A stretch of DNA of 64,000 nucleotides. Origin: a virus. Under the pieces are notes generated by a model. It saw nothing but the letters and a program-made list of their open reading frames with translations, was not told where the DNA came from and did not search any database. A program made the position numbers and the translations under genes. Shown in pieces: positions 1-64,000 of this stretch; position 1 is the stretch's first letter, and each line of letters opens with the position of its first letter. The stretch lies in the IMG/VR virus record IMGVR_UViG_3300010391_000021, positions 1 through 64,000 of that record; one strand, given 5' to 3'.

Positions 1-24
1 ACCGTGCTAAACACCGTGCTAAAC
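1..24. repeat. 12-bp direct duplication
   Basis: ACCGTGCTAAAC is present twice in direct succession at the left edge of the window. It lies in non-coding DNA upstream of the first promoter. Its role is unknown. Confidence 0.6.
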
Positions 25-71
25 AAGGTTCCCGCTATTTAACGTACTTTATAGTCCGCGCAAGATTCTTC

Positions 72-100
72 TTGACATTGGGGCCGGGATTTGAGATAAT
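72..100 (+). promoter_or_regulatory. sigma70-like promoter
   Basis: TTGACA at 72-77 and GATAAT at 95-100 are separated by 17 bases. A near-perfect Shine-Dalgarno (TAAGGAGG) follows just before the ATG at 121. This is the best consensus promoter at the left end and probably drives the first gene group with host RNA polymerase. Confidence 0.7.
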
Positions 101-120
101 TATTACGGTAAGGAGGTGGT

Positions 121-333
121 ATGATCTTTCTCGTTATTTTCGGACTATGGGGATTTTTCACCCTTGCTAGTGAATTAGACGGTTGGTTCCAAATCGACCA
201 TACCGTCAAACCAGGACCGTATACCCCCGAGGAAATCGCCCGCCGCGAGAAGGCTCTGAAGGCTCTGAAGGCTCTGAAGGCTCTGAAGGCTCTGAAGGCT
301 CTGAAGGCTCTCAAGCAAATGGGGTGGAAGTGA
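121..333 (+). CDS. Small membrane protein with Lys-Ala-Leu repeat tail
   Basis: A 70-residue protein. Residues 1-18 form a hydrophobic segment that is probably a membrane anchor. A linker follows, then seven consecutive Lys-Ala-Leu triplets at residues 44-64. The repeat is encoded by 9-bp tandem units, so loss or gain of units keeps the frame and only changes the length of a basic, helical tail. The start has an excellent ribosome binding site and a consensus promoter. The stop overlaps the GTG of the next gene. No known family was recognised. Confidence 0.7.
   Translation: MIFLVIFGLWGFFTLASELDGWFQIDHTVKPGPYTPEEIARREKALKALKALKALKALKALKALKQMGWK
250..312 (+). repeat. Tandem 9-bp repeat, 7 units
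   Basis: Seven consecutive copies of AAGGCTCTG lie inside the preceding gene; the last copy ends in C. The sequence encodes Lys-Ala-Leu repeats and is open in other frames too. Such perfect short repeats are prone to length change by slippage. Confidence 0.95.
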
Positions 334-704
334 CTTCGAACGCCGATCTTCAACGATGGTTCGATAAAGCTAATTTTAATTACTTTGGTAACAAACTTCC
401 GAAAACCCCTGTTCGTTTCGGCAAAGCCGTGGCCGGAAAAGAACAATGCCTCGCTCATACGACCTCTGAATATGTGAAAAAAAGTGGAAAAAGATTAAAC
501 TCTAAGATAGTGATATATAAAGGTTTAAGAGAAGATTGGTTTCAAACAACGGTAGTAATTGCTTTGCTGCACGAGATGGTGCATTTGAAATTCCACGCCG
601 CGAAAACTGGTTTAATCCGTCATGATTGTAAATCTGGAAAAGGGGTGTTCGCCCGCGAAATGAAAAGACTTGTACGACACGGAGCGTTCGACCATCTGCT
701 GTAG
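330..704 (+). CDS. SprT-like metallopeptidase domain protein
   Basis: A 124-residue protein resembling SprT/Spartan-type zinc metalloproteins. The N-terminal stretch (LQRWFDKANFNYFGNKLP) is the usual SprT opening. LLHEMVHL near residue 82 contains the HExxH zinc and catalytic motif. The GTG at 330 overlaps the stop of the previous gene as GTGA and is preferred over longer starts that run through the tandem repeat. A second SprT-like gene lies at 14352. Family members cleave or bind DNA-crosslinked proteins; the role here is inferred. Confidence 0.75.
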   Translation: MTSNADLQRWFDKANFNYFGNKLPKTPVRFGKAVAGKEQCLAHTTSEYVKKSGKRLNSKIVIYKGLREDWFQTTVVIALLHEMVHLKFHAAKTGLIRHDCKSGKGVFAREMKRLVRHGAFDHLL

Positions 705-785
705 CCGTTTGTGGGCCTCCCGGAAAGAACCCTCACGTATTATCAATAGGTTACAACGTCTTGGAGGAAGGTAGAGGCCCCAAAA

Positions 786-1304
786 ATGAATACCACGCCA
801 AAGATTTATATTCCCAAATTTGATGAATGCCAATTTGAACCTTATTTTCAACACTATGGAGGCGGATTTCCTAAATGGAAGAGGGATGAGTATCCGTGGA
901 TGTCTTCGAGATCGACATATTGGTCTTTAAGCCGCGCGGCAGGAAATTCAGGATGTTACCTCCATTCAAATGAAGATGGGCAAGAACGAGAAGCTATTAA
1001 CGAAGCCCGTCTTCTCACAAGTGCTTTACACAAAAGTATTACAAAAAACAAGCCGCTTTCCAAAGGGTGGGAAAATCTTCTAGGCTGCAATCTGATTGAA
1101 TTTAAAGAACATATTGAAAGACAATTTAAACAAGGAATGTCTTGGACGAGTTGGGGAGAATGGCATTTAGATCATATTCGACCTCTGGCTTCTTTCGATT
1201 TAGATAATCAAGAAGAACTTTTAGAATCATGTAACTATAAGAATTTTCAGCCTTTATGGGCTTTTGACAACTGTTCGAAGGGAGCCAAATGGACGCTCCG
1301 GTAA
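786..1304 (+). CDS. HNH endonuclease
   Basis: A 172-residue protein. The C-terminal half has the layout of phage freestanding HNH enzymes: an EFKEHIERQF helix, WHLDHIRPLASFDL carrying the histidine-aspartate-histidine core, and NFQPLWAFDNCSKG at the end. It is probably a mobile or homing-type nuclease, or a phage recombination nuclease. It overlaps the next gene by 16 bases. The N-terminal half was not recognised. Confidence 0.75.
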   Translation: MNTTPKIYIPKFDECQFEPYFQHYGGGFPKWKRDEYPWMSSRSTYWSLSRAAGNSGCYLHSNEDGQEREAINEARLLTSALHKSITKNKPLSKGWENLLGCNLIEFKEHIERQFKQGMSWTSWGEWHLDHIRPLASFDLDNQEELLESCNYKNFQPLWAFDNCSKGAKWTLR

Positions 1305-1573
1305 ACGAACATTGGGATGGAAAGAATCTAAGAAGGCTAAAAACCCATAAAAAAATCCGTCCCGAGTGGGCCAACAGTGAGCGGGATGTTATGAAACACC
1401 TTCTCCGTTCTCACAACCTCACCCGCAGATTTCAAATTGCCTGTATGTATTGGATAGAAAATCGCACAGCCAAAGACATCGCTAACCGCCTCCATACAAC
1501 TATAAATGCAATAAAATGTGTAATTAAGAAACTTAAAGGGTCTCAAAGGGACCGTATTTCTTTATATCTATGA
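1289..1573 (+). CDS. Helix-turn-helix protein (sigma region 4-like)
   Basis: A 94-residue basic protein. The C-terminal part (about residues 52-88) reads as a sigma-70 region 4 or LuxR-type helix-turn-helix, with the turn around RTAKDIANRLHTTINAIK. It is likely to bind DNA and regulate phage transcription. It directly follows and overlaps the HNH gene. No other domain was recognised. Confidence 0.5.
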   Translation: MDAPVNEHWDGKNLRRLKTHKKIRPEWANSERDVMKHLLRSHNLTRRFQIACMYWIENRTAKDIANRLHTTINAIKCVIKKLKGSQRDRISLYL

Positions 1574-1585
1574 AGAGGTAAGATT

Positions 1586-1804
1586 TTGAGTGTCCGAAAG
1601 CCAACTAAAAGAAGTCTGACATATTGGGAGAAGATTCTTCGCAAAGAAGGATTGGATATGAGTCAAGGACTTAATCCTCAACACGAATCGCATGTTGGCT
1701 CTTTAAACGACTTAGCGGTTATAGAAGAAATTAAGTTTGCAGAGTCGGCAGGTTGTGGCGGCGGTCGTAGAGTTAAACCAAAGGGACACGGGCCGGATCA
1801 ATAA
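1586..1804 (+). CDS. Hypothetical protein
   Basis: A 72-residue protein starting at TTG with GAGGTAAG a few bases upstream. The first half is basic and the C-terminus is glycine- and arginine-rich. No family was recognised. The stop abuts the ATG of the next gene, so the two are probably co-translated. Confidence 0.45.
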   Translation: MSVRKPTKRSLTYWEKILRKEGLDMSQGLNPQHESHVGSLNDLAVIEEIKFAESAGCGGGRRVKPKGHGPDQ

Positions 1805-2002
1805 ATGGATTGCTCCTATCAAACCATATATTCTGGATATGTAAAGTTTTGCAACATCGTTGATGTCAAGCCCTTGGTGTTCGAAGACTGGATGGTCGCC
1901 CGCGAGGGGCTTATCCAGAAATCAGACAAGGCATCAGAATTCTTAATTTCACGCACGGCGGATAGCGGCTCGAACTACGATCAAGCAGTTCAAGTAATCT
2001 AA
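1805..2002 (+). CDS. Hypothetical protein
   Basis: A 65-residue acidic protein beginning immediately after the stop of the preceding gene. No motif was recognised. In the same frame after its stop, the DNA stays open and protein-like for about another 150 bases, which hints that a longer ancestral gene has been broken here. Confidence 0.4.
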   Translation: MDCSYQTIYSGYVKFCNIVDVKPLVFEDWMVAREGLIQKSDKASEFLISRTADSGSNYDQAVQVI

Positions 2003-2258
2003 ATATCCGCCAAAGTTTGCGAGGCGCTGGCCCAAGCGGTGGGGGCCGATGGGACTGTGGAAGGACGCCCATTTACCTCGCATGTAATGTTGTTCCGGCG
2101 TCTGAAGCAATCCGTTTATTCCGTGGACTCGCGGTTATCGAGCACCCGAAGCCGAGACAGATGGGCATTAGGGAACTTTTAATATCCGGGGGCAACGACG
2201 GGTGGTTTCATTCCCTTCTACACCACCCCGCCCCCGGTTCGTATTGATAAAGGACACT
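2003..2258 (+). pseudogene. Possible broken coding region
   Basis: Two frames look protein-like in succession. The frame continuing from the gene ending at 2002 reads protein-like (starting AKVCEALAQAVGADG) to about 2115 but has no good start. A second frame then reads naturally to a stop at 2247. A single intact gene cannot be drawn. Either a frameshifted remnant or chance open frames would fit. Confidence 0.25.
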
Positions 2259-2513
2259 ATGGATGAAAAAGAAGTTCCAACGCTAAAAGCGGGCAACACG
2301 ACTAAGAACCTTTGGGGTCTTAATCCCAAGGCAACCCCCGTTATTGATGCGCCGAGTCCGGATGCGGACGAGCCAGATACCGAAATCCCAGAGCCGCGCA
2401 AATCGACAGACGCCGCATACTTCCTTGGGCGCATCCTCGGGTTGGAAGATCGCCTTGACCGGCTAGAAGACAAAATTGCCTTGTATAATCTTCGCGCCGC
2501 CCATCGAATTTGA
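2259..2513 (+). CDS. Hypothetical acidic protein
   Basis: An 84-residue protein, proline- and aspartate-rich in the middle, with a short charged helix near the end (ILGLEDRLDRLEDKI) that may form a coiled coil. The ATG at 2259 follows AAAGGA and is preferred to upstream alternatives. The function is unknown. It sits just before another small helical protein and the glycan cluster. Confidence 0.5.
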   Translation: MDEKEVPTLKAGNTTKNLWGLNPKATPVIDAPSPDADEPDTEIPEPRKSTDAAYFLGRILGLEDRLDRLEDKIALYNLRAAHRI

Positions 2514-2519
2514 GGAATA

Positions 2520-2771
2520 ATGACACTATCCACAGAATCTAAGTTAGCAATTCTCGAAGCGCGGATCGCCGCCATCGGCCTCGAAAACCAGTTGTTCAAA
2601 ATGCGGGACGAGTTCGAAGCCAAGAGAAAAGAAGCAGAAAAGGCTGGCGCGGCTCTTTTGGAACGAGTCAAATCGGAGGCAGTTGAGATCGGCCTCGATA
2701 TTGAGAAGCATTCTTTCGACCTGGACAAACTAGAGTTTGTTGCGAAACCCGAAGAAACCCCCGCACCCTAA
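2520..2771 (+). CDS. Hypothetical coiled-coil protein
   Basis: An 83-residue, highly charged, almost wholly helical protein with heptad-like spacing over about residues 5-70 and a proline-rich end. The stop lies directly before the ATG of the fucosyltransferase-like gene. No family was recognised; a structural or regulatory partner is possible. Confidence 0.5.
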   Translation: MTLSTESKLAILEARIAAIGLENQLFKMRDEFEAKRKEAEKAGAALLERVKSEAVEIGLDIEKHSFDLDKLEFVAKPEETPAP

Positions 2772-3605
2772 ATGGTTACGATAGTCCTCAAAGGGGGTGT
2801 GGGCAACCAATTTTTCCAGTACGCTTTCGGTCGCCGCCTCGAAGCCGAGGGAAACGAAGTAGTTTTTGACCGCTCGGGGTTGGATTCGGATACAACACGG
2901 ACTTATATCCTTGACCGTTGGAACACCAGGATCAGGTTCGGAAAACCGGGCGGAACACGAGTCAACGAACCCAATCTTCTCTACAAGCCCGAGTTCATAA
3001 AGAAGTACGACGAAGACGTTACGTTAGACGGCTATTGGCAGTGCGAGAAGTATTTCCTGCCGATTGAATCGGAAATTCGCAGTGAACTAACCTTGCGGGA
3101 AGCCCCGAGTCATAAGACTTTAGAAGTCCTTGAAAAAATTCAAAAAAATAGCGTTTTTATTCATGTTAGACGTACTGATAATGTTTCAGTTCGCGGCATG
3201 GCGTTTCATGGGTTGTGCGGGCAAGAGTATTTTACAGAAACGACAAAGTACGTTTCTGAACGAGTAGAAAACCCGCAGTTCTTTTTATTTTCGGACGACA
3301 TCGAATGGTGCAAGGAGAACATCAAAATAGATTTTCCCACCATCTTTGTTGACCACAACACTCCCGGAGTTACTTCGGACTCGGAATACTTTCTTACTAA
3401 AACAGACAATGGGACCGAACACGAAGATTTGTTTTTGATGTCGCAATGCGGACACGGGATTATGGCCACGAGTACGTTCAGTTGGTGGGCCGCGTGGTTG
3501 GTTCAGAATTCCAATAAAATAGTTGTTACACCCAAGCGGTGGTTTGTTGGCGACTTCAATCAATGGAGCGCGGATATTATCCCCGAATCTTGGGTGCGAG
3601 TGTGA
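2772..3605 (+). CDS. Glycosyltransferase family 11 (alpha-1,2-fucosyltransferase-like)
   Basis: A 277-residue enzyme with the hallmarks of GT11. The opening GGVGNQFFQYAFGR lies at residues 8-21. The nucleotide-sugar motif FIHVRRTDN (HxRRxD) lies near residue 130, and the ATSTFSWWAAWL signature near residue 230. GT11 enzymes transfer L-fucose from GDP-fucose to the 2-hydroxyl of a galactose. The stop overlaps the next gene as GTGA, making it the first member of a closely packed glycan operon. The substrate may be GDP-L-galactose instead, because an epimerase for that sugar is encoded nearby while no fucose synthesis gene is visible. Confidence 0.85.
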   Translation: MVTIVLKGGVGNQFFQYAFGRRLEAEGNEVVFDRSGLDSDTTRTYILDRWNTRIRFGKPGGTRVNEPNLLYKPEFIKKYDEDVTLDGYWQCEKYFLPIESEIRSELTLREAPSHKTLEVLEKIQKNSVFIHVRRTDNVSVRGMAFHGLCGQEYFTETTKYVSERVENPQFFLFSDDIEWCKENIKIDFPTIFVDHNTPGVTSDSEYFLTKTDNGTEHEDLFLMSQCGHGIMATSTFSWWAAWLVQNSNKIVVTPKRWFVGDFNQWSADIIPESWVRV

Positions 3606-4441
3606 GTTACCTCAGTATAGTATTTGTCGGCAGCAATGCAGAATACGGGGGTGATTTTCTGGGGCGGATGCAGAATTGCGTTAATAATCTGTTTCGTCTC
3701 GCTGAAAAATACAAACTTGATTCTGATTTGACTTTGGTAGAGTGGAACCCTCCTCCGAATCGTCCTAGAATGGCCAAAGCAATTGATTGGTCGCGAGTGA
3801 CGATTCCGGTTAAGATTATTACAGTTCCCAAAGAAACGCACGAAAGTCTTCCTAATCCGCACGGCGAGAAGTTTTTCGAATACATCGCAAAGAATGTAGG
3901 CATTCGCAGGGCGGCGGGAAAATTTGTTTTATCGACTAACCCTGATAATGTTTACAGCGAAGAACTGATTGCGCGATTGGCGCGGCACGATCTCGAAGAA
4001 GATTGCTTCTATAGAGTCAACAGAAGCGATACACGAGATGGGAAAGTAATCGCCACGCACTATTCAGATAAAAGTATAGTAAACGGAAAGCAAGTTTCAT
4101 GGGGTGCTAGTCCGGATACGGACGGTACGTTTGACTATCCCACATTAGGACGGCTTCCGATTCTACACTTCAACGCTTCAGGCGACTTCATTTTGATGGC
4201 CAAGAAAAGATGGGAAGAAATTAAAGGCCATCCCGAAGTTCCTTACAGCCTTACTGTGGACGGGCAAACGCTATACTTGGCTGCACGAAATTCGCAAAAA
4301 CAGGTAATTTTGAGCGAACCGATGTACCATGCCGACCATAGCCGGTCGGATAAGTTTTGTCCTGTATGGGACGACAGAAAACCTTTTGGAACAAAAAACG
4401 AATATAATTGGGGATTAGGAAATGCTGTCGCGGTCTACTGA
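3602..4441 (+). CDS. Glycosyltransferase-like protein (GT-A type, inferred)
   Basis: A 279-residue protein starting at a GTG that overlaps the previous stop. The order of features suggests a GT-A glycosyltransferase: an N-terminal strand (IVFVGSNAEYGG), a conserved middle around KFVLSTNPDNVYSEELI in the DxD-like position, and a late PMYHADHSRSD segment. No exact family could be assigned. The position within the cluster supports sugar transfer. Confidence 0.55.
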   Translation: MSYLSIVFVGSNAEYGGDFLGRMQNCVNNLFRLAEKYKLDSDLTLVEWNPPPNRPRMAKAIDWSRVTIPVKIITVPKETHESLPNPHGEKFFEYIAKNVGIRRAAGKFVLSTNPDNVYSEELIARLARHDLEEDCFYRVNRSDTRDGKVIATHYSDKSIVNGKQVSWGASPDTDGTFDYPTLGRLPILHFNASGDFILMAKKRWEEIKGHPEVPYSLTVDGQTLYLAARNSQKQVILSEPMYHADHSRSDKFCPVWDDRKPFGTKNEYNWGLGNAVAVY

Positions 4442-5012
4442 ACTGTGTAAGTTAGCCAGCAAGTGGACAACCGACAAGGCTCTTTTCTATACTCCTTTTT
4501 ACCATGAATTGCTCAAGGACAGACGAAATATTAAAAAGGTTCTTGAATTTGGAATTGGATATCCCGAAATAATGCACGGTTCTGTCGCTCGTCTAGGGTT
4601 GACAGGATACATCACCGGCGCTAGTTTGTTTATGTGGCAAGAGTATTTCCCGGAAGCACAGATTTTTGCATTAGATAACAGACCTGAGACTTTTATAAAT
4701 GAAGGCAGAATCCAGTCATTCTATTGCGATCAGGGAAATGAAGATTCTTTCAACGCAGCAACTAACATTACTGGTGGTGGATTTGATTTAATCATAGATG
4801 ATGGTTCTCACATCCCTGAACATCAGATTCTATCGACAAAAATGTTGGTTCCGTTGTTGAACGAAGGCGGGATTTATGTCGCGGAAGACGTAAACGAACC
4901 CTTCGATGTTTTACAGTCTAAGATTTCTTTTCCCTCCGAAATCAAAACATTTTATAGAAGCGATTTGCCCGAAGGACAGAATACGGCGGCAGTTTTAGTC
5001 ATAAGAAAATGA
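4422..5012 (+). CDS. Class I SAM-dependent methyltransferase (macrocin O-methyltransferase-like)
   Basis: A 196-residue protein. VLEFGIGYPE near residue 40 is the SAM-binding glycine loop. ASLFMWQEYFPEAQIFALDN is typical of TylF/cephalosporin-hydroxylase-like sugar methyltransferases, and FDLIIDDGSHIPEHQ supplies the metal-binding aspartates. It probably O-methylates a sugar. It overlaps both neighbouring genes. Confidence 0.7.
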   Translation: MLSRSTELCKLASKWTTDKALFYTPFYHELLKDRRNIKKVLEFGIGYPEIMHGSVARLGLTGYITGASLFMWQEYFPEAQIFALDNRPETFINEGRIQSFYCDQGNEDSFNAATNITGGGFDLIIDDGSHIPEHQILSTKMLVPLLNEGGIYVAEDVNEPFDVLQSKISFPSEIKTFYRSDLPEGQNTAAVLVIRK

Positions 5013-5692
5013 TAACGCAGCAAACCTACGACGCTCAGTTGCAGCAGTTCATAAGTGAACAAGACGGCAGGTTTCCTGTTATCGATACGCTCCCTTGTTT
5101 AAATGATAGCGTTAATAATCACGACTATTGCCCGGTCTACTTGTATCATACTGGATGGGCGGCAAGGGTTCTAATGCAGTCGCGTCCTGCTGAACATGTT
5201 GATATCGGCAGTTTGCTTTATTTTGTTGGAATTGCTTCTGCCATAGTTCCTATCAGATCGTATGATTTTCAACCCGTATACATCCCCTTGCCGGGAGTTA
5301 CTACGGGACACGCCGACTTGACAAAACTCCCATTCAAGGACGGAGAAATCAACTCTCTGTCTTGTATGCACGTAATGGAGCATGTTGGTCTTGGACGATA
5401 TGGCGATCCGCTGGATGTTCAGGGCGATCTGAAAGCGGCTGAAGAATTAAAAAGAGTTCTTGCTCCGGGCGGACAACTTTTGATTGTATTGCCGATTATG
5501 GGCAAACCTAAAATTGAATTCAATGCTCATCGTGTATATTCTTATAACATGATAATGGATATGTTCAAGGGGTTGGAGTTAAAAGAATTTACTCTTATTC
5601 ATCTTCCTGAATATATTCCGAACGCCGATCCCAAACGAGCCGACAAAATGGCGGGGGAAGGTGCGGGTTGTTTTTGGTTTATAAAGGAATGA
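5009..5692 (+). CDS. Class I SAM methyltransferase-like (DUF268-like)
   Basis: A 227-residue protein. HVDIGSLLYFVG corresponds to the SAM-binding loop. LPFKDGEINSLSCMHVMEHVGLGRYGDPLD is the acidic-loop and helix region of Methyltransf_11/DUF268 proteins, followed by the APGGQLLIVLP strand. It overlaps the previous gene by four bases and the epimerase by four bases. It probably acts on the glycan; the substrate is unknown. Confidence 0.65.
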   Translation: MITQQTYDAQLQQFISEQDGRFPVIDTLPCLNDSVNNHDYCPVYLYHTGWAARVLMQSRPAEHVDIGSLLYFVGIASAIVPIRSYDFQPVYIPLPGVTTGHADLTKLPFKDGEINSLSCMHVMEHVGLGRYGDPLDVQGDLKAAEELKRVLAPGGQLLIVLPIMGKPKIEFNAHRVYSYNMIMDMFKGLELKEFTLIHLPEYIPNADPKRADKMAGEGAGCFWFIKE

Positions 5693-7221
5693 AGAATATA
5701 TTAGTTACAGGCGCGGGAGGATTCATTGGCCATCATTTAGTCAAAAGGCTAAAAAAGGACGGCCATTGGGTGCGCGGGGTTGATATTAAAAACCCCGAAT
5801 TTGAATTAACCTATGCCGATGAGTTTCTGAGGCTAGACCTTCGAGAATATACAAACTGTCTTGTATCCGTTAAGGACATTGATGAAGTTTATAATTTAGC
5901 TGCCGACATGGGTGGTATCGGATACATCACCGAGCATCTGGCGGACATTGCTCGTAACAATATTCTTATTAATGTTAATATGTTGGAAGCAGCAAAGGTT
6001 AAAAAAGTAAAAAAATTCCTTTTCTCTTCTTCGGCTTGTGTTTACTCACAGAGCAGGCAACATGATGAAAATGTTACTCCCTTAAAAGAAGCGGATGCTT
6101 ATCCCGCCGATCCCGAGCCTGGATATGGGTGGGAAAAATTGTTTGCAGAACAGATGTGCGAGTATTATCAAAAAGATCACAAATTAGATATACGGATTGT
6201 TAGATTTCATAATGTCTACGGTCCTTTAGGCACGTACGAAGGTGGAAAAGAAAAAGCACCCGCAGCCGTGTGCCGAAAAATGGCGGTAGCTATTGATGGG
6301 GATGAAATAGAAGTTTGGGGAGACGGCCAGCAAACCCGATCTTTCATGTATATAGACGATTGTGTCGAAGGATTGGTCAGACTGATGTCTTCGGACTATC
6401 AGAAACCTCTTAATTTAGGAACAGAAGAACTTATTTCAGTAAACGGATTGTTTAACAAAGTTGGAGATATCGCCAAAAGACCGTTTTCCAAGAAACATGA
6501 TTTAACAAAACCCCAAGGAGTTAGAGGCAGAAACTCTGACAATTCGAAACTTCGTGAAGTTCTTGGTTGGGAACCTTCTATCAATTTAGACGAAGGCTTG
6601 AGAAAAACATACGAATGGATTGAATATACAATTCTCCATCGTGTTTCAGCAACCAAATGGGATTCTGAAGGCGGGGAGCACAGCTTACGATTAGACTTTC
6701 CTATAAATAATCAGAGTTTGGTTTACGAAGTGGGTGGGTATCGGGGTGAGTGGGCCGCACAGATAGCTAAAAAATACAACCCCACAATCCATATTTTTGA
6801 ACCTGTCGCAAACTATTACAAAGAACTATTAAGTCGATTTAGAGAAAACTCCCGAGTCCAAATATTCAACTATGGTCTTTTGGACCATGCGGATTGGAAA
6901 GACATCTATTTAGATGGCAGCGGGTCTAGTTTATACGAGGAAAAACCAAACTGTGAAAGAATCCAGTTGGTTGACATATCAACTTTGCCGGTTCCGGACG
7001 TAATCAGTATCAATGCGGAAGGGGCGGAATACCCTTTATTACAGAGAATGTTAGAAACAGGTTGGGCACAAAAGTGCAAACACATTCAAATCCAGTTTCA
7101 CAATGTTCATGTAGGTGCGCGGGACTTGCGTAAGAAAATTCGACAAGCTTTATCAACGACGCACGAAGAAGTTTTTAATTATCCTTTTGTTTGGGAGCGA
7201 TGGAGCTTGAAAACCCAATAA
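5689..7221 (+). CDS. GDP-mannose 3,5-epimerase fused to FkbM-like methyltransferase
   Basis: A 510-residue two-domain protein. Residues 1 to about 315 match GDP-mannose 3,5-epimerase closely: GAGGFIG NAD loop at 8-14, AADMGGIGYI at 71-80, SSACVYS with the catalytic cysteine at about 117, YxxxK at 146-150, and the GGKEKAPAAVCRK segment with the second catalytic lysine. The product would be GDP-L-galactose or GDP-L-gulose. Residues 320-510 form a second domain with VYEVGGYRGEWAAQ, IFEPV and INAEGAEY, as in FkbM methyltransferases. ATG 5689 overlaps the previous stop. The fusion is unusual. Confidence 0.8.
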   Translation: MKNILVTGAGGFIGHHLVKRLKKDGHWVRGVDIKNPEFELTYADEFLRLDLREYTNCLVSVKDIDEVYNLAADMGGIGYITEHLADIARNNILINVNMLEAAKVKKVKKFLFSSSACVYSQSRQHDENVTPLKEADAYPADPEPGYGWEKLFAEQMCEYYQKDHKLDIRIVRFHNVYGPLGTYEGGKEKAPAAVCRKMAVAIDGDEIEVWGDGQQTRSFMYIDDCVEGLVRLMSSDYQKPLNLGTEELISVNGLFNKVGDIAKRPFSKKHDLTKPQGVRGRNSDNSKLREVLGWEPSINLDEGLRKTYEWIEYTILHRVSATKWDSEGGEHSLRLDFPINNQSLVYEVGGYRGEWAAQIAKKYNPTIHIFEPVANYYKELLSRFRENSRVQIFNYGLLDHADWKDIYLDGSGSSLYEEKPNCERIQLVDISTLPVPDVISINAEGAEYPLLQRMLETGWAQKCKHIQIQFHNVHVGARDLRKKIRQALSTTHEEVFNYPFVWERWSLKTQ

Positions 7222-7895
7222 AAATGTATCAAATCCAGTCCTTCTACGAACAGTTTTTGAGATCGGACGATTTGGTGTTTGATATTGGAGCTAACATCGG
7301 TTCGAAAACTGAGATTTTTAGAAACATAGGTTGTAAAGTGATATCAGTCGAACCGCATGATTCGTGCATACCGATACTCAAAAATAAATTCGTAAATGAT
7401 AGTCAAGTTATTATATTACGGAAAGCCCTTGGCGCTTCCGCAGGATCGGCACAGTTAATTACAGGAGAAGCGGCTTGCATTTCTTCTTTATCTCCTGAAT
7501 GGGTTGCGGCAGTCACCAAGACCGACCGATTTGGCGGATATAAATGGACAGGAAAACAAACGGTTGAAGTTACCACTCTTGATACTCTGGTTTCCTTCTA
7601 CGGTGTTCCCGCTTTTATAAAAATAGATGTTGAGGGTTTTGAACATAAAGTTTTAGAAGGATTGTCTCAGCCCGTAAAAGCTCTTTCTTTTGAGTTTACG
7701 CCTGAGTATCTAGAATCGGCAGAAAAGTGTATAAAGCATCTTGAAGGTCTGGGTTCTGTGGAGTTCGCTTATTCGGTAAAAGAAACGACGGAAATCCGCC
7801 CATTGTGGGTTTCTGGTAAAGAACTTCTAGAGACTCTTAAAGGGTTTGTAGGAGATACTCAATTATACGGGGATGTGTACGCTAGATTCGTATGA
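7200..7895 (+). CDS. FkbM family methyltransferase
   Basis: A 231-residue protein with the FkbM order: VFDIGANIGSKTE SAM loop, VISVEPH, and the FIKIDVEGFEHKVLEGL motif that binds the substrate side. ATG 7200 lies inside the end of the previous gene. The fused FkbM-like domain next door is probably a diverged relative. It likely O-methylates a sugar of the glycan. Confidence 0.8.
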   Translation: MELENPIKMYQIQSFYEQFLRSDDLVFDIGANIGSKTEIFRNIGCKVISVEPHDSCIPILKNKFVNDSQVIILRKALGASAGSAQLITGEAACISSLSPEWVAAVTKTDRFGGYKWTGKQTVEVTTLDTLVSFYGVPAFIKIDVEGFEHKVLEGLSQPVKALSFEFTPEYLESAEKCIKHLEGLGSVEFAYSVKETTEIRPLWVSGKELLETLKGFVGDTQLYGDVYARFV

Positions 7896-8551
7896 CCGTC
7901 GCACTACTTCTGATCGCCACAAGTGAACGATATTGGCAGTATATTAACCCATTAATTGAGTCGGCAAAGAAATTTTTTGTTCCCCATGAAACTTTACTTT
8001 TTACAGATAGTCATAAAAGTTATGGGGCCGATTACCAAGCATACGAGAAAAATCTCGGGTATCCGCAAGCTACATTAAAAAGGTATCACACGTTTCTTGG
8101 AATTCGCGATCTGTTAGAGCACGATTTCAATTACGTTTTTTACGTAGATATTGACGCAATTTTCGTAAGTCCGGTGGGTGATGAAGTATTCTCCAACGGA
8201 ATCACCGCGACTCTTCATCAGAACCAGAAAGTCGATACGCTGATTGAAACCGATCCACGCTCTACTGCGTATCTCCTAAAAGCAGATCAATATTTTTGTG
8301 GTGGATTTAATGGTGGAACAACCCCGGCATTTCTAAAAATGGCCGAGACGATCAGTAGGAACGTGGACATAGATGAATCGCGGGGCGTGCTTGCAAAGTG
8401 GCACGATGAGTCGCATTTGAACCGCTATCTGTCTGATAATCCTCCGTCTAAAGTTTTGTCATCCGATTACTGCTACCCCGAACCAGAACTTCATAAACCC
8501 TGCAATCCTAAGATTGTGTGTTTGGATAAAAGTTTGCGAGGCGGGCGTTGA
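7892..8551 (+). CDS. Glycosyltransferase family 6 (ABO-type)
   Basis: A 219-residue enzyme resembling bacterial and phage GT6 proteins. It shows YVFYVDIDAIF (the DxD-equivalent region), CGGFNGGTTPAFLKM, and AKWHDESHLNRYL followed by PPSKVLSSDYCYPE, all characteristic of the family. GT6 enzymes add GalNAc or Gal in alpha-1,3 linkage, classically to a fucosylated galactose. The length fits compact bacterial members without a membrane anchor. A GT11 gene in the same operon could create the acceptor. Confidence 0.85.
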   Translation: MTVALLLIATSERYWQYINPLIESAKKFFVPHETLLFTDSHKSYGADYQAYEKNLGYPQATLKRYHTFLGIRDLLEHDFNYVFYVDIDAIFVSPVGDEVFSNGITATLHQNQKVDTLIETDPRSTAYLLKADQYFCGGFNGGTTPAFLKMAETISRNVDIDESRGVLAKWHDESHLNRYLSDNPPSKVLSSDYCYPEPELHKPCNPKIVCLDKSLRGGR

Positions 8552-9198
8552 AAGTTTCGGTCATTGTACCGCTGTACAACAAAGCGGAGTTCGTTGGACA
8601 AACCATCGAATCGGTTCTTGCACAAACCTACAAAAACTTTGAAGTAATAGTCGTAAACGACGGATCAACGGACGATTCGGAAAAGATAGCTGCAAAATAT
8701 CCAACCAAACTGTTGAATATCTCCAATCGCGGGATTGCCGGAGCAAGAAACGCCGGAGTTTTGAATTCAATAGGCGAAGCAATTCTTCCATTGGACGCGG
8801 ATGATTGGATCGACCCGACATATTTAGAAAAAACAGTTCCGATGATAAGATGCAATGTCGGATTTGTTTCAACCGACATGCAGAGATTTGGGATGCAGGA
8901 TCAATGCCTGCCCGCCAAGATTAAAACAGCGAAAGAAGCACTAGAATATAATGAAATTCCGGTTTGCTCTCTTATCCGCCGAGAAGCCTTCTTAGAAACG
9001 GGCGGGTACACCCCAAGAGTTCCAGGATATGAAGATTGGAACATGTGGGTTGAGATTTTGAAACGCGGCTGGAAAATGGCGGTAGTGAACGAGCCTCTAT
9101 TTCATTATCGCGTTCTTCTAAATGCCGCGAACGCAGAAGCCGACAAACGCCGAGAAGAATTTACGAAAATTATTCAAGACTTTCACAAAGATGTATGA
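8548..9198 (+). CDS. Glycosyltransferase family 2
   Basis: A 216-residue enzyme with textbook GT2 features. VSVIVPLYNKAEFVGQTIESVLAQTY at the start gives the nucleotide-binding fold, VVNDGSTDDS follows, PLDADDWIDP provides the DxD metal motif near residue 85, and GYEDWNMWVEI is the acceptor-side ED motif. Translation starts at TTG overlapping the previous stop. It probably extends the glycan. Confidence 0.9.
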   Translation: MKVSVIVPLYNKAEFVGQTIESVLAQTYKNFEVIVVNDGSTDDSEKIAAKYPTKLLNISNRGIAGARNAGVLNSIGEAILPLDADDWIDPTYLEKTVPMIRCNVGFVSTDMQRFGMQDQCLPAKIKTAKEALEYNEIPVCSLIRREAFLETGGYTPRVPGYEDWNMWVEILKRGWKMAVVNEPLFHYRVLLNAANAEADKRREEFTKIIQDFHKDV

Positions 9199-9374
9199 AA
9201 CCAAAACGAATTGGGAATTGGAGAAAAACGGCTCTGCTTCTTTATCGTAAATTGCAGGGCAATCGCTGTATTCGGTGCTCATTTCCCGTTGATATCCCGA
9301 AAGATGGGGTTTTGTATACAATACACGATTCCTTCGCACTTGCTCATCGGCGCAGATGCAAACCGATTCGATAA
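9195..9374 (+). CDS. Small basic protein with CxxC pair
   Basis: A 59-residue basic protein fitted between two genes, with ATGA overlap upstream and TAATG overlap downstream, which supports real translation. CIRCSFPV and a late cysteine suggest a small zinc-binding fold. No family was recognised. Confidence 0.55.
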   Translation: MKPKRIGNWRKTALLLYRKLQGNRCIRCSFPVDIPKDGVLYTIHDSFALAHRRRCKPIR

Positions 9375-10183
9375 TGAATATTGATAAAATCAGAGAATAC
9401 TGGAATCGCCGTCCATGTAACATCATGCACTCCGCAAAGGAAGTCGGAAGCAAAGAGTATTGCGATGAGACAGAGCGCAGAAAGTATTTTGTAGAACCGC
9501 ATATTCCGGCATTCGCGGAGTTTGAGAAATGGCGCGGCAAGAAGGTTCTTGAGATTGGTTGCGGGATCGGAACGGACACGGTAAACTTCGCCCGCGCAGG
9601 GGCGCAAGTAACGGCGATTGACTTGTCAGAAAAATCTATTGAAGTTGCCCGCAAACGTTCAGAAGTGAACAACCAAAATATTCGGTTTTATCAGGGCAAT
9701 GCCGAGAAACTTTATTGTACGGTTCCGCTTCAGTCTTTTGATTTGATCTACTCTTTTGGAGCGATTCACCATACGGTAAATCCCGAAAAAATACTGAAAC
9801 AGATTCGATTGTATTCAAGACCGTCTAGCACAATCAAGATTATGGTCTATCATAAGTTCTCTTGGAAGGTGTTGCGAATCCTTGTGATTTATGGAAAGTG
9901 CCAGTTTTGGAAACTCAAAGAACTGATTGCAAAGTATTCGGAAGCGGAAACCGGCTGTCCTGTTACACACGCCTATTCTCGGAAGTCTATCCGGAAGCTA
10001 ATGGAAGATTGCGGATTTAAGATACAGAAGATCGAAGTCGATCACATTTTTCCATACAGTATTCCTGAATACAAGCAATACGAATACAAGGTTGTTTGGT
10101 TCTTTCGTTGGATGCCAAAAGCGATGTTTCATTGGCTTGAGAAGAAACTCGGATGGCATCTCTTGGTAGAAGCGTGCCCATAG
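9374..10183 (+). CDS. SAM-dependent methyltransferase (Methyltransf_11 type)
   Basis: A 269-residue class I methyltransferase. KVLEIGCGIGTDTVNFARAG near residue 50 binds SAM, then AIDLSEKSIEVA and FDLIYSFGAIHHT. The C-terminal third, with YSRKSIRKLMEDCGF, is usual for small-molecule or glycan methyltransferases. ATG 9374 shares bases with the stop of the small gene before it. The exact substrate is unknown. Confidence 0.8.
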   Translation: MNIDKIREYWNRRPCNIMHSAKEVGSKEYCDETERRKYFVEPHIPAFAEFEKWRGKKVLEIGCGIGTDTVNFARAGAQVTAIDLSEKSIEVARKRSEVNNQNIRFYQGNAEKLYCTVPLQSFDLIYSFGAIHHTVNPEKILKQIRLYSRPSSTIKIMVYHKFSWKVLRILVIYGKCQFWKLKELIAKYSEAETGCPVTHAYSRKSIRKLMEDCGFKIQKIEVDHIFPYSIPEYKQYEYKVVWFFRWMPKAMFHWLEKKLGWHLLVEACP

Positions 10184-10236
10184 GCGGAGGGGTTTACCAA
10201 GCCAAACGAAACACGCACACAATTCAGTATTATAAT

Positions 10237-11550
10237 ATGTCTGTAAATAAGTTAAAAGAAACTTTGAGTAATCTAAACCAAGACTTTAAAAATGCAGAAT
10301 GTCCGGCAGACGCGAGTATCACCAAGATTCACATTAATCTTTGCGGACAAGTATTAAAAAAGAAAATGAGCGACATCTCCGTAATCGGATTAGGCAAACT
10401 CGGAAGTCCAATGGTCTCCTGCTTGGCTTCGAGAGGATTCAAAGTAATCGGAGTCGATGTAGATAAGACAAAAGTAGATGCAATAAATAACCGCATCGCA
10501 CCTGTTTCAGAAACCGGACTTCAAGACCTTTTGCAATACGGAGATTATTCAGCTACACAAGACATCGAACAAGCGGTTTTAGAAACAAGCATTACGTTTA
10601 TAATTGTAGCAACCCCTAGTGGAGCAGACGGAAAGTTTTCCTTAGAATACGTATTGCCTGTTTGCGAAAAAATAGGAAACTCCCTCCGCAAAAAAGACTC
10701 CTTTCACGTAGTTGTGATAACAAGTACGGTTATGCCAGGGGACTGTGACGGCCCGATTCTTGAAACATTAGAAAAAACAAGTGGACTAAAATGTGGAGAA
10801 GGATTCGGACTTTGCTACAATCCCGAATTCATAGCTCTCGGTAGCGTGATAAGAGATTTTCTAAACCCAGATTTCTTGCTTTTAGGAACGTCCGATCCTT
10901 TATCAGAATGCCGAGTCCGGCAAGTATACGAAAAAGTTTGTCCCAACGCCCCGATCAAAAGCATGAGTCGGATCAATGCTGAACTCACCAAGCTAGCGGT
11001 TAATACGTTTCTCTGTACTAAAATCAGCTACGGGAACATGCTATCCCGAATATGCCAGAACATACCGGGCGCGGATTGCGATGTTGTTTCAAACGCGGTT
11101 GGATCGGATAGCCGTATCGGAAGCAAATGTCTGAAGGGAGGGGTCAGTTATGGCGGCCCCTGTTTGCCCCGCGATACAAAAGCAATGGCGACTTTGGGAC
11201 AAAGTTTTCCTCTCGTTGTAGACGCTTTTAATCGACATCAAATTACTTGGTTGGCTGATTTTGTTCAACAGAGGGCAAAAGGCTCTGTAACAATTTTAGG
11301 GTTGTCCTATAAAATCGGAACCGATATAACAGAAGAATCTCCGGGACTGTTGTTACAGCAGGAATTAGAAACGCGCAATGTATTATTGGCTCGAACATAT
11401 TTAGGAGACACTATTGTAGTTGTTCAGCCCTGTCCAGAATACAAAGAATTTGACTATTCGGGTAAAACTGTGATAGACTGTTGGAGGTTTTTGAAATATC
11501 TCCAAAATGATCCGTCAGTTGTTTATATTCCTTTAGGAATTGGTAAGTGA
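10237..11550 (+). CDS. UDP-glucose/GDP-mannose dehydrogenase family protein
   Basis: The enzyme body begins ISVIGLGKLGSPM (Rossmann glycine motif). It continues with YNPEFIALGS, the central LTKLAVNTFLCTKISYGN helix and GGVSYGGPCLPRDTKA, which holds the catalytic cysteine. It would oxidise a nucleotide sugar to the uronic acid using NAD. ATG 10237 gives a 43-residue N-terminal extension not usual in the family; ATG 10366 would give the standard start. TATAAT directly precedes 10237. Confidence 0.8.
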   Translation: MSVNKLKETLSNLNQDFKNAECPADASITKIHINLCGQVLKKKMSDISVIGLGKLGSPMVSCLASRGFKVIGVDVDKTKVDAINNRIAPVSETGLQDLLQYGDYSATQDIEQAVLETSITFIIVATPSGADGKFSLEYVLPVCEKIGNSLRKKDSFHVVVITSTVMPGDCDGPILETLEKTSGLKCGEGFGLCYNPEFIALGSVIRDFLNPDFLLLGTSDPLSECRVRQVYEKVCPNAPIKSMSRINAELTKLAVNTFLCTKISYGNMLSRICQNIPGADCDVVSNAVGSDSRIGSKCLKGGVSYGGPCLPRDTKAMATLGQSFPLVVDAFNRHQITWLADFVQQRAKGSVTILGLSYKIGTDITEESPGLLLQQELETRNVLLARTYLGDTIVVVQPCPEYKEFDYSGKTVIDCWRFLKYLQNDPSVVYIPLGIGK

Positions 11551-12036
11551 ATGCCAAGAATATATACAAGAAAATCTATACCTACAGAAAAAGCGTGTAA
11601 AACCTGCCACAATCTTTTTTCCATTGAGAACTACAGGCAAGTTACACAACCATCTCCTGCCGGAAAGAATCCATACGTTTATCGCAGGCCCAATTGCAAA
11701 GAGTGCGAAAGCCTTATCAGCAAAAAGAAACAAAGTCTCATAAGAACACCCGAAAGAACAAAAAGGATTCATCTCAAACAATATTTCAACTTGACCACAG
11801 AAGAGTGGAATTTCATTTTTGCTTGTCAAGGTAAAAAATGTGCGATCTGCGGAATTCAAGAGAAAATTGGTCGTGGTTGGTGTACCGATCACGATCATAA
11901 GACCGGAAAAGTGAGAGGAATTTTGTGCTGTAATTGCAATTTGATGATTGGACTTGCAAAGGACAGAAAACAAGTTTTAACTAACTCAATTTCTTATTTG
12001 GAAGATTTCGAAAAACCGCTCATTCAAGTAATCTGA
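11551..12036 (+). CDS. Recombination endonuclease VII family protein
   Basis: A 161-residue protein with two zinc CxxC pairs (CKTCHNLF and CAICG) and the endonuclease VII core WCTDHDHKTGKVRGILCCNCN. Relatives resolve DNA branches (T4 gp49) or act as freestanding homing nucleases. Two further copies occur in this window (29276 and 58184). It abuts the dehydrogenase and overlaps the next gene by one base. A mobile insertion into the glycan operon is likely. Confidence 0.85.
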   Translation: MPRIYTRKSIPTEKACKTCHNLFSIENYRQVTQPSPAGKNPYVYRRPNCKECESLISKKKQSLIRTPERTKRIHLKQYFNLTTEEWNFIFACQGKKCAICGIQEKIGRGWCTDHDHKTGKVRGILCCNCNLMIGLAKDRKQVLTNSISYLEDFEKPLIQVI

Positions 12037-12692
12037 TGACGCCAAAACGTTTAATCGCGTGTATCTCGTGCCATTCGTATGTTTATCCTAAACACGATCA
12101 AGGCGGGGCGCATCACAACGGCCCAAACGAATCCCGGTCAAAGGCAATTAGAGAAACTTGGTTTCGAACGTGGAAACTGAAGTATAGCGATCAGATCGAT
12201 TTGAAGTTTTTTCTCGGTCGGTCGGCAAGCGTTCCTCGCGAAGATGAAGTTTTTTTAGATTGCGCGGACGATTACTACAGTCTTCCCCGCAAAGTTCAAA
12301 AAATGTTTGAATGGGCGGCAGAGCGCGACTACGATCAAGTAGCTAAGATTGATGATGATGTTTGGCTGTGGGTAGATCGCCTACTAAGCAATTTAGACAA
12401 CACGGACTATAAAGGATTCGTTCTTGAATCCGCAGATGGGAAATACACAAGCGGTACGGCGTATTGGTTGAGCAACAAAGCGATGAAGATTATCGCGGCG
12501 GCTCCTTGGAACCCTACCGATTGGGCGGAGGATAAATGGGTCGGAAAAGTTCTTGCAGAACACGGCATCTTTCCCGTTCACGATGAGCGGTTTCAATGCT
12601 GCCATTGTAAGCAATGCAAAATCCGGTATCCCGAATCGGACAGGATTTCAACTCACACCGTTGATCCAAAAGAAATGTATGTCCGCGTATGA
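12036..12692 (+). CDS. Glycosyltransferase family 31-like (galactosyltransferase)
   Basis: A 218-residue protein. RSKAIRETWFRTW is the GT31 entry motif, KFFLG follows, YDQVAKIDDDVWL contains the DDD metal motif near residue 110, and DWAEDKWVGKVLAEHG is the ED(V)xVG motif. GT31 enzymes usually add galactose or GlcNAc in beta-1,3 linkage. It could build the acceptor for the GT11 and GT6 enzymes. Confidence 0.7.
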   Translation: MTPKRLIACISCHSYVYPKHDQGGAHHNGPNESRSKAIRETWFRTWKLKYSDQIDLKFFLGRSASVPREDEVFLDCADDYYSLPRKVQKMFEWAAERDYDQVAKIDDDVWLWVDRLLSNLDNTDYKGFVLESADGKYTSGTAYWLSNKAMKIIAAAPWNPTDWAEDKWVGKVLAEHGIFPVHDERFQCCHCKQCKIRYPESDRISTHTVDPKEMYVRV

Positions 12693-13086
12693 TCTCTTTT
12701 TCGATGGTGGGTTCAAAAACAAGATAGCATCTTTTGGCTTTGTTCTGTTTCTTGATAGCAAAGAAATCGACAGAGGATGGGGGGTGATCGGTCAAGGAAG
12801 TTACATGACTGAGACTGTTGCGGAGTATTACGGTCTTTCGGCGGGATTAGATTCATTTGTGCGGCACGTTGATCGGCCTTGTTCGGTTCTGAACGTTTAC
12901 GGCGATTCCGCCCACGTAATTGGACAGGTTAAAAAAATCGGAAAGCCGCGCCATCATTTGCAGGAACTTCAAGTTATAGAATTCAAGCTAAATCAGATCA
13001 AACAGACGACCCGAGTGAGTATTTCCTGGGTGCCTCGCGAAAAAAATAAAATCGCAAACGATTTAGCTAAAAAGTTACGACTATGA
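12679..13086 (+). CDS. RNase H-like protein
   Basis: A 135-residue protein of the RNase HI/RVT_3 type. LFFDGGFKNKIASFGFVL gives the first acidic strand, ETVAEYYGLSAGLDS the glutamate helix, VYGDSAHVIGQV the third aspartate, and WVPREKNKIANDLAKK the final histidine/aspartate region. It may remove RNA primers or process hybrids. The start overlaps the previous gene by 14 bases. It carries one copy of the 14-bp dyad motif. Confidence 0.75.
   Translation: MSAYDLFFDGGFKNKIASFGFVLFLDSKEIDRGWGVIGQGSYMTETVAEYYGLSAGLDSFVRHVDRPCSVLNVYGDSAHVIGQVKKIGKPRHHLQELQVIEFKLNQIKQTTRVSISWVPREKNKIANDLAKKLRL
12881..12894 (+). repeat. 14-bp dyad motif copy 1
   Basis: GTTCGGTTCTGAAC matches the consensus GTYCRG-WW-CYGRAC and lies inside the RNase H-like gene. 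Confidence 0.8.
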
Positions 13087-13087
13087 T

Positions 13088-13123
13088 TCTAATCTATCCG
13101 GCTTGCTAACCGCATAACCGGAT
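13088..13123 (+). promoter_or_regulatory. Leader with hairpin and CTAATCTAT box
   Basis: CTAATCTAT at 13089-13097 resembles the box found before other late genes. ATCCGG (13096-13101) can pair with CCGGAT (13118-13123). AAAAAAGGA follows as ribosome binding site for the gene at 13141. It may be a late promoter and leader; there is no U-tract, so a terminator is less likely. Confidence 0.35.
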
Positions 13124-13140
13124 TAAAAAAGGAATAAAAT

Positions 13141-13758
13141 ATGGCTATTGTTGTTGCTCAAGCTCCTGTTGCGTTCGCCGCAACTCTTACAACTGTTACT
13201 GGAACCAGTCAACAGATTTTTCAGGTTAGCACTGCCGGTGTCACGGCGGGTCTAACAGCTGGTAATCTTTATTTGGACTCTCCTTCTTCCAACCTTCTGA
13301 ATGGTCGTAGATTCAGAGTAACGGCGGGTGGGTGGATTCTGGCTCACGGCGCTACCCAGACTGTGGCCCCAGAGCTTCAAATTTTCCCGTGGAATACCAG
13401 CGTTGCTGGTGCTAAAACCGCAAGCGGAACCGCCACTATTACGGCTGGCGCTTCGGGAGCATTGACTTCTGGAACTTATTACAATTTCCTAATCAGCCAA
13501 GAGTTCTTGGGAACGGCTACACAGGATACTGTGACCTGTTTTCCAGCAACGGTTTATGTAGGAACAGCGGCTATTAGTGTTACGGTAGGAGCGTCTGTGA
13601 CTGTCGATTTCAGTACAGCATCGCAAACTATGCCCATTACTGGCATCAATTCCTCTACTGATTATCCTCTGGCGTCGTTTGCGGTATCATTCGCGAATAG
13701 CGTTGCGGATACTGTTGAAACGGCGGCATTGACCACCTTTGTACTTGAAGTGGTCTAA
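13141..13758 (+). CDS. Putative virion structural protein
   Basis: A 205-residue protein rich in alanine, threonine, glycine and valine with almost no lysine, as in capsid decoration or tail proteins. The first residues look hydrophobic (IVVAQAPVAFAA). It has its own leader and a good ribosome binding site, implying strong expression. No family was recognised; it resembles the protein at 27349 only in composition. Confidence 0.5.
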   Translation: MAIVVAQAPVAFAATLTTVTGTSQQIFQVSTAGVTAGLTAGNLYLDSPSSNLLNGRRFRVTAGGWILAHGATQTVAPELQIFPWNTSVAGAKTASGTATITAGASGALTSGTYYNFLISQEFLGTATQDTVTCFPATVYVGTAAISVTVGASVTVDFSTASQTMPITGINSSTDYPLASFAVSFANSVADTVETAALTTFVLEVV

Positions 13759-13774
13759 TCTGAAATAGGTACGC

Positions 13775-14176
13775 ATGATTCCTACGAATCTAGATGAAAA
13801 GCAGGCAGAACTCTTGATTAAGAACCAAGAGAAACGCGCTGCTCAGAATAGTAAAAACGCCTCGGGTCCGCGAAAGAAGGCCAACCAGCCAACTGAGCGG
13901 ACCAGGCGTTCTGCTATTCCGGGTCTTATTATAAAAATCAGAGACCCCAAGACCTCGGCACGAGACGCCTCGTATCTTGTTTATCAAATTGATTGTATAA
14001 AAAAGAAGAAAGATTTTTTGACATATTGCGAGTTTTTTAAACAGTATCAACCGAAAGAAGATGAATCTAATGAGAATGTGCCGCGAGACTTTCGAATCAA
14101 AGAAATGGCCGCCCCGAATAATCAGGTGGAAGAACATCTACGGCAAGCCGAGTCACCTTATGGTCTCGGAAAATAG
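13775..14176 (+). CDS. Hypothetical basic protein
   Basis: A 133-residue protein with a basic, helical first half, a middle stretch (SYLVYQIDCIKKKKDFLTYCEFF) and an acidic C-terminus. It could bind DNA, and a terminase accessory role is possible from its position ahead of the packaging genes, but no signature was recognised. The end overlaps the next gene. Confidence 0.5.
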   Translation: MIPTNLDEKQAELLIKNQEKRAAQNSKNASGPRKKANQPTERTRRSAIPGLIIKIRDPKTSARDASYLVYQIDCIKKKKDFLTYCEFFKQYQPKEDESNENVPRDFRIKEMAAPNNQVEEHLRQAESPYGLGK

Positions 14177-14342
14177 GGTCTATTGCTCTTTGTGCGAGAC
14201 TCTGTTGTTCAATTTCGAACCGGAGGTTTTGGAGAGTTTCTACAAAGACCACATCCATCCGGCCCCGCATAAATTGGGAAAAGTCTACCCTTGGATAGAG
14301 GAAGAATCGGTCGATCCGCTGAACGGACGTTGCATAAATTAG
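14160..14342 (+). CDS. Small CxxC protein
   Basis: A 60-residue protein beginning inside the end of the previous gene. CSLC near the start plus later histidines (DHIHPAPH) and a cysteine suggest a zinc-binding or HNH-like remnant. No complete HNH motif is present. Function unknown. Confidence 0.5.
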   Translation: MVSENRVYCSLCETLLFNFEPEVLESFYKDHIHPAPHKLGKVYPWIEEESVDPLNGRCIN

Positions 14343-14351
14343 GGGGATGCC

Positions 14352-14720
14352 GTGACTTCTGACAGAACCCTAAAACGCTGGTATCGGAAAATCAATAAGA
14401 AGTTTTTCTATAACGAACTTACTAATAAAGTTTGCGTGCAATGGGGAGACGAGCAAGACGATTTTGCTTACGAAGAGATAGAAAATTGTTATGGATTCGC
14501 TGATCGCGGTTACGGTCGCCACGAATATATAATTATTTTGAATCGTGAAAAATGCTCTGATGCCCTTAGCACATTGGGCACTTTGATTCACGAAATGATC
14601 CACCTTGCAACCGGACTTCGCGACAACCACGGGCCTGTGTTTGAGGCTTGGAGACAGAAATTAGGGGATCGCGGCATTTTCAAGAAACACGCCTTGCGCC
14701 GCAACGCAACAATTTTCTAA
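14352..14720 (+). CDS. SprT-like metallopeptidase domain protein
   Basis: A 122-residue protein with the SprT opening (LKRWYRKINKKFFYNEL) and TLIHEMIHLATGL, giving HExxH near residue 81, followed by HGPVFEAW with a third histidine. It is a paralogue of the protein at 330, with the fuller motif set. Starts at GTG. Its stop overlaps the next ATG. It probably acts on protein-DNA complexes; this is inferred from the family. Confidence 0.75.
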   Translation: MTSDRTLKRWYRKINKKFFYNELTNKVCVQWGDEQDDFAYEEIENCYGFADRGYGRHEYIIILNREKCSDALSTLGTLIHEMIHLATGLRDNHGPVFEAWRQKLGDRGIFKKHALRRNATIF

Positions 14721-14998
14721 TGTTAGATGATTACAAAATCGGAGAACCTTGGCATTGTAGCAGTTGTGGTTTTTTCATGTTCAACCGGCGCTTCGTTGAT
14801 GGCGACTTTTACCCTGTCGAAGGCGCTCCGCAATCGAGATTTATCTCAACTAAATATCCGAGAGTCTGCTCAGTGTGTTTTGACCTTCATCTTATTTTAG
14901 ATACGTCCGATTATTGGAAAAGACTTGAAAGCACGAAGCGCGAAAACGAAAAGAAGAATAAGAGACTTTTTCCCGGTAAAAACTATTTTACAGCATGA
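14720..14998 (+). CDS. Zinc-ribbon-like small protein
   Basis: A 92-residue protein with two CxxC pairs (WHCSSCGFFMFNRRF and VCSVCFDL) about 35 residues apart, as in a zinc ribbon, and a lysine-rich tail. The ATG at 14720 shares a base with the previous stop. Overlapping ends show it is part of the same transcript. Function unknown. Confidence 0.6.
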   Translation: MLDDYKIGEPWHCSSCGFFMFNRRFVDGDFYPVEGAPQSRFISTKYPRVCSVCFDLHLILDTSDYWKRLESTKRENEKKNKRLFPGKNYFTA

Positions 14999-15006
14999 GG
15001 GATTGT

Positions 15007-15780
15007 ATGAAGTCTTTCGCGATTTTCTTTGTATTGCTAATTGCCAGTCTTGCCGCCGCACAGACATCTAAAACCGATGTTGAGTACATAAATGATGTTC
15101 TGTACCCCGCCACAACCTTGCTTTATTCTCAGGATTCCGAAGGCGGAATGAGAATGCGCTGTACGGCGACCGCAATTGAGAAAAATAAAACTGGATACGT
15201 ATTTGTAACTGCCGCGCATTGTGCGTGCGAAGACGACACGGATCGTCATACGGTATCCCCCGAAAAAGCCTTCTTTTTCATCACACCGGACGAGCAAGAT
15301 AGCAAGACGTTCCTGAAAGCTCAAGCAGTTGGCTGCGGTTATCGTCACAAAGGCGACGATTTCGCGCTGTTTCAGGTAGACACAAAGGCTGTTTTTCCAA
15401 TAGTAGCGTTGGGAAAAGACCCGTCTGTTATTGAATCGGTTGTGAACATTGCAAGTCCTTTGGGTCTGGGAAAGCAAGTCTTTTTGGGCAGCGTATCGGC
15501 TCCTGCGTTAGACCGCCCCGTGGTTGAAGGGGATATCAACTGGACCGGAGTTGTCCTGCTTCAGATGTTCGGAGTAAATGGCGGGTCTAGTGGTAGCGCA
15601 GTTGTTTGCTTGGACCAACATGCTATTTGCGGTTTCGTAGTCGGCTCTATCGGCCAGACAACCATGACGGCGATGCCCGTCAGCCGACTGATTTTAGTTA
15701 GAGATGGGATAGCCAAAGGAACGTATAAAGCGTGGCAACCCGATATGGACAAACCGCCATCATCTGATGGGAAGAAATAA
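15007..15780 (+). CDS. Secreted trypsin-like serine protease
   Basis: A 257-residue protein. Residues 1-18 form a signal peptide ending at an Ala-x-Ala site. The S1-type triad is visible: TAAHC with His at about 71, GDDFALF with Asp at about 118, and NGGSSGSAV with Ser at about 195. ATG 15007 is preferred over the ATG at 14995, which overlaps the previous stop, because GAGGG lies seven bases upstream. A signal peptide argues for action in the periplasm or outside the cell rather than as a prohead protease. Confidence 0.75.
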   Translation: MKSFAIFFVLLIASLAAAQTSKTDVEYINDVLYPATTLLYSQDSEGGMRMRCTATAIEKNKTGYVFVTAAHCACEDDTDRHTVSPEKAFFFITPDEQDSKTFLKAQAVGCGYRHKGDDFALFQVDTKAVFPIVALGKDPSVIESVVNIASPLGLGKQVFLGSVSAPALDRPVVEGDINWTGVVLLQMFGVNGGSSGSAVVCLDQHAICGFVVGSIGQTTMTAMPVSRLILVRDGIAKGTYKAWQPDMDKPPSSDGKK

Positions 15781-15920
15781 TGTATAAAATTATCGCATGG
15801 ATTCTGCTCGGCGCAGTATTGGCCCTAAGCGCAGAAATTCTGTATCAAAATAAAGTAATACAAAATCAAAGGACGACTATCGAGTTTCTTTTCTATACTT
15901 GCGAGGGTCAGGATCAGTGA
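15780..15920 (+). CDS. Small membrane protein
   Basis: A 46-residue protein whose ATG overlaps the protease stop (TAATG). One hydrophobic segment spans residues 4-19. The position and spanin-like layout (membrane segment followed by a polar helix) would also fit a lysis accessory protein, but nothing specific was recognised. Confidence 0.5.
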   Translation: MYKIIAWILLGAVLALSAEILYQNKVIQNQRTTIEFLFYTCEGQDQ

Positions 15921-15958
15921 GCGGAGAAGCAAATAACCGATTAAGCAGATACCTCTAA

Positions 15959-16441
15959 ATGCGTGAAGTTTACAAAGGACTCTGGGTTGGGCCAGAAGAA
16001 GACGTGCCAAAAGCAAGGGAAAAAGGCATGAGTATAATACATGCCTGTAAAGAAGGACCCTACAGCCATCGTTCAGTTCTGGACTACAAGAGCCTTGGCG
16101 CTCCAAAAGGCTCGGAATACCTTGTAGCCAGACGCGGCAAGGAAGTATACATCAATCTGGTGGACTCAGACGATCCGAATTTTATACCAGATGACGCTGT
16201 AAACGCCGCGCTCGTGTTTATAAAAGAAAATCTCGATAAGAACCAATCGGTATTTATCCATTGTAATGAAGGCAAGAGCCGCGCACCGAGTTTAGCTTTT
16301 TTGTATCTGTATTCAATTGGCAAATTGCCCAGAGAGTTTCACAACGCTCTGCGAACGTTTAGGACTCTTTATCCAGACTACGATCCCGCCATTGGGATGC
16401 AACTATACTCCAAAAAGAGAATCCGCGAATTGAAAAGGTAG
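15959..16441 (+). CDS. Dual-specificity/tyrosine phosphatase-like protein
   Basis: A 160-residue protein with the cysteine phosphatase P-loop FIHCNEGKSRAP (Cys102, Arg108) and an upstream general-acid candidate in NLVDSDDPN. The size matches compact DSP-fold enzymes. It would remove phosphate from protein or a small molecule. It sits between the protease and packaging genes and carries one copy of the 14-bp dyad motif. Its substrate is unknown. Confidence 0.75.
   Translation: MREVYKGLWVGPEEDVPKAREKGMSIIHACKEGPYSHRSVLDYKSLGAPKGSEYLVARRGKEVYINLVDSDDPNFIPDDAVNAALVFIKENLDKNQSVFIHCNEGKSRAPSLAFLYLYSIGKLPREFHNALRTFRTLYPDYDPAIGMQLYSKKRIRELKR
16071..16084 (+). repeat. 14-bp dyad motif copy 2
   Basis: GTTCAGTTCTGGAC matches GTYCRG-WW-CYGRAC, within the phosphatase gene. 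Confidence 0.8.
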
Positions 16442-16444
16442 ATT

Positions 16445-17107
16445 ATGCCAGCCGACAACGTATTAGGTGACATGGTAAGTGCCGCGATAAAAGCCTGGAA
16501 GACCGGAGCCGTAAAAACGGGGTATGAAGAAGCCCCCAAAGCCGGAAGAGCCTATGGCGAAAAAATAAAAATGGCGCGAGAAGCTCTCAGACCTCTTGCT
16601 CCTGAACCAGAACCGATGACGCCTGTTATGCCCGGAGCCGGAGTGGATAAGATCAATCCAAAAGCCGCCAAATACGGGGATAGGCCCGGAGAAAAGCGCC
16701 CCGAAACTATGGGCACTTTCAAAAAAGGCGGAGAAGTTCCTAAAACGGGCGTGTACAAAATGCACAAGGGAGAGCAAGTTATGACTCCCGAGCAGAAAAA
16801 CAAAATGCGCGATATGCTCAGTTTGGCCGAATCGACTCTTGGGCACGATGCACCCCCAGAACCCCAAAAACCCCCCAAGGAAGGCAGGGCGATGCACGTC
16901 CGCAAGCTGGATGATAAAAGCTTTCATATTCGGCACGAGCATACACATCCAATGGATCACCCAGATGCGGAATATTCGGCCAAAGATTTGAAAGAACTGC
17001 ATAAACACATGGACGACCATTGGGGTGAGGCAAAAGAAACTCCTATGGAGGAATCCCAAGAATCACCCAAAGTAGCGATGGCCGAAAAAGCAGCCGGAGT
17101 AGAATAA
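16445..17107 (+). CDS. Hypothetical protein, His-rich C-terminus
   Basis: A 220-residue protein. The N-terminal part is helical, the middle contains FKKGGEVPKTGVYKMHKGEQVMTP, a segment I associate with phage head-region proteins, and the C-terminal half is rich in histidine and acidic residues. Position before the terminase suggests a packaging or head role. No enzyme motif was recognised. Confidence 0.5.
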   Translation: MPADNVLGDMVSAAIKAWKTGAVKTGYEEAPKAGRAYGEKIKMAREALRPLAPEPEPMTPVMPGAGVDKINPKAAKYGDRPGEKRPETMGTFKKGGEVPKTGVYKMHKGEQVMTPEQKNKMRDMLSLAESTLGHDAPPEPQKPPKEGRAMHVRKLDDKSFHIRHEHTHPMDHPDAEYSAKDLKELHKHMDDHWGEAKETPMEESQESPKVAMAEKAAGVE

Positions 17108-17115
17108 GGAGAATC

Positions 17116-17232
17116 GTGTTTTTAGTTTACATGGCAATTGGATTTGTATTGGGTGCCGCGTTTCCTGGCGTCATCCGCAAGATTCGCGAATACGCGCAAG
17201 CAAAGGCAGCAGACGCTAAAAAAAGACTGTAA
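17116..17232 (+). CDS. Small membrane protein
   Basis: A 38-residue protein with AAGGAG upstream of its GTG start, one membrane segment (residues 2-17) and a basic, alanine-rich tail. The stop is immediately followed by the ATG of the terminase. Function unknown. Confidence 0.5.
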   Translation: MFLVYMAIGFVLGAAFPGVIRKIREYAQAKAADAKKRL

Positions 17233-19032
17233 ATGGGACAAGAGAAACTAACAGAGCAGTTCAAAAAGGAAGTCTTAACTCCGTGGTGGGCAAAAAACGC
17301 CTACCGAGTCAAAGAAGAATATGGTTTTGATTTAGCGGAAGAAGGATTGAAATTGCGCTACAGAGCGCAAACAGACCTTTTTTGGCTCTGTAATATTCTC
17401 GGCAAAACGAAGTTACGCGGAAAAAGAAAGTGGAAAGATTACGAAATAGACACCCACCAAGAGATGGTGGATTTATTCGTATCTAAAGACCCGTCCTACC
17501 GTTCTTTCGAAGAATTTGCTGTAGCGGACAAGAAACCACATAACAGACTGTTGCTCGTTCCTCGTGGCGGATATAAAAGCACAATAGATATTGTTGATTG
17601 TGTTCAGTGGACGGTCTGCTTTCCAAATATCGCCATGCTGGTATTAACAGGCCGTCTTGATCTCGCTGTTAAATTTGTCGGCGAATATACCAAATATTTT
17701 ACTTTGCAAGAAGACCGAACTCCGAGAATAATGGACGACGGAAAAATAAGTCTTTTTCAAGTCCTATTTCCAGAACACCTGAGTACGGAAAATGAAACTA
17801 AACGGGATGAGTATACGACTCCGGCCCGAAGAGCGGATATTAAAGAGCCGACAATATGGGCCGCAAGTATTGAGCAGAGTCTTGCAGGATTTCACTTTGA
17901 CGTTCTGAAACTAGACGATGTAGTTACAGAAGAAAATTCCAAAACACAAATCAGATTGCAAGACATCAATCGTCGTGTAAGCGTTGATGAAGCCATGCTA
18001 CACCCCTACGGCTACTACGATAAAATAGGGACCTGGTACGACATCAGCGATTTATACGGCATCACGCTCAAGAATGAGGAAGTTCTAAAAGCGGATGGAA
18101 GAGAACCAGAAACGCTATCTTTAGTTCGGGCGGCTTTATGGTTGAAACCTGAAGCAATCGCAAAAAGTGTTACGGAAGATACCGCTAAAGAAGACGATTA
18201 CATGATATGGTTTCCTGAAGGTTTGACATACGATTTCTTGATGTCAAAGAAACGGTCAAATCAAGAAACTTTTGCAATCAAGTATCTCAATAATCCTTTA
18301 GCCGCACATATAGCAAAATTCTCCCGAGAATTAATGGTTTCTCGGACAGTAGATACTTTGCCCCAATCCGGTGTTGTATTCGAAGCGTGGGATTTGGGAT
18401 ACTCCGAGAAGAAATCGGCGTGCTATACGGTTGGCATCGCGGGAATGTTTACCAGCCAAGGTATTTACATTATTGACATGGAGCGGGGCCGATACGGAGA
18501 GTATGAACTGCCGGAAGTAATGGCAGCGTTTGCCGCGAAATGGAAGCCGCGCCGCGTAGCTGTAGAAGATTCGATGGGTGCTCGGTGGTTGAACACCGGG
18601 ATTCGTCAAGCGCAGGAAAAGTTTAGAACGCACATTCCTTTTGAATTTGTTCCGCTCGGCAAGGGAACTAAGACAAACTCCAAGGAAGTAAAAGCAAAAG
18701 GCGCGGCAAATCTTCTGGGAAGCGGGCGGTTGTTTTTCTGGAAAGCAATGGCGGGGTTGGGTGAAATTTACAACGAACTTGAATCCTTCCCCAAAGGGGC
18801 GTATAAAGACATCGTTTGTTCGTTGTCTTTGCTCGTAAATCACTTCTCAAATTACGCAGATATTTCAGTATACACCCCGATCAGTATCAATGACCGGATG
18901 GATAGAGTAAAACACGACATGATCTACGGTTTGGGGGCGTTTGCTCCGAAAGTTCAAGACTCTACATTAATTGCTCTGCAAGGACCGAATGAGATGGATC
19001 GCGATCCTATAACAGAGGCAGGATTATTTTGA
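17233..19032 (+). CDS. Terminase large subunit
   Basis: A 599-residue packaging motor. A Walker A-like VPRGGYKST spans residues 109-117, a Walker B-like DVLKLDDVVTEEN residues 223-235. A C-terminal RNase H-fold nuclease starts at FEAWDLGYSEKKSA (about residue 377) and continues with RVAVEDSMGARWL and a late DIVCSLS. It translocates DNA into proheads and cuts the concatemer. The gene directly follows the small membrane gene and precedes portal. No small subunit was recognised nearby. Confidence 0.85.
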   Translation: MGQEKLTEQFKKEVLTPWWAKNAYRVKEEYGFDLAEEGLKLRYRAQTDLFWLCNILGKTKLRGKRKWKDYEIDTHQEMVDLFVSKDPSYRSFEEFAVADKKPHNRLLLVPRGGYKSTIDIVDCVQWTVCFPNIAMLVLTGRLDLAVKFVGEYTKYFTLQEDRTPRIMDDGKISLFQVLFPEHLSTENETKRDEYTTPARRADIKEPTIWAASIEQSLAGFHFDVLKLDDVVTEENSKTQIRLQDINRRVSVDEAMLHPYGYYDKIGTWYDISDLYGITLKNEEVLKADGREPETLSLVRAALWLKPEAIAKSVTEDTAKEDDYMIWFPEGLTYDFLMSKKRSNQETFAIKYLNNPLAAHIAKFSRELMVSRTVDTLPQSGVVFEAWDLGYSEKKSACYTVGIAGMFTSQGIYIIDMERGRYGEYELPEVMAAFAAKWKPRRVAVEDSMGARWLNTGIRQAQEKFRTHIPFEFVPLGKGTKTNSKEVKAKGAANLLGSGRLFFWKAMAGLGEIYNELESFPKGAYKDIVCSLSLLVNHFSNYADISVYTPISINDRMDRVKHDMIYGLGAFAPKVQDSTLIALQGPNEMDRDPITEAGLF

Positions 19033-19034
19033 CT

Positions 19035-19048
19035 GTTCAGTTCTGAAC
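19035..19048 (+). repeat. 14-bp dyad motif copy 3 (intergenic)
   Basis: GTTCAGTTCTGAAC, a perfect dyad around TT, lies in the gap between the terminase stop and the ribosome binding site of the gene at 19062. Being non-coding, it shows that the motif is not a by-product of protein sequence. Confidence 0.85.
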
Positions 19049-19061
19049 AAGGAGATTCCAA

Positions 19062-19334
19062 ATGCCAGTTTCAACCGTTACACCGGCCAATATTATCAGC
19101 ACGACCCGTACTGCGGCTACAAATGCCGCAAGCAGCACAGCGACCCCGTATGATTCCGGAACAATCACAACTTGGGCGCTACCAGGAAAACCCGCGCAAA
19201 AACTCGTGGATGGAACCCAGAGTTATTCGACTCTAAAGGGTCAAGTATTTGCCGACTTCGCGAGTTCAAACATTCTCGCAACGGCGACTACTTCTCTTTC
19301 TACGCAAGAAGGCACTCCCCGCCAAAACGACTAA
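19062..19334 (+). CDS. Hypothetical Thr/Ala-rich protein
   Basis: A 90-residue protein rich in threonine, alanine and serine, typical in composition of minor virion proteins. AAGGAG lies upstream. Its position between terminase and portal suggests a head role. The stop overlaps the next ATG. Confidence 0.55.
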   Translation: MPVSTVTPANIISTTRTAATNAASSTATPYDSGTITTWALPGKPAQKLVDGTQSYSTLKGQVFADFASSNILATATTSLSTQEGTPRQND

Positions 19335-19456
19335 TGGAGCGCGATTCCAAAAGAGGCGAACGCTTGGCAGGGTGGACGCACTTCGCGTTCTCCGCTCTAT
19401 ACTTTCTGGCTCTTTTATGGCATTTGAAATCCATTAAAGAGCATTGGTCAAGATGA
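19334..19456 (+). CDS. Small membrane protein
   Basis: A 40-residue protein with one central membrane segment (FAFSALYFLALLWH). TAATG overlap with the gene before it and ATGA overlap with the gene after it support translation. Function unknown. Confidence 0.5.
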   Translation: MERDSKRGERLAGWTHFAFSALYFLALLWHLKSIKEHWSR

Positions 19457-19617
19457 AGCAAGTCTCGGCGTATACGAAGGACGAGAATGGCGAAGAAAGA
19501 TTTTTCACTCGCTTATCTTGCGGGTGCGAATTTCCCGTTCCGCCTTCGGTGCTCTTTGAAAAAGACGTTCCCTGCCCGTTACATGAAGAACAAAGGTATC
19601 TAAATGGCTCTGATTAA
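19453..19617 (+). CDS. Small Cys-containing protein
   Basis: A 54-residue protein with CGC and a later CPLH, a possible compact zinc site. It overlaps the preceding stop (ATGA) and runs 14 bases into the portal gene. Similar tiny CGC...CPLH proteins often sit among phage structural genes. Function unknown. Confidence 0.5.
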   Translation: MKQVSAYTKDENGEERFFTRLSCGCEFPVPPSVLFEKDVPCPLHEEQRYLNGSD

Positions 19618-21688
19618 TCGAGATGGCAATCCGAACAAAGTCCTCGAAGGGACCGATTTCACTAATCAAGGTGAAACCAAGACCATTGAAGATGACTTAG
19701 CTCTTGTCGTGGGGTGTGCTGAAAAATCAGAATCTTGGATTAGTTCGAAACAATGGAACCTCTTATGGCGCGATGCGGACCTGCTCTTCCAAAGTCCGCG
19801 TCCCATGTCTGTTTACGAAAATACTTATGTATTAGAACCAAACGTCACCCGTTTCACCGTCGCCAAAGTAGTAAACGCTATCGTTCCCCAACTCTACAAA
19901 GGTCTTTTCTTTGAAGACCCGCCAATGGTCTTACGCCCTCGTCCGGGGACTTCCCAAGAAATCACTGACGCCAAAACCGCTGTAATAGCTTTTCTTCTTG
20001 ACGAATGCAATTTCAAACGCGAAGTCAAGTGGGGGTTGGAGCAACTTGCCCATTTGGGAACTGGAATTTGGAAATGGGGAGTAGAGAGAGTAGAAAAAGA
20101 AACTCGTCGCCGTCTCAGCACTGAGATTTCGATTGAAGGAGTCGCGGGGCAAACAGAAAAAATAAGTCTTGACGAAGACCCCAAGATTGATATCAAGACC
20201 AAGACTGTTTGGAAGCCCTTCTTCGAATTCAGACCTCTTAGCCGCGTTCTTGTCGATCCAGGTCTAAAAGTCGGGGATATTCGCGAAGCTGGATATGTAA
20301 TCGACGTTCGTTACATGGATTTCTACCAGCTTAAAGACCTGAAAGACAACAACTCCAAAGACGGCAAAGCGATGGACGGATGGACTTGGGGCGAATATTA
20401 TTCTGATGCAAAATTAAAAGAACTTTGGAATCCGCCCGTTGAGGGTTTGGAGACTCCCGGCCCGCTCCGTACCGATGTACAGACGCAAGTTACGGGCATT
20501 GTCCACCACGGCGAAGAGGACGTATACACCAACAGCGCAGACCCTCTCGCCAAGAAATTGGAAGTTCTGGAGTATTGGGATAAGCGCCGGAAAATTCTTG
20601 TTCTAAATCGTAGAAAAGCAATCTTTATCGGCGAGAATGGGTTCAAGAAAATCTGTTTCCTGTCCGCCAATTGGTGGAACCGTCCCAAAGCCTTTTATGG
20701 CATGGGCATTGGTCTGACCGTTGGGCAAAACCAGCGTGTAGATCAGGGCACAATCAACAGTATTCTGAAGATTCTAAGTTTCGGCGTAAATCCTATTTAT
20801 TTGCGGAGCCGGGATTCAAACTCTCCAACCCAGATGATCCGGACAGGAATCGGTAAGATTCTCACAGTTGATGGTGCGGCAACTGGCGCTTTCCACCTTC
20901 TTGAGACTCCGAAAGTCCCTGCCGAAACGTGGGCGGCATTACAGAATTCAGAAGCGAATACGGAATCGACTACTGGCGCGGATCAGGCTTTGGTGCAGGG
21001 ATCGACCGCAGGCCCGCGCACGGGTATGGGGCGCTCGGCAGCCGGAGCAAACCATCTTGCGTCCGCATCCGCTACTCGTCTTGATGGGCCGTTAGACAAT
21101 TTTATCGATCAGGTCTTTGTGCCGTTCCTTTATGTTCTGGACGATTTGGTATTCAACTACCTATCCGATCAGGAAATCAAGGACATTCTAGGAGAAGAAC
21201 TTGGCAAAGAATATGTAGTAAAAATGCAGGAATACCACGATGCAAAAGTCATGTTCGAAGTCCTTGCCGGTTCGAGTCTTGCAGCGAAGCGCGTAATGGC
21301 ACAGTCTTTGACCCTGATTACTCAGATTCTACAGAATCCGGAGATTCAGACTTTCTTGGCCGAAGTACAAGGCAAATACATCGATTGGGAAGTCATCCTC
21401 GGTATGTGGCTCGAAGCTTCCGAATGGAAGGATCGTCAGGATGTTGTCAAACCGATGACTCCTGAAATGAAGGCGGCGTTGCAAGCAAAACAACAACAGC
21501 AAGCGACTTCTGCTTTACAAACTCAGATGACTCTGAACGACCAGAAAGCGCAGCAAAAGTCGCAAATGGAGGATCAAGCGGCAGATAATCGAGTAAAGCG
21601 GGACATCGTTCGTCAAGCCATGAAGTCGCAGTCCATGAGTATGGCGGTTGAAGGCGCTCCGGCTGAACGCGGATTCGGGGATATTTAA
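19604..21688 (+). CDS. Portal protein
   Basis: A 694-residue protein, identified by position after the terminase, its size and its overall character: long helical, acidic N-terminal part, a central FFEFRPLSRVLVDPG strand region, GQNQRVDQGTINSILKI, and a glutamine- and methionine-rich C-terminal helix (residues about 610-680). The length fits portals of podoviruses and P22-like phages. It forms the dodecameric ring through which DNA passes. The stop overlaps the next start. Confidence 0.75.
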   Translation: MALINRDGNPNKVLEGTDFTNQGETKTIEDDLALVVGCAEKSESWISSKQWNLLWRDADLLFQSPRPMSVYENTYVLEPNVTRFTVAKVVNAIVPQLYKGLFFEDPPMVLRPRPGTSQEITDAKTAVIAFLLDECNFKREVKWGLEQLAHLGTGIWKWGVERVEKETRRRLSTEISIEGVAGQTEKISLDEDPKIDIKTKTVWKPFFEFRPLSRVLVDPGLKVGDIREAGYVIDVRYMDFYQLKDLKDNNSKDGKAMDGWTWGEYYSDAKLKELWNPPVEGLETPGPLRTDVQTQVTGIVHHGEEDVYTNSADPLAKKLEVLEYWDKRRKILVLNRRKAIFIGENGFKKICFLSANWWNRPKAFYGMGIGLTVGQNQRVDQGTINSILKILSFGVNPIYLRSRDSNSPTQMIRTGIGKILTVDGAATGAFHLLETPKVPAETWAALQNSEANTESTTGADQALVQGSTAGPRTGMGRSAAGANHLASASATRLDGPLDNFIDQVFVPFLYVLDDLVFNYLSDQEIKDILGEELGKEYVVKMQEYHDAKVMFEVLAGSSLAAKRVMAQSLTLITQILQNPEIQTFLAEVQGKYIDWEVILGMWLEASEWKDRQDVVKPMTPEMKAALQAKQQQQATSALQTQMTLNDQKAQQKSQMEDQAADNRVKRDIVRQAMKSQSMSMAVEGAPAERGFGDI

Positions 21689-22521
21689 TGAGCGGAGAAA
21701 TGAAAGGTGTTGACGGAACCGCCAAAAGTGGGTTCGTTCAAAACTCGGAAAATAAAGGTCCCAGAACTTGCGGCAATTGTGTATGGATGGGAATGGAGAG
21801 TTGTGGCAATGAATTAGTTATTCTCGATCCCGAAGTTCCCAAAAACGAAGATGGTAGAGCGCCCGTCGATAAAGACGATTGCTGTAACGGATTCCAATCC
21901 AAAGGCAACGCAATCATCTATGCAGTTCGTCACGGAAGAACACAAAACAACAAAGACAAGAAATTCCGGGGATGGATTGAAGTTCCGATTGATTCTCAAG
22001 GAGTCAAAGAAGGAAAACTAGCCCGCAAATATTTAGAAGACAAGGGCATCAAAAGAGTGTTTTGTTCAGACATGGGGCGGGCGGTTGAAACTGCAAAACT
22101 TGTACTGCCGAGCAAGCGGGCGGAAAAAAATCCGAAACTTCGCCCTTGGGATGTTGGTATTTTCTCCGGCAAAGAAAGAGATGCCGCCCAAGAAATCTTC
22201 AATAAATTTATCGATAATCCCGAAGTTCCCATTCCAGACGGAGAATCCTTAAAAGAATTCTCTGATCGGATGAAGAAAGAAATTACCAAATACATAAAGG
22301 AAGCGCAAGAAGACGGTTCTATCCTTTTAGTATTTCATAGTTCTAATTGCATACAGATGGAAAAGATCATCGAAGGCAAAGACGAATTGGGTCGTCCCGA
22401 AGATGTTGATAGGGTATTGCCCGGTGGAATTATGTGTGTTTTAGACCAAGGCGATGCGGGGTTGAAAGTAGAAGTTATTTTTGGATCACAACCGGAAAAG
22501 CCGGGAAATTACGGGAGTTAA
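21688..22521 (+). CDS. Histidine phosphatase superfamily protein with Cys-rich N-terminus
   Basis: A 277-residue protein. Residues 73-275 form a phosphoglycerate mutase-like phosphatase: YAVRHGRTQNN (RHG motif at 81-83), CSDMGRAVETA, the PDGESLKEFSDRM segment and LLVFHSSN with the second histidine. Residues 25-70 hold four or more cysteines (C28, C31, C39, C65, C66) in a probable zinc-binding module. It sits between portal and scaffold genes, which is unusual. Substrate unknown. Confidence 0.75.
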   Translation: MSGEMKGVDGTAKSGFVQNSENKGPRTCGNCVWMGMESCGNELVILDPEVPKNEDGRAPVDKDDCCNGFQSKGNAIIYAVRHGRTQNNKDKKFRGWIEVPIDSQGVKEGKLARKYLEDKGIKRVFCSDMGRAVETAKLVLPSKRAEKNPKLRPWDVGIFSGKERDAAQEIFNKFIDNPEVPIPDGESLKEFSDRMKKEITKYIKEAQEDGSILLVFHSSNCIQMEKIIEGKDELGRPEDVDRVLPGGIMCVLDQGDAGLKVEVIFGSQPEKPGNYGS

Positions 22522-22527
22522 GAATCT

Positions 22528-22836
22528 ATGGTTGGGCCGGATTATAAAATTTCAGAAGCGGAACGAACCCACTTAGTTGGTCTCAGCACGCAGCCGGGTT
22601 TCCAAGTTCTGCTTAACATTTGCGAAGCCACTGTCGAACAATTTAAAGTAGACATGATTAATGCCGACTGTACGAATACGGCGGAAGTTTTGTCGTAGCA
22701 TAATTTGGCCAAAGCCGCTGCGATGTTTTGGGCGAGAGTAGCCAACCGAGTCAATACCGAGCAACAGATTTATCTCGGCCAAAAGCAATCTGCCGAGATT
22801 CAGCCGGATGTTACTGCTGAACTTTTTAGCAATTAA
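22528..22836 (+). CDS. Small head-region protein interrupted by an in-frame amber codon
   Basis: Reading from ATG 22528 gives 56 codons, then TAG at 22696-22698, then 45 further codons of protein-like sequence (HNLAKAAAMFWARVANRV) to TAA at 22834. The two halves join naturally if the amber is read, with glutamine the likeliest residue. TAG is used as a normal stop elsewhere in the window, so this is a nonsense mutation, a sequencing error, or regulated readthrough. It lies between the phosphatase and scaffold genes. Confidence 0.6.
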
Positions 22837-22839
22837 AGA

Positions 22840-22873
22840 CCCTAATCTATAACCATAATTGGAGATGTTATTT
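22840..22873 (+). promoter_or_regulatory. Shared leader / candidate late promoter
   Basis: CTAATCTATAACCATAATTGGAGA precedes the scaffold gene in two blocks; the block CCATAATTGGAGA recurs exactly before the gene at 30918, again after a CTATA box. GGAG also serves as ribosome binding site. Confidence 0.4.
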
Positions 22874-23743
22874 ATGCCTGAAGAAATTGTTCCAGCACCA
22901 GAAGTTGCGGTAGTTCCTGAACCGCCTAAAGAATTTCGATACGAATACCAGCCAAAGGATGAAAGCGGAAATCCGTTAGGCAATAAACAGGTCGTGATCG
23001 CGACTACGCCAGAAGAGGCGGTAGAAAAAATCGCGCAAATGCACCAAGAAGCGATCAAGTTTATTCGTAAACAGAGTCGCGACCTCCGTCTTGGAGTGGT
23101 GTTCAACGATGAAATCCCACAAGACGCCCCTCGTGTCAAGGCAGGGCAGTACGAGATTGAACCCATTCCTTTGACCGCAGAAGAAAGATTAGAAGTAACT
23201 CAGAACATCAACGATCCAGAGAATTTTGAGAAAGCTGCGCGGCTGATTGTTCGAAGTCAGATTGGTGATCCAGACGCCGTTCGCGCAGTAGTTGGAGATC
23301 AGAAACGCAGAATCGCGGCGATTGACGCCCGCGAACAAGCAGAAGCTTTCGTCCGGTCAACTCCTGATTATTTTGTATGCCCGCAGAATTTTGAAACTAT
23401 CGCCAACTGGATGATTAAAAATGATCTTGAGCCGGTTAAGGCAAACTTCAAACTTGCTTTCGAGGGTCTCAAAGAGTATTTGGTTTCGCGTCCGGTTGTG
23501 GAGCCTGTTGTTCCTGCTCCAGTTCCAACACCTGTTGCAGCGCCGGTTGCAGAAACGCCTGCTGCGGTTGCTTCTGAATCGAAACGTCCCGTATCATCGG
23601 GACTGACCCGCGAGAATTCTTCGGACAGCGGCCCCGTATCCAAAAAAGGATACACCCCCGCCGAGATCGATAAGATGTCGGCAGATGAATACAAGCAGAA
23701 GGTTTTAGTGCCGGAATTCAGAGCGAGTCGGCAGAAGGCGTAA
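22874..23743 (+). CDS. Putative scaffolding protein
   Basis: A 289-residue acidic protein just upstream of the capsid gene, the usual scaffold position. It has a proline-rich start, a long helical charged middle (residues 45-190), a proline/valine/alanine-rich linker at about 200-240 and a charged helical end. These fit a scaffold that is removed during maturation. ATG 22874 is preferred to earlier in-frame starts for spacing from GGAG. Confidence 0.6.
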   Translation: MPEEIVPAPEVAVVPEPPKEFRYEYQPKDESGNPLGNKQVVIATTPEEAVEKIAQMHQEAIKFIRKQSRDLRLGVVFNDEIPQDAPRVKAGQYEIEPIPLTAEERLEVTQNINDPENFEKAARLIVRSQIGDPDAVRAVVGDQKRRIAAIDAREQAEAFVRSTPDYFVCPQNFETIANWMIKNDLEPVKANFKLAFEGLKEYLVSRPVVEPVVPAPVPTPVAAPVAETPAAVASESKRPVSSGLTRENSSDSGPVSKKGYTPAEIDKMSADEYKQKVLVPEFRASRQKA

Positions 23744-24147
23744 TGATTCGGCGGTACGAATCTCGCGACTTCGAAGATGTTGACTTCTTGCAACGTGATT
23801 TCTATCTTCGCCCCGCAACTCAAGAAGAATTGCGGGGCAAGTTAGAAAACCCCTCGTGGGTAGCGGACGAAGATGGTGTTATTGGCTGCTTGATAACTTG
23901 TCCAGATGCGGACAAAACTCTGATCTGGAGTGTAATCGTTGCCCGCCCCTGTCGCGGGAAAGGAATCGGCTCGGCGTTATTAGAAGCGGCAGAATCGTTC
24001 TATTATGGAACTAAATTGACGCTCTATGTAGAACCAACCAATCCTGCCAAGAGTCTGTATGAGAAACGCGGATATCGAGCCGCGCAACTAATAAAAGGAT
24101 TTTACGGCAAAGGGTATGACGCCGTAGAGATGTACAAAATTTGCTAA
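23743..24147 (+). CDS. GNAT family acetyltransferase
   Basis: A 134-residue protein with the GNAT fold order. SVIVARPCRGKGIGSALLEAAESF supplies the acetyl-CoA-binding RGxGIG loop, and NPAKSLYEKRGYRA is the C-terminal motif. It overlaps the scaffold stop. A GNAT in this position may acetylate a virion protein or be a structural adaptation of the fold. Target unknown. Confidence 0.75.
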   Translation: MIRRYESRDFEDVDFLQRDFYLRPATQEELRGKLENPSWVADEDGVIGCLITCPDADKTLIWSVIVARPCRGKGIGSALLEAAESFYYGTKLTLYVEPTNPAKSLYEKRGYRAAQLIKGFYGKGYDAVEMYKIC

Positions 24148-24294
24148 GAACGCGGATTACGTTCGAGGCCCCAACGTTTGCGTGAGGGATTCACTTCGGG
24201 TTCTCAGCCCAAAGCCTCAACCTATCTGATCGGATTATCAGAGCGGACGGCGCATAAGAGCAGCTTCGGCTGAACTTAATTAAGAAGGTAAACT
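24148..24294 (+). promoter_or_regulatory. Structured leader of the capsid gene
   Basis: These 147 non-coding bases hold several potential hairpins: GAACG/CGTTC at the start, GAGGC/GCCTC around a G/C-rich inner stem, CTGAT/ATCAG at about 24224, and CAGC-TTCG-GCTG at 24261-24272, a stable UUCG tetraloop. CAACCTAT at 24218 resembles the CTAATCTAT box. AAGAAGG follows as ribosome binding site. It probably stabilises or controls capsid mRNA. I see no tRNA fold. Confidence 0.5.
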
Positions 24295-26857
24295 ATGGCT
24301 TTTTCACCGGCTAAATGGTAAGCTGGCCGGATTAAATCTTGCCAAATCGGTGAACATCTGGTATAATTAATACTAGACAATACCGAGGAAACCTTATGAA
24401 CAATACAAACAAATGGTCGTATCTGGCCGGAGTATTCGATGGAGAGGGGTCTGTAGGAATTGCGATTCATAAACTCAATTCTTCAACCCATCTTGTTATT
24501 TCTCTTTCAAGCACCAATATCGAACTGATGGAATGGTGCATAAAACATTTTGGGGGTGTCTACTATACGCAAAGTCGGGGAACTCACCGAATTGAATATA
24601 AATGGATGCCAAAAGGAAAGAAAAACCGAGAAGTTTTTTTTCTCGGAATTCTTCCATATCTCATCATTAAGAGAAAACAAGTTTTATTGGCCTTGGAATA
24701 TGATAGGCTAGGTTCTCACAATCCCGAAGCACGAACAAAAATGCGAGAACAGATGCTCTCTTTCAACAAGGGTTCTGTAGAGACTAATACGCAAGACGCG
24801 GCTCCCGCCGTGATGATCGAGTCCGAACTCATTGGGGACAATGAGAGTGCACCGGATGTGAATCCGGGTTTTGATTGGGCCGCTTTGCAGCGACTCAGAC
24901 AAATTTAGCCTAAACACCGTTAGGCAATAACCAGTCAAATCTGCCTCAGTCTACTGTGCGCTATTATGACAAAAAGTTCCGCGAGAACTTGAAGGCACAG
25001 ACCCCCTTCGTCGCTTGCTCCGAACGTTTGGACCTACCGATGAAGAGTGGCAACCAGTATAACATGTATTTGTACGTTCCTCTGGCCGCGAATACTTCGC
25101 AGACCACGGAAGGTACTGTAGGTAGTTCCGTTTCGGTTAGCGTTCTGAATACTTCGGCCACGATTGGCGAATACGCAGACTACGCCAACTTCTCTTCGCT
25201 GTCCCTCGCAACTGCGATTGACAACACCGTAGAGAACGTTGCCCGCGAAATGGCGTATCGTCTGGGTGAATCTCTGTCCGCTCTCGTCCGCGCAACTGCT
25301 GACGGCGCGAATACGGTTGACTCAAGCGTTCGCACTTTGCTATCCGCGACAAGCACCACGAGTTTCACAACTCTGTCGCTGACCTACATCCGTAACGCCG
25401 TCCAGAGTTTGGCCGGTCGTTCGGTTCGCCCGTTCGATGAGGCTTCCAAAGCGTATGCTGGCGTTATCCATTTCTAAAAGGGTGGATATAAAACTTGACT
25501 AAATCGGTGGACATCTATATAATATAGACAATACCGAGGTAAGGTCCAATGTTTCAAATAGACAAGACAAAATGCTCGTATCTGGGCGGCTTGGTTGATG
25601 GTGAGGGCAATATTTGCATCTGGCGTACCGAATCCCGTGCGCATGATTATAAAGTCTCTGGAAAGACCTATGGGTCCTTCAATTTGAGGCTGCATATTGC
25701 AAACACCAGCTTAACACTCATGAAATGGTTAGTCTCGAATTTTGGCGGTGTTTATCACTGCAAAAGAGAAGCCACAGATAAGCATGCAACTGCTTATGAA
25801 TGGCGTCCAAAAGGCGAGGGAAACACAAAACGTACTCTTCTGGCGATTTTGCCTTATCTCGTGATTAAACGAGAGCAAGCAATTCTGGCACTCAAATATA
25901 TTGATCTGCCACAACAAGCGCCCAAAGAACGTGAACTAATCTACCAACGCATGAGACAGCTAAACCAAAAAGGACCCAAAACCGTAACGACTAATACGTC
26001 AAGCCCTGATGAAAGTCAGGTGAAGATAGAGTCTGATCTCATAGGCGACTATGAGTGTGACCCTGCGGTGACGCAGGACTCCTAAACAAAAATACCTTTC
26101 GCCCTTGGCGATGTGCTGGCAGACAACAGCAACGACAGCCCTATCGACATTTTGAAGCGCACCCCGCAAGGTTATGCTCGTTTGGATGAAATTATCTCAA
26201 CCGACCTAACCGAAGTCATCAACTTCCCGACTTCCGGCGTAAGTTTCTTCCAGTCGAACCTCGTAACCACGACTGCCAATTATAATGACGGAACGCACGG
26301 CGCTGTTACTGGCCTGACCGCGCTTCGGACTTATATCTTCGGCAGAGATGGCATCTACAGCATCAACCTTGGTGCTCAGGGTGACACGGGCTTTGGCGAC
26401 GGCGAATGGCGCAATATTCGCTGCAATATCGTTCAGAACGCTGAACCGAGCGTCGCTGATCCTAGCGGGCTGATCCCAGGTTGGACTTCGTATCGTGTAC
26501 ATTTTACGACCTCGCTTGGGCCAGACACCACAATTCGTATGAGACAGCTAGATGCCGCCAGCGCAATAAGTTAATTGTTTTCAGCCAATTACAACTGAAT
26601 ACATTTTACTATTACGCACGGAAACCTAATGCGAATTTAAAACTTGACCTGATTGACTTGAAACCTGAAATGGCAACAAGGCGGAACCCGAAAGGGACCG
26701 TGAGAGACTAAGCGGTCGAGCGCCGAAAGGTGATGCGATAGTCCGAACATACGGGAACAAAACCGTATGAGGTTGGCAGAAATGACCAATCTCAACAGCG
26801 TAAGTTGTTGATAACAGGGCGATTAGGGAAATCGACGCAGCCAGCGCAATTTCGTAA
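24295..26857 (+). CDS. Major capsid protein (N4-gp56-like), split by three group I introns
   Basis: Exons by P1/P10 pairing: 24295-24312, about 24923-25471, 26095-26538 and 26822-26857. Joined, they give about 348 residues in one frame, with every junction between codons. The product resembles N4-gp56-family capsid proteins: STVRYYDKKFRENLKAQTPF near the start, then AGVIH-PFALGDVLAD spanning the second junction, where His-Pro is the family's usual pair. It follows scaffold and GNAT genes and a structured leader. The unspliced message stops after eight codons at 24319, so intron 1 must be removed to make capsid. Confidence 0.85.
24339..24367 (+). promoter_or_regulatory. Sigma70-like promoter inside intron 1
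   Basis: TTGCCA (24339-24344), 17 bases, TATAAT (24362-24367). It lies 29 bases upstream of the endonuclease start and overlaps the 5' structured part of the ribozyme. Intron 2 has the equivalent element. Confidence 0.65.
24396..24908 (+). CDS. LAGLIDADG homing endonuclease (intron 1)
   Basis: A 170-residue protein with one clear LAGLIDADG motif near the start (SYLAGVFDGEGSVGI), followed by LMEWCIKHFGGVYY and FFLGILPYLIIKRKQVLLAL, which is the second-helix region. A single motif suggests a homodimer. GAGGAA precedes the ATG. It is clearly related to the intron 2 protein. The last 40 or so codons run through ribozyme elements P7 to P9.1, so the same bases encode protein and catalytic RNA. Confidence 0.85.
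   Translation: MNNTNKWSYLAGVFDGEGSVGIAIHKLNSSTHLVISLSSTNIELMEWCIKHFGGVYYTQSRGTHRIEYKWMPKGKKNREVFFLGILPYLIIKRKQVLLALEYDRLGSHNPEARTKMREQMLSFNKGSVETNTQDAAPAVMIESELIGDNESAPDVNPGFDWAALQRLRQI
24923..25471 (+). CDS. Major capsid protein, exon 2
   Basis: This exon encodes capsid residues 7 to about 189, including VRYYDKKFRENL, a SERLDLPMKSGN strand and the AYAGVIH segment that ends it. The exact first base depends on the intron 1 splice site (24920 or 24923); the frame is certain. The 3' end after CAT at 25471 is fixed by the P1 pairing of intron 2. Without splicing the frame would run on only to a TAA at 25475. Confidence 0.8.
25495..25523 (+). promoter_or_regulatory. Sigma70-like promoter inside intron 2
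   Basis: TTGACT (25495-25500), 17 bases, then a perfect TATAAT (25518-25523), 26 bases upstream of the endonuclease ATG. It is placed exactly like the promoter in intron 1 and overlaps the ribozyme's 5' stem. Confidence 0.7.
25549..26085 (+). CDS. LAGLIDADG homing endonuclease (intron 2)
   Basis: A 178-residue relative of the intron 1 enzyme. SYLGGLVDGEGNICI is the LAGLIDADG motif, followed by LMKWLVSNFGGVYH and LLAILPYLVIKREQAILALKY. It would cut intron-less capsid genes at the exon 2/exon 3 junction and promote intron copying. GAGGTAAGG precedes the ATG. The C-terminal 35 codons overlap P7 to P9.1 of the ribozyme. The stop lies nine bases before the 3' splice site. Confidence 0.85.
   Translation: MFQIDKTKCSYLGGLVDGEGNICIWRTESRAHDYKVSGKTYGSFNLRLHIANTSLTLMKWLVSNFGGVYHCKREATDKHATAYEWRPKGEGNTKRTLLAILPYLVIKREQAILALKYIDLPQQAPKERELIYQRMRQLNQKGPKTVTTNTSSPDESQVKIESDLIGDYECDPAVTQDS
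26095..26538 (+). CDS. Major capsid protein, exon 3
   Basis: It encodes capsid residues of the C-terminal half, from PFALGDVLAD through PQGYARLDEI, LRTYIFGRDGIYSINL and a late VHFTTSLGPDTTIR. The exon ends after CGT at 26538, set by P1 of intron 3. Reading on without splicing gives 11 more codons and a TAA at 26572 that mimic the true C-terminus encoded by exon 4. Confidence 0.85.
26539..26821 (+). ncRNA. ORF-less group I intron 3 with duplicated capsid C-terminus
   Basis: Exon AAUUCGU (26532-26538) pairs with GCGAAUU (26631-26637) as P1. The adjoining CCUAAU (26625-26630) pairs with exon 4 AUUAGG (26822-26827) as P10, so both splice sites are fixed by one continuous guide. The intron ends in G. 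P7 strands GACTA (26706-26710) and TAGTC (26739-26743) are clear. The first 36 intron bases form part of a 92-base P1 loop and encode MRQLDAASAIS plus stop, nearly identical to exon 4. No endonuclease is present. Bases 26858-26974 downstream hold only a promoter and hairpin. Confidence 0.85.
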
Positions 26858-26865
26858 GATTTTGC

Positions 26866-26894
26866 TTGACACTGCGTTAGTTCTTTGATACACT
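26866..26894 (+). promoter_or_regulatory. Sigma70-like promoter after the capsid gene
   Basis: TTGACA (26866-26871), 17 bases, TACACT (26889-26894). It lies nine bases after the capsid stop and would drive the small genes that follow. Confidence 0.55.
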
Positions 26895-26919
26895 ATTGTT
26901 GATGCATCAAATTGGAAAA

Positions 26920-26946
26920 GAGGCGGGTGCCTTCATCATCCGCCTC
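26920..26946 (+). promoter_or_regulatory. Hairpin GAGGCGG/CCGCCTC
   Basis: A seven-bp G/C-rich stem with a 13-base loop follows the promoter. There is no U-tract, so it is more likely a leader structure than an intrinsic terminator. Confidence 0.4.
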
Positions 26947-26974
26947 CGATCCGATTCCCTATGAAGGAGGGAAC

Positions 26975-27091
26975 ATGATAGGTGAAAAATATTTTAGATA
27001 TGAAGTTTTGATGTTTGCTTGGAAAGAAAAACAACAAAGATATTATTTATGTGTTTGTGAATGCGGCGCGTTGCGATGCGCGGCGGTTTGA
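26975..27091 (+). CDS. Short CxC protein, possibly a truncated AP2/HNH start
   Basis: A 38-residue protein with an excellent ribosome binding site (GAAGGAGGG). YYLCVCECGALR matches the cysteine-rich beginning of AP2-type homing endonuclease proteins (xCxCxCG), but the rest of such a protein is absent. It may be a remnant next to the intron-rich capsid gene. Confidence 0.4.
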   Translation: MIGEKYFRYEVLMFAWKEKQQRYYLCVCECGALRCAAV

Positions 27092-27123
27092 TATACTAAT
27101 AATTGTATAAATTGCGAGGCAAA

Positions 27124-27303
27124 ATGGTAAACGATACTACAACTGGCGAGAACATCTCAATCAACCCGAACTACGTTCCACAACAGCAGCATGTTTGTCC
27201 CAACTGCGGATTCTGCCCATGTTGCGGACGAAGGGCTGTTCAGCCCTATCCAGTATTTCAACCGCCGGGTTACTTCCTTTTCCTCCGGAACTCAAAACAT
27301 TAA
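27124..27303 (+). CDS. Small zinc-ribbon protein
   Basis: A 59-residue protein with CPNCGFCPCCGRRAVQ, two adjacent CxxC pairs forming a compact zinc site, and a proline- and aromatic-rich tail. GCGAGG lies before the ATG. Similar tiny zinc proteins are frequent beside phage capsid genes. Function unknown. Confidence 0.55.
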   Translation: MVNDTTTGENISINPNYVPQQQHVCPNCGFCPCCGRRAVQPYPVFQPPGYFLFLRNSKH

Positions 27304-27319
27304 TTAATTGCGCGGCAGG

Positions 27320-27348
27320 ACGACACTAACCTTATCTAAGGAAACAAC
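27320..27348 (+). promoter_or_regulatory. Candidate late promoter box
   Basis: CACTAACCTTATCTAAGGAAAC resembles the CTAAYCTAT boxes upstream of other virion genes and also supplies the ribosome binding site AAGGA. Confidence 0.3.
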
Positions 27349-27729
27349 ATGGCAATCACCCAGATTCTCGTTGCTTCGCCCGCAAATGAAAACATCTTCA
27401 CCGATACCGCAATGGGCGCGACAATTGACGCCGTAAAAGCGTCTTCCGCTACCGTGTATTATGTTCAGGTGGATAATTCTGCAAATGGCGCGGCAAGTTA
27501 TGTAAAACTGTATAATGTCGCCAGCGGCAGCGTTGTGGTTGGAACCACGGTTCCCGATCAAGTCATCTTTGTTCCAGGAAATGCCAGAGTGACCGAGGTT
27601 TATACTACGGTTGCGGCCCCCGGCAAAGCGTTTGGAACCGCCCTCAGCGCGGCTTGCACGACCGCTGGAGGCACGGCGGGAAACACAGGTCCGAGTTCTT
27701 CAGTTGTTGTTACGATTGTGTACGCATAA
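27349..27729 (+). CDS. Putative virion protein (decoration-like)
   Basis: A 126-residue protein rich in alanine, valine, threonine and glycine with strand-forming character throughout and very few charged residues. It follows the capsid gene with its own leader. Size, composition and position suggest a capsid decoration or head-completion protein, but no family was identified. Confidence 0.5.
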   Translation: MAITQILVASPANENIFTDTAMGATIDAVKASSATVYYVQVDNSANGAASYVKLYNVASGSVVVGTTVPDQVIFVPGNARVTEVYTTVAAPGKAFGTALSAACTTAGGTAGNTGPSSSVVVTIVYA

Positions 27730-27738
27730 GAGGCGAAA

Positions 27739-27990
27739 TTGCGCGGCAGGCCACAAGGAAGCAAGAACAAATCGAAGTGTTCAGTTCCGGACAATGTTCA
27801 CGTATCGTGTACAAACTCCCCGCTTGAACAACATGTCGGCAAGGTAGTCGGCTACTATTTAGAAGGAGAGCGGGCCGGGTATTTGCTATCCTACACGGAT
27901 ACAAAAGCCAAGGTCAAGCCTATTGCCGCGTATAAAGGCGTCTCCCCGCATTCTGTAACCGTCCCGATTGGGCACTTGACGATACTATGA
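27739..27990 (+). CDS. Hypothetical basic protein
   Basis: An 83-residue protein beginning at TTG with AAGAGGCG upstream. The start MRGRPQGSKNKSK is an AT-hook-like basic opening seen in many small phage DNA-associated proteins; the remainder forms strands. It carries a copy of the 14-bp dyad. The end overlaps the next gene. Confidence 0.5.
   Translation: MRGRPQGSKNKSKCSVPDNVHVSCTNSPLEQHVGKVVGYYLEGERAGYLLSYTDTKAKVKPIAAYKGVSPHSVTVPIGHLTIL
27779..27792 (+). repeat. 14-bp dyad motif copy 4
   Basis: GTTCAGTTCCGGAC matches GTYCRG-WW-CYGRAC, within the gene at 27739. Confidence 0.8.
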
Positions 27991-28193
27991 CTCCTCTGGA
28001 CAAATTCTTCTTTGGATTCAAGATTGTTACACTGTACTTAGGCGGGGCGCTCGGAATTGTCATTACGGCGTTGTCCATCTTAGCCTTTGGAACTCCGCTC
28101 GGATTCATCATGCTATTGCTCGGAATCGGATGTATGTGGTTTTCGTCCAATCTCAGTAAGACTCTAGCCGAAGAAATCAAAAAACAAGTTTAG
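27987..28193 (+). CDS. Small membrane protein with two membrane segments
   Basis: A 68-residue protein with hydrophobic stretches at about residues 14-34 and 37-53 and a charged C-terminal tail. The layout fits a holin or another small inner-membrane protein, yet it lies away from recognised lysis genes. ATGA overlap upstream. Confidence 0.5.
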   Translation: MTPLDKFFFGFKIVTLYLGGALGIVITALSILAFGTPLGFIMLLLGIGCMWFSSNLSKTLAEEIKKQV

Positions 28194-28242
28194 TGTCCCT
28201 AAAGAACACGCGGTCGGATTACCAACTGTTCAGACGGACAAC

Positions 28243-28311
28243 ATGCGGGTGGTAGTTGATGGCCAGAACACCTTCCGCGTCGGCTCTGTAGCGACCGATC
28301 ACCGTCTATAG
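28243..28311 (+). pseudogene. Short protein-like remnant
   Basis: Between 28165 and 28311 one frame reads protein-like (HAVGLPTVQTDNMRVVVDGQ), with an ATG at 28243 giving 22 residues to a TAG. There is no convincing ribosome binding site. It is probably a gene remnant, or a very small gene. Confidence 0.25.
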
Positions 28312-28338
28312 ATGTCCGATTTCTTTTCGGGAGGCAAC

Positions 28339-28434
28339 ATGTGGTATCAGACTTGTCCGTGTTGCCTTCGTTTTCTCTGTAAAAAATCTCTAAAAGAATC
28401 TATTCGTTGTTTGTGCGGGTTTTTATGGCCGTAA
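28339..28434 (+). CDS. Tiny Cys-rich protein
   Basis: A 31-residue protein preceded by GGGAGG. Cysteines in CPCC, FLCKK and RCLCG could form a zinc knuckle. Its end overlaps the next start by ten bases. Function unknown. Confidence 0.4.
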   Translation: MWYQTCPCCLRFLCKKSLKESIRCLCGFLWP

Positions 28435-28601
28435 CTATTCAAGATTTTATAAAATCATTGCGGCGCAATCCCGATCCTCTAACAACCTTCGTCCCCGAAG
28501 ACAATCCCCAAATTACTCTTGATTTTTGTATTTGGCTGCATCGCAACTTCAATGAACTGGTGAAAGAAAATGAGACGATTAAATTGGACAGCGGTTTTTG
28601 A
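28425..28601 (+). CDS. Hypothetical protein
   Basis: A 58-residue acidic helical protein. The start overlaps the tiny cysteine-rich gene and the end overlaps the next membrane protein, which supports coding. No motif was recognised. Confidence 0.45.
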   Translation: MAVTIQDFIKSLRRNPDPLTTFVPEDNPQITLDFCIWLHRNFNELVKENETIKLDSGF

Positions 28602-28695
28602 GCGCATTATTGCTGGTGTTATTAGCGGCGTGGTAAGTGGAATTATCGTAGGTGCGATTGTATTTTTCTCGCGGTTCCATTGGGGGGTAAAATGA
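28570..28695 (+). CDS. Small membrane protein
   Basis: A 41-residue protein with one glycine/valine/isoleucine-rich membrane helix (residues 13-34, GVISGVVSGIIVGAIVFF). The stop overlaps the next ATG. The GxxxG-like pattern favours helix packing. Function unknown. Confidence 0.5.
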   Translation: MRRLNWTAVFERIIAGVISGVVSGIIVGAIVFFSRFHWGVK

Positions 28696-29279
28696 CTAAA
28701 CCCCGTTGGGAGTCTTATGCTGATGAAATTATAGGCAAAGACACGCCCGAGATGGAAGCCGCAATCGCTGAATATGCGAAAAATAGATACGAGGGAAAAA
28801 GTTCTTCGCAAAACGAAGAAGAACTTGCCCGATGGAAAGAAGGAAATTCTGAAATAGCTAAAGAATACCAATGGGTAAAGCCGGAAGAATACGCTGACGA
28901 AGCGGCGCGGGTTGGTCGCGTAATGAGTCACGAAGAGTTTATTAGAATTTTGAGAAATAAACTCCACCTTACGTGCTTTTATCGAGAGATGAATCATCCC
29001 CAAAAGATTGCATTATGGGCAACGAAAAGAGAAGGATTGGTCCCAGAAAGCGTTGGTTGGGTAAAGCGCGGACTCACCACCGAACTTTCTATCATGCGTT
29101 TTGACGATCACGGGGTTCCTGTGGATGAGAAGTTTAGAGGATGGCGCAGCGTTTTGATGAATTTAGTTATGAAAGGTTTTCTAAAAGAACATGATGTTCG
29201 TAAAGTATTCGGACGAGCTAAAGGGTCTTGTAGTGAAAAATACAATTCTTTTATGCAGCAATTTAGGACGGTAGTATGA
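28692..29279 (+). CDS. Hypothetical protein
   Basis: A 195-residue, mainly helical, charged protein. The middle reads HEEFIRILRNKLHLTCFYREMNHPQKIALWA and the C-terminal half has strand character. I do not recognise the family. ATGA overlaps join it to both neighbours. Confidence 0.55.
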   Translation: MTKPRWESYADEIIGKDTPEMEAAIAEYAKNRYEGKSSSQNEEELARWKEGNSEIAKEYQWVKPEEYADEAARVGRVMSHEEFIRILRNKLHLTCFYREMNHPQKIALWATKREGLVPESVGWVKRGLTTELSIMRFDDHGVPVDEKFRGWRSVLMNLVMKGFLKEHDVRKVFGRAKGSCSEKYNSFMQQFRTVV

Positions 29280-29734
29280 GACCCGGACGGCCTATAAAAG
29301 ATGGATATAAAATTTGTTACAAGTGTAATCAAAATCTTCCTGTATCAGAATACTATAAAGCCTCAAGACGAAAAGAAGGTTTAGAGGATTGGTGTAAAAA
29401 GTGCACCAAAGATCGCTCAAAAAGTTACTATAAAAAAAACAAAAGATGTCTAAAGAACTCTCAGCGTTTGCGTATATACGGAATCACAGAATCAGAATAT
29501 AAGAAGATTTTTGTATTACAAGGAGAATGTTGTGCCATTTGCTGGACAACGAACCCTAATAGTAAAGACTGGCACATAGATCACGATCATATAACCAATA
29601 AAGTTAGAGGTATTCTTTGCAGCGATTGTAACCGTCTATTGGGCGGAGCACGAGACAATCCAAACATTCTTAAACTCGGTATCAAATATTTAATGAAACC
29701 AGGAATCGTTGACATAGAGAGAGTTGTTGCATAA
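29276..29734 (+). CDS. Recombination endonuclease VII family protein
   Basis: A 152-residue protein with CYKCNQNLP, WCKKCTKDRS and the core CCAICW...WHIDHDHITNKVRGILCSDCNRLLGG, so both zinc pairs and the DHDH motif are intact. It is a paralogue of the protein at 11551. As a freestanding copy between structural genes it probably behaves as a mobile endonuclease. Confidence 0.85.
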   Translation: MRPGRPIKDGYKICYKCNQNLPVSEYYKASRRKEGLEDWCKKCTKDRSKSYYKKNKRCLKNSQRLRIYGITESEYKKIFVLQGECCAICWTTNPNSKDWHIDHDHITNKVRGILCSDCNRLLGGARDNPNILKLGIKYLMKPGIVDIERVVA

Positions 29735-30054
29735 TGACTTTACTATACTTAGTCGCGCTAATGCTGGATGGAATTGCGGGGTTTTTTGACGCGCATATTA
29801 CCGACATCGGCATTCGCAAAGGTGTCGCCGTAGAAGGCAACGAATTTATGACGAAGTTGTTCAGAACTGTACGACCCAAGTTCTGGCAAATCTCAGTTTA
29901 TAACTTTGGCCAGACGGCCTTACTTTCGGTTCCGGGAGTATTCGGTATTGTTTATAACAACAACCCCTTGATTTTCCTCAGCGCCGTCATGTTGTCTACA
30001 GACGCCGCAGGACACGTAAAAGCATTCTTTGCGTGGAGAAAGTTGGGAGTCTAA
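29734..30054 (+). CDS. Membrane protein
   Basis: A 106-residue protein with about three membrane segments (residues 3-18, 53-72 and 76-95). Polar, conserved-looking residues fall between them (DAHITDIG, EGNEF). It contains a near-match to the 14-bp dyad at 29859. No family assigned; small membrane proteins of this kind are common in phages. Confidence 0.5.
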   Translation: MTLLYLVALMLDGIAGFFDAHITDIGIRKGVAVEGNEFMTKLFRTVRPKFWQISVYNFGQTALLSVPGVFGIVYNNNPLIFLSAVMLSTDAAGHVKAFFAWRKLGV

Positions 30055-30624
30055 TTGATCGTTTATAAGATAACGAATCTATTTTATGGGACTTCATATA
30101 TCGGAAAAACTGTTCACTCTTTAGAAAGAAGATGGATTCAACACCTAAGCGACGCTATTGCCGGAAGTGAATTTTACCTACATCGGGCAATAAGAAAATA
30201 TGGGCCGGATTCCTTCTCTAAGGAAATTATTTGCGAATGTGATAGTCAAGAACAGATGTCTGAAATTGAAAAATTTTGTATTATAGCCTTTGATACGAAA
30301 GCTCCTAGTGGCTACAACATGACAGATGGAGGAGATGGTCAATCTGGTCGGAGACATTCTCAAAAATCAAGAGATAAAATAGGCGAGGCTCAACGCGGAA
30401 GAAAACTACCAGAAGAGTGGAGAAATAAAATTAGTAAAGCATTAACTGGAATTGTTCGATCTTCCAAATTTTGTAAAGATTTAAGTAATCGATGGAAAGG
30501 TAAAACTAAGACGGAAGAACAAAGAAAAAAGATAAGCGAAACTTTAAAAGGACGAAAGCTGACAGAAGAACACAGAAAAAACATTGCAGCCGCCCAATTA
30601 GGAAAAAAGAGACCAAGAAAATGA
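30055..30624 (+). CDS. GIY-YIG homing endonuclease with NUMOD3 repeats
   Basis: A 189-residue protein starting at TTG. VYKITNLFYGTSYIGKT is the GIY-YIG motif at residues 2-18, followed by SLERRWIQHL with the catalytic arginine and a glutamate in the first 90 residues. The C-terminal half has several NUMOD3 DNA-binding repeats (SQKSRDKIGEAQRGRK, TEEQRKKISETLKGRK, TEEHRKNIAAAQLGKK). It is a freestanding mobile endonuclease inserted among virion genes. Confidence 0.9.
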   Translation: MIVYKITNLFYGTSYIGKTVHSLERRWIQHLSDAIAGSEFYLHRAIRKYGPDSFSKEIICECDSQEQMSEIEKFCIIAFDTKAPSGYNMTDGGDGQSGRRHSQKSRDKIGEAQRGRKLPEEWRNKISKALTGIVRSSKFCKDLSNRWKGKTKTEEQRKKISETLKGRKLTEEHRKNIAAAQLGKKRPRK

Positions 30625-30884
30625 CATATCAAACTCAGGATAGTAGATTGGCTGCGTTTTTTCTTATTAATGGAATTCCCTTCGAGGGAACTGAAACACG
30701 CTGCCAAGAGGAAGACGACAGAGTTCTCTTGAGATTTCGGATTGACGATGAAGAAAAATTCGCGCAATTAAAAAGAGACTTTTTTGAAGATGGATTAGTT
30801 CCCGCATTAGCTTTTGCAAATTCCATGAAATCAGTTATGCATTTAATTCGCGAGGCAAGGGAACTTGCCCGTGACGCCCGATAA
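30621..30884 (+). CDS. Hypothetical protein
   Basis: An 87-residue charged protein (ERVLLRFRIDDEEKFAQLKRDF-like pattern) overlapping the end of the GIY-YIG gene. No family was recognised. Confidence 0.45.
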   Translation: MTYQTQDSRLAAFFLINGIPFEGTETRCQEEDDRVLLRFRIDDEEKFAQLKRDFFEDGLVPALAFANSMKSVMHLIREARELARDAR

Positions 30885-30885
30885 C

Positions 30886-30917
30886 GAACCTTACCTATAC
30901 CATAATTGGAGAACACC
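30886..30917 (+). promoter_or_regulatory. Shared leader / candidate late promoter
   Basis: CTTACCTATA followed by CCATAATTGGAGA, the same 13-base block as before the scaffold gene at 22874. The block ends in a ribosome binding site. Confidence 0.4.
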
Positions 30918-31520
30918 ATGTCAGACGACTTCAAAGTAGCAAAAAAGAAAACCTCGCAAGAATTGATTAACGCGAATCTTGACGATCTCACCAATGAAGA
31001 ATTAGATCGTAGAACGGCAGTTATCCGCGCAAGCAAGGAAGAAGCCGATCTTCAGGACATTAAAGAACGCTTGGCTGATCGCGATAATAAACGTACCATG
31101 AGAGGGGATGGGTTTCGTTCTCGCGGCAGAGAGCTTAATAAGACGCAGCGAGATCAGGAACTTCATCAATCGAAGTGCAGTCATCGTAAAGGCGGTCGTG
31201 GGCTGGAAGCCATTCAAATTGGTGGAAATGCCGGGGATTACGCGGTGATCCGTCATTTGCTTCCGTGGAATGTTTGGTATCAACGTTGCCAGCGGTGCGG
31301 GAAGACTTGGAAACCGCCCAACGATCTAGATTATAAAATGGACACTCCAGAAGGCAAAGAAGCCTTCGAAGCGGCCAAAAAAGTTTATGCAGACGCTTTA
31401 GCTTGGCCGACCGACAACATACCAAGTACGGGGATCACATTTCAACATCATAGCGATGACGCAGACACGTCCGCTAGAAAGTTTGTACATGAAACCGTAA
31501 AGAATGTAAATCTTCGATAA
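30918..31520 (+). CDS. Zinc-finger-like hypothetical protein
   Basis: A 200-residue protein. The N-terminal half is helical and charged. The middle carries KCSHRKGGRG and, 40 residues later, RCQRCGKTWKPP, giving a C-H...CxxC zinc ribbon as in phage proteins of unknown function in the virion region. Preceded by the shared leader, so probably well expressed. Confidence 0.55.
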   Translation: MSDDFKVAKKKTSQELINANLDDLTNEELDRRTAVIRASKEEADLQDIKERLADRDNKRTMRGDGFRSRGRELNKTQRDQELHQSKCSHRKGGRGLEAIQIGGNAGDYAVIRHLLPWNVWYQRCQRCGKTWKPPNDLDYKMDTPEGKEAFEAAKKVYADALAWPTDNIPSTGITFQHHSDDADTSARKFVHETVKNVNLR

Positions 31521-31768
31521 TGACCAATTATTTGAAATCAATAGCGAGTCTCGTCACAGCCGGGACAGTTTATTACTTGACCAAAGTGAGTTGGGATAAA
31601 TCAAAAAACAGATTTGTAGTTCATGTAAAGAACAAACATCTAGGTCGTTTCGATAACGAAATAAAGGCTGCCCTATTTTATGATGTAGCTGCAAGAGCCT
31701 ATTTTGGAGAGTTTGCTAAAACAAATTTCAATCTTTGTCCTTTGACTGTGGGAGTTTCCGATGCCTAA
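31520..31768 (+). CDS. Freestanding AP2 domain protein
   Basis: An 82-residue protein consisting of little more than an AP2 DNA-binding domain: KVSWDKSKNRFVVHV, KHLGRFDNEIKAALFYDVAARAYFGEFAKTNF. In phages this domain normally sits at the C-terminus of HNH homing endonucleases. Here no HNH part is present, so it is either a remnant or an independent DNA-binding protein. Confidence 0.7.
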   Translation: MTNYLKSIASLVTAGTVYYLTKVSWDKSKNRFVVHVKNKHLGRFDNEIKAALFYDVAARAYFGEFAKTNFNLCPLTVGVSDA

Positions 31769-32201
31769 TACGCAGCTTTTCCCTCAGTCAACTTTCCCAA
31801 TTGCGGGAGACGTTACTTCAACCCCCGGAAACCCTTTTGTCGTTACCACGGGTATACAGAATACGGGCGTAGTCGCGACAAAACCCACAGACGGGCAAGT
31901 TTATGTTTATGTTGCTGAAGTAGACAAATGGGTTCCTGCCGATCCAGTGGTTTCGGGGCCAAACACCGTAGGAACCGCTTCTACCGCCCCGCCCGTTCAA
32001 GTTGGCGGGATTGACGAAGGCAATTTAGTTCGCGAATTGCGAATAGATACTTATGGCGGGATACGCGCCCCGCGTATTGAAGAAAAATTGGATATTCTTG
32101 TTTTAGAAATCCGAGCGTTAAAAGCAGCAGTTATCAATTTAGACAAAACGGCCAACGATCAAGATTTTGTGGCTGACCAATTTCAAAGTGAGGTAGTTTA
32201 A
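31761..32201 (+). CDS. Hypothetical virion protein
   Basis: A 146-residue protein with a low-complexity, proline- and threonine-rich first half and a helical C-terminal segment (EEKLDILVLEIRALKAAVINLD) that may be a coiled coil. The overlap with neighbours and composition suggest a structural role. No family assigned. Confidence 0.5.
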   Translation: MPNTQLFPQSTFPIAGDVTSTPGNPFVVTTGIQNTGVVATKPTDGQVYVYVAEVDKWVPADPVVSGPNTVGTASTAPPVQVGGIDEGNLVRELRIDTYGGIRAPRIEEKLDILVLEIRALKAAVINLDKTANDQDFVADQFQSEVV

Positions 32202-32872
32202 TGTTTACCCAAGTACAAGTCGGCCCGCAAACCGTTAACGACGGTTCTACTCCCATCGCCCGTGGTGGTAAAGGCGGCGACGTTATCGTTTCCGAACTTC
32301 ATGGTCGGTTTTATGAGCAGACTTATCGCGGAAACATTTATTCCATCGGTTGTGCGCTTACCGCGCTTTCCACTGCTACTTTCCTATTGACCTCTTCTGC
32401 ACAACCCATTGTTGGCATATGGAACCCCCCGACTTCCACTGTAAATTTGGTTCCTTTGCAAGCGATGTTGGTGGACGAAATAAACAACGTCACGTCTGTG
32501 GCTCCTGGTGCGTTTGTGTGGGCGTCATCCGTTGGTAATACCGCCTTGACCGCTGGCTTGGCTCCATTTAATCGAAAAACGCTAGCATCCTCCGGTTCTC
32601 AGGCAAAAGCCTTTTCTCTTTCAACGGCCAGTCTCCTGACCGGATTGACAAACAACGTGGTAGTTTTTGAACCTGCGGAATTCAATACCGCATCTGGTCT
32701 GCTGACTACTACGGTTGCGGCAGCCACACCCACACCTTCTGTAAGTGGAGTTCAGAATTTCGACGGCAGCTTGATTGTTCCTCCGGGCGGCATCCTTGTT
32801 CTCTTAAATACCGTCTCTTCCGTCACACACAGCGTTGCTTCAAGAATCATGTGGGAAGAAGTCGCATTGTAA
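32201..32872 (+). CDS. Hypothetical virion protein
   Basis: A 223-residue protein almost devoid of lysine and rich in serine, threonine, alanine and valine, with strand-forming character throughout. The start shares a base with the previous stop. Likely a tail or capsid surface component. Confidence 0.55.
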   Translation: MFTQVQVGPQTVNDGSTPIARGGKGGDVIVSELHGRFYEQTYRGNIYSIGCALTALSTATFLLTSSAQPIVGIWNPPTSTVNLVPLQAMLVDEINNVTSVAPGAFVWASSVGNTALTAGLAPFNRKTLASSGSQAKAFSLSTASLLTGLTNNVVVFEPAEFNTASGLLTTTVAAATPTPSVSGVQNFDGSLIVPPGGILVLLNTVSSVTHSVASRIMWEEVAL

Positions 32873-32873
32873 T

Positions 32874-34199
32874 ATGGCTCTAAATCAAACTCTCGGTACG
32901 GCGGCAAATCCGGTTCGCACAGTCTTAACAGGGAAATCTTATCCTGGTAGTAAATACCTCGATGTTGTTACCGATTCATACGGTTCGTTACAAGTTGTAG
33001 TTGGCGGTCAGGCGGCGGACGCTTTCGGTCGGTTGCGAGTCGCGCAGCCCGTAGCTTTGTTTGATGCACAGTTCCAGTATGATACTCAACCGCTGTTATT
33101 TCAAACCAGCGTAGTTGGTTCTGGCTCGGTAGCTAAGACTGCGAACGAATCGTCTTTGACACTTTCTACGGGCGGAACTACCTCTACATGGGGCGCTGTA
33201 AACCAAACCAAACTTTACATGAGATACGAACCGGGGAAATCTCAACAGATTGTAATGACGGCGGTTCTCGGTGTAAAGAAGTCCAATGTTCGCTCTCGCA
33301 TAGGATATTTCGATACAAATGATGGAGTTTACTTCGAAATGGACGGAGCGGACGGTGCGAGTGTAAACGTGAGAACAAGCACGAGCGGCTCTCCTGTAGA
33401 GTCTGTTCATGTGCTTCAAGCTAACTGGAATTTCGATCCAATGGACGGGACGGGCGTTAGTGGCGTTGTGCTTGATTTCTCAAAAGCACAAATATTTGTG
33501 ATTGATCTTCAATGGCTCGGAGAAGGGCGTGTTCGCTACGGTTTTTTTGTAAACGGCGTCTTGCTAATTTGTCACCAATACTACGCCGCCAATGTTATTG
33601 ATTCACCGTACATGAATACGGCGAACTTACCCTGCCGAGCCGAGATTTTCAATACCAGCACCGCAGCAACAACAACCACGATGAAACAGGTTTGCATGAC
33701 CGTTGCGACGGAAGGCGGTTCGGAATACCCACAAGCGTATAATTTTGTTGCCAGCAATGGTACTACATCCATTACCATCAGTACGCGGCGAACTGTGCTG
33801 AGTATTCAACCTAAGACAACGTTCAATAGCATCACGAATAGAACTAAGATCACACCTACGGCAGTGACTGTATTGACTTCAAGCGGCTCGGTGTATTGGG
33901 AACTTGTTTACAATCCCACGCTGACCGGAACCCCTTCTTGGACCTCTGTGGATGCCAACAGCGGCGTAAACTACGATGTCGCCAATACGACACTTACGGG
34001 CGGAACTGTCATAGCTTCTGGATTTTCTTCTGGAGCGGGCGATACCGCACGCGGTACGAACATAGAACCCTTGATTGGGGCCGTTCCCTTGACGTTGGAT
34101 TATGCTGGGTCTACGGCGGACATTTTGTCCATTGTTTGCACGGCGTTCACCGGCTCGGTCGTTACTAACGCGCACATGGACTGGACAGAGATTAGATAA
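32874..34199 (+). CDS. Hypothetical virion protein
   Basis: A 441-residue beta-rich protein with an RLRVAQPVALFDAQFQYDTQPLLF region near residue 60, a form I have seen in phage structural proteins, and a long strand-rich C-terminal half with few charges. It is probably a tail, collar or surface protein. ATG 32874 follows the preceding stop directly. Confidence 0.55.
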   Translation: MALNQTLGTAANPVRTVLTGKSYPGSKYLDVVTDSYGSLQVVVGGQAADAFGRLRVAQPVALFDAQFQYDTQPLLFQTSVVGSGSVAKTANESSLTLSTGGTTSTWGAVNQTKLYMRYEPGKSQQIVMTAVLGVKKSNVRSRIGYFDTNDGVYFEMDGADGASVNVRTSTSGSPVESVHVLQANWNFDPMDGTGVSGVVLDFSKAQIFVIDLQWLGEGRVRYGFFVNGVLLICHQYYAANVIDSPYMNTANLPCRAEIFNTSTAATTTTMKQVCMTVATEGGSEYPQAYNFVASNGTTSITISTRRTVLSIQPKTTFNSITNRTKITPTAVTVLTSSGSVYWELVYNPTLTGTPSWTSVDANSGVNYDVANTTLTGGTVIASGFSSGAGDTARGTNIEPLIGAVPLTLDYAGSTADILSIVCTAFTGSVVTNAHMDWTEIR

Positions 34200-34421
34200 A
34201 TGCTACGGCAAACCTCAAAAATCTACATAACCGTAACATCGTCCGCATCTGGACACCAGCAAGCCGCGCTTATCGCAAGCGGAAAACTAATAGAAACGAT
34301 ACTTTCTTTGGGGCACTTATCTGGAACCCTTGGCGGAGGGGCACAAAATCCTCCTAAGATTGTCGCAACTTTGTTCAGTTCCGGACTTTTAAATAGCATC
34401 GATTCTATTGGCAGTTTTTAA
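34200..34421 (+). CDS. Hypothetical protein
   Basis: A 73-residue protein beginning directly after the previous stop. It is serine- and leucine-rich and contains the 14-bp dyad near its end (encoding LFSSGLL). No family was recognised. Confidence 0.45.
   Translation: MLRQTSKIYITVTSSASGHQQAALIASGKLIETILSLGHLSGTLGGGAQNPPKIVATLFSSGLLNSIDSIGSF
34373..34386 (+). repeat. 14-bp dyad motif copy 5
   Basis: GTTCAGTTCCGGAC matches GTYCRG-WW-CYGRAC. It is identical to copy 4 but read in a different codon frame. Confidence 0.8.
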
Positions 34422-34428
34422 GGAATAC

Positions 34429-35505
34429 ATGGCGAATTCTACAATTACGGTTCAAAATTTAGTCGATGACGCCGCATCAAACGGCGACCTCGCCCCTACG
34501 CTGGCTACAGGCGGATTCGGGGACCAACCGGCGTTGCGGATAGCTGATACGGTAATGGCCGCTATGCTGCTCGGCGGTCCAAACGGCCAGCCTTATAATT
34601 GGAAATGGAATCGATTCAACGTCAATTCCTTTCCTATAATCAGTTGGCAGCAGGATTATTTTGTCCCCGGCATCGTAACTCTTGGCTGGCTTGAACGTTG
34701 TTGGGCAAACGAGTATAACCTTACATCTCAGCCGAAGCCTAAGATTCCGATGGAAGTTCGCAAGGATTTACAGGAAACTTATCAACAGACCGGGTATCCA
34801 TCTAAGATTTGCTGGCTTCCGAATAAACTTTTATTCACCGGCACTTGGGGTTCTACCGCTCTCCAGACACCTACGGGGCAGAACAACCCTGGAGCTAATG
34901 TTGTCTATACCAACCCCATCGGAGCAACTACTCAGCCATCGAATCCCATTACTCAGATTACCGATCCAAATGGCAATCTTTGGGTAGTTACGACTTATGG
35001 AACTTGCGGGGCAACACAACCCGTTTGGCCAACCACTATCGTCTATCCGACTTTAGCGAACCCTACCGCTACCGCGACAACTCAAACAGACGGCAGCGTG
35101 ACTTGGACTGCGATCAATCCCAATGGACAGGGATTCAGGCTCTCGCCCATTCCTCCGCAGCAAGGTCAAGTCTGGACAATCAATCCAATCGCGCAATCGC
35201 GCATTAATTTATTTACCTCGCTAACACAAACAATCGATCCAGTTCCGGACGATCTCTACATGTATTTCCGGGACGGATTTTTCGCGCAATGTTACCGGAG
35301 ACATCCCGATCCAAAGATTCGTTCAAAATTTACACAAGAATGGTCGCTCTGGTTGAAGAGTCTTGATGACGCTGTAAAAAGATATGATCGCGAGATGGAC
35401 GACTATGGTTTTTATCCTTCGAACGCTGGCGTGATGGACACGGGACGCGGTGCCGGTTGGTATGGCCCCGCATGGCCCTTTGCCGGATGGCCTGGTGGCT
35501 GGTAG
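34429..35505 (+). CDS. Tail/head-tail adaptor-like protein with inserted beta domain
   Basis: A 358-residue protein sharing its overall plan with the protein at 38418: an N-terminal GPNGQPYNWKWNRFN segment, a body, then PVPDDLYMYFRDGFFAQCYRR and a helical C-terminus. Residues about 175-235 form an inserted module ending in QTDGSVTWTAIN, which recurs in other tail proteins here. The C-terminus is glycine- and tryptophan-rich. Role inferred from gene order. Confidence 0.55.
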   Translation: MANSTITVQNLVDDAASNGDLAPTLATGGFGDQPALRIADTVMAAMLLGGPNGQPYNWKWNRFNVNSFPIISWQQDYFVPGIVTLGWLERCWANEYNLTSQPKPKIPMEVRKDLQETYQQTGYPSKICWLPNKLLFTGTWGSTALQTPTGQNNPGANVVYTNPIGATTQPSNPITQITDPNGNLWVVTTYGTCGATQPVWPTTIVYPTLANPTATATTQTDGSVTWTAINPNGQGFRLSPIPPQQGQVWTINPIAQSRINLFTSLTQTIDPVPDDLYMYFRDGFFAQCYRRHPDPKIRSKFTQEWSLWLKSLDDAVKRYDREMDDYGFYPSNAGVMDTGRGAGWYGPAWPFAGWPGGW

Positions 35506-35529
35506 ATTTTGAATAAATAGGAGAACAAA

Positions 35530-35802
35530 ATGAGTTTTGAATTCAAACCATACACCACAAGTCAGGTTTCGGTAACAGGTTCAGCAACGCTAATCGTTGC
35601 CGCAAACCCGAGCCGTTCCTCTGTTGTTATAACTCAACTCGGAACTACTGATGTTTACGTAGGCGCTTCTGCTGTCACCACAACAACCGGCGATCTGCTT
35701 ACCGGCACCAAAGGTACGGCCAAAACCTACACTACAACGGCTGCTATTTATGGCATTACGAGCGGATCGGCGCAAAGCGTGAGTTACTTCGAGGCTCAAT
35801 GA
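35530..35802 (+). CDS. Small beta-rich virion protein (paralogue A)
   Basis: A 90-residue strand-rich protein with SQVSVTGSATLIVAANPSRS at the start and AIYGITSGSAQSVSYFE at the end. It is clearly a paralogue of the protein at 36057. AGGAGAAC precedes the ATG. Probably a trimeric spike, fibre-associated or decoration protein. Confidence 0.55.
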   Translation: MSFEFKPYTTSQVSVTGSATLIVAANPSRSSVVITQLGTTDVYVGASAVTTTTGDLLTGTKGTAKTYTTTAAIYGITSGSAQSVSYFEAQ

Positions 35803-36047
35803 AAAAGTGGATTAGACACTTGCTGAAACGGCTGATTATTTGGGCGCTGGAATATGACCCATCTTTGCGCCCGTTTGAAATCAAATTGGTGGATACTCCT
35901 GTGGGAAAAGAAGCGGATGCAGAAGCGGATGTAGTAGACGTAATAGAATCTATTGTGAACGAGCCTATAGCTTCTTTTGCGAACGAGCCTGTAGTTTCTT
36001 TCCCGCCATATCTCGATATAAGAACTCCAAGAAAATCTCATCGTTAG
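35799..36047 (+). CDS. Hypothetical protein between paralogues
   Basis: An 82-residue protein with a basic, hydrophobic N-terminal helix (possible membrane association) and an acidic middle containing the near-repeat NEPIASFANEPVVSF. It overlaps paralogue A by four bases. Function unknown. Confidence 0.45.
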   Translation: MKKWIRHLLKRLIIWALEYDPSLRPFEIKLVDTPVGKEADAEADVVDVIESIVNEPIASFANEPVVSFPPYLDIRTPRKSHR

Positions 36048-36056
36048 GGGACAAAT

Positions 36057-36326
36057 ATGTTCCAGAACTATCCCTTTCAATCTAATCAGGTCTCGGTAAC
36101 AGGCGCGGCAACGCAGATCGCGCCGAAAAATCCGTCTCGTTCAGGCATTGTAATCATACAACACGGGACTACTGACGTTTATTTGGGCGAAGCCAATGTT
36201 ACCACATCTAACGGTGCTTTGCTGGTAGGAACCAAAGGCGCGGGTCTCGCTTTCTCTACTACTAACGCTATCTACGGAATCACTTCTGGCGCAGCCCAGA
36301 CTATCAGCTTTCTCGAAACTCAATAG
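36057..36326 (+). CDS. Small beta-rich virion protein (paralogue B)
   Basis: An 89-residue protein aligned end to end with paralogue A at 35530: QVSVTGAATQIAPKNPSRS, TTDVYLGEANVTTSNG, AIYGITSGAAQTISFLE. The pair arose by tandem duplication and then diverged to roughly half identity. A virion role is inferred from composition and neighbours. Confidence 0.55.
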   Translation: MFQNYPFQSNQVSVTGAATQIAPKNPSRSGIVIIQHGTTDVYLGEANVTTSNGALLVGTKGAGLAFSTTNAIYGITSGAAQTISFLETQ

Positions 36327-36335
36327 AAATAATCC

Positions 36336-38417
36336 ATGAATAAACAATATGTAGTTCCCGTCATTAGCGGAGGCGGCGGCGCGGGCGGTTCAGGAACCGT
36401 GGCATCTGTTGCCATGACAGTTCCTACGGAGTTGTCCGTATCTGGATCGCCTATTACTACGTCTGGAACTCTCGCTCTTACTTGGGGCGCGGCTTCTGGT
36501 AATAAAATCGTGGCGTCTCCCGCCGATGGGTCGAGCGGAGCGTATGCGGGCCGCGCACTCGTTGCTTTAGATATTCCTAATCTCGCCGCTTCTAAAATCA
36601 CATCTGGAGTTCTTGCTCTTGCACAAGGCGGGAATACGTTCTCGCTACTTGGCGATGTAATCTATGGTGGAGTTGCCGCCGCGCCAACCGTTCTTTCCGG
36701 CAATATTACAGCCACCAAGATGTATCTTTCCCAGACGGGATCGGGAGCGGTGTCTGCCGCGCCTGCGTGGGCGCAAATCAATTACGCGGACATGACCGGC
36801 ACTACGCCCACTCCGCCATCTGGTACTGTTCTATGGTCTGCATTAGGCAACGCTGGTGCCGCTCTAACTCTCGCTAACGCTGGAAACGCAACTACATTTA
36901 GTCAAACATCCGCCGTAACTTGGGGTTGGAACAATACCACAACTGCAACTTCAGGCGGGGTCACGGCGTCGTCTCCTATTATCAGTCTGGGCGGGCGTTT
37001 ATTCAGTTCAGGCGTGGACACTGCCGCAACATGGACTGCCCAGAACTTGATGAGTCCGACTACGGCTCTCGTAGGAACGATTTCAAACGCTGTAGAAACT
37101 TCTGGCAGCGTTGTCACTCTGACTATCGGTGCTCACTCATTCGTAGTCGGCAACATGATTACGTGTATAAATTTGAGCACCTTTACGTGGCTAAATAATC
37201 AGAATGCCCGAATTACCGCTATCGCCGCTACGACTATTTCCTTTACTGATCCGACTACTCATGGCACACAAGGTAGCGCGGCTCAGACTGGCACGGTAGT
37301 CCAGATTCCAACCAGCACCTTGCCTCTCACCCCGTCAGGTTCGGCGGGCGATTCTCTTGTAATCATCCCTGCTGGTGGAGGTTTAGCCGGATCAAGTCTG
37401 TCATCTTTTGGGTTTCAGTTTGCAGGACAACCCGCGCATACTGGTTTTGCATTGGATAGTACGTCTCAAGGTGGTTTGAGTATTGCTACTATCGGCGGGG
37501 CTGGAGTAACTGCGCTTAAATTTTACACAGGTGCAGTTGGAGCGGTGACAGCGAAGGGTACCATCAGCGTCGGCGACTCTTCCGCTGGAAATAGTACAGT
37601 TCAACTCAGTGCTTCTGCTTCTAACTTTTCAGTAGAATTGCGGGCAGTCTGTACTACTAATGTCACCAACCCGTGCGTATTATTCGGTAATAATAGCAAT
37701 CTCACGGCGACGGCTAACAATCAGATAGGTTTTGGATTCGGATACACGAAGAATGCTTCCACTTCGATGGTCTTCGCTCCTACGAGCGGGACAGCGACCT
37801 TCCAAGCTCTCGTCAACAAGTACAGCGTCAATCAAACAGGCGGAGCGAACGGAGCAGTTACAGGTCTGCTTGTCAACGCTGTAGAGACGGCAGTAGGCGG
37901 AACTCATCTATTACTCGATCTACAAGCAGGAGCAACAGGCGGAACGTCTGAATTTGCGGTAAATAATACTGGTATTGTTACTAAATACAACGCTATCACT
38001 ACTGTAAGCAACGGCGTTCCCGGAATCTACGGAACTGCGGATTTGACCGCTCAGACTGCGGCCAAAACAGCCACAACTTTATACACCCCAACTGCAACAG
38101 GATTGTATAGAATCTCTGTTTATTTGAAAGTAACAACTGTCGCCAGCGCATCATCAGTCCTTGGTGGAACAACTGGCGTTACAATTACTTATACAGATGG
38201 AACAGATAGTGTCGCCCAGAGTGTGGTTGCTCGGTTAGCCACGCAAGCAGGGGCCGCCGCAATTGTCAACGCTGGAAATACAACTGCTACTTCATTGCAA
38301 GGCGAAGTAACTATCTACGCCAAGACAGGCGTTGCTATTCAGTATGCGATTGACTATACCAGTGTCAATGCCGCTGAAATGGCGTATGAGGCGCATTTGA
38401 AAGCCGAGGCTCTCTAA
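36336..38417 (+). CDS. Putative tail fibre or surface protein
   Basis: A 693-residue protein of glycine, alanine, threonine and serine with almost no lysine until the C-terminus. The opening with GGGGAGGSG and the repetitive SVAMTVPTELSVSG pattern are typical of phage fibre shafts. The last 130 residues look like a compact globular head. Probably receptor binding or part of the fibre. Confidence 0.55.
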   Translation: MNKQYVVPVISGGGGAGGSGTVASVAMTVPTELSVSGSPITTSGTLALTWGAASGNKIVASPADGSSGAYAGRALVALDIPNLAASKITSGVLALAQGGNTFSLLGDVIYGGVAAAPTVLSGNITATKMYLSQTGSGAVSAAPAWAQINYADMTGTTPTPPSGTVLWSALGNAGAALTLANAGNATTFSQTSAVTWGWNNTTTATSGGVTASSPIISLGGRLFSSGVDTAATWTAQNLMSPTTALVGTISNAVETSGSVVTLTIGAHSFVVGNMITCINLSTFTWLNNQNARITAIAATTISFTDPTTHGTQGSAAQTGTVVQIPTSTLPLTPSGSAGDSLVIIPAGGGLAGSSLSSFGFQFAGQPAHTGFALDSTSQGGLSIATIGGAGVTALKFYTGAVGAVTAKGTISVGDSSAGNSTVQLSASASNFSVELRAVCTTNVTNPCVLFGNNSNLTATANNQIGFGFGYTKNASTSMVFAPTSGTATFQALVNKYSVNQTGGANGAVTGLLVNAVETAVGGTHLLLDLQAGATGGTSEFAVNNTGIVTKYNAITTVSNGVPGIYGTADLTAQTAAKTATTLYTPTATGLYRISVYLKVTTVASASSVLGGTTGVTITYTDGTDSVAQSVVARLATQAGAAAIVNAGNTTATSLQGEVTIYAKTGVAIQYAIDYTSVNAAEMAYEAHLKAEAL

Positions 38418-39329
38418 ATGGCAAATAGTTCAATCAGACTTCTCGACTCCCTCGAATTTTGTAAAAAATTTGTGTATAATCGACCTTTGTCTTTGGGTAG
38501 TTTCAAGGAGCCTATTCTAACTGCGGCTAATATAATCAAACAAACCATTCTCGGCCCGCCTTTCTCTTGGCGCTGGAATAATGGTGTAACTGGATTTTAT
38601 TGCACAGCGAACGTTCAGGACTATAAACTTGGAAATTGGGCGGCTTCTACTGCGTTTTCTTCCGCTTTCAGGATCATAGACACAAACAGCAATTCTCAGC
38701 GAGTTACTACAGCGGGAACAAGCGGGGCGTCTGCACCGTCGTGGAATAACACCACAGCCGGAACTACCGCAGATGGGTCGGTTGTGTGGACGAACGATGG
38801 CCCGATTGCAAATTCAACCCCCAATTATACTTTTGGCTGGATTGATGTAGCATCGGTGCAGGATATCGCTCCGACTACGCCAAAATGGTACGAGATGTCA
38901 CCCAAACTCAGTCTTGCTTTGGAATCTTCTCGCGCAAGACCAACCAACGTGTCTGCTCAATTTGACAATGCCGCTGGAGTGATTACTTTTCGTTTGATGC
39001 CGGTTCCGGATGTGGCGTATCCCATCTCTCTTACAATTCAGCAAAAGTCCGCGCTTTTTACAAGTCTAAACGGAACTTGGGACCCGATTCCAGACGAATA
39101 CAGTTACATTTATCAGACTGGTCTTTTGGCTTTGATTCTTATGTATGCCGACGACCCAAGATTTTCTGCTATGAATCAGAAATTTGTGGCGCACTTGCTC
39201 GGAGCCGCGCAAGGTCTGACAGACACCGAACGCAACATCTTTTTAAACAATTGGCTGGCATTGAGCGGTCAGGCTTCTTTGAATAATCTCAACCTCCAAC
39301 AAGGCACGCAAGCGAGGAATGTTCTATAG
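38418..39329 (+). CDS. Tail/head-tail adaptor-like protein with inserted beta domain
   Basis: A 303-residue protein parallel to the one at 34429: GPPFSWRWNN near the start, an inserted module at about 80-135 (DTNSNSQRVTTAGTSG...DGSVVWTNDGP), then PIPDEYSYIYQTGLLALILMY and a helical end. The two may form related rings or adaptors in the tail. The last base overlaps the next start. Confidence 0.55.
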   Translation: MANSSIRLLDSLEFCKKFVYNRPLSLGSFKEPILTAANIIKQTILGPPFSWRWNNGVTGFYCTANVQDYKLGNWAASTAFSSAFRIIDTNSNSQRVTTAGTSGASAPSWNNTTAGTTADGSVVWTNDGPIANSTPNYTFGWIDVASVQDIAPTTPKWYEMSPKLSLALESSRARPTNVSAQFDNAAGVITFRLMPVPDVAYPISLTIQQKSALFTSLNGTWDPIPDEYSYIYQTGLLALILMYADDPRFSAMNQKFVAHLLGAAQGLTDTERNIFLNNWLALSGQASLNNLNLQQGTQARNVL

Positions 39330-42300
39330 TGGCTGGCTCTTTACAACTCGCTGGCGCACAACCAAATAAATCGCCGAGATACGCCGCGCTTTATACTTCT
39401 CGATTCTTCAGCGGACTCGTAACCAATCGCAGCCCGCTACGAAGCGCGGGGTCCGCCTACGAAGAACGTTATCTTGGGAATCGCGGAGACGCTCTAATCG
39501 ACGGGTCAAATTGCGAAATCACGCCGCGTTTGACCCTTTCCCGCAGACCCGGCAATCCCGTCTATAACTCGAATAGCTTTACGGGAGTGGATGCTTTTTA
39601 TTCCTTCCGCGAGTTCAGTTCTACTACAGAACAGATTCGAGTAATGGTGGATGATTCCGTTGGTTTATACGACGGAACAGGAAGCACCAAAACGCTTGTA
39701 TGGACGAAGAGTTCCGGAGCAGGTCAGGCATACATGCAGTCTGTTGGCAACAATCTGTTTTCGCCAACGGAGTGGATCAGAAAAAATGGGTTCAAACTTT
39801 ATTTACCAGAAATGCCAGCGGTTCGTTTCCGAACATCGCAAATAGCACTACACTTAGCGGCACAACCCCTTTTCTAAGCACATACGTTATAGATAGCAAC
39901 GGCAGTCTTCAGCAACTTCTCGCAACCAAATTAACCACAATCAGCAACGTTGCCTATACAAGCGCAACGAATACGCTGACTTTGACGGTTGCTTCGACGG
40001 CTGGAATGGTCGCGAACGATCTTCAGATTTGTTGGGGGTTGGCTACTGCGACTTGGCTCAACGGCATCACCATAAAAGTAGTTACCGCCGCCGCTACGAC
40101 TGTTACCGCCACTCTAGTAAACCAGACTCGCGCCGATTACGGTTCTGCGGCGGATACTGGAACCTTAGCGGCGGCAGTCGGCGGGTCGCCCGTAACAGGA
40201 ACCGTTCCCACTTGGAGTACAACTGTACCCGCAATCGGCAATAACTATCAGGGCGGGATCACAACGGACGGAACTGCGCTGTGGCTGAATAAAGGCAATC
40301 CCGTAGAAAATTGGGGAATTGTTCAGACCGCTACGGCCCCGACTGTCGCAATAGGATCGTCTACTTCATCGTGGCATGGGAATTATTTTTATTCTTTTGC
40401 GGGCGTAATTATAGATTCCAATGGACACGTTCAGCAAGTTACTACGGCTGGAAAGTCCGGGGCTTCCGCTCCCGCATGGTCAACAACTCTCGGCGGCACT
40501 ACGACAGACGGAACCGTTGTTTGGACCCTGATTCAGACTTCCGCTTCTCTGGCGTGGCAGACTCATACTCAATACGGTCCCGCAACGATTACCAATTTTT
40601 CCATCACGACCAACGTTGTAACCGTCATTTGTGCAAACAATTTCAAAGCCAATCAGACTATTTTGATTGCGGGGTTGACTACTGGTACGTATCTGAACGG
40701 CCAGTATCTTCTTATCATAGCGGCAAGTGCAACTCAGTTTACCGCAGCCTTTACGCACACGAACGTAGGCGCTACACCCGATAGCGGGACGGCGACTCCC
40801 GGAACTTTTCTAGTCAACAACGCCTCGGGAACAAATTGTTTATTCAAACTTTCCGTCCCGATTACGGCTCCGTATCTAACGGGAACTATAAACGTCCGTG
40901 GATGGCTCAGTGACGTTGCCTTTGATAAATTTTTCCCCGCTCCCGCTGGAGATTTTACTTTTACGTCTCCTTCCTTGAATTGGGAAGGAACCCACGACGG
41001 AAACACCTTGATGAACATTCTCAATGGTGCGGGGGAGACGACTGGAACAACCGACACTGGACACCACAATCATTGGGAAGCCGCTATTACGGGGAACATT
41101 CACATCCGGGTTGCGGGGCAGTATTCTTTCAATCTGAATCACGATGATGGGGCGTTTTGGGCTTTTGGCGGAACTGCACAAAAAATCAGCGGAGGATTTG
41201 TAGAAGCTTCTGGATTCGCGTCAAGTCCGCATACTGTAACCGCTGTTCAAGGTTATGGTCAGATTACCGGAAATAACGGAGCGGGGGCTTCTCCAGTACA
41301 ATCTTCCGTATGGAATTTTCCCACGGTTGGCGACTATCCGTACGAAATCGATTGGGCGAACTGGAAAGACCAATCGGTAATGATTCTGACCGCCAACGGT
41401 CAACAGATTTGTCCCACTCCCGATATGAGCGGAACTACTGCCCCGGTATGGCCTGCTTGGACGACTTCTTTTGCCCCGAATTATCCCAACATAAAAGAAG
41501 CAGCAGGACAGTATGTGTGGAACAACTTAGGGCCGACTACGGACTATGTATGGGCGGCAAATGTCAATTTCACGCTGCCGAATACAACAATCACCGATCC
41601 GAATAATAACACAGAGGCGCCGTATCGAACTGGAGTTAGCGGGAATACGGTTCCGACTTTCGCAAGCGGTTTGAATCAGCTAACCAATGATAATCCAAAT
41701 CTAATCTGGATCAACAAAGGCCCTGCGTCGGCTCCAACGCCAGGAACGATTAGTGCGTTTCTTGGCGGGTATCAGTACGCGGTTGCTTTGGTAAATTCGG
41801 CCACGAATACTGTATCTAATTCACCGCAATTGAGCGTTGCAACGGGTAATTTTATTGGCGCGGCTGGAGTTACCATCACGGGTGGTTTGCCCGCAACAGC
41901 CAGCATCGATCCGCAAGCGGACTATGTAGCGATTTTCAGAACTACGGATGGATTTACTACGCCTTTCCTGATTTCTGGAACTGGAAACTCAATTTACACG
42001 ATTCCGCTTTCGACTTATCTCCAAAACGGGTATAACGACACGGCAAGCGACACACAACTAAACAACTTAATTCAGGCTCCTAGATTTGGAGAAAACACCC
42101 CTCCCGCAAGCGGGGCGAAAAATCTAACATACCATCTTAGTCGGATTTTCTTCAGCATTGGAAACACCGTTTATTGGACCTCTGGACCCGATACTCCTGT
42201 CGGAAACGGAGTAGAAGGCGTTGCTCCGGCAAATACACAAGTATTTCCTTCTCTCGTAACTCGAATTGTCGCCACTACCGTAGGGGCTTTCGTATTTACT

Positions 42301-43161
42301 GTCTCCGACATTTATGTTATTGTGGGACAGGGAACTACAACGTCTCCAATACAACCCGCGTATCCGTATTTAAAAGGCATAGGTCTTTTGAATTACAACG
42401 CTCTGGATGTCAACGGATCGGACATCGGATTCTATAGTTCTGATAAACGATTCATTGTATTGAATCCGTCTTCCGGTCCGAGCAATGTGGGCTTCGCACT
42501 CAACGATAAATTAGAAGGGTCTTCTTGGAACGGCTTGAATGTTTATGTCGCATGGCACGCTTTCGGTCAAGATAACGCTTGGTTTGTGGCAGACGGGTCA
42601 ACAGGATGGTATCGCGTTACTCCTACGCCCTCTCCCGAACAGGGGATAACGTGGTCTCCCTTCGCTACGATTGTTGGCGGGGCAAAGGCCGTTAATTCCA
42701 TCGAAACGTCTCCCGGCGTTCGCAAACTTCTCGTTGGACCAACAGGTTCCGGTTCTATTCTGAATAGAGATTTTTTAAGCAGCAGTCTAGACGGAACTTC
42801 TACCTATACTTGGTATGCAATTGTAGGAAGTCATGTTCTTGCAACCCCAGGTCAACTTGCTGAGGTCGCTTTCTTATCGACAGATTGTGTTGCGATAGGA
42901 ACGAAGCCCTCTATTAGCGTCATTTTTAACGAAGCGTTTCCGTTTTATACGGGGCCGTTTGAACAAATCAATTTCTCAACCCCCGACCCCCCTCAACTAC
43001 CAGAAAGCAAATCCATATACGGACAAAGATTCTATTTGTCTGAAACTATGGAACCTGCGATCTGTCGTTCAATGCAGTGGAGGATTGACTTCCCGAGCGA
43101 GAACGTGAAAAACGAATTATTGGCGGCAACAATTTACGGGGCGATTCTCGTGGAAATCTAA
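39329..43161 (+). CDS. Large tail protein with PA14-like domain, frameshifted
   Basis: Two overlapping frames form one product of about 1,277 residues. Frame one starts at 39329 and stays protein-like to TTTT at 39758-39761; a shift of minus one there continues naturally (FANGVDQKKWVQTLF). A missing T or programmed slippage would both fit. The body has repeated DSNG...DGTVVWT modules. A PA14/GLEYA-like stretch (FNLNHDDGAFWAFGG) lies near residue 620, and a propeller-like C-terminal part follows. It is probably the main host-surface-binding tail component. Confidence 0.6.
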
Positions 43162-43850
43162 TGACGATTGAAGAATCTACGCAAATCGATACATCTAAAT
43201 ACGAGAGAAGACTTCCCTCCCCACCCCCGGCATCAGAACCTTCCAAGAGTTTGATGCCGGATCGGGATGCTTTACAAATTTGTTCGATGCCCGTCATACC
43301 AGGGTCGTTTCCGTCCTCCGATAATATTCGGGATTTTCATCTTGGCGGATCGGTTCCGCAACAAAGATCACCGCTGCCTCCACCAATCAGTGCTCAAGGC
43401 GCGGGAACGAATTCAACAAGCATAGTAACAAGTTCGGCGTCATCTACTTCAACCAACAACCCGCCATTGGCGCAATCGGCGTCTGTTACAACTCCAGTTT
43501 TGAATCCGGGAGATCAATTCATCGGAACGATCCTTCTGGCCAAATCTTTTTATTTGATTCAATTGACCGTATCTTTAGGCGCAAGAGTTCAGTTATATTC
43601 TACCGCAACATACCAAAGTCTTGACTTAGGAAGGGCGGTAATAACCCCCGTTGGCCTTGGAACCAATCAAGGTTTGATTTTTGATGCGGCGTTGGATACG
43701 GCCCCCATAGTTTGGCAATGCAATCCCGTTCCATTAGGGGCAAATGCGGACACTCCGCAGACTAATGCAATCTACGTAACGATTACAAACATCGATGTTG
43801 TAAGTTCTCCTGTTTCCGTGACATTTACATACGTGCCGACACAGAGCTAA
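43161..43850 (+). CDS. Hypothetical virion protein
   Basis: A 229-residue protein. The first 100 residues are proline- and serine-rich and probably disordered; the rest forms strands (PGDQFIGTILLAKSFYLIQLTVS). The start overlaps the large tail protein stop. It is likely a small tail or baseplate part. No family assigned. Confidence 0.5.
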   Translation: MTIEESTQIDTSKYERRLPSPPPASEPSKSLMPDRDALQICSMPVIPGSFPSSDNIRDFHLGGSVPQQRSPLPPPISAQGAGTNSTSIVTSSASSTSTNNPPLAQSASVTTPVLNPGDQFIGTILLAKSFYLIQLTVSLGARVQLYSTATYQSLDLGRAVITPVGLGTNQGLIFDAALDTAPIVWQCNPVPLGANADTPQTNAIYVTITNIDVVSSPVSVTFTYVPTQS

Positions 43851-43851
43851 C

Positions 43852-44223
43852 ATGATAAATAGAAATTTGACAGAAGAAGACAAGACCCTGCTTGCCGATT
43901 GGATCGCCAAAGAACCGGACCATAAACACACCCCTGAGTTCTATTTTGAACCGGGCAGCAAAACAATTATGTATCAAGATGAACAGGGTCCGGTCTTCGC
44001 GGTGAAGTATTCCTCGGCTCTTAGAGTTGATGTAGAGTTCAATCCAGAAGCGGAAAAAGATAGAATCAGAGAAGCCTTGAAAATTGTAGTTCCAGATGTG
44101 GCCGCGCAAGCGAAAGATCAAAAGTTCAAAGAAATCGTATTTACTTCTGTATCTAAACCTCTAATCGCGTTCTGTAGGTTGTTAGGGTTTTCTGCAATAC
44201 CCGATTATCGGAAGGTCATCTAA
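43852..44223 (+). CDS. GNAT-like fold protein (inferred)
   Basis: A 123-residue protein. The order (FAVKYSSALRVDVEF, EKDRIREALKIVV, FKEIVFTSVSKPLIAFCRLLGF) resembles degraded GNAT proteins encoded beside phage internal virion genes, without a clear acetyl-CoA loop. It directly follows the previous stop and abuts the next gene. Confidence 0.45.
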   Translation: MINRNLTEEDKTLLADWIAKEPDHKHTPEFYFEPGSKTIMYQDEQGPVFAVKYSSALRVDVEFNPEAEKDRIREALKIVVPDVAAQAKDQKFKEIVFTSVSKPLIAFCRLLGFSAIPDYRKVI

Positions 44224-45195
44224 ATGCAATATGTCTATACAAAAATTGTAATCGACTTGGCCTCTTCAGAAATCCTCGAAAAAGAAGGATTTTGGTACGA
44301 AGGTCCCGTTGACATGGCTTGCGGGGCTTCGCAGCAAGAGAAAGACATTTTTCAAATGCAGAAAAGTGCCTACGCTACTTTACAGGATCAGGCAAGTCAG
44401 ATTTTCGGGGCGTCTTCTAAAATTTTCTCCGATCTGACTTCTGCTTTTGAACCTATTTTGGCTGCGGGGCCGGGACAAGAAGGGTATACTGTCCCCCAGA
44501 AAGCCGCTTTAGAATCCCGCGCAATTACTCAAACTGGAGAGGCGTATCGGCACGCACAACAGGCTGCGGGAGAACGCATAGCTGCGTCTGGAGGGGGGCA
44601 AGCGGTTCTTCCTGCTGGATCAACAGCGGCTCTACAAGCAAGAATCGCCGCAGAAGGCGCAGGGGCGACAGCGGAACAGTTATCCAACATTGATTTACAA
44701 AGCGCGGAACGGGGCAGACAGAATTGGTTAAGCGCAGCCGGGGTTTTAAGCGGAGCGCCGAGCGTATTCAATCCCGCAACAGGCGCGGCAGAAGCGGGCA
44801 CGCAAGCGGGAGGAGCAGCCGCAGGAACGGCCAAAAGCATTACTCAAGCAAATCAAAGTTGGATGCAACCCGTTGCGGGAATCCTTGGCGGGATAGCAGG
44901 AGCGGCAACGGCTGGCCTAACTGGTGGAATGAGCGCGGCAGCCCCCGCTGCTACGGGAGGTTCAGGAAAATGCTACGTCGCTGCTCGGATTTTCGGCGGA
45001 TGGAACGACCCCCGAACAATTCTTGTCCGCAACTATCTCTTTACTCAGTTCAACCGTAGCTGGTATGGGTCTATTCTGACTAAACTCTATGAGAAATATG
45101 GCGAGTGGGTGTCTAATCACAAGATATTTGTCAAGGCGCTCACTCCGTTATTCAATCTCGCACTTGTAAAAGCAAGAAAGACCGTAAGAGGATAA
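44224..45195 (+). CDS. Putative internal virion protein with C-terminal CYVAA-type domain
   Basis: A 323-residue protein. The middle is alanine-, glycine- and glutamine-rich and helical, as in ejected internal proteins, with a glycine-rich hydrophobic stretch at about 218-240. The C-terminal 80 residues (CYVAARIFGGWNDPRTILVRNYL) form a domain found at the ends of unrelated phage and bacterial proteins. Probably ejected with the DNA or anchored to the tail. Confidence 0.55.
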   Translation: MQYVYTKIVIDLASSEILEKEGFWYEGPVDMACGASQQEKDIFQMQKSAYATLQDQASQIFGASSKIFSDLTSAFEPILAAGPGQEGYTVPQKAALESRAITQTGEAYRHAQQAAGERIAASGGGQAVLPAGSTAALQARIAAEGAGATAEQLSNIDLQSAERGRQNWLSAAGVLSGAPSVFNPATGAAEAGTQAGGAAAGTAKSITQANQSWMQPVAGILGGIAGAATAGLTGGMSAAAPAATGGSGKCYVAARIFGGWNDPRTILVRNYLFTQFNRSWYGSILTKLYEKYGEWVSNHKIFVKALTPLFNLALVKARKTVRG

Positions 45196-45197
45196 AA

Positions 45198-47543
45198 ATG
45201 GCTGGTGAAAATCAAGTAGGATTTGGAACAGGCGCACAGACTGAAACAAGCGACGTGCCCAATCAAATACCCGTACCCGATTCGTCCGGAACCGGACAAA
45301 TGCCTCCGTCTGTGGGCGCTCCCGCTGCCGCGCCGCAAGGACCGCCACAACAGGCGGGACAACCCCCTGTTCAAGCTGTGGCCGCGCATCCTAAAGCTAC
45401 TCTATTCCATTCAATCCTCAATGTACTCGGCGGCGGGGATAAGGAACAGTATTCAATTGACCCGCAAACAGGAACAATGAGCACTTCTCGTGTTCCTCAA
45501 ACTTCCGGAGCATTATCTAAATCGATTATTGCGGGGGCGCTTACGGGTTTGTTCGCGGGTGCGGGGGAACACGGACCCGGAGCGACGGGCCGCGCATTCC
45601 AATCGGGCGGACAGGCTGTTCAGCAACAGCGCCAAATGCAGGATGCACAGCAAAAAATGGAAGCGCAACAGAATTATGAGCGCCAACAGAAGCAGATAGT
45701 GAGTAAGGCTCAGATTTTCGCAGCAAATTCTCGCGCTATGCTAAACATGTCGCAAGCCGCAAAACTTGGGCAAGAAACAGCAGAAAAATATGTAACAGAT
45801 TTCGATCCTATTTATGAATCGGCACAGCAAGACGGTCGTGTTACCCAAGACAATATTACGGAGCAAGACGCCCTTGCCGCGATAAAAGACGGAAAAATCA
45901 ACGCAGGAGACCATCAGTTTATTCCCCGCAAAGCCGTTCCCAACGAAAAAGGCGGAATTGACTATGTAGGTGCAATTATGGAAGATGGTCGTTTTGATCC
46001 GAAATCCGATCCAGAAGGGTGGGCCTCCGCTCAGAAAAATGGATTTATTCCAAAAGGAATTTCCGCTGATGGAGCAAATCTAAAAGTTTCTACCTGGAAT
46101 CAAATCAAGCAGAAGAACGCAATGGTGTCAACTGCTCAAGCAGAAATGAAACTTGTCCACGATAAACTCGGAGCCGTCGCAGAGGCGATGCCTTCTTTTG
46201 ATGAAGCAATTCAAACTCCGGGAATGGCTAATGCTTTATCTAAGTTTCAGTCCTATTTGCAAGGGGCTAAAGGATTCGATCCGGTAGCAGCCATTAATCA
46301 GATGTCCAAAGAAGTTCCGGATAAGAAAAATCCGGGACAGATGATTCAAAACCCAGATTCTCGTTACGTTCCCTTGATTTACAAAGCCTTTGGCGGACAG
46401 GATATTCTTTATGAGTATCAACAAAAAGCTACGGGAAAAGCTCCGGAAATGGACATAAAACAAGCGGTTGCTCTGCGGGCAAAACGCGATGCGGGGCAAG
46501 AAGTCGATCCCGATGAATTGAAAATGGCCGACAGCGTTTATCAACAGAATATTGGATTAGCAGGGGCCAAAGCGGGAGCGACAGAGCAGGCCAAGCAAGA
46601 TGTAGCAACCAAAACAGAAGAGGAACAAGAAAAATTCTTGACCACTCCTTCCGATTGGGATATGGATGCCGCTTTAAAAACCAAACAGATGGATCAATTT
46701 GAAGCAGAGAAATATTTGAAATCAAAAGGTTGGACAATTCCGAAAAATTTTGCAGAACTTTACGCAATCGGTACCGGAGATGTAGACCCCAAAACTGATC
46801 CGCAAAAAGGATACAGAGGCACGGGCATAGTAACTGCTCAAAGTGCTGCTACGTTTATTCGTAAAGCAATTAATCCGAATTTCTCTTCCTCAGATTGGTT
46901 GAATAGAAAACAAATAGAGCAGGAATACTCTTCCAAGAAAGCCAACACCGCTGGCGGAACTATCTACGCGGCGGGTGTTGCTGCGCGGCACTTGCAATCT
47001 TTGGAAAAAGCAGCAGGTGCACTTGCTAACGGAAATATTCAGGCTTTTAATGCGGCTGCCAATGAAGTTGAGGTTCAAACTGGTCAACCCGCCCCAATGG
47101 TGTTCGCCGCTATGGCAAACAAAGTAAATTCTGAAGTCGAAAAAGTCGTGTCTGGTGGTGCTCCTTTAGAAGCTCAGTTAAAAGAAATGGGCAAGACTCT
47201 GCCCACTAAAGCGTCAATGAAACAAGTGCGTGGGGTTACAAAAGGATACTTGAACCTCATGGCGGGCCGCATGAGCGAATTAGATTCCGCATACGTCCAA
47301 GCAACCGGAAAACACGTTTCGATTCCTGATGAAGCCAAAGCAATTTATAAAGATCATGGCGAGGGCGTCAACGAGGGCTGGATGTTAGCTAAACCCTCTG
47401 GACATCTCCCTACAGATCGAATTATAAATCCGACAAAACAAGATCAACAGAACCAACCTATTTTTGCCAATTCTCCCGGCAAGCCAAGATTGATGTCTAC
47501 GGACGGAGGTAAAACGTGGCAGACGGCACCAGCCCAACAGTAA
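45198..47543 (+). CDS. Putative internal virion protein
   Basis: A 781-residue protein, proline- and glutamine-rich at the N-terminus and largely helical afterwards, with a long glutamine stretch near residues 135-175 (QQRQMQDAQQKMEAQQN). No catalytic motif was recognised. Size, composition and its place before another large protein fit internal core or ejection proteins of podoviruses. The end overlaps the next gene by 28 bases. Confidence 0.55.
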   Translation: MAGENQVGFGTGAQTETSDVPNQIPVPDSSGTGQMPPSVGAPAAAPQGPPQQAGQPPVQAVAAHPKATLFHSILNVLGGGDKEQYSIDPQTGTMSTSRVPQTSGALSKSIIAGALTGLFAGAGEHGPGATGRAFQSGGQAVQQQRQMQDAQQKMEAQQNYERQQKQIVSKAQIFAANSRAMLNMSQAAKLGQETAEKYVTDFDPIYESAQQDGRVTQDNITEQDALAAIKDGKINAGDHQFIPRKAVPNEKGGIDYVGAIMEDGRFDPKSDPEGWASAQKNGFIPKGISADGANLKVSTWNQIKQKNAMVSTAQAEMKLVHDKLGAVAEAMPSFDEAIQTPGMANALSKFQSYLQGAKGFDPVAAINQMSKEVPDKKNPGQMIQNPDSRYVPLIYKAFGGQDILYEYQQKATGKAPEMDIKQAVALRAKRDAGQEVDPDELKMADSVYQQNIGLAGAKAGATEQAKQDVATKTEEEQEKFLTTPSDWDMDAALKTKQMDQFEAEKYLKSKGWTIPKNFAELYAIGTGDVDPKTDPQKGYRGTGIVTAQSAATFIRKAINPNFSSSDWLNRKQIEQEYSSKKANTAGGTIYAAGVAARHLQSLEKAAGALANGNIQAFNAAANEVEVQTGQPAPMVFAAMANKVNSEVEKVVSGGAPLEAQLKEMGKTLPTKASMKQVRGVTKGYLNLMAGRMSELDSAYVQATGKHVSIPDEAKAIYKDHGEGVNEGWMLAKPSGHLPTDRIINPTKQDQQNQPIFANSPGKPRLMSTDGGKTWQTAPAQQ
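45284..45297 (-). repeat. 14-bp dyad motif copy 6
   Basis: GTCCGGAACCGGAC on the plus strand, an exact dyad with AA centre, matches GTYCRG-WW-CYGRAC. It lies near the start of the internal virion gene. Confidence 0.8.
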
Positions 47544-49765
47544 GTCTTCCCGCAGGGTATTCTTTGGAATCTGGCGCGGCTCCTTCTGGTCTTCCAGCAG
47601 GATATACCGCCGAATCTGCGCCTGCCGCGCAACCGTCCACATCTGAACAAACGGGTGTCTTGGAAAGAGCCGGGAAAGGAGTTGCTGCGAGTGCTGCGGA
47701 AAGTCTAGTGGGGTTGGGCAAGATCGGGAGCAAGATTCCGGGAATGCCCTACATTGCTGAAAAAGCAGGCGATATAATGGGCCTGCCAAAATTACCAGCA
47801 GAAGTAGACCCTTATAAAACAGTTGAAGAAGGAATCAAACCGGCAGTTGCAGAAGCAACAAGCACACCAGCGGGGATGATTGGGTATGGCGGGGAAGTTC
47901 TAACTGAATTTCTGTTAGGAGACGCTGCGCTAAAAGCTCTACCATTAGCCGAAAAACTCAGTCATGTTTCGTCTGTAGTGAAGATTTTTGAAAAATCTCC
48001 CCGCATAATGAGAGCCGTTCAATCCGGCGCGGACCTCGCAAAATTAGAAACTTATCTAAATCCAAATGAACTTGAGTTTTTAACCAAGTCTCCTGTGATT
48101 CGTCGTTTAGTTACAGCAGGCACGGAAGCATTGCGGTTGGGAACCGTTCAGGCCGCGCAAACTGGAGTAAAAACTGGAGACGTAAAAGAAGCGGCAAAAG
48201 CGGGCGGAGAAATGGGTCTTGTTTCTGCCGCTCTCGGCATTCCAACGAGTTTGGCGGGAGGATTAGCCGAACGCGCAGGAAAACTCGGTAAAACTCTTGA
48301 GACAGCTAAGAAAGGTGTTTCTGAGGCAGAAGCAGTCGCCAAAGGTGCGGAGGCTATTAAAGAACCGGAAGTTTCTGCTATTGGAACAACTCTTCGTGAG
48401 ACTCCCAAACCGTTAATTGAGGCTCCCGCAGCGGGTGTAGTTCCCGAGCATAAAGAAATCGCTTCTGTCGCCGCTCAAGCGGTCAATAAAACAGAAGATG
48501 CGATGCATAAGACTTATGATGAAGGGGTCAAGAAGATTACTTCTGATCTTGCGGGAAAAACTATCGCTTTAGATGAAAGCCCCCTCGCGCAAGCCGCAAA
48601 AGAAGCCCGAGCCGCGTTAGCCCAAGAACCCAAAGGTTTGACCGAAAGACTTGGAAAATCTTTGCAGGGAATGATTCCAGGAACTGAACGTGGCGAGAAA
48701 ATGGTGGGTGCCTTGCTTGGAGAGGGAAAGAAAGCAGAAGACGTAACTCCTTCTTGGTTGTTAGGCGAAGAAGTCAAGGGAACCGCCGCAGCCGAAGCGC
48801 CAAAAGCAGAAGCATTGACTGTTGATAATCTTGTTAATTACCGGCAACGTTTGACCAAAATGCTGCCTCAGTTGGCTTACGACGATCCCAATAAACAAGT
48901 GCTTTATAAACTTGTAAATGGAGTGGATGATACCATTCAGAAAATGGCGGATGCTTCAGGGAAACCTGAAATTTCAGATTTCTATAAAGGTCTCCGCAAT
49001 CAATACAAGGATCAGGTTCAGTTTTTCAATTCTGCTTCTGCAAAATCTGCGGGGAACCCTCTACGCCATCAGGTCGCGCAAAAACTCCAATCAGAAACTT
49101 TGAATAACGTTCCTCAGTATCTCTTAGGCGGCAACAATAGTTTGGCGAAGGTTCAGGTTGCCAAAGAACTTCTCGGACAAGAAAGCGTGGACAATCTCGC
49201 CTCGCAAACCATAAGACGTTGGGCGGCAGATGCCGTAAATCCGGAAACAGGAAAACTCAATCCCAAGAAATTAATCGACCAATGGAATAAAATTCCTGCC
49301 GATACTCGCGGCGAATTTTTCTCAAAAGCAAGCAATAACTATCGCCAAATGATCGACGATCTGAACAAAAGTCCGGAAGTGAACAAACAGACTTTAGACC
49401 GCTTGAACGCTCTTATCCGTTTTGGAGTATTTCCAATTGCGGGGGCGGTAGTTGGCCGAGAGACTCAACAGCAAACGAGAATTCCTCGCGCCGAAATTTG
49501 GGGAGCCTTGGCTGGAATGTTGTATGGCGGCGGGCGCAGAGAAATGGCGAATGACATGATTAAGTTCATGGCAGAGCATCCGAGCTATCTCAAAACTGCT
49601 GGAAAAGTAGCAGAAGCCGCGAAACCTGTCGCGAAAGCTGTTGGTCCCGCTGTGAAACAACAAGTCGGGCAGATGAAACCGAATCTGACTGATGTATACG
49701 GCGGCGCAGAAAGGCCCCTAAGCGAGCCTATCCAAAAAGAACAAGGAGTGTACACAAACCAATGA
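47516..49765 (+). CDS. Putative internal virion protein
   Basis: A 749-residue helical protein, rich in alanine, lysine and glutamate, with a near-repeat at the start (LPAGYSLESGAAPSG, LPAGYTAESAPAA). A hydrophobic, glycine-rich segment near residues 220-245 could insert into membrane. It overlaps the previous gene by 28 bases. It probably belongs with that gene to the ejected internal core. No enzyme motif was recognised. Confidence 0.55.
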   Translation: MADGTSPTVSLPAGYSLESGAAPSGLPAGYTAESAPAAQPSTSEQTGVLERAGKGVAASAAESLVGLGKIGSKIPGMPYIAEKAGDIMGLPKLPAEVDPYKTVEEGIKPAVAEATSTPAGMIGYGGEVLTEFLLGDAALKALPLAEKLSHVSSVVKIFEKSPRIMRAVQSGADLAKLETYLNPNELEFLTKSPVIRRLVTAGTEALRLGTVQAAQTGVKTGDVKEAAKAGGEMGLVSAALGIPTSLAGGLAERAGKLGKTLETAKKGVSEAEAVAKGAEAIKEPEVSAIGTTLRETPKPLIEAPAAGVVPEHKEIASVAAQAVNKTEDAMHKTYDEGVKKITSDLAGKTIALDESPLAQAAKEARAALAQEPKGLTERLGKSLQGMIPGTERGEKMVGALLGEGKKAEDVTPSWLLGEEVKGTAAAEAPKAEALTVDNLVNYRQRLTKMLPQLAYDDPNKQVLYKLVNGVDDTIQKMADASGKPEISDFYKGLRNQYKDQVQFFNSASAKSAGNPLRHQVAQKLQSETLNNVPQYLLGGNNSLAKVQVAKELLGQESVDNLASQTIRRWAADAVNPETGKLNPKKLIDQWNKIPADTRGEFFSKASNNYRQMIDDLNKSPEVNKQTLDRLNALIRFGVFPIAGAVVGRETQQQTRIPRAEIWGALAGMLYGGGRREMANDMIKFMAEHPSYLKTAGKVAEAAKPVAKAVGPAVKQQVGQMKPNLTDVYGGAERPLSEPIQKEQGVYTNQ

Positions 49766-49814
49766 AGTGCTATGAAGTCGAGAATATAAAGCAAAGAAAC
49801 GAGTGATAAAATAA

Positions 49815-50276
49815 ATGGGATATTCAGTTGGATTAGGATACGGAGCGCCTCCACAAGCACAAACGGTTGGAAACCCCCGCTTTGAATCGCTCATCAAAAG
49901 TCTCTTATGCTTGACCGCTTGGCGGTTTGGCAAAGAATACGGAGGGCACCTCCCTACTTTGATGATTATGCATTGCCTCCGCAATCGCCACACGGCAGGA
50001 TGGTCTCCTTGGTTACAGATTATAGAAAATGTGCCAAAGTTCTCCGCAACTCTTGAACAACCGACCGGGATGCCTGAAACCTGGGATAGAAACTTCGTAA
50101 AGATTCTCAGCGAAGTTGATAGTGTAATGGATTCAACGTCTAAAGATTTGGTAAACAAAGCGAAATATTTTGGAGATTTGAATAACGTGACGAATCCGTG
50201 GTTCCTCGAAAATATTGCGCGTAACCCAGAACATACACGAGTTGCCGATATGGGCACGCTCGTATTTTGGTCATAA
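49815..50276 (+). CDS. Hypothetical protein, possible cell-wall-associated function
   Basis: A 153-residue protein with TAGWSPWLQIIENVPK, KILSEVDSVMD and a C-terminal ADMGTLVFWS. I have the impression of a phage family found near lysis and tail genes, some annotated as cell-wall hydrolases, but I cannot identify catalytic residues. Treat as hypothetical. It starts 49 bases after the internal virion gene. Confidence 0.45.
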   Translation: MGYSVGLGYGAPPQAQTVGNPRFESLIKSLLCLTAWRFGKEYGGHLPTLMIMHCLRNRHTAGWSPWLQIIENVPKFSATLEQPTGMPETWDRNFVKILSEVDSVMDSTSKDLVNKAKYFGDLNNVTNPWFLENIARNPEHTRVADMGTLVFWS

Positions 50277-50286
50277 GGAATAATAA

Positions 50287-51492
50287 ATGCCCGATCTTCA
50301 AATTTACGGTGGAAATTTTCAAGATTTAGAAGGAAATCCGCTTAATAAGGGATACCTTCTTTTGGAATTAAGCCACGATGAAAGTGCGACCAATGCTTCT
50401 TCTCAAACGGTTGCAGGGCTAAAACTCCGTATTACTTTAGATTCTATGGGCAGCATTCCACTTATCCCTGCTACCAACGTATGGTCAAGCACGGCATTGC
50501 TCCCGAGTGGGTCTTTCTACATTGTGCGCTGCTTCAAGAGCGACGGCACAGAGGCGTGGGCCGTGCCGCAATATTGGACTCTCGTTTCCACCCCGAATCC
50601 TCTAAACGTAGGAACCATCGTGCCGAGCAACCCTCCTGGAGCGGGAGGCAGCGGCGGACTGACACTGCTACTCCAAACGAACTCTGTCAACAACGGAAAT
50701 CAATCAAAATTAAATCTGAAGAACGGAACGAACATCGCCATTACAGATGATGGAGTGGGCGGCGTAACAGTCACGAGCACTGCCTCCGGTTTACCCACTC
50801 CCGATATTGGTAAATTTTCTCTATGGACCGCAGCAAGAAGCGGAGCTAGTACCGCCACTTCTATATTCGGATCGATGGGGGATATTCCCAATGTGGGGGG
50901 TAACGGGAATTTTACAGGTCCGTTGGGACCTACTGCCACAGAGGATGTCTATGCCACAATAAGCACCACATCCCCTACTGCCCAAAGTGAAGCTCTATTT
51001 TCATCGGGATCGACTTCTTCTCTAGTAGGAAATTGGTGGACAGGCCGCGCCATTACTTTTGAAGCAAAGGTAATGTTGGAAGATGCGGGATCGCTTCTTA
51101 ACGCTCGTGTTTGGGTGGGATTACTCAACGGAACCAGTCCTTTATCCGCAGACACTACTGACACCCCTGCTGGAAAAGTAATAGCTTTTAGATACAGTTC
51201 CGCTGGTTCAGCGTCAGATTGGTTCGCAGTTACAGCCGTAGACGCCTCTAATATTACGGCATCTGATACTCTTGTTTTAGGTTCTAATAATGTTGTCACA
51301 TTCAAAATTATATGGACTCCGGGAGTTAGCGCGGATTTTTACATCAATGGTGTTTTAGTTAATACTAATGCTACCAACATCCCCCCGTCTAATGTGGCCA
51401 TGTTTCCCTTTCTTTCTGTTCATAGTAAAACAGGCGCGACATCGGTTTTGTTGGATGTTATGTACGTCTACGTTGTTTCTCCTCCAGTTTAA
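50287..51492 (+). CDS. Putative tail fibre / receptor-binding protein
   Basis: A 401-residue protein. Residues 1-115 form a strand-rich head (LQIYGGNFQDLEGNPLNKGYLLLELS) usual at the N-terminus of phage tip proteins. A glycine-rich hinge follows at about 118-127. The C-terminal 220 residues look like a concanavalin-type beta sandwich. Probably recognises the host surface. Confidence 0.55.
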   Translation: MPDLQIYGGNFQDLEGNPLNKGYLLLELSHDESATNASSQTVAGLKLRITLDSMGSIPLIPATNVWSSTALLPSGSFYIVRCFKSDGTEAWAVPQYWTLVSTPNPLNVGTIVPSNPPGAGGSGGLTLLLQTNSVNNGNQSKLNLKNGTNIAITDDGVGGVTVTSTASGLPTPDIGKFSLWTAARSGASTATSIFGSMGDIPNVGGNGNFTGPLGPTATEDVYATISTTSPTAQSEALFSSGSTSSLVGNWWTGRAITFEAKVMLEDAGSLLNARVWVGLLNGTSPLSADTTDTPAGKVIAFRYSSAGSASDWFAVTAVDASNITASDTLVLGSNNVVTFKIIWTPGVSADFYINGVLVNTNATNIPPSNVAMFPFLSVHSKTGATSVLLDVMYVYVVSPPV

Positions 51493-51510
51493 TTAAACAA
51501 GGAAGCCAAA

Positions 51511-51768
51511 ATGTCAGCCGATCTAGGTGAGATTATTCTATCCGAGCTTCGAGATACTCGCAAGGAAATGAACGAAGAGTTCACAGAATTGCGCCAACGC
51601 TCAACGGCTATCGAAACTAATCACCAACCATTCTTCGCTACGGGCGGAGGTAAGGATCAGATTGAAGACGACATCGAAGACCTGAAGAAAAGCAAATATT
51701 ATGCTCTTGGTGGGGCAGGGGTGTTGGCAGTCTGCGGTAATTGGTTTCTACACAAATTAGGAATTTAA
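51511..51768 (+). CDS. Holin-like protein (coiled coil plus membrane anchor)
   Basis: An 85-residue protein. The first 60 residues are charged and helical; the last 20 (YALGGAGVLAVCGNWFLHKLG) form one membrane segment. This layout is that of XhlA-type lysis accessory proteins and small holins. It lies at the end of the virion operon, a normal place for lysis genes. Function inferred from topology only. Confidence 0.5.
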   Translation: MSADLGEIILSELRDTRKEMNEEFTELRQRSTAIETNHQPFFATGGGKDQIEDDIEDLKKSKYYALGGAGVLAVCGNWFLHKLGI

Positions 51769-51787
51769 GAAAGCAAGGGATCGAACG

Positions 51788-51862
51788 ATGTTTCCCAAAA
51801 ACACCGCTGCCAAAATTATAACTTTTGCCGGAATTTTACAAGGCGGATTTACCCTCCGCTAA
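51788..51862 (+). CDS. Very small protein at the operon end
   Basis: A 24-residue frame with a hydrophobic middle (IITFAGILQGGF), following AAGGGATCG. It ends three bases into the convergent MazG gene. It may be a small peptide or chance; GCGGA...TCCGC at its end could form a short hairpin between the converging operons. Confidence 0.25.
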   Translation: MFPKNTAAKIITFAGILQGGFTLR

Positions 51863-52203
51863 CGGTTGTCTCCCTCTGACTTGATTACATTCCTTGCGAG
51901 ACGGTCAAGGAGTTTATTTGCGTTCATCTGGGCGACTTCTTCTAACGAGGAACCGATAGACCAAGCAAACGCCGCCGTGTACCAAAGCACGTCACCGACC
52001 TCCTTCATCAAATCCAATTGTTCTTCTGCTGTAAGTTCTGTCCCAAGCTGCTTCCCTCTATTGCGGAGCAGCTTTTTGATTTTCTCGGCAATTTCACCAG
52101 ACTCCCCACACAAACCCAATACCGGATAAGTAAGAGATTTTTCATCTCTGCCAGGATACTGCGCGGTTTTCTGAACCACAGCTTCATACTGTTCGAATGT
52201 CAT
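51859..52203 (-). CDS. MazG-like nucleotide pyrophosphohydrolase
   Basis: A 114-residue protein of the all-alpha NTP pyrophosphatase type. LGLCGESGEIAEKIKKLL gives the ExxE metal motif near residue 30, and DLMKEVGDVLWYTAAFAW the second ExxD motif near residue 68. It hydrolyses dNTPs or ppGpp-like nucleotides to monophosphates. ATG 52203 overlaps the ribonucleotide reductase stop (ATGA). Confidence 0.8.
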   Translation of the reverse strand: MTFEQYEAVVQKTAQYPGRDEKSLTYPVLGLCGESGEIAEKIKKLLRNRGKQLGTELTAEEQLDLMKEVGDVLWYTAAFAWSIGSSLEEVAQMNANKLLDRLARNVIKSEGDNR

Positions 52204-52592
52204 GCGCCGCAACTACCTCCTCGGGTAATTTCACAAATGTCTTGTGATTCTACAAAAGTTTCTCCTACATGTTTTACTGCTGTTGAATATTTGATAGGTG
52301 TCAGTGGTTGGCCGTTTCTTGATCCATCTGGATAGGCAGTAATACCCCGCAATTGGGGAAGATACTTCATCAATGTGCGGCCAAATTTTTGCACGGTATC
52401 TTTGTTATTCGATTCCGACCCCCATTGTGGAAGGTTGATTGTCGATGAAATTGCGTGGTCAACGTATTTTTGAACATGCGCCTGAAATGCAATCCGGCGT
52501 TCTACGTCTTCGGCTAGCACATAGGCATCCTCGATCTGTTCAGGATCAATTCCTTTTTGCTCTACAAGCCGTTTTACCGTTGGATCAAGCAC
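52200..52592 (-). CDS. Ribonucleotide reductase C-terminal fragment
   Basis: This 130-residue open frame holds the last part of an adenosylcobalamin-type reductase: LDPTVKRLVEQKGIDPEQIED, AEDVERRIAFQAHVQKYVDHAISSTINLP and the end CEITRGGSCGA, characteristic of phage and cyanobacterial class II enzymes. The frame opens further upstream (QQY) before the inserted DNA. It is preserved without obvious decay, which suggests a recent rearrangement. Confidence 0.75.
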   Translation of the reverse strand: MLDPTVKRLVEQKGIDPEQIEDAYVLAEDVERRIAFQAHVQKYVDHAISSTINLPQWGSESNNKDTVQKFGRTLMKYLPQLRGITAYPDGSRNGQPLTPIKYSTAVKHVGETFVESQDICEITRGGSCGA

Positions 52593-52753
52593 GTATTGCT
52601 GGCACGGACAAGAGCCTGTCCTCGGAGATCGGAAGGGTGGACATCTTCGATTGACCTTTCGTCGACTTCGCCCTCAGCGATGTGCCCGGCCTTGATAAGC
52701 TCTCGGAGCCACTTCGCGGCGAATGGATCGATTTCATTGTAATAGGCACTCAC
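52574..52753 (-). CDS. Truncated DNA cytosine methyltransferase N-terminus
   Basis: A 59-residue frame from a GTG that overlaps the previous stop. YNEIDPFAAKWLRELIKAGHIA and DERSIEDVHPSDLRG are the standard opening of phage C5-cytosine methyltransferases, immediately before the SAM motif. After Gly the match ends abruptly at the junction with reductase DNA, and translation stops 13 residues later. This is a broken gene carried on inserted DNA. Confidence 0.7.
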   Translation of the reverse strand: MSAYYNEIDPFAAKWLRELIKAGHIAEGEVDERSIEDVHPSDLRGQALVRASNTCLIQR

Positions 52754-53021
52754 AGGATCGTCTTTCCACAGCGAATACATAGCCGCCCTTCGCTATCACA
52801 TGCCCCGTGATAGTGCCACGCCTCCGGAAAGCCAAACCATGAATACCATTTCCACCATTTGAACTTATGGCCCAGAACGCGACATACCCGCGCCCACCGA
52901 GGACCGTCTACCCATAGTCTCCGTGGGCGGCTTCCACCGACGCCCAACTTTCGCCAATCGCTCATAAATGTAACTTTACCACGTCTGTACAGGATGTCAA
53001 TAGCCCACGCCACTATTTTTT
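52597..53021 (-). mobile_element. Foreign insertion inside the reductase gene
   Basis: About 425 bases separate reductase Tyr (VWHY, ending 53022) from QQYVLDP. They contain a promoter-like TTGACA and TAAAGT pair 16 bases apart, a 71-residue gene and the beginning of a cytosine methyltransferase gene. GGACA-GGCTCT-TGTCC forms a hairpin near the downstream edge. No transposase, intron core or terminal repeats were found. It is either inserted phage DNA or an assembly junction. Confidence 0.5.
52750..52965 (-). CDS. Hypothetical protein in the insertion
   Basis: A 71-residue tryptophan-rich protein (KFKWWKWYSWFGFPEAWHYHG) with a C-terminal CDSEGRLCIRCGK, a possible zinc site. Its stop overlaps the methyltransferase-fragment start. 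A promoter-like pair lies upstream at about 52970-53000. No family was recognised. Confidence 0.45.
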   Translation of the reverse strand: MSDWRKLGVGGSRPRRLWVDGPRWARVCRVLGHKFKWWKWYSWFGFPEAWHYHGACDSEGRLCIRCGKTIL

Positions 53022-53222
53022 GTAGTGCCAAACGCTACCCTTGGCATAGCGGCGTTTGAATGCCGAGCAGAAGATCGGCTCTAAACTCGTGGTCGTTTCT
53101 GCGATTATGCCGATTGTTCCTGTTGGGGCGATTGCGCGGGTCTTTATGGGCTTGCTCAAATCCCACTCATCTGCGTATTGCGCGGCGGCTTTGCCGCTTG
53201 CCGCGTAAATCTCAAGATACTT

Positions 53223-53236
53223 GTCCAGTTCTGAAC
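53223..53236 (+). repeat. 14-bp dyad motif copy 7 (at rearrangement junction)
   Basis: GTCCAGTTCTGAAC matches GTYCRG-WW-CYGRAC. It lies at the point where intein-like sequence gives way to reductase sequence on the minus strand. Confidence 0.8.
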
Positions 53237-53732
53237 AAGCCCCGTAATTATCGTATCCCTCAAAGTAGGATAGAATTTGTCTGTTTTTATTGCCGCACAA
53301 ACGTATAGCCGCGCTTTGAAATCCTTGTTTGTCTCCCTTAAGTGAGGGTTTTCCTCCGTCTCCGAATATAATTCCGTGTTGAATTCCAGCTAAACTTGAT
53401 TTTAATTTAAGAATACCCGCCCCAAATACTTGGTAGAGATAATCCTTTGTTTTCAACTGTTCAGTTGTTGCTTCTCTTTTAGTCAAACTCCTTCTTGATT
53501 TTCTATCTAAGTTTTTAGCAATTCTCCAAGAATGGCCCGCTGTTGCAAATAGTTCTTTTTTTATTCCGGCGCGTTGAATGACTACCTTTTGCAAATCTTG
53601 AACACCAAAATTTTTTATCTCCGCCTCCACCCAAGCCCCTTTTGAAGACATGAGCACCGTTTTACTACCCGATAATTCTTTTAAAGTTTTCGTACCATAT
53701 CGAGTAACGATGCGCGTTTCCCCTGCATAACA
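53235..53732 (-). other. Intein fragment in ribonucleotide reductase
   Basis: Starting at Cys (CYAGETRIV) the sequence shows a splicing block A, then ATAGHSWRI (block B, TxxH) and a LAGLIDADG-type motif (LAGIQHGIIFGDGG) with RLCGNKNRQILSYFEGYD after it. The second endonuclease motif and the C-terminal splicing blocks (His-Asn followed by a nucleophile) are absent. The fragment is about 165 residues and cannot splice as it stands. The insertion point after HQTQN is a conserved reductase site. Confidence 0.7.
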
Positions 53733-53972
53733 ATTTTGCGTTTGATGAAACTGCCGTCCAGTTGCGTACAGATACCGCCCACCTGGAATAAATTTTCGTT
53801 GATTGATGTATTCAACTACTTGGTCAATCAGGTCTTTCTTTGCGCCTACGGCTTTTAGAACGGTTTTTCCTACTCGATTGGCGAGGTCCTGCCAAGTTTC
53901 AGTTTCGTGGTGTAAATATTTTTGGGCCAAGACGGTCTTGGCGAAGACAGACATTCCTTGCATTTTCTTTCC

Positions 53973-54425
53973 TTATTTTGGTTGTTTGGTTTCTATTTCT
54001 TTTTGAAGCAAGGCCAAGGCCCGCCATGCTAATTTTGCAGAGTGACGAACGCCGTCTACATCGAGAGTTCCTCGTTGTAAAAAGTGACGAAGGAGAGTAT
54101 CCGATTCATCGGACGATTTACTTCTTGACCAATGCAATGGTTGTCCCGGATTGTGCTGCTCGTTTCCTAAATAGGAGATGTGCGATACGGCAACGATTGC
54201 ATCGGGAAAATAATCCATAAATCCGCTGGCTATTGGAAACTGTTTACGCTCACCTGCTTCGGTTGGTAGGGTAGTTGCACGGGTCGGAGCGCCTCCGATA
54301 CCCAACATTCTTGGATCGTCTTTCACTCTCGCCTCGCAAGTATGGTCTAGAAAATCGTTAGGGGTAAATAGAGTATTACATTCGTGACAATACCAGCTAG
54401 TTAATCTTGTTAGTATAGAGTTCAT
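53973..54425 (-). CDS. dATP/dGTP diphosphohydrolase-like protein (MazG/MazZ-related)
   Basis: A 150-residue protein. WYCHECNTLF with a later DHTC suggests an N-terminal zinc knuckle. The C-terminal part resembles the dATP/dGTP diphosphohydrolase domain: IASGFMDYFPDAIVAVSHISYLGNEQHNPG, then DTLLRHFLQRGTLDVDGVRHSAKLAWRALALL with the histidine and aspartates of the all-alpha pyrophosphatase fold. It is likely to trim dNTP pools. ATG 54425 is chosen over an upstream TTG. It overlaps the HD gene. Confidence 0.65.
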   Translation of the reverse strand: MNSILTRLTSWYCHECNTLFTPNDFLDHTCEARVKDDPRMLGIGGAPTRATTLPTEAGERKQFPIASGFMDYFPDAIVAVSHISYLGNEQHNPGQPLHWSRSKSSDESDTLLRHFLQRGTLDVDGVRHSAKLAWRALALLQKEIETKQPK

Positions 54426-54948
54426 GGAATCGGTCAAGGAACAGTTTCTCTACGACTTCTGGCGCTAAAGGAATAATCAACGTTTCGAGCGGCGCTCCGT
54501 CGTCAGTTGCGTCCCAAGGAATCGGGGCAGGCCCGATTAAATCTCTCTGCTCTGTTCTAAGCAAAACGTTATCAATCTTTTTGACCGATGCGGGCATTTC
54601 ATAATCCAAACCGAATCTATCACAAATAGTCAGCATCAGATTTTTTTCTATCTTCTGATACGCCGTGCCCATCTCGCTATACTTCTTGAGTGGTCGTGGT
54701 AAATCCACGAGATAGGCTTCTGAGGCGTCGTGGAGTAGTGCCCACAGAGCATCTTGCTCCGGGACCAAATAACTTGCCCGAAAGGAATGCTCGGCTACGC
54801 CGTAAAACTTCTTGATGTGCCCCGCAAACCTACATTGATACGCCAAAGCATGAGCAATGTCTCGTATGTCGATTTCCTCAATGCGAGGTTCCACGGGCCA
54901 AAAGGCAATTCCGGTAAAAGTTTGAATCCATCCGTTAGGGTTTCTCAT
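54397..54948 (-). CDS. HD-domain phosphohydrolase (YfbR/DatZ-like)
   Basis: A 183-residue protein. AHALAYQCRFAGHIKKFYGVAEHS holds the first histidine, ALLHDASEAYLVDLPRPLKK the HD pair near residue 72, and IDNVLLRTEQRDLI the final aspartate region. Related phage enzymes release phosphate from deoxynucleotides, including the dATP-specific DatZ. It is followed by a second nucleotide hydrolase. Specificity cannot be told from motifs. Confidence 0.75.
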   Translation of the reverse strand: MRNPNGWIQTFTGIAFWPVEPRIEEIDIRDIAHALAYQCRFAGHIKKFYGVAEHSFRASYLVPEQDALWALLHDASEAYLVDLPRPLKKYSEMGTAYQKIEKNLMLTICDRFGLDYEMPASVKKIDNVLLRTEQRDLIGPAPIPWDATDDGAPLETLIIPLAPEVVEKLFLDRFHELYTNKIN

Positions 54949-55115
54949 AGTTCAGCCAAATTTGATAGATCGATTGCTTTCTCTATCAGTTCTTCGAGCG
55001 GATAAAACTCATCCCATTCATTCTCCTCTGCCAAAATGAGTGCGCGGCGGAGTGAAACAATCGCTTCTCCAAGTTCGTTCAATAGGAGAATGCGCTTGTG
55101 TTTACGGTTAGCCAT
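54945..55115 (-). CDS. Hypothetical helical protein
   Basis: A 56-residue acidic, leucine-rich helical protein. ATGA overlaps join it to the HD gene downstream, and it overlaps the preceding gene by eight bases. No family was recognised. Confidence 0.5.
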   Translation of the reverse strand: MANRKHKRILLLNELGEAIVSLRRALILAEENEWDEFYPLEELIEKAIDLSNLAEL

Positions 55116-55389
55116 TGTCCAACACCGATTTTTCCTTTTCTGGTTTTACCACTTTTACCAACCCTAAGCATTGCCCATTCGGAAGCGGTATCGCAGTAGA
55201 AGTCATCTGCACGCCTACAATAACCATTGGCGGGGGGAGTTCTCCTTGTGGTTGCGGACCGGACAGGGACACACCTCTGGCGATTTCTCCAGTTTCGATC
55301 TTGATGATCTGACCGACGATTTGTTCCACTTTCAATACAACTAAATCACCCACTTCGAGTGGGTTTCCAACTAAGTCTACGATCTTCAT
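55108..55389 (-). CDS. Hypothetical protein
   Basis: A 93-residue, strand-rich protein; [21 protein letters not shown] looks like a small beta-barrel (KOW/SH3-like) segment. It overlaps the RecA stop and the next helical gene, so it belongs to the same transcript. Function unknown. Confidence 0.5.
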
Positions 55390-56354
55390 AATCCCTTCCT
55401 AATTTCTGCCTCAATCTTATCTGCAATTGCGGGATTCTGCTCAAGATATTCTACTACATTAGCCTTGCCTTGTCCAATTCTTTCTCCGTTATAGGAATAC
55501 CAAGCACCCGATTTATCCACAACGCCGCGTAAAGCAGCTAACTCTAATAAGTCACCTTCTCGGCTGATTCCTTTTCCGTATAGTATATCAAATTCTGCTT
55601 CCTTGAATGGCGCGGCAACTTTATTCTTGACGATCTTCACCTTTGTCCGAGAACCCACGATTGCTTCGCCATCTTTGATTTGAGCGATGCGTCGAATATC
55701 GACCCTAATCGACGCATAAAACTTCAATGCCTTGCCGCCTGTTGTCGTTTCGGGCGACCCCCACATTACTCCGATCTTATCGCGGAGTTGGTTGATGAAG
55801 ATCAGGCAGCAATTAGATTTATGCACGGCGCTAGTGAGCTTACGCATTGCCTGCGACATCATTCGAGCTTGCAATCCCATCTGGCTGTCGCCATAGTCCC
55901 CGTCAAGCTCATTCTTTGGGATCAACGCGGCCACGCTATCAATTACAAGAACGTCAATCTCCCCGCTCTTGATAAGAGCATCCGCAATCTCTAATGCTTG
56001 CTCTCCGTAGTCGGGCTGCGAAACCAAAAGGTTGTCAGTGTCCACGCCAAGATTTTTGGCATACTTGGGATCAAGGGCGTGCTCGGCGTCTATAAACGCC
56101 GCCATTCCCCCCGCTTTTTGTGCATTGGCGATGACATGCAGCGCCGCCGTTGTCTTGCCCGAAGATTCGGGGCCGTAGATTTCCACTACCCGGCCTCGCG
56201 GAAGCCCGCCGACTCCAAGAGCTTCATCAAACGATAAGCATCCGGTAGAGATCACATCCACAGGAACGTGATCGTGATCCCCCAAACGAAGCAGCGAACC
56301 TTTGCCAAACTGCTTATCGATTTTGGCTCTTGCATTATCCAATTCTTTTCCCAC
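55386..56354 (-). CDS. recA: RecA recombinase
   Basis: A 322-residue RecA. GPESSGKT (Walker A) lies at residues 61-68, [13 protein letters not shown] is Walker [31 protein letters not shown] contains the L2 loop region, and the C-terminal domain is short but present. It promotes strand exchange and repair or replication of phage DNA. Phage-encoded full-length RecA is known but not universal. It is flanked by a phosphoesterase gene that may act on DNA. Confidence 0.95.
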
Positions 56355-57467
56355 TTACCATCTCCGATACTTATCAAGTTTTTCATAGAATTTTTTGTCG
56401 TAGAAGGGCATCCATTCGACCTGAAATCGATTGATTTCCCCCGTATCCGCTTGGTGGAATCGAATGATCGTCCCTCCAACGTGTGCTTGAATCTTTAGTT
56501 TGCGGAGAAAAGGGGTTTGATCCTGAGTACATCCTGTTTGCACAGTATGAACTTCTCGGGAATACCCCTGATTATACTTGTGGTAATGACCGGCCAATAG
56601 GATGTGCGGTTTCTCTCCGCCCTGAAACGATTCTACTATCTTTTGTTCAGTGTAGCTAATGGCGTATGTGCTGCCCCCTCCTGGATGCATGACCCGCATC
56701 CATGCTTCGCCTTTCGGGGCCTTAAATTTAACATCAGCTTCCACGTGCCCGATCCATTGAAGATCGTTTCGTCCTTCGTCTTGCGCGGCGGATTCCAGCA
56801 ATCGACCAATGTTCACACCCTCTCGATTGATGTACCAGCCTTCGTGATCGTCTCCTGTGATGAATTTTGTAGTAATTCCATCGCGGCGGGGATAATTCTT
56901 GGCGTTGTATTCAACTTGTCGCCCCATCCCGCTCGGCCCAATCAGGTCGAACTTATTGAATCGGGCCTCGCCTTCAATCATGTTGCCGGTGTGATAAACA
57001 GTATCAATTCCTTCAGCTTCATAGATGTCATAAAGACATTCAGCCACATCAAGGCGGCAATACTTTGAATACAGATGGGTATCTCCCATCGCCCCAAACT
57101 TATACCATTTTCCGCCATCCACAAAATCTTCCGACTTTACAATTTCCGTTCCTCCTGGCGGCAGGGCTTTATCAATGCTTACTTCGTTATGATCTAATTG
57201 AACATTATGCCCCGATGCTTGGAGGCGGGTAACTGACGCTTCCGCAACTTTTGGAGATACTCCTAGTTTATTGGCCAACTCCGAAAGTGTGAGCTTTTTG
57301 CCCAAAAGGAATTTCTTGGTTTTGGCGTCTGTTCCGTCTGAACTGATAGGTTCGGTAGCCAATCCGCGAAATGGATTCGTACCCTTGCATCCACACGTCT
57401 TATTGTCGTCTCGAAACGTCTTGACTTCTCCACAACCTAGACACGTTCTTTTCACCATTTTAGGCAT
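56355..57467 (-). CDS. Calcineurin-like phosphoesterase with zinc ribbon and helix-turn-helix
   Basis: A 370-residue protein. Residues 8-32 form a zinc ribbon (CLGCG...CGC). Residues about 55-95 look like a winged helix (LTLSELANKLGVSPKVAEASVTRL). The rest is a metallophosphoesterase: GAMGDTHL, HTGNMIEG, GDDHEGW, MHPGGG and LLAGHYHKYNQ. Sitting directly upstream of RecA, it may be a DNA nuclease comparable to SbcD. The substrate is not determined. Confidence 0.75.
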   Translation of the reverse strand: MPKMVKRTCLGCGEVKTFRDDNKTCGCKGTNPFRGLATEPISSDGTDAKTKKFLLGKKLTLSELANKLGVSPKVAEASVTRLQASGHNVQLDHNEVSIDKALPPGGTEIVKSEDFVDGGKWYKFGAMGDTHLYSKYCRLDVAECLYDIYEAEGIDTVYHTGNMIEGEARFNKFDLIGPSGMGRQVEYNAKNYPRRDGITTKFITGDDHEGWYINREGVNIGRLLESAAQDEGRNDLQWIGHVEADVKFKAPKGEAWMRVMHPGGGSTYAISYTEQKIVESFQGGEKPHILLAGHYHKYNQGYSREVHTVQTGCTQDQTPFLRKLKIQAHVGGTIIRFHQADTGEINRFQVEWMPFYDKKFYEKLDKYRRW

Positions 57468-57476
57468 AGTTTTCCT

Positions 57477-58187
57477 TTAGAATAGCACAAGTTTTGCAAC
57501 TAAGACTGCGCCGGTTACCGCGCCGCCAATGAAATACTTGAATTTACTTCTCCGTGCGTTTGATTTTATCAGCTTTACCTGAGTAGTGCAAGCATTATTT
57601 TGATCTACGATCTGCTTATTTAGCCCGGTAATTTGCGCGGCCAGACCCGTATTTAGACTCGTCAAACTCGTTAGTTGCTGGTCTTTATTCGCGATGATCG
57701 TAGTTTGGTCCTTGACCGTTGCCTGAAGTGGCGCGACTTCTTCCAGAGTTTGCGTGGTTTTTAGAGCGGCTTGTCCAGATGCGGACAACCTTCCGTTGTC
57801 AACTTTGATTTCCTCGAATGGAACCGAAATCAATTGAGACCACCGCAGGGCGAGTGCTTCTTGGGAAAGAGTTGCGTCTCTTGCTTGCTGGTCGGTCGTT
57901 TGCTGGCTTCTGGACTGAATCGCAGACAATAATAGTTTATTCTGCGCCTGTAGTTGCGCGGCGAGTTTTGCGTATTCCTGTTTTTGTACTTCAACCTGCG
58001 CCGCAAGTTGTTGATTCTGCTTGACTTGCTCCGCAAGTTGTTGTTGAGCAACTGCGTTCTTTCCGACTAATTCGTCATGTTGGTTATCCAAGAAGCGATT
58101 TCCGAGATAAAGCACAACTACTAAGACCCCCAAACCCAAGACGAGTCGCCAGTGACTTTCAATAAAGGTCAGATACTTTTCGATCAT
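57477..58187 (-). CDS. Membrane-anchored coiled-coil protein
   Basis: A 236-residue protein. A membrane segment lies at residues 14-30, a long glutamine- and alanine-rich coiled coil at about 40-205, and a second hydrophobic stretch at the C-terminus (FKYFIGGAVTGAVLVAKLVLF). The layout is spanin-like at the N-terminus but the C-terminal segment is unusual. The position among small lysis-type membrane genes supports an envelope role. Confidence 0.5.
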   Translation of the reverse strand: MIEKYLTFIESHWRLVLGLGVLVVVLYLGNRFLDNQHDELVGKNAVAQQQLAEQVKQNQQLAAQVEVQKQEYAKLAAQLQAQNKLLLSAIQSRSQQTTDQQARDATLSQEALALRWSQLISVPFEEIKVDNGRLSASGQAALKTTQTLEEVAPLQATVKDQTTIIANKDQQLTSLTSLNTGLAAQITGLNKQIVDQNNACTTQVKLIKSNARRSKFKYFIGGAVTGAVLVAKLVLF

Positions 58188-58600
58188 TGAAATCTCCTTA
58201 GATACTGCGCGGCAGCTTCCATTCGTTCAGGGTTGTCTCTGAATTTCTGAATCGCTGTATTGTCCATCCAGCAGAGCAGGCCGCGCACAGAATTCTTTTT
58301 TAAATCCTTCTTTATCAAATTATTGGCGATGTTTTTCTTTCCCGAGTAAGCATAAAAAATTACCCCTCTATAACAAGCATTCGCATCCCACAACCCAGAA
58401 GACGATTTATTGATGCTAATTTTCACTTTCTGCCAAGCGTGGTCATGGTCTACGTGGAGTCTTTTAGCAAATCCCGATTGATGCCTGTCGCAAATCGCGC
58501 AACATTCTTTTTGCTCTGACAACATTCTATCATAATCGGCCAAAGTAATGCCGTATTTCTTGCGGTAATACTTATCTCGTTTTTGTTCTTCTTTGGTCAT
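58184..58600 (-). CDS. Endonuclease VII family protein with inserted segment
   Basis: A 138-residue protein with CCAICDRHQS and LHVDHDHAW, then about 45 residues not seen in its paralogues (from KVKISINKSSSGLWD to KKDLKKN), then the family end VRGLLCWMDNTAIQKFRDNPERMEAAAQYL. The segment interrupts the core between DHDH and the second cysteine. It overlaps both neighbours (ATGA), which indicates it is settled in the operon. Confidence 0.75.
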   Translation of the reverse strand: MTKEEQKRDKYYRKKYGITLADYDRMLSEQKECCAICDRHQSGFAKRLHVDHDHAWQKVKISINKSSSGLWDANACYRGVIFYAYSGKKNIANNLIKKDLKKNSVRGLLCWMDNTAIQKFRDNPERMEAAAQYLRRFQ

Positions 58601-58920
58601 TAGTTCATCTGACTCGGTGCTTTCTGGGATGACAACACCAATTGCGCGATGCTTTGAACAACATGTTGCACTTGGCCATCCGTTAGAATTGCCACGCTAT
58701 CCCGACTCGCAATCAAAGTCAAAGTTCGTTTTTGGAATTCCATCTCCGATTTGAGTGTTGCCGCTTCGCGTTCTGATTGAATTGCGCGGTTCATTACCTC
58801 CTTAAAATCTTCGTCTCGGTTCCAATAAGCCCCTCGCCAGTATGCGAGGCGGGAGTATAAACCAAGCCCCGTAAGTAGAAGTCCAGAACTGAACAACCCG
58901 ATCAAGATTTTCTCCAGCAT
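58600..58920 (-). CDS. Small membrane protein
   Basis: A 106-residue protein with an N-terminal membrane segment (ILIGLFSSGLLLTGLGLY) and a charged helical remainder. ATG 58920 is preferred to an upstream in-frame start inside the neighbouring gene. The topology is that of Rz-like inner-membrane spanins. The first segment contains a copy of the 14-bp dyad. Confidence 0.5.
   Translation of the reverse strand: MLEKILIGLFSSGLLLTGLGLYSRLAYWRGAYWNRDEDFKEVMNRAIQSEREAATLKSEMEFQKRTLTLIASRDSVAILTDGQVQHVVQSIAQLVLSSQKAPSQMN
58881..58894 (-). repeat. 14-bp dyad motif copy 8
   Basis: Plus-strand GTCCAGAACTGAAC matches GTYCRG-WW-CYGRAC, within the membrane protein gene. Confidence 0.8.
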
Positions 58921-58921
58921 T

Positions 58922-59044
58922 TCAGCCTTTCTTTTTTCTGATCTTTTTCTTTGGTTCTGGCTTACCAAAAATTTCTTCCCAACGCTCCTTAGTTACTTTA
59001 GCAGGCGCGGCGGGCAAAGTAAAGGTCTTTCCGAGGTACTTCAC
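58922..59044 (-). CDS. Small basic protein
   Basis: A 40-residue protein with a lysine-rich tail (FGKPEPKKKIRKKKG). GTGA overlap with the preceding stop and close spacing to the following ATG support it. Function unknown. Confidence 0.5.
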   Translation of the reverse strand: MKYLGKTFTLPAAPAKVTKERWEEIFGKPEPKKKIRKKKG

Positions 59045-59250
59045 TTCTTTTCAACTCCATTATTTTGCGCGGCCCTTTCGTGAACGTCGTCCATCACGGC
59101 TCTCGTAACCAATAAAGTCTGAATTGAAGCGGCCAATCCCAAGTATGTGGTTGTCAAATGCCCCAAAAAGGCCAGCACAATTCCAGATACCATGAATACG
59201 AACGCGAAAAAGCTACTTTTTCCACCGAAATTGTTGAAAATCCAATTCAT
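59041..59250 (-). CDS. Holin-like small membrane protein
   Basis: A 69-residue protein with two hydrophobic segments (about residues 13-31 and 36-50) and a charged C-terminal tail, the class II holin layout. It lies next to a DUF5675-like gene and other membrane genes. It could form lysis holes; inferred from topology. Confidence 0.5.
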   Translation of the reverse strand: MNWIFNNFGGKSSFFAFVFMVSGIVLAFLGHLTTTYLGLAASIQTLLVTRAVMDDVHERAAQNNGVEKK

Positions 59251-59252
59251 AG

Positions 59253-59672
59253 TTACTCCACTGTAATGTAGATTTCTTGCGCGGCGGCAATCTCCGCTTG
59301 CATCTTGGTAAACAACGCCGCAAATGCCACGCGACTGTTCAGAACTGAACTATCTGTTTTGACTTGGCCGACTAACAAACAGCCTTCGGTATCCGCCGCC
59401 GTATTTCCCGAATGAATACGCACTCCCGTAAATCCCGGCACATCTAAAATGTGTGGCAGAGGTCGCTGGAATCGATTAGAGAAGTCGATAATTACTTTAT
59501 ACCTACCGCGAGGGATTGCCGTCTTTCCATCGACCTTCCACGAAGCGACGGGTTGCCCCGCAATTTCTCGAACTTCATCTTCCAAGGTAAAACACTCCTG
59601 TACGTTGTCCACATACAAAGTGCCAATGGTCGCGCCAAGATTACTCGGCTGTCTGGTTACTTTCAGTTCCAT
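59253..59672 (-). CDS. DUF5675-like protein
   Basis: A 139-residue protein matching DUF5675: GTLYVDNVQECFTLEDEVRE, KTAIPRGRYKVIIDFSNRF, LDVPGFTGVRIHSGN and DTEGCLLVG. Such genes occur in phages and prophages near lysis genes; the biochemical role is not established, though the histidine-cysteine pattern recalls L,D-transpeptidase-type folds. It contains a copy of the 14-bp dyad. Confidence 0.7.
   Translation of the reverse strand: MELKVTRQPSNLGATIGTLYVDNVQECFTLEDEVREIAGQPVASWKVDGKTAIPRGRYKVIIDFSNRFQRPLPHILDVPGFTGVRIHSGNTAADTEGCLLVGQVKTDSSVLNSRVAFAALFTKMQAEIAAAQEIYITVE
59337..59350 (-). repeat. 14-bp dyad motif copy 9
   Basis: GTTCAGAACTGAAC, the perfect dyad in reverse orientation to copy 3, within the DUF5675-like gene. 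Confidence 0.85.
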
Positions 59673-59951
59673 TTATAGAACCTCCAAATATCCGGGGCGA
59701 ATTATAAACTCACTTCCCTCCGCCGCTTCGTAAGCAAAAGCTTCTTCTTGTTTAAAAAACACTGCAACAGGTGATCCATAGATACGTCGTTTTTCTTTTT
59801 TATCAAAATATGTAAACCGATTTTGCGGGTCTATTCCGATTGGAAGATAATTGGTTGGTCCGTTTGGTTCTTCTTGCCAAGATTCTGTAGTTCCTTTCGG
59901 CCACGTAATTATCCAAACTTTAATTCTATGCTTAATTATTGGTTTCGACAT
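59673..59951 (-). CDS. Hypothetical protein
   Basis: A 92-residue protein with alternating strands and a short helix (VAVFFKQEEAFAYEAAEGSEF). It directly follows the next gene with a 20-base overlap. No family was recognised. Confidence 0.5.
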   Translation of the reverse strand: MSKPIIKHRIKVWIITWPKGTTESWQEEPNGPTNYLPIGIDPQNRFTYFDKKEKRRIYGSPVAVFFKQEEAFAYEAAEGSEFIIRPGYLEVL

Positions 59952-60390
59952 TTGCCTTCTCCGGGAATGGCAATTTCATTTGTGGGTTCGCGGCCTCGAT
60001 TGCCGCTTGTGCTTCTGCTGTGACTTGCAGACCTTCTTGTGCTTTGGCCAATACCGCTTTCGCGGTCAAAGGCGGAACGTAGGCATACTGGAGCCAGTCC
60101 CGAGCGCAACCCGGCCCGCAGAAAACAACAACTATTTTCTCATCCAATGGATTTGGATGAATCTTGATGAGACTGAAGAACCCATCGGGCAGAGATGCGA
60201 CGGACTTCTGTGCCTCGTTTTCATTCCAAATCAAAGGCAAGCGGTTCCCGTATCGCGCTTCGTGTCTCGGGGAATCACAATAGACCTCAACGTCCGTTAC
60301 CTGCGCGATGATGTTATCGCGGTCGGTAATTGTGAATTCCTTGCCTTCTGCATCTTTGATAGTTAGAGTATTCTTTACAATTGCGCCCAT
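59932..60390 (-). CDS. Hypothetical protein with Cys pair
   Basis: A 152-residue protein. The first half forms strands, EVYCDSPRHE and VVFCGPGCARDWLQY contribute cysteine and histidine that might bind zinc, and the end is alanine-rich and helical. It shares the TAATG overlap with the small gene upstream. Function unknown. Confidence 0.5.
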   Translation of the reverse strand: MGAIVKNTLTIKDAEGKEFTITDRDNIIAQVTDVEVYCDSPRHEARYGNRLPLIWNENEAQKSVASLPDGFFSLIKIHPNPLDEKIVVVFCGPGCARDWLQYAYVPPLTAKAVLAKAQEGLQVTAEAQAAIEAANPQMKLPFPEKANVETNN

Positions 60391-60533
60391 TAGTTTACCT
60401 CCAAGCAGTCTACAAACTCTACTTCACATTCCGTTGCGCGGTCTCTTACGATTTCCAGAGCGAAGGTTTGTGCGTCGTGGTCGTTTTCCGCGTCTACTTT
60501 TATAATAGAAAAAATTCCAACTTCGTATTTCAT
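60390..60533 (-). CDS. Small acidic protein
   Basis: A 47-residue protein with strand-helix-strand pattern (VGIFSIIKVDAENDHDAQTFALEIV). It overlaps the next gene by one base. Function unknown. Confidence 0.45.
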   Translation of the reverse strand: MKYEVGIFSIIKVDAENDHDAQTFALEIVRDRATECEVEFVDCLEVN

Positions 60534-60542
60534 GTTTAACCT

Positions 60543-60791
60543 CTAAATGACATCATTTTGATCGAACCCGCAAACAGGGCAATTGTAGTCGTTTTCGTCC
60601 TGATACGAAAAATCCTTGCTTGAACAGATCGGACAAGCGTTAAAGATATTTGATTCATCCGAACTGTCTTCTTCAATCTTGCGCGGTGGGTTGATTCCTT
60701 TGTTCATAACTGAACAGCCCGAACAAAATGGATTCTGTTCTCCTTCAATGTCTGCGGGCAAGTAAACATCGTGTTCACAGCGCCGAAGCAT
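60543..60791 (-). CDS. Zinc-ribbon protein
   Basis: An 82-residue protein with CEHD and CSGCS near the start, and CPICSSKDF plus CPVCGFDQ at the end, together enough for two zinc sites. Overlaps the gene upstream by 17 bases. Probably a small nucleic-acid or protein-binding module. Confidence 0.55.
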   Translation of the reverse strand: MLRRCEHDVYLPADIEGEQNPFCSGCSVMNKGINPPRKIEEDSSDESNIFNACPICSSKDFSYQDENDYNCPVCGFDQNDVI

Positions 60792-60981
60792 CTTTCAGAC
60801 TTTCTTCGAATGAATTGAACCCCACTTGGTCGTTATAAAACCAATCCCAAGCCGTAGTTGTATCGGCGACCTTGAGTTTGCGAATTGCTTGACTGTATAA
60901 TTTTTCTCGTTGCCTTTCAAGATCGGCCATTTGTTTCTTGAATTGCCGCGCAATTTTCAATCGTTCAGAAATTTTTGCCAT
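60775..60981 (-). CDS. Hypothetical helical protein
   Basis: A 68-residue, charged, helical protein. ATG 60981 is chosen because GGAAACC precedes it; longer frames run into the HNH gene. It overlaps both neighbours. No family was recognised. Confidence 0.45.
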   Translation of the reverse strand: MAKISERLKIARQFKKQMADLERQREKLYSQAIRKLKVADTTTAWDWFYNDQVGFNSFEESLKDASAL

Positions 60982-61304
60982 TGTGGTTTCCTCTTTCCGT
61001 GTTCTAAATTCAAATGACAATCCGCGCATAAAACTTCGCTATTGTGCAATCCAGGTGTTCCGCCTTTTCCACGTGTTTGTCTTTCGTGTAGATGAGCATT
61101 CATGTTTATTGGTCGCCCGCAATCTACGCATTCATTATCTTGGATTACCAAAAGTTGTTTCTTGATTTCTCTTTCTGCTTCAATTTTCGGCCACTGAGCT
61201 ACACTCTCGGGAGGCATGAAAAGCGCCTCGCCATCTTTCTTTAGAATCCTTATGACCCTTTTAGTTGTGGGGTCGATTTCGCACATTACACGGCTACGAG
61301 GCAC
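60957..61304 (-). CDS. HNH endonuclease-like protein
   Basis: A 115-residue protein ending in a compact HNH domain: DNECVDCGRPI (first zinc pair), NAHLHERQTRGKGGTPGLHNSEVLCADCHLNLEHGKR (core and second pair). Starts at GTG 61304 or, less likely, ATG 61286. It may be a freestanding nuclease or a recombination function in the replication region. Confidence 0.65.
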   Translation of the reverse strand: MPRSRVMCEIDPTTKRVIRILKKDGEALFMPPESVAQWPKIEAEREIKKQLLVIQDNECVDCGRPINMNAHLHERQTRGKGGTPGLHNSEVLCADCHLNLEHGKRKPQWQKFLND

Positions 61305-61343
61305 CGTTGTACCAATCTACGAATTTGTTAAACTCTTTGCGGA

Positions 61344-61622
61344 TCAATTCAATCTTGACTTTAGAATACTTTCCAGGTTCTTGTAAAACAATGATAATCT
61401 TTGGAAAATCCAAGATAATCCAATGCTTAGACGTATTGTAGGCAAAATTTCAAGAGAATTTAACCAGCATGGAAAACACACCCTATAAGTGCCATATCTA
61501 TAGGGATAATATGCTTTATCTCCGACATCTCTTGTGAGTTTAATTTCAATCCCAATCGGAATTTTAATATCAAAGTTTCTGACACAAACACTACACGTCC
61601 AAGATTCCGCGTGTTTTTTCAT
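61344..61622 (-). CDS. Hypothetical protein with Cys motifs
   Basis: A 92-residue protein with CSVCVRNF near the start and RVCFPCW in the middle, as in a small zinc ribbon, then a hydrophobic, basic tail. It ends 39 bases before the HNH gene. Function unknown. Confidence 0.45.
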   Translation of the reverse strand: MKKHAESWTCSVCVRNFDIKIPIGIEIKLTRDVGDKAYYPYRYGTYRVCFPCWLNSLEILPTIRLSIGLSWIFQRLSLFYKNLESILKSRLN

Positions 61623-62309
61623 TTACTTTACCTCCGGTTCGTATGTAGCCAAAAATTCTCTAATCCATCGTGTCAAAATCTCCTTACGAGTCGGCGCGGC
61701 AGTTTCATTCCAGTCCGTCACAACAATTTGTAAAGGAGGGTCAACCCGACATGCAACCGAAACGGCCCGATAAAACTCCTCGCGTTCTCCGTTACTAAAG
61801 AAAACGCCTGCCAAAGACATCCAAATGCCTTTTTCGCCTTCATCACGAGCACCGTAGTTATCTGCGATAAGCTCCTGAACTTGCTGGAGGGTGGTGTTTG
61901 GGTCTTTCGCGGCGGTAAGTAATTCGTCTGATGGTTTCTTGCCTGACTTTTTCACTGCGCTTGCGAGGGCGGAAGCCTTAGAGATTCCGATGTTCGTCAA
62001 ATCCTCGGGAGGAATGTAGGGAAGAAGCTGTTTCGCGATTCCGGCGCAAGCGTACAAACGGGTCCTGCCTTTGCCCACCATCGGAGCAATGGATTCTAAA
62101 AAACTATTAAAAGACTTGTGATTGCCCCAAAGCAACCAGAATTTATTTTCACGTGCTTCTTCGAGCAATGTTCCGACTTTTACAAAATCGGCATCAAGCT
62201 GTTGTTCATTAATTTTAATAGAATCCAGCACTCGATCAAGTTCTAACTTAACCGTGGCGGCTTCTTTCTTCTGCTCGGTTGTCCAGTTCTGAACGATTTG
62301 TTCTGTCAT
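61623..62309 (-). CDS. Hypothetical DNA-binding-like protein
   Basis: A 228-residue protein, mostly helical. The region WLLWGNHKSFNSFLESIAP and GKGRTRLYACAGIAKQL followed by ISKASALASAVKKSG resembles the helix-turn-helix layout of ParB/DUF3102-type phage proteins. No catalytic motif was seen. It lies between the clamp-associated gene and the HNH gene. It carries a copy of the 14-bp dyad. Confidence 0.5.
   Translation of the reverse strand: MTEQIVQNWTTEQKKEAATVKLELDRVLDSIKINEQQLDADFVKVGTLLEEARENKFWLLWGNHKSFNSFLESIAPMVGKGRTRLYACAGIAKQLLPYIPPEDLTNIGISKASALASAVKKSGKKPSDELLTAAKDPNTTLQQVQELIADNYGARDEGEKGIWMSLAGVFFSNGEREEFYRAVSVACRVDPPLQIVVTDWNETAAPTRKEILTRWIREFLATYEPEVK
62281..62294 (+). repeat. 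14-bp dyad motif copy 10
   Basis: GTCCAGTTCTGAAC matches GTYCRG-WW-CYGRAC, near the start codon end of the gene ending at 62309. Confidence 0.8.
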
Positions 62310-62512
62310 TGATAGTCCTTCAAAGCCTTGATTAGAGTAGGAATTGTGCCTCTACTAAGAACGATGAATTGATCCTCTTGCTGCATAAAAAGAGTTCCAC
62401 CCGCATCTTCCCCGATAATAAAAGCGGTTTCGGGAGTTTCCATCTTATCATTTTCGCCCAAGTCTTGATAAATGACCTTGATTTTGGTGAATTTAGTAGT
62501 ATCAACAATCAT
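62306..62512 (-). CDS. Hypothetical protein
   Basis: A 68-residue, strand-rich protein overlapping both neighbours by four bases (ATGA). It follows the sliding clamp gene. No family was recognised. Confidence 0.5.
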   Translation of the reverse strand: MIVDTTKFTKIKVIYQDLGENDKMETPETAFIIGEDAGGTLFMQQEDQFIVLSRGTIPTLIKALKDYQ

Positions 62513-63504
62513 CTTTGCGCCGCCATTATAAGTTTTTTATTGCCTGATTCTAAGAGCACAGGACCTTTTTCTCCGTTAGCTCCAAACGTTATTTCTCCGT
62601 TTACTGATTCAACGAAATCCTGAATGTGACTGAAAGTAAAATTGCCAGAAAACTTGACATCTTCGAAAAGCGGGTCTGGCACGATTTGCTCCGCAGCAAG
62701 ATTTGTCGTGCCAGAACCGAGGTTTGAATCCACAGAAAGTATAGCAACTCCGTTCTCGAATGTCAAGAGAATTTTATCATCAGCCAAAGGTGCGAGGCCG
62801 CGTAAAGCGTTGTTCAGTTCTTCTCGATCAAATTTATACTTATAGTTCAGTTCTTTAGGAAGTAATTTTGCGAAGTCGGGAAAGGATTTGGCTAGTTTGC
62901 GGGAAACCAATGTAGCATCTTCTGACTGAAAGTAAAGGTTCTGCTCATCTTCCGAGACCTTGAGAGTCTTGCCTTCGAGAGCCTTTAGTGCTTGCACGGC
63001 TGGTACGGGGAGCAATAGAGTATTTGCGGGGCCGTTCACATCTGAACAAGCCAGCCGCTTGCCATCGCTTCCTGCCGCGTAATTTTTAGAAAGTTGCACG
63101 GTTCCGGTGTACGAGAAAAACTGCCCACTCTCGGTTGCCTGCAAAGCATACATAAGAGCACCATGAATTTCCGGGTACGATAGCGGGATATTCGTGGTAG
63201 GAAGCGTGTACTTTGGAATGCGCGGCTCCGCAACTAACGGCAAAGTCAATTTTGATCTCTTGGCTTTAATCGTCAGCTTCGATTCGTTAATCGTCAGATC
63301 AATCTCGCCGTCCAGCCGCGCAACGATCTGACCAAATTTTTGCGCGGCGACCCCGCAAACCCCAAGATCAGATTTGAAATCAACCGCCAGTATCAGATTA
63401 GGCGCGGTTGCGTAAATCTTCTCGCCGTCCAAAACGTACAAATCGCTCTGCAATACCGAGAGCTTCTTCAGACAGTTCTTTAGAATTTGCGCCGCAACTT
63501 TCAT
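62509..63504 (-). CDS. dnaN: DNA polymerase sliding clamp (beta-clamp-like)
   Basis: A 331-residue protein with the three-domain beta clamp plan, slightly shorter than bacterial DnaN. The N-terminal domain has LYVLDGEKIYATAPNLILAVDF, the middle YAAGSDGKRLACSDV (the usual TDGHRLA-like strand), and the last third DKILLTFENGVAILSVDSN. It would tether the replicative polymerase to DNA. A phage-encoded bacterial-type clamp implies a substantially autonomous replisome. Confidence 0.75.
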   Translation of the reverse strand: MKVAAQILKNCLKKLSVLQSDLYVLDGEKIYATAPNLILAVDFKSDLGVCGVAAQKFGQIVARLDGEIDLTINESKLTIKAKRSKLTLPLVAEPRIPKYTLPTTNIPLSYPEIHGALMYALQATESGQFFSYTGTVQLSKNYAAGSDGKRLACSDVNGPANTLLLPVPAVQALKALEGKTLKVSEDEQNLYFQSEDATLVSRKLAKSFPDFAKLLPKELNYKYKFDREELNNALRGLAPLADDKILLTFENGVAILSVDSNLGSGTTNLAAEQIVPDPLFEDVKFSGNFTFSHIQDFVESVNGEITFGANGEKGPVLLESGNKKLIMAAQR

Positions 63505-63683
63505 TCATCATCCTTCAGAAAAACAATGTCTTCAAAAGTCACGCCTTCTTTGAGCGTACCGTAACGTTGGTAATCCCGCCCGCCATCAATAAAAATATGC
63601 CCGCCCTTGCAGGCAACCCAATCGTGGACAGATACGGATTCTATTACATCTTTACAGATTTTGCAAATTGCGCGGTTTTTCAT
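63501..63683 (-). CDS. Small zinc-binding protein
   Basis: A 60-residue protein with CKICKDV, a histidine region SVHDWVACKGGH and acidic C-terminus, matching a small phage zinc protein family of unknown function. ATGA overlap with the clamp gene and one-base overlap with the helicase gene. Confidence 0.6.
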   Translation of the reverse strand: MKNRAICKICKDVIESVSVHDWVACKGGHIFIDGGRDYQRYGTLKEGVTFEDIVFLKDDE

Positions 63684-64000
63684 TAGAACATCATCTCCGA
63701 TTCTTCAGGTTTTTCTTCAAACGGCGCGATCTGTGCTATTTCCTGGAACGTGCAAATCTTTCCGGCGAAGAGAAGTTTTGTAAACGACGCCCCTGGGCCT
63801 TTATCACGAAATTTTTTAACGGCGATTTCAGTTACGGGGCTATACTCGTTTTCGCTTTCTTGCCCCGACTCCTTGCCCCCTTTGATTTCGTCTCTGTGGA
63901 TACTGAATACAGTAGAGGAATCATTTTGTACAGCTTTTGCTCCATCCAAATCGGATATATGACGAGTTTTTCCTTTGTGTTGTTGATCTGCTTTACGCGC
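63683..64000 (-). CDS. DnaB-type replicative helicase, C-terminal part
   Basis: The frame is open to the window edge, so the gene is cut off here. The visible 105 residues show RHISDLDGAKAVQNDSSTVFSIHRDE, the DnaB motif 4 region (SDLRxSGxIEQDAD...HRD), then AVKKFRDKGPGASFTKLLF, the usual end of the RecA-like domain (RxGPxG). It would unwind DNA at the phage fork and forms a replication group with the clamp gene. Confidence 0.75.
   Translation of the reverse strand, partial: ARKADQQHKGKTRHISDLDGAKAVQNDSSTVFSIHRDEIKGGKESGQESENEYSPVTEIAVKKFRDKGPGASFTKLLFAGKICTFQEIAQIAPFEEKPEESEMMF

Follow-up and report, generated by a model that had tools for sequence, protein, structure and literature searches.

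The capsid gene and its introns

The window analysed here comprises 64,000 of the 70,118 bases of a soil phage record that was obtained from a metagenome assembly. The nearest annotated genome is that of Tunturiibacter phage Tunturi_3, which is 83 % identical over exon 2 of the capsid gene, and the host of the window phage is therefore probably an acidobacterium. In Tunturi_3 the capsid gene carries the annotation of a single unbroken CDS. The capsid gene was recognised by a match to the PHROG 1357 (phrog_1357) major head protein, and is interrupted by three introns that leave four exons and a spliced product of 348 residues. The exon joints were defined by intron-free relatives, and comparison with one of these, L001, sets the start of exon 2 at 24923 with GNNQ included. 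The capsid residues from the conserved R onward, close to the C-terminus, are nearly invariant among the relatives, and the AlphaFold model of the capsid has a pLDDT of 28. The features of the locus are shown in Table 1.

Table 1 Features of the capsid locus and of intron 3
Feature	Positions	Strand	Basis or remark
Capsid exon 1 (MAFSPA)	24295-24312	+	Same junction with exon 2 in intron-free L001 (MAFSPAGNNQSNLPQ)
Capsid intron 1, LAGLIDADG ORF 24396-24908, last base A	24313-24922	+	
Capsid exon 2	24923-25471	+	phrog_1357; joint GVIH/PFAL as in relatives
Capsid intron 2, LAGLIDADG ORF 25549-26085, last base A	25472-26094	+	Sub-threshold RF00028 match
Capsid exon 3	26095-26538	+	tblastn against intron-free L001-L004, 93-95 % amino acid identity
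P1 5' strand AATTCGT, last base is the 5' splice site U	26532-26538	+	7 bp with 26631-26637
Capsid intron 3, group I, no endonuclease ORF	26539-26821	+	283 nt; core covariation, P1, P10, terminal G
Second C-terminus, recoded (MRQLDAASAIS and stop), read in the frame of exon 3 and lying within the P1 loop	26539-26574	+	
Post-stop segment of the P1 loop	26575-26627	+	26602-26627 matches capsid 3' UTR of intron-free L001-L003
Internal guide CCTAATGCGAATT: P10 strand CCTAAT (26625-26630) and P1 3' strand GCGAATT (26631-26637)	26625-26637	+	
P3 5' strand CTTGACC	26643-26649	+	Both partners vary in 6 of the 7 P3 pairs
P7 5' strand GACTA	26706-26710	+	Invariant pairs with 26739-26743
P7 3' strand TAGTC	26739-26743	+	
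Capsid exon 4, IREIDAASAIS and stop, C-terminus after splicing	26822-26857	+	IRE is the type of all other members of the window's capsid clade
Homologous to post-capsid region of L004; first 34 codons of endonuclease-like gene	26919-27088	+	79 % over 154 nt; 82 % amino acid identity over 34 residues

A terminal G is near-universal in group I introns. With the joints taken from intron-free relatives, both LAGLIDADG-bearing introns of the window end in A, as do the same-site LAGLIDADG-sized introns of L079 and L089, and the endonuclease-free introns of L085, L086 and L099 there end in G. Directly after the capsid gene the window holds the beginning of an endonuclease VII-like gene, cut short (26975-27088), of which a full-length homologue is present in L004; a different endonuclease-like gene lies at this position in L001-L003, and the position is a hot spot for free-standing endonucleases. 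Further along the structural region, 29276-29734 and 30055-30624 carry an endonuclease VII, and a GIY-YIG gene with NUMOD3.

Structure of intron 3 and the recoded gene end in its P1 loop

No ORF of at least 80 aa was found within intron 3, and hence no homing endonuclease gene. The initial annotation had fixed the bounds of this intron by the pairing of an internal guide with both exon ends, and had described a P1 loop of 92 bases; the coordinates and letters hold, and the loop spans 26539-26630. P1 is a helix of 7 bp (AATTCGT/GCGAATT) whose splice-site pair is U.G, P10 joins CCTAAT (26625-26630) to ATTAGG (26822-26827) over 6 bp, the position of the guide agrees with that in related introns, and the 3' end reads ..GGGCG at 26821, the terminal G being present. 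A 92-nt loop on P1 is unusual, and it is predicted to fold as an extended hairpin.

The general group I model of Rfam (RF00028) gave no match to intron 3 even at E<=5, and matched only intron 2, below threshold. This miss reflects the reach of a single general model, whose threshold score is no defining chemical feature of a group I intron, and the evidence for the intron is therefore comparative rather than a library match. Related introns were located by pattern scans of IMG/VR, and 11 of them (from the window and other IMG/VR capsid genes) were aligned with the canonical group I pairing P3-P9.1 imposed. Across the 39 pairs tested, the core, including the P3/P7 pseudoknot, was paired in 96.3 % of cells, and two-sided changes occurred in 27 of the 39 pairs compared with a shuffle mean of 13.1, a count reached in none of 500 shuffles. 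The signal was lost when the pairing partners were slid; P7 itself is invariant. An intron at the same site as intron 3 is present in the near-identical records L085 and L086 and in L087, and P1 covaries with the exon among them, being AATTCGT/GCGAATT in the window, AATCCGT/GCGGATT in L086 and TATCCGT/GCGGATA in L087, so that 7 bp are kept in all three (exon position -4 is T-A in the window versus C-G in L086). P10 has no mismatch in the window or in L086 and is partial in L087. Since P1, P10 and the covarying core are all intact, the splicing competence of intron 3 is well supported by its structure.

Reading on from exon 3 into the intron, the unspliced capsid ORF (26113-26574) ends ..TTIRMRQLDAASAIS and stop, and the spliced ORF ends ..TTIRIREIDAASAIS and stop. 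The gene thus has the two interchangeable C-termini that had been described at the outset, MRQLDAASAIS and IREIDAASAIS, each with a stop; over 36 nt each, the copy and exon 4 agree at 24 of the 36 bases and at 8 of the 11 residues, and the chance of at least 8 of 11 residue matches with a stop at codon 12, given the base composition of the intron, is ~1e-9. When exon 4 was altered by 12 random changes, as much protein identity was retained in only 78 of 200,000 simulations. Purifying selection on the copy in place would look the same as selection in its source gene. By codon usage the copy does not stand out as foreign. A 15-nt match of the copy to the endonuclease ORF of intron 2 (CGYATGAGACAGCTA) was set aside as chance, about 0.2 such matches being expected by our own estimate.

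As the upstream frame amounts to a whole capsid gene, stop and UTR included, the intron could in principle be dead; the unspliced frame would then be the sole source of capsid, and the core and exon 4 would be remnants lying behind an intact gene. Against this, P1, P10, all of P3-P9 and the terminal G have been kept, P1 has covaried with the exon, and in both the window and L087 exon 4 is undamaged and of the clade type. A dead intron is accordingly regarded as very improbable.

Same-site introns and the origin of the copy

The same-site introns of the relatives differ in whether they hold a copy. The L085/L086 intron resembles that of the window in its insertion site, guide and P10, and its core is 88 % identical (169 of 193 alignment columns), but it begins ATGTCATGGTAAAGTCCTAAT followed by GCGGATT and has a P1 loop of 21 nt without a C-terminal copy; the unspliced reading frame of this type would end TIRMSW and stop. 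The L087 intron, which has a core ~78 % identical to that of the window, does have a recoded C-terminus and stop at its start (TTGAGAACCATAGATGCTGCAAGTGCAATATCCTAA, LRTIDAASAIS and stop) ahead of an exon 4 encoding IREIDAASAIS and stop, but it differs from the window intron in its 51-nt loop, the lack of a UTR segment, the first residues LRT and its occurrence in a different capsid clade. The L087 copy and the L087 exon differ at 14 of 36 bases and at 2 residues, and that much protein identity was retained in 1 of 200,000 random-change simulations. As an analogous copy is present in L087, the feature is not unique to the window, and a recoded copy is found in two of three independent same-site introns among >100 capsid loci. 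Copies were not found in introns at different positions near the C-terminus, whether after TTI (L091-L095, L098, L100-L106) or at GP/DTT (L082-L084, L088, L099). Matches to the copy pattern in L089 and L090 came only from a promoter-like TTGACT that follows an ordinary capsid end, and one in L107 (Omnitrophota) was due to chance.

Beside the intron, the 5' exons of the window and L086 are ~73 % identical, and their exons 4 are alike at 30 of 36 bases. The greater likeness to L086 in the core than in the 5' exon is consistent with a mobile intron, and the likeness of exon 4 fits movement of the intron together with its 3' flank, for which so short an exon is weak evidence. The capsid gene of L086 has about five introns, of which two related endonuclease-free ones (6859-7059 and 7177-7390) occupy sites that share an ATCCGT target and a GCGGAT guide, and look as though one had moved by guide-directed insertion.

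The C-termini of 80 relatives are of three types, IRE (34), MRQ (32) and QRQ (14), which mostly track the capsid tree. All other members of the window's clade, and of that of L087, have IRE, so that in both phages the spliced-in exon 4 is of the clade type and the copy within the intron is atypical; the Leu of the MRQL copy is absent from all 80. Residues 338 and 340 (L001 numbering) covary, no combination other than those of IRE, MRQ and QRQ occurring in the 80, which suggests that they are in contact or strongly linked. Both IRE (34/80) and MRQ (32/80) being common natural types, of which the window encodes one each, splicing might be thought to set a useful ratio of the two in one virion. 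The LRT of L087 is no known allele, however, and the two forms predicted for the window differ by three conservative residues, with nothing in the sequence to favour regulation; a deliberate two-form capsid is consequently held to be improbable.

The part of the loop that follows the stop points to the source of the copy. Between 26602 and 26627 it can be aligned with the capsid 3' UTR of L001-L003 (ATTTTACTATTAC.....GAAACCT) at a nearly equal distance from the stop, with a local score of 30 against a null maximum of 25, and across the entire IMG/VR collection the pattern is restricted to these three contigs, which are among the closest intron-free relatives of the window. From CCTAATGCG onward the window is like the L086-type loop and guide. 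The UTR match runs up to, and the L086-type loop begins from, a shared CCT, and the joint is therefore placed at CCT (26625-26627), which would represent microhomology between two parental sequences. Given that the post-stop loop matches the UTR of L001-L003, the P1 loop appears to have captured a complete gene end (C-terminus, stop and ~50 nt of UTR) by recombination of intron-bearing and intron-free alleles. The resident part may have been the gene end, behind which an intron and its 3' exon were added, or the intron, ahead of which a gene end was placed; sliding comparison revealed no clear breakpoint within exon 3. The earlier view that the copy is not a recent direct duplication is supported. 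That a homologous gene end had been acquired with the intron is borne out in part: the UTR match to L001-L003 favours a homologous end, and simple arrival with the intron is contradicted by L085/L086, in which the same-site intron has no copy, so that the copy was probably added to such an intron.

Two gene ends that resemble different relatives, in a metagenome assembly, might also have been joined by the assembler as a chimera of intron-bearing and intron-free alleles. The two sequences share only a very short stretch at the junction, less than an assembler would need for an overlap, which argues against a chimera; in addition, the P1 guide fits this exact exon, including its changed base, and L087, an independent contig, has the same layout. 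We therefore judge an assembly artefact to be extremely unlikely.

A recombinant that is real may still be without a selected role, the gene end having been trapped incidentally in the P1 loop of an efficiently splicing intron and the copy being rarely translated. A copy with its UTR is the expected residue of illegitimate exchange, and a Leu found in 0 of 80 relatives is as would be seen under relaxed constraint. A second capsid clade has a recoded copy at the same site, however, and both copies are stop-free with DAASAIS exact, that of L087 despite 14 of 36 different bases and with only 2 different residues, and an incidental mosaic is on these grounds considered unlikely.

Proposed function and comparison with known systems

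The preferred explanation, to which we assign a probability of about 0.7, is that intron 3 is a splicing-competent intron with a captured gene end in its P1 loop, by which full-length capsid is obtained from spliced and unspliced mRNA alike. In bacteria translation follows transcription, and a ribosome that has crossed the 5' splice site by the time P1 forms would read the copy and stop at 26574, which lies 56 nt upstream of the P1 guide strand and well upstream of the ribozyme core, so that unspliced mRNA would yield a full-length capsid of the MRQL form. Once the 5' site is cleared, P1 could form, the intron would be removed and later ribosomes would read exon 4, giving a full-length capsid of the IRE form, and neither product would be truncated. 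In the copy-free arrangement of L086, each unspliced message would instead give a capsid lacking the last, nearly invariant residues. Since both messages would be read to full length, loss of splicing would no longer cost coat protein, and the suggestion in the initial annotation that the arrangement renders capsid production insensitive to splicing thus gains support. Selection against a poor splicer may be relieved in this way, and such insurance may be the reason why the copy has persisted. The maintenance of P1 and P10 pairing and the covariation of P1 suggest that splicing is nevertheless still important to the phage.

The recoding of the copy may itself be of consequence. An unrecoded copy of exon 4 opening the intron (AATTCGTATTAGG) would pair with all 13 guide bases and be a rival to P10, whereas the actual ATGAGA would pair with the guide incompletely, and no 13-bp P1-P10 duplex would form. 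Recoding would also abolish a direct repeat that could permit loss of the intron. A broader and more tentative proposal, which we think rather less likely to be right than wrong, is that a protein-equivalent recoded copy in the P1 loop is a recurrent route by which a group I intron becomes harmless regardless of splicing, the recoding being maintained against intron loss and P1-P10 jamming and two full-length capsid forms being made. As a copy is found in just two of three independent same-site introns, among >100 capsid loci, it may instead be a transient product of recombination.

Mobile elements are known to have duplicated C-termini in fungal mitochondria, in Allomyces atp6 and in atp6, atp9, cox2 and nad3 of Glomus sp. 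(PMC3630166), and likewise in atp6 and cox2 of Phlebia radiata (PMC4019555). The likeness of the window to these cases, to which attention had been drawn before, is upheld by PMC3630166: the fungal elements also place a strongly recoded in-frame C-terminus upstream (64-81 % nucleotide identity, with the protein nearly the same) and displace the native end downstream. They differ in that the element supplying the new end carries an endonuclease gene, whereas the window intron is 283 nt long and endonuclease-free, and in that the fungal displaced end is not spliced back and does not enter the product, and in atp6 and cox2 is absent even from the mRNA. The window element lacks an endonuclease and is itself an intact intron, and its displaced end should therefore still be usable; we predict that it is rejoined to the gene by splicing, the opposite of the fungal case. 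The window arrangement would thus be a variation on fungal C-terminal displacement in which both endings are usable. Among phages, a group I intron is present in the capsid gene of mycobacteriophage LittleE and has a counterpart without endonuclease in a tail gene of BAKA/Optimus, according to excerpts of the source (PMC3706429). These introns resemble that of the window in being group I introns of structural genes with endonuclease-free variants, and their splicing was demonstrated by RT-PCR; the excerpts describe no intron-borne copy of host coding sequence (PMC3706429). A search of openly accessible papers found no report of a phage intron with such a C-terminal copy.

If the proposed working is correct, the fungal mitochondrial phenomenon is extended to phages in a form with both endings usable. 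On the usual view, an intron in an essential late gene survives only through good splicing or efficient homing, and a ribozyme that carries a spare ending of its host gene would provide a third route, in which insertion at the 3' end costs almost nothing even when splicing fails. The idea can be tested directly, since the layout is shared by two clades, a same-site control lacks the copy and intron-free relatives exist.

Introns related to intron 3 also occur outside capsid genes of this kind. L110 (from 7388) and L109 (from 3138, reverse complement) have related introns with the same type of guide in unrelated phage genes, and an unannotated stretch of Roseobacter phage CRP-118 (OR420741.1, 35060-35184) is 76 % identical to the intron 3 core and is probably an unrecognised group I intron.
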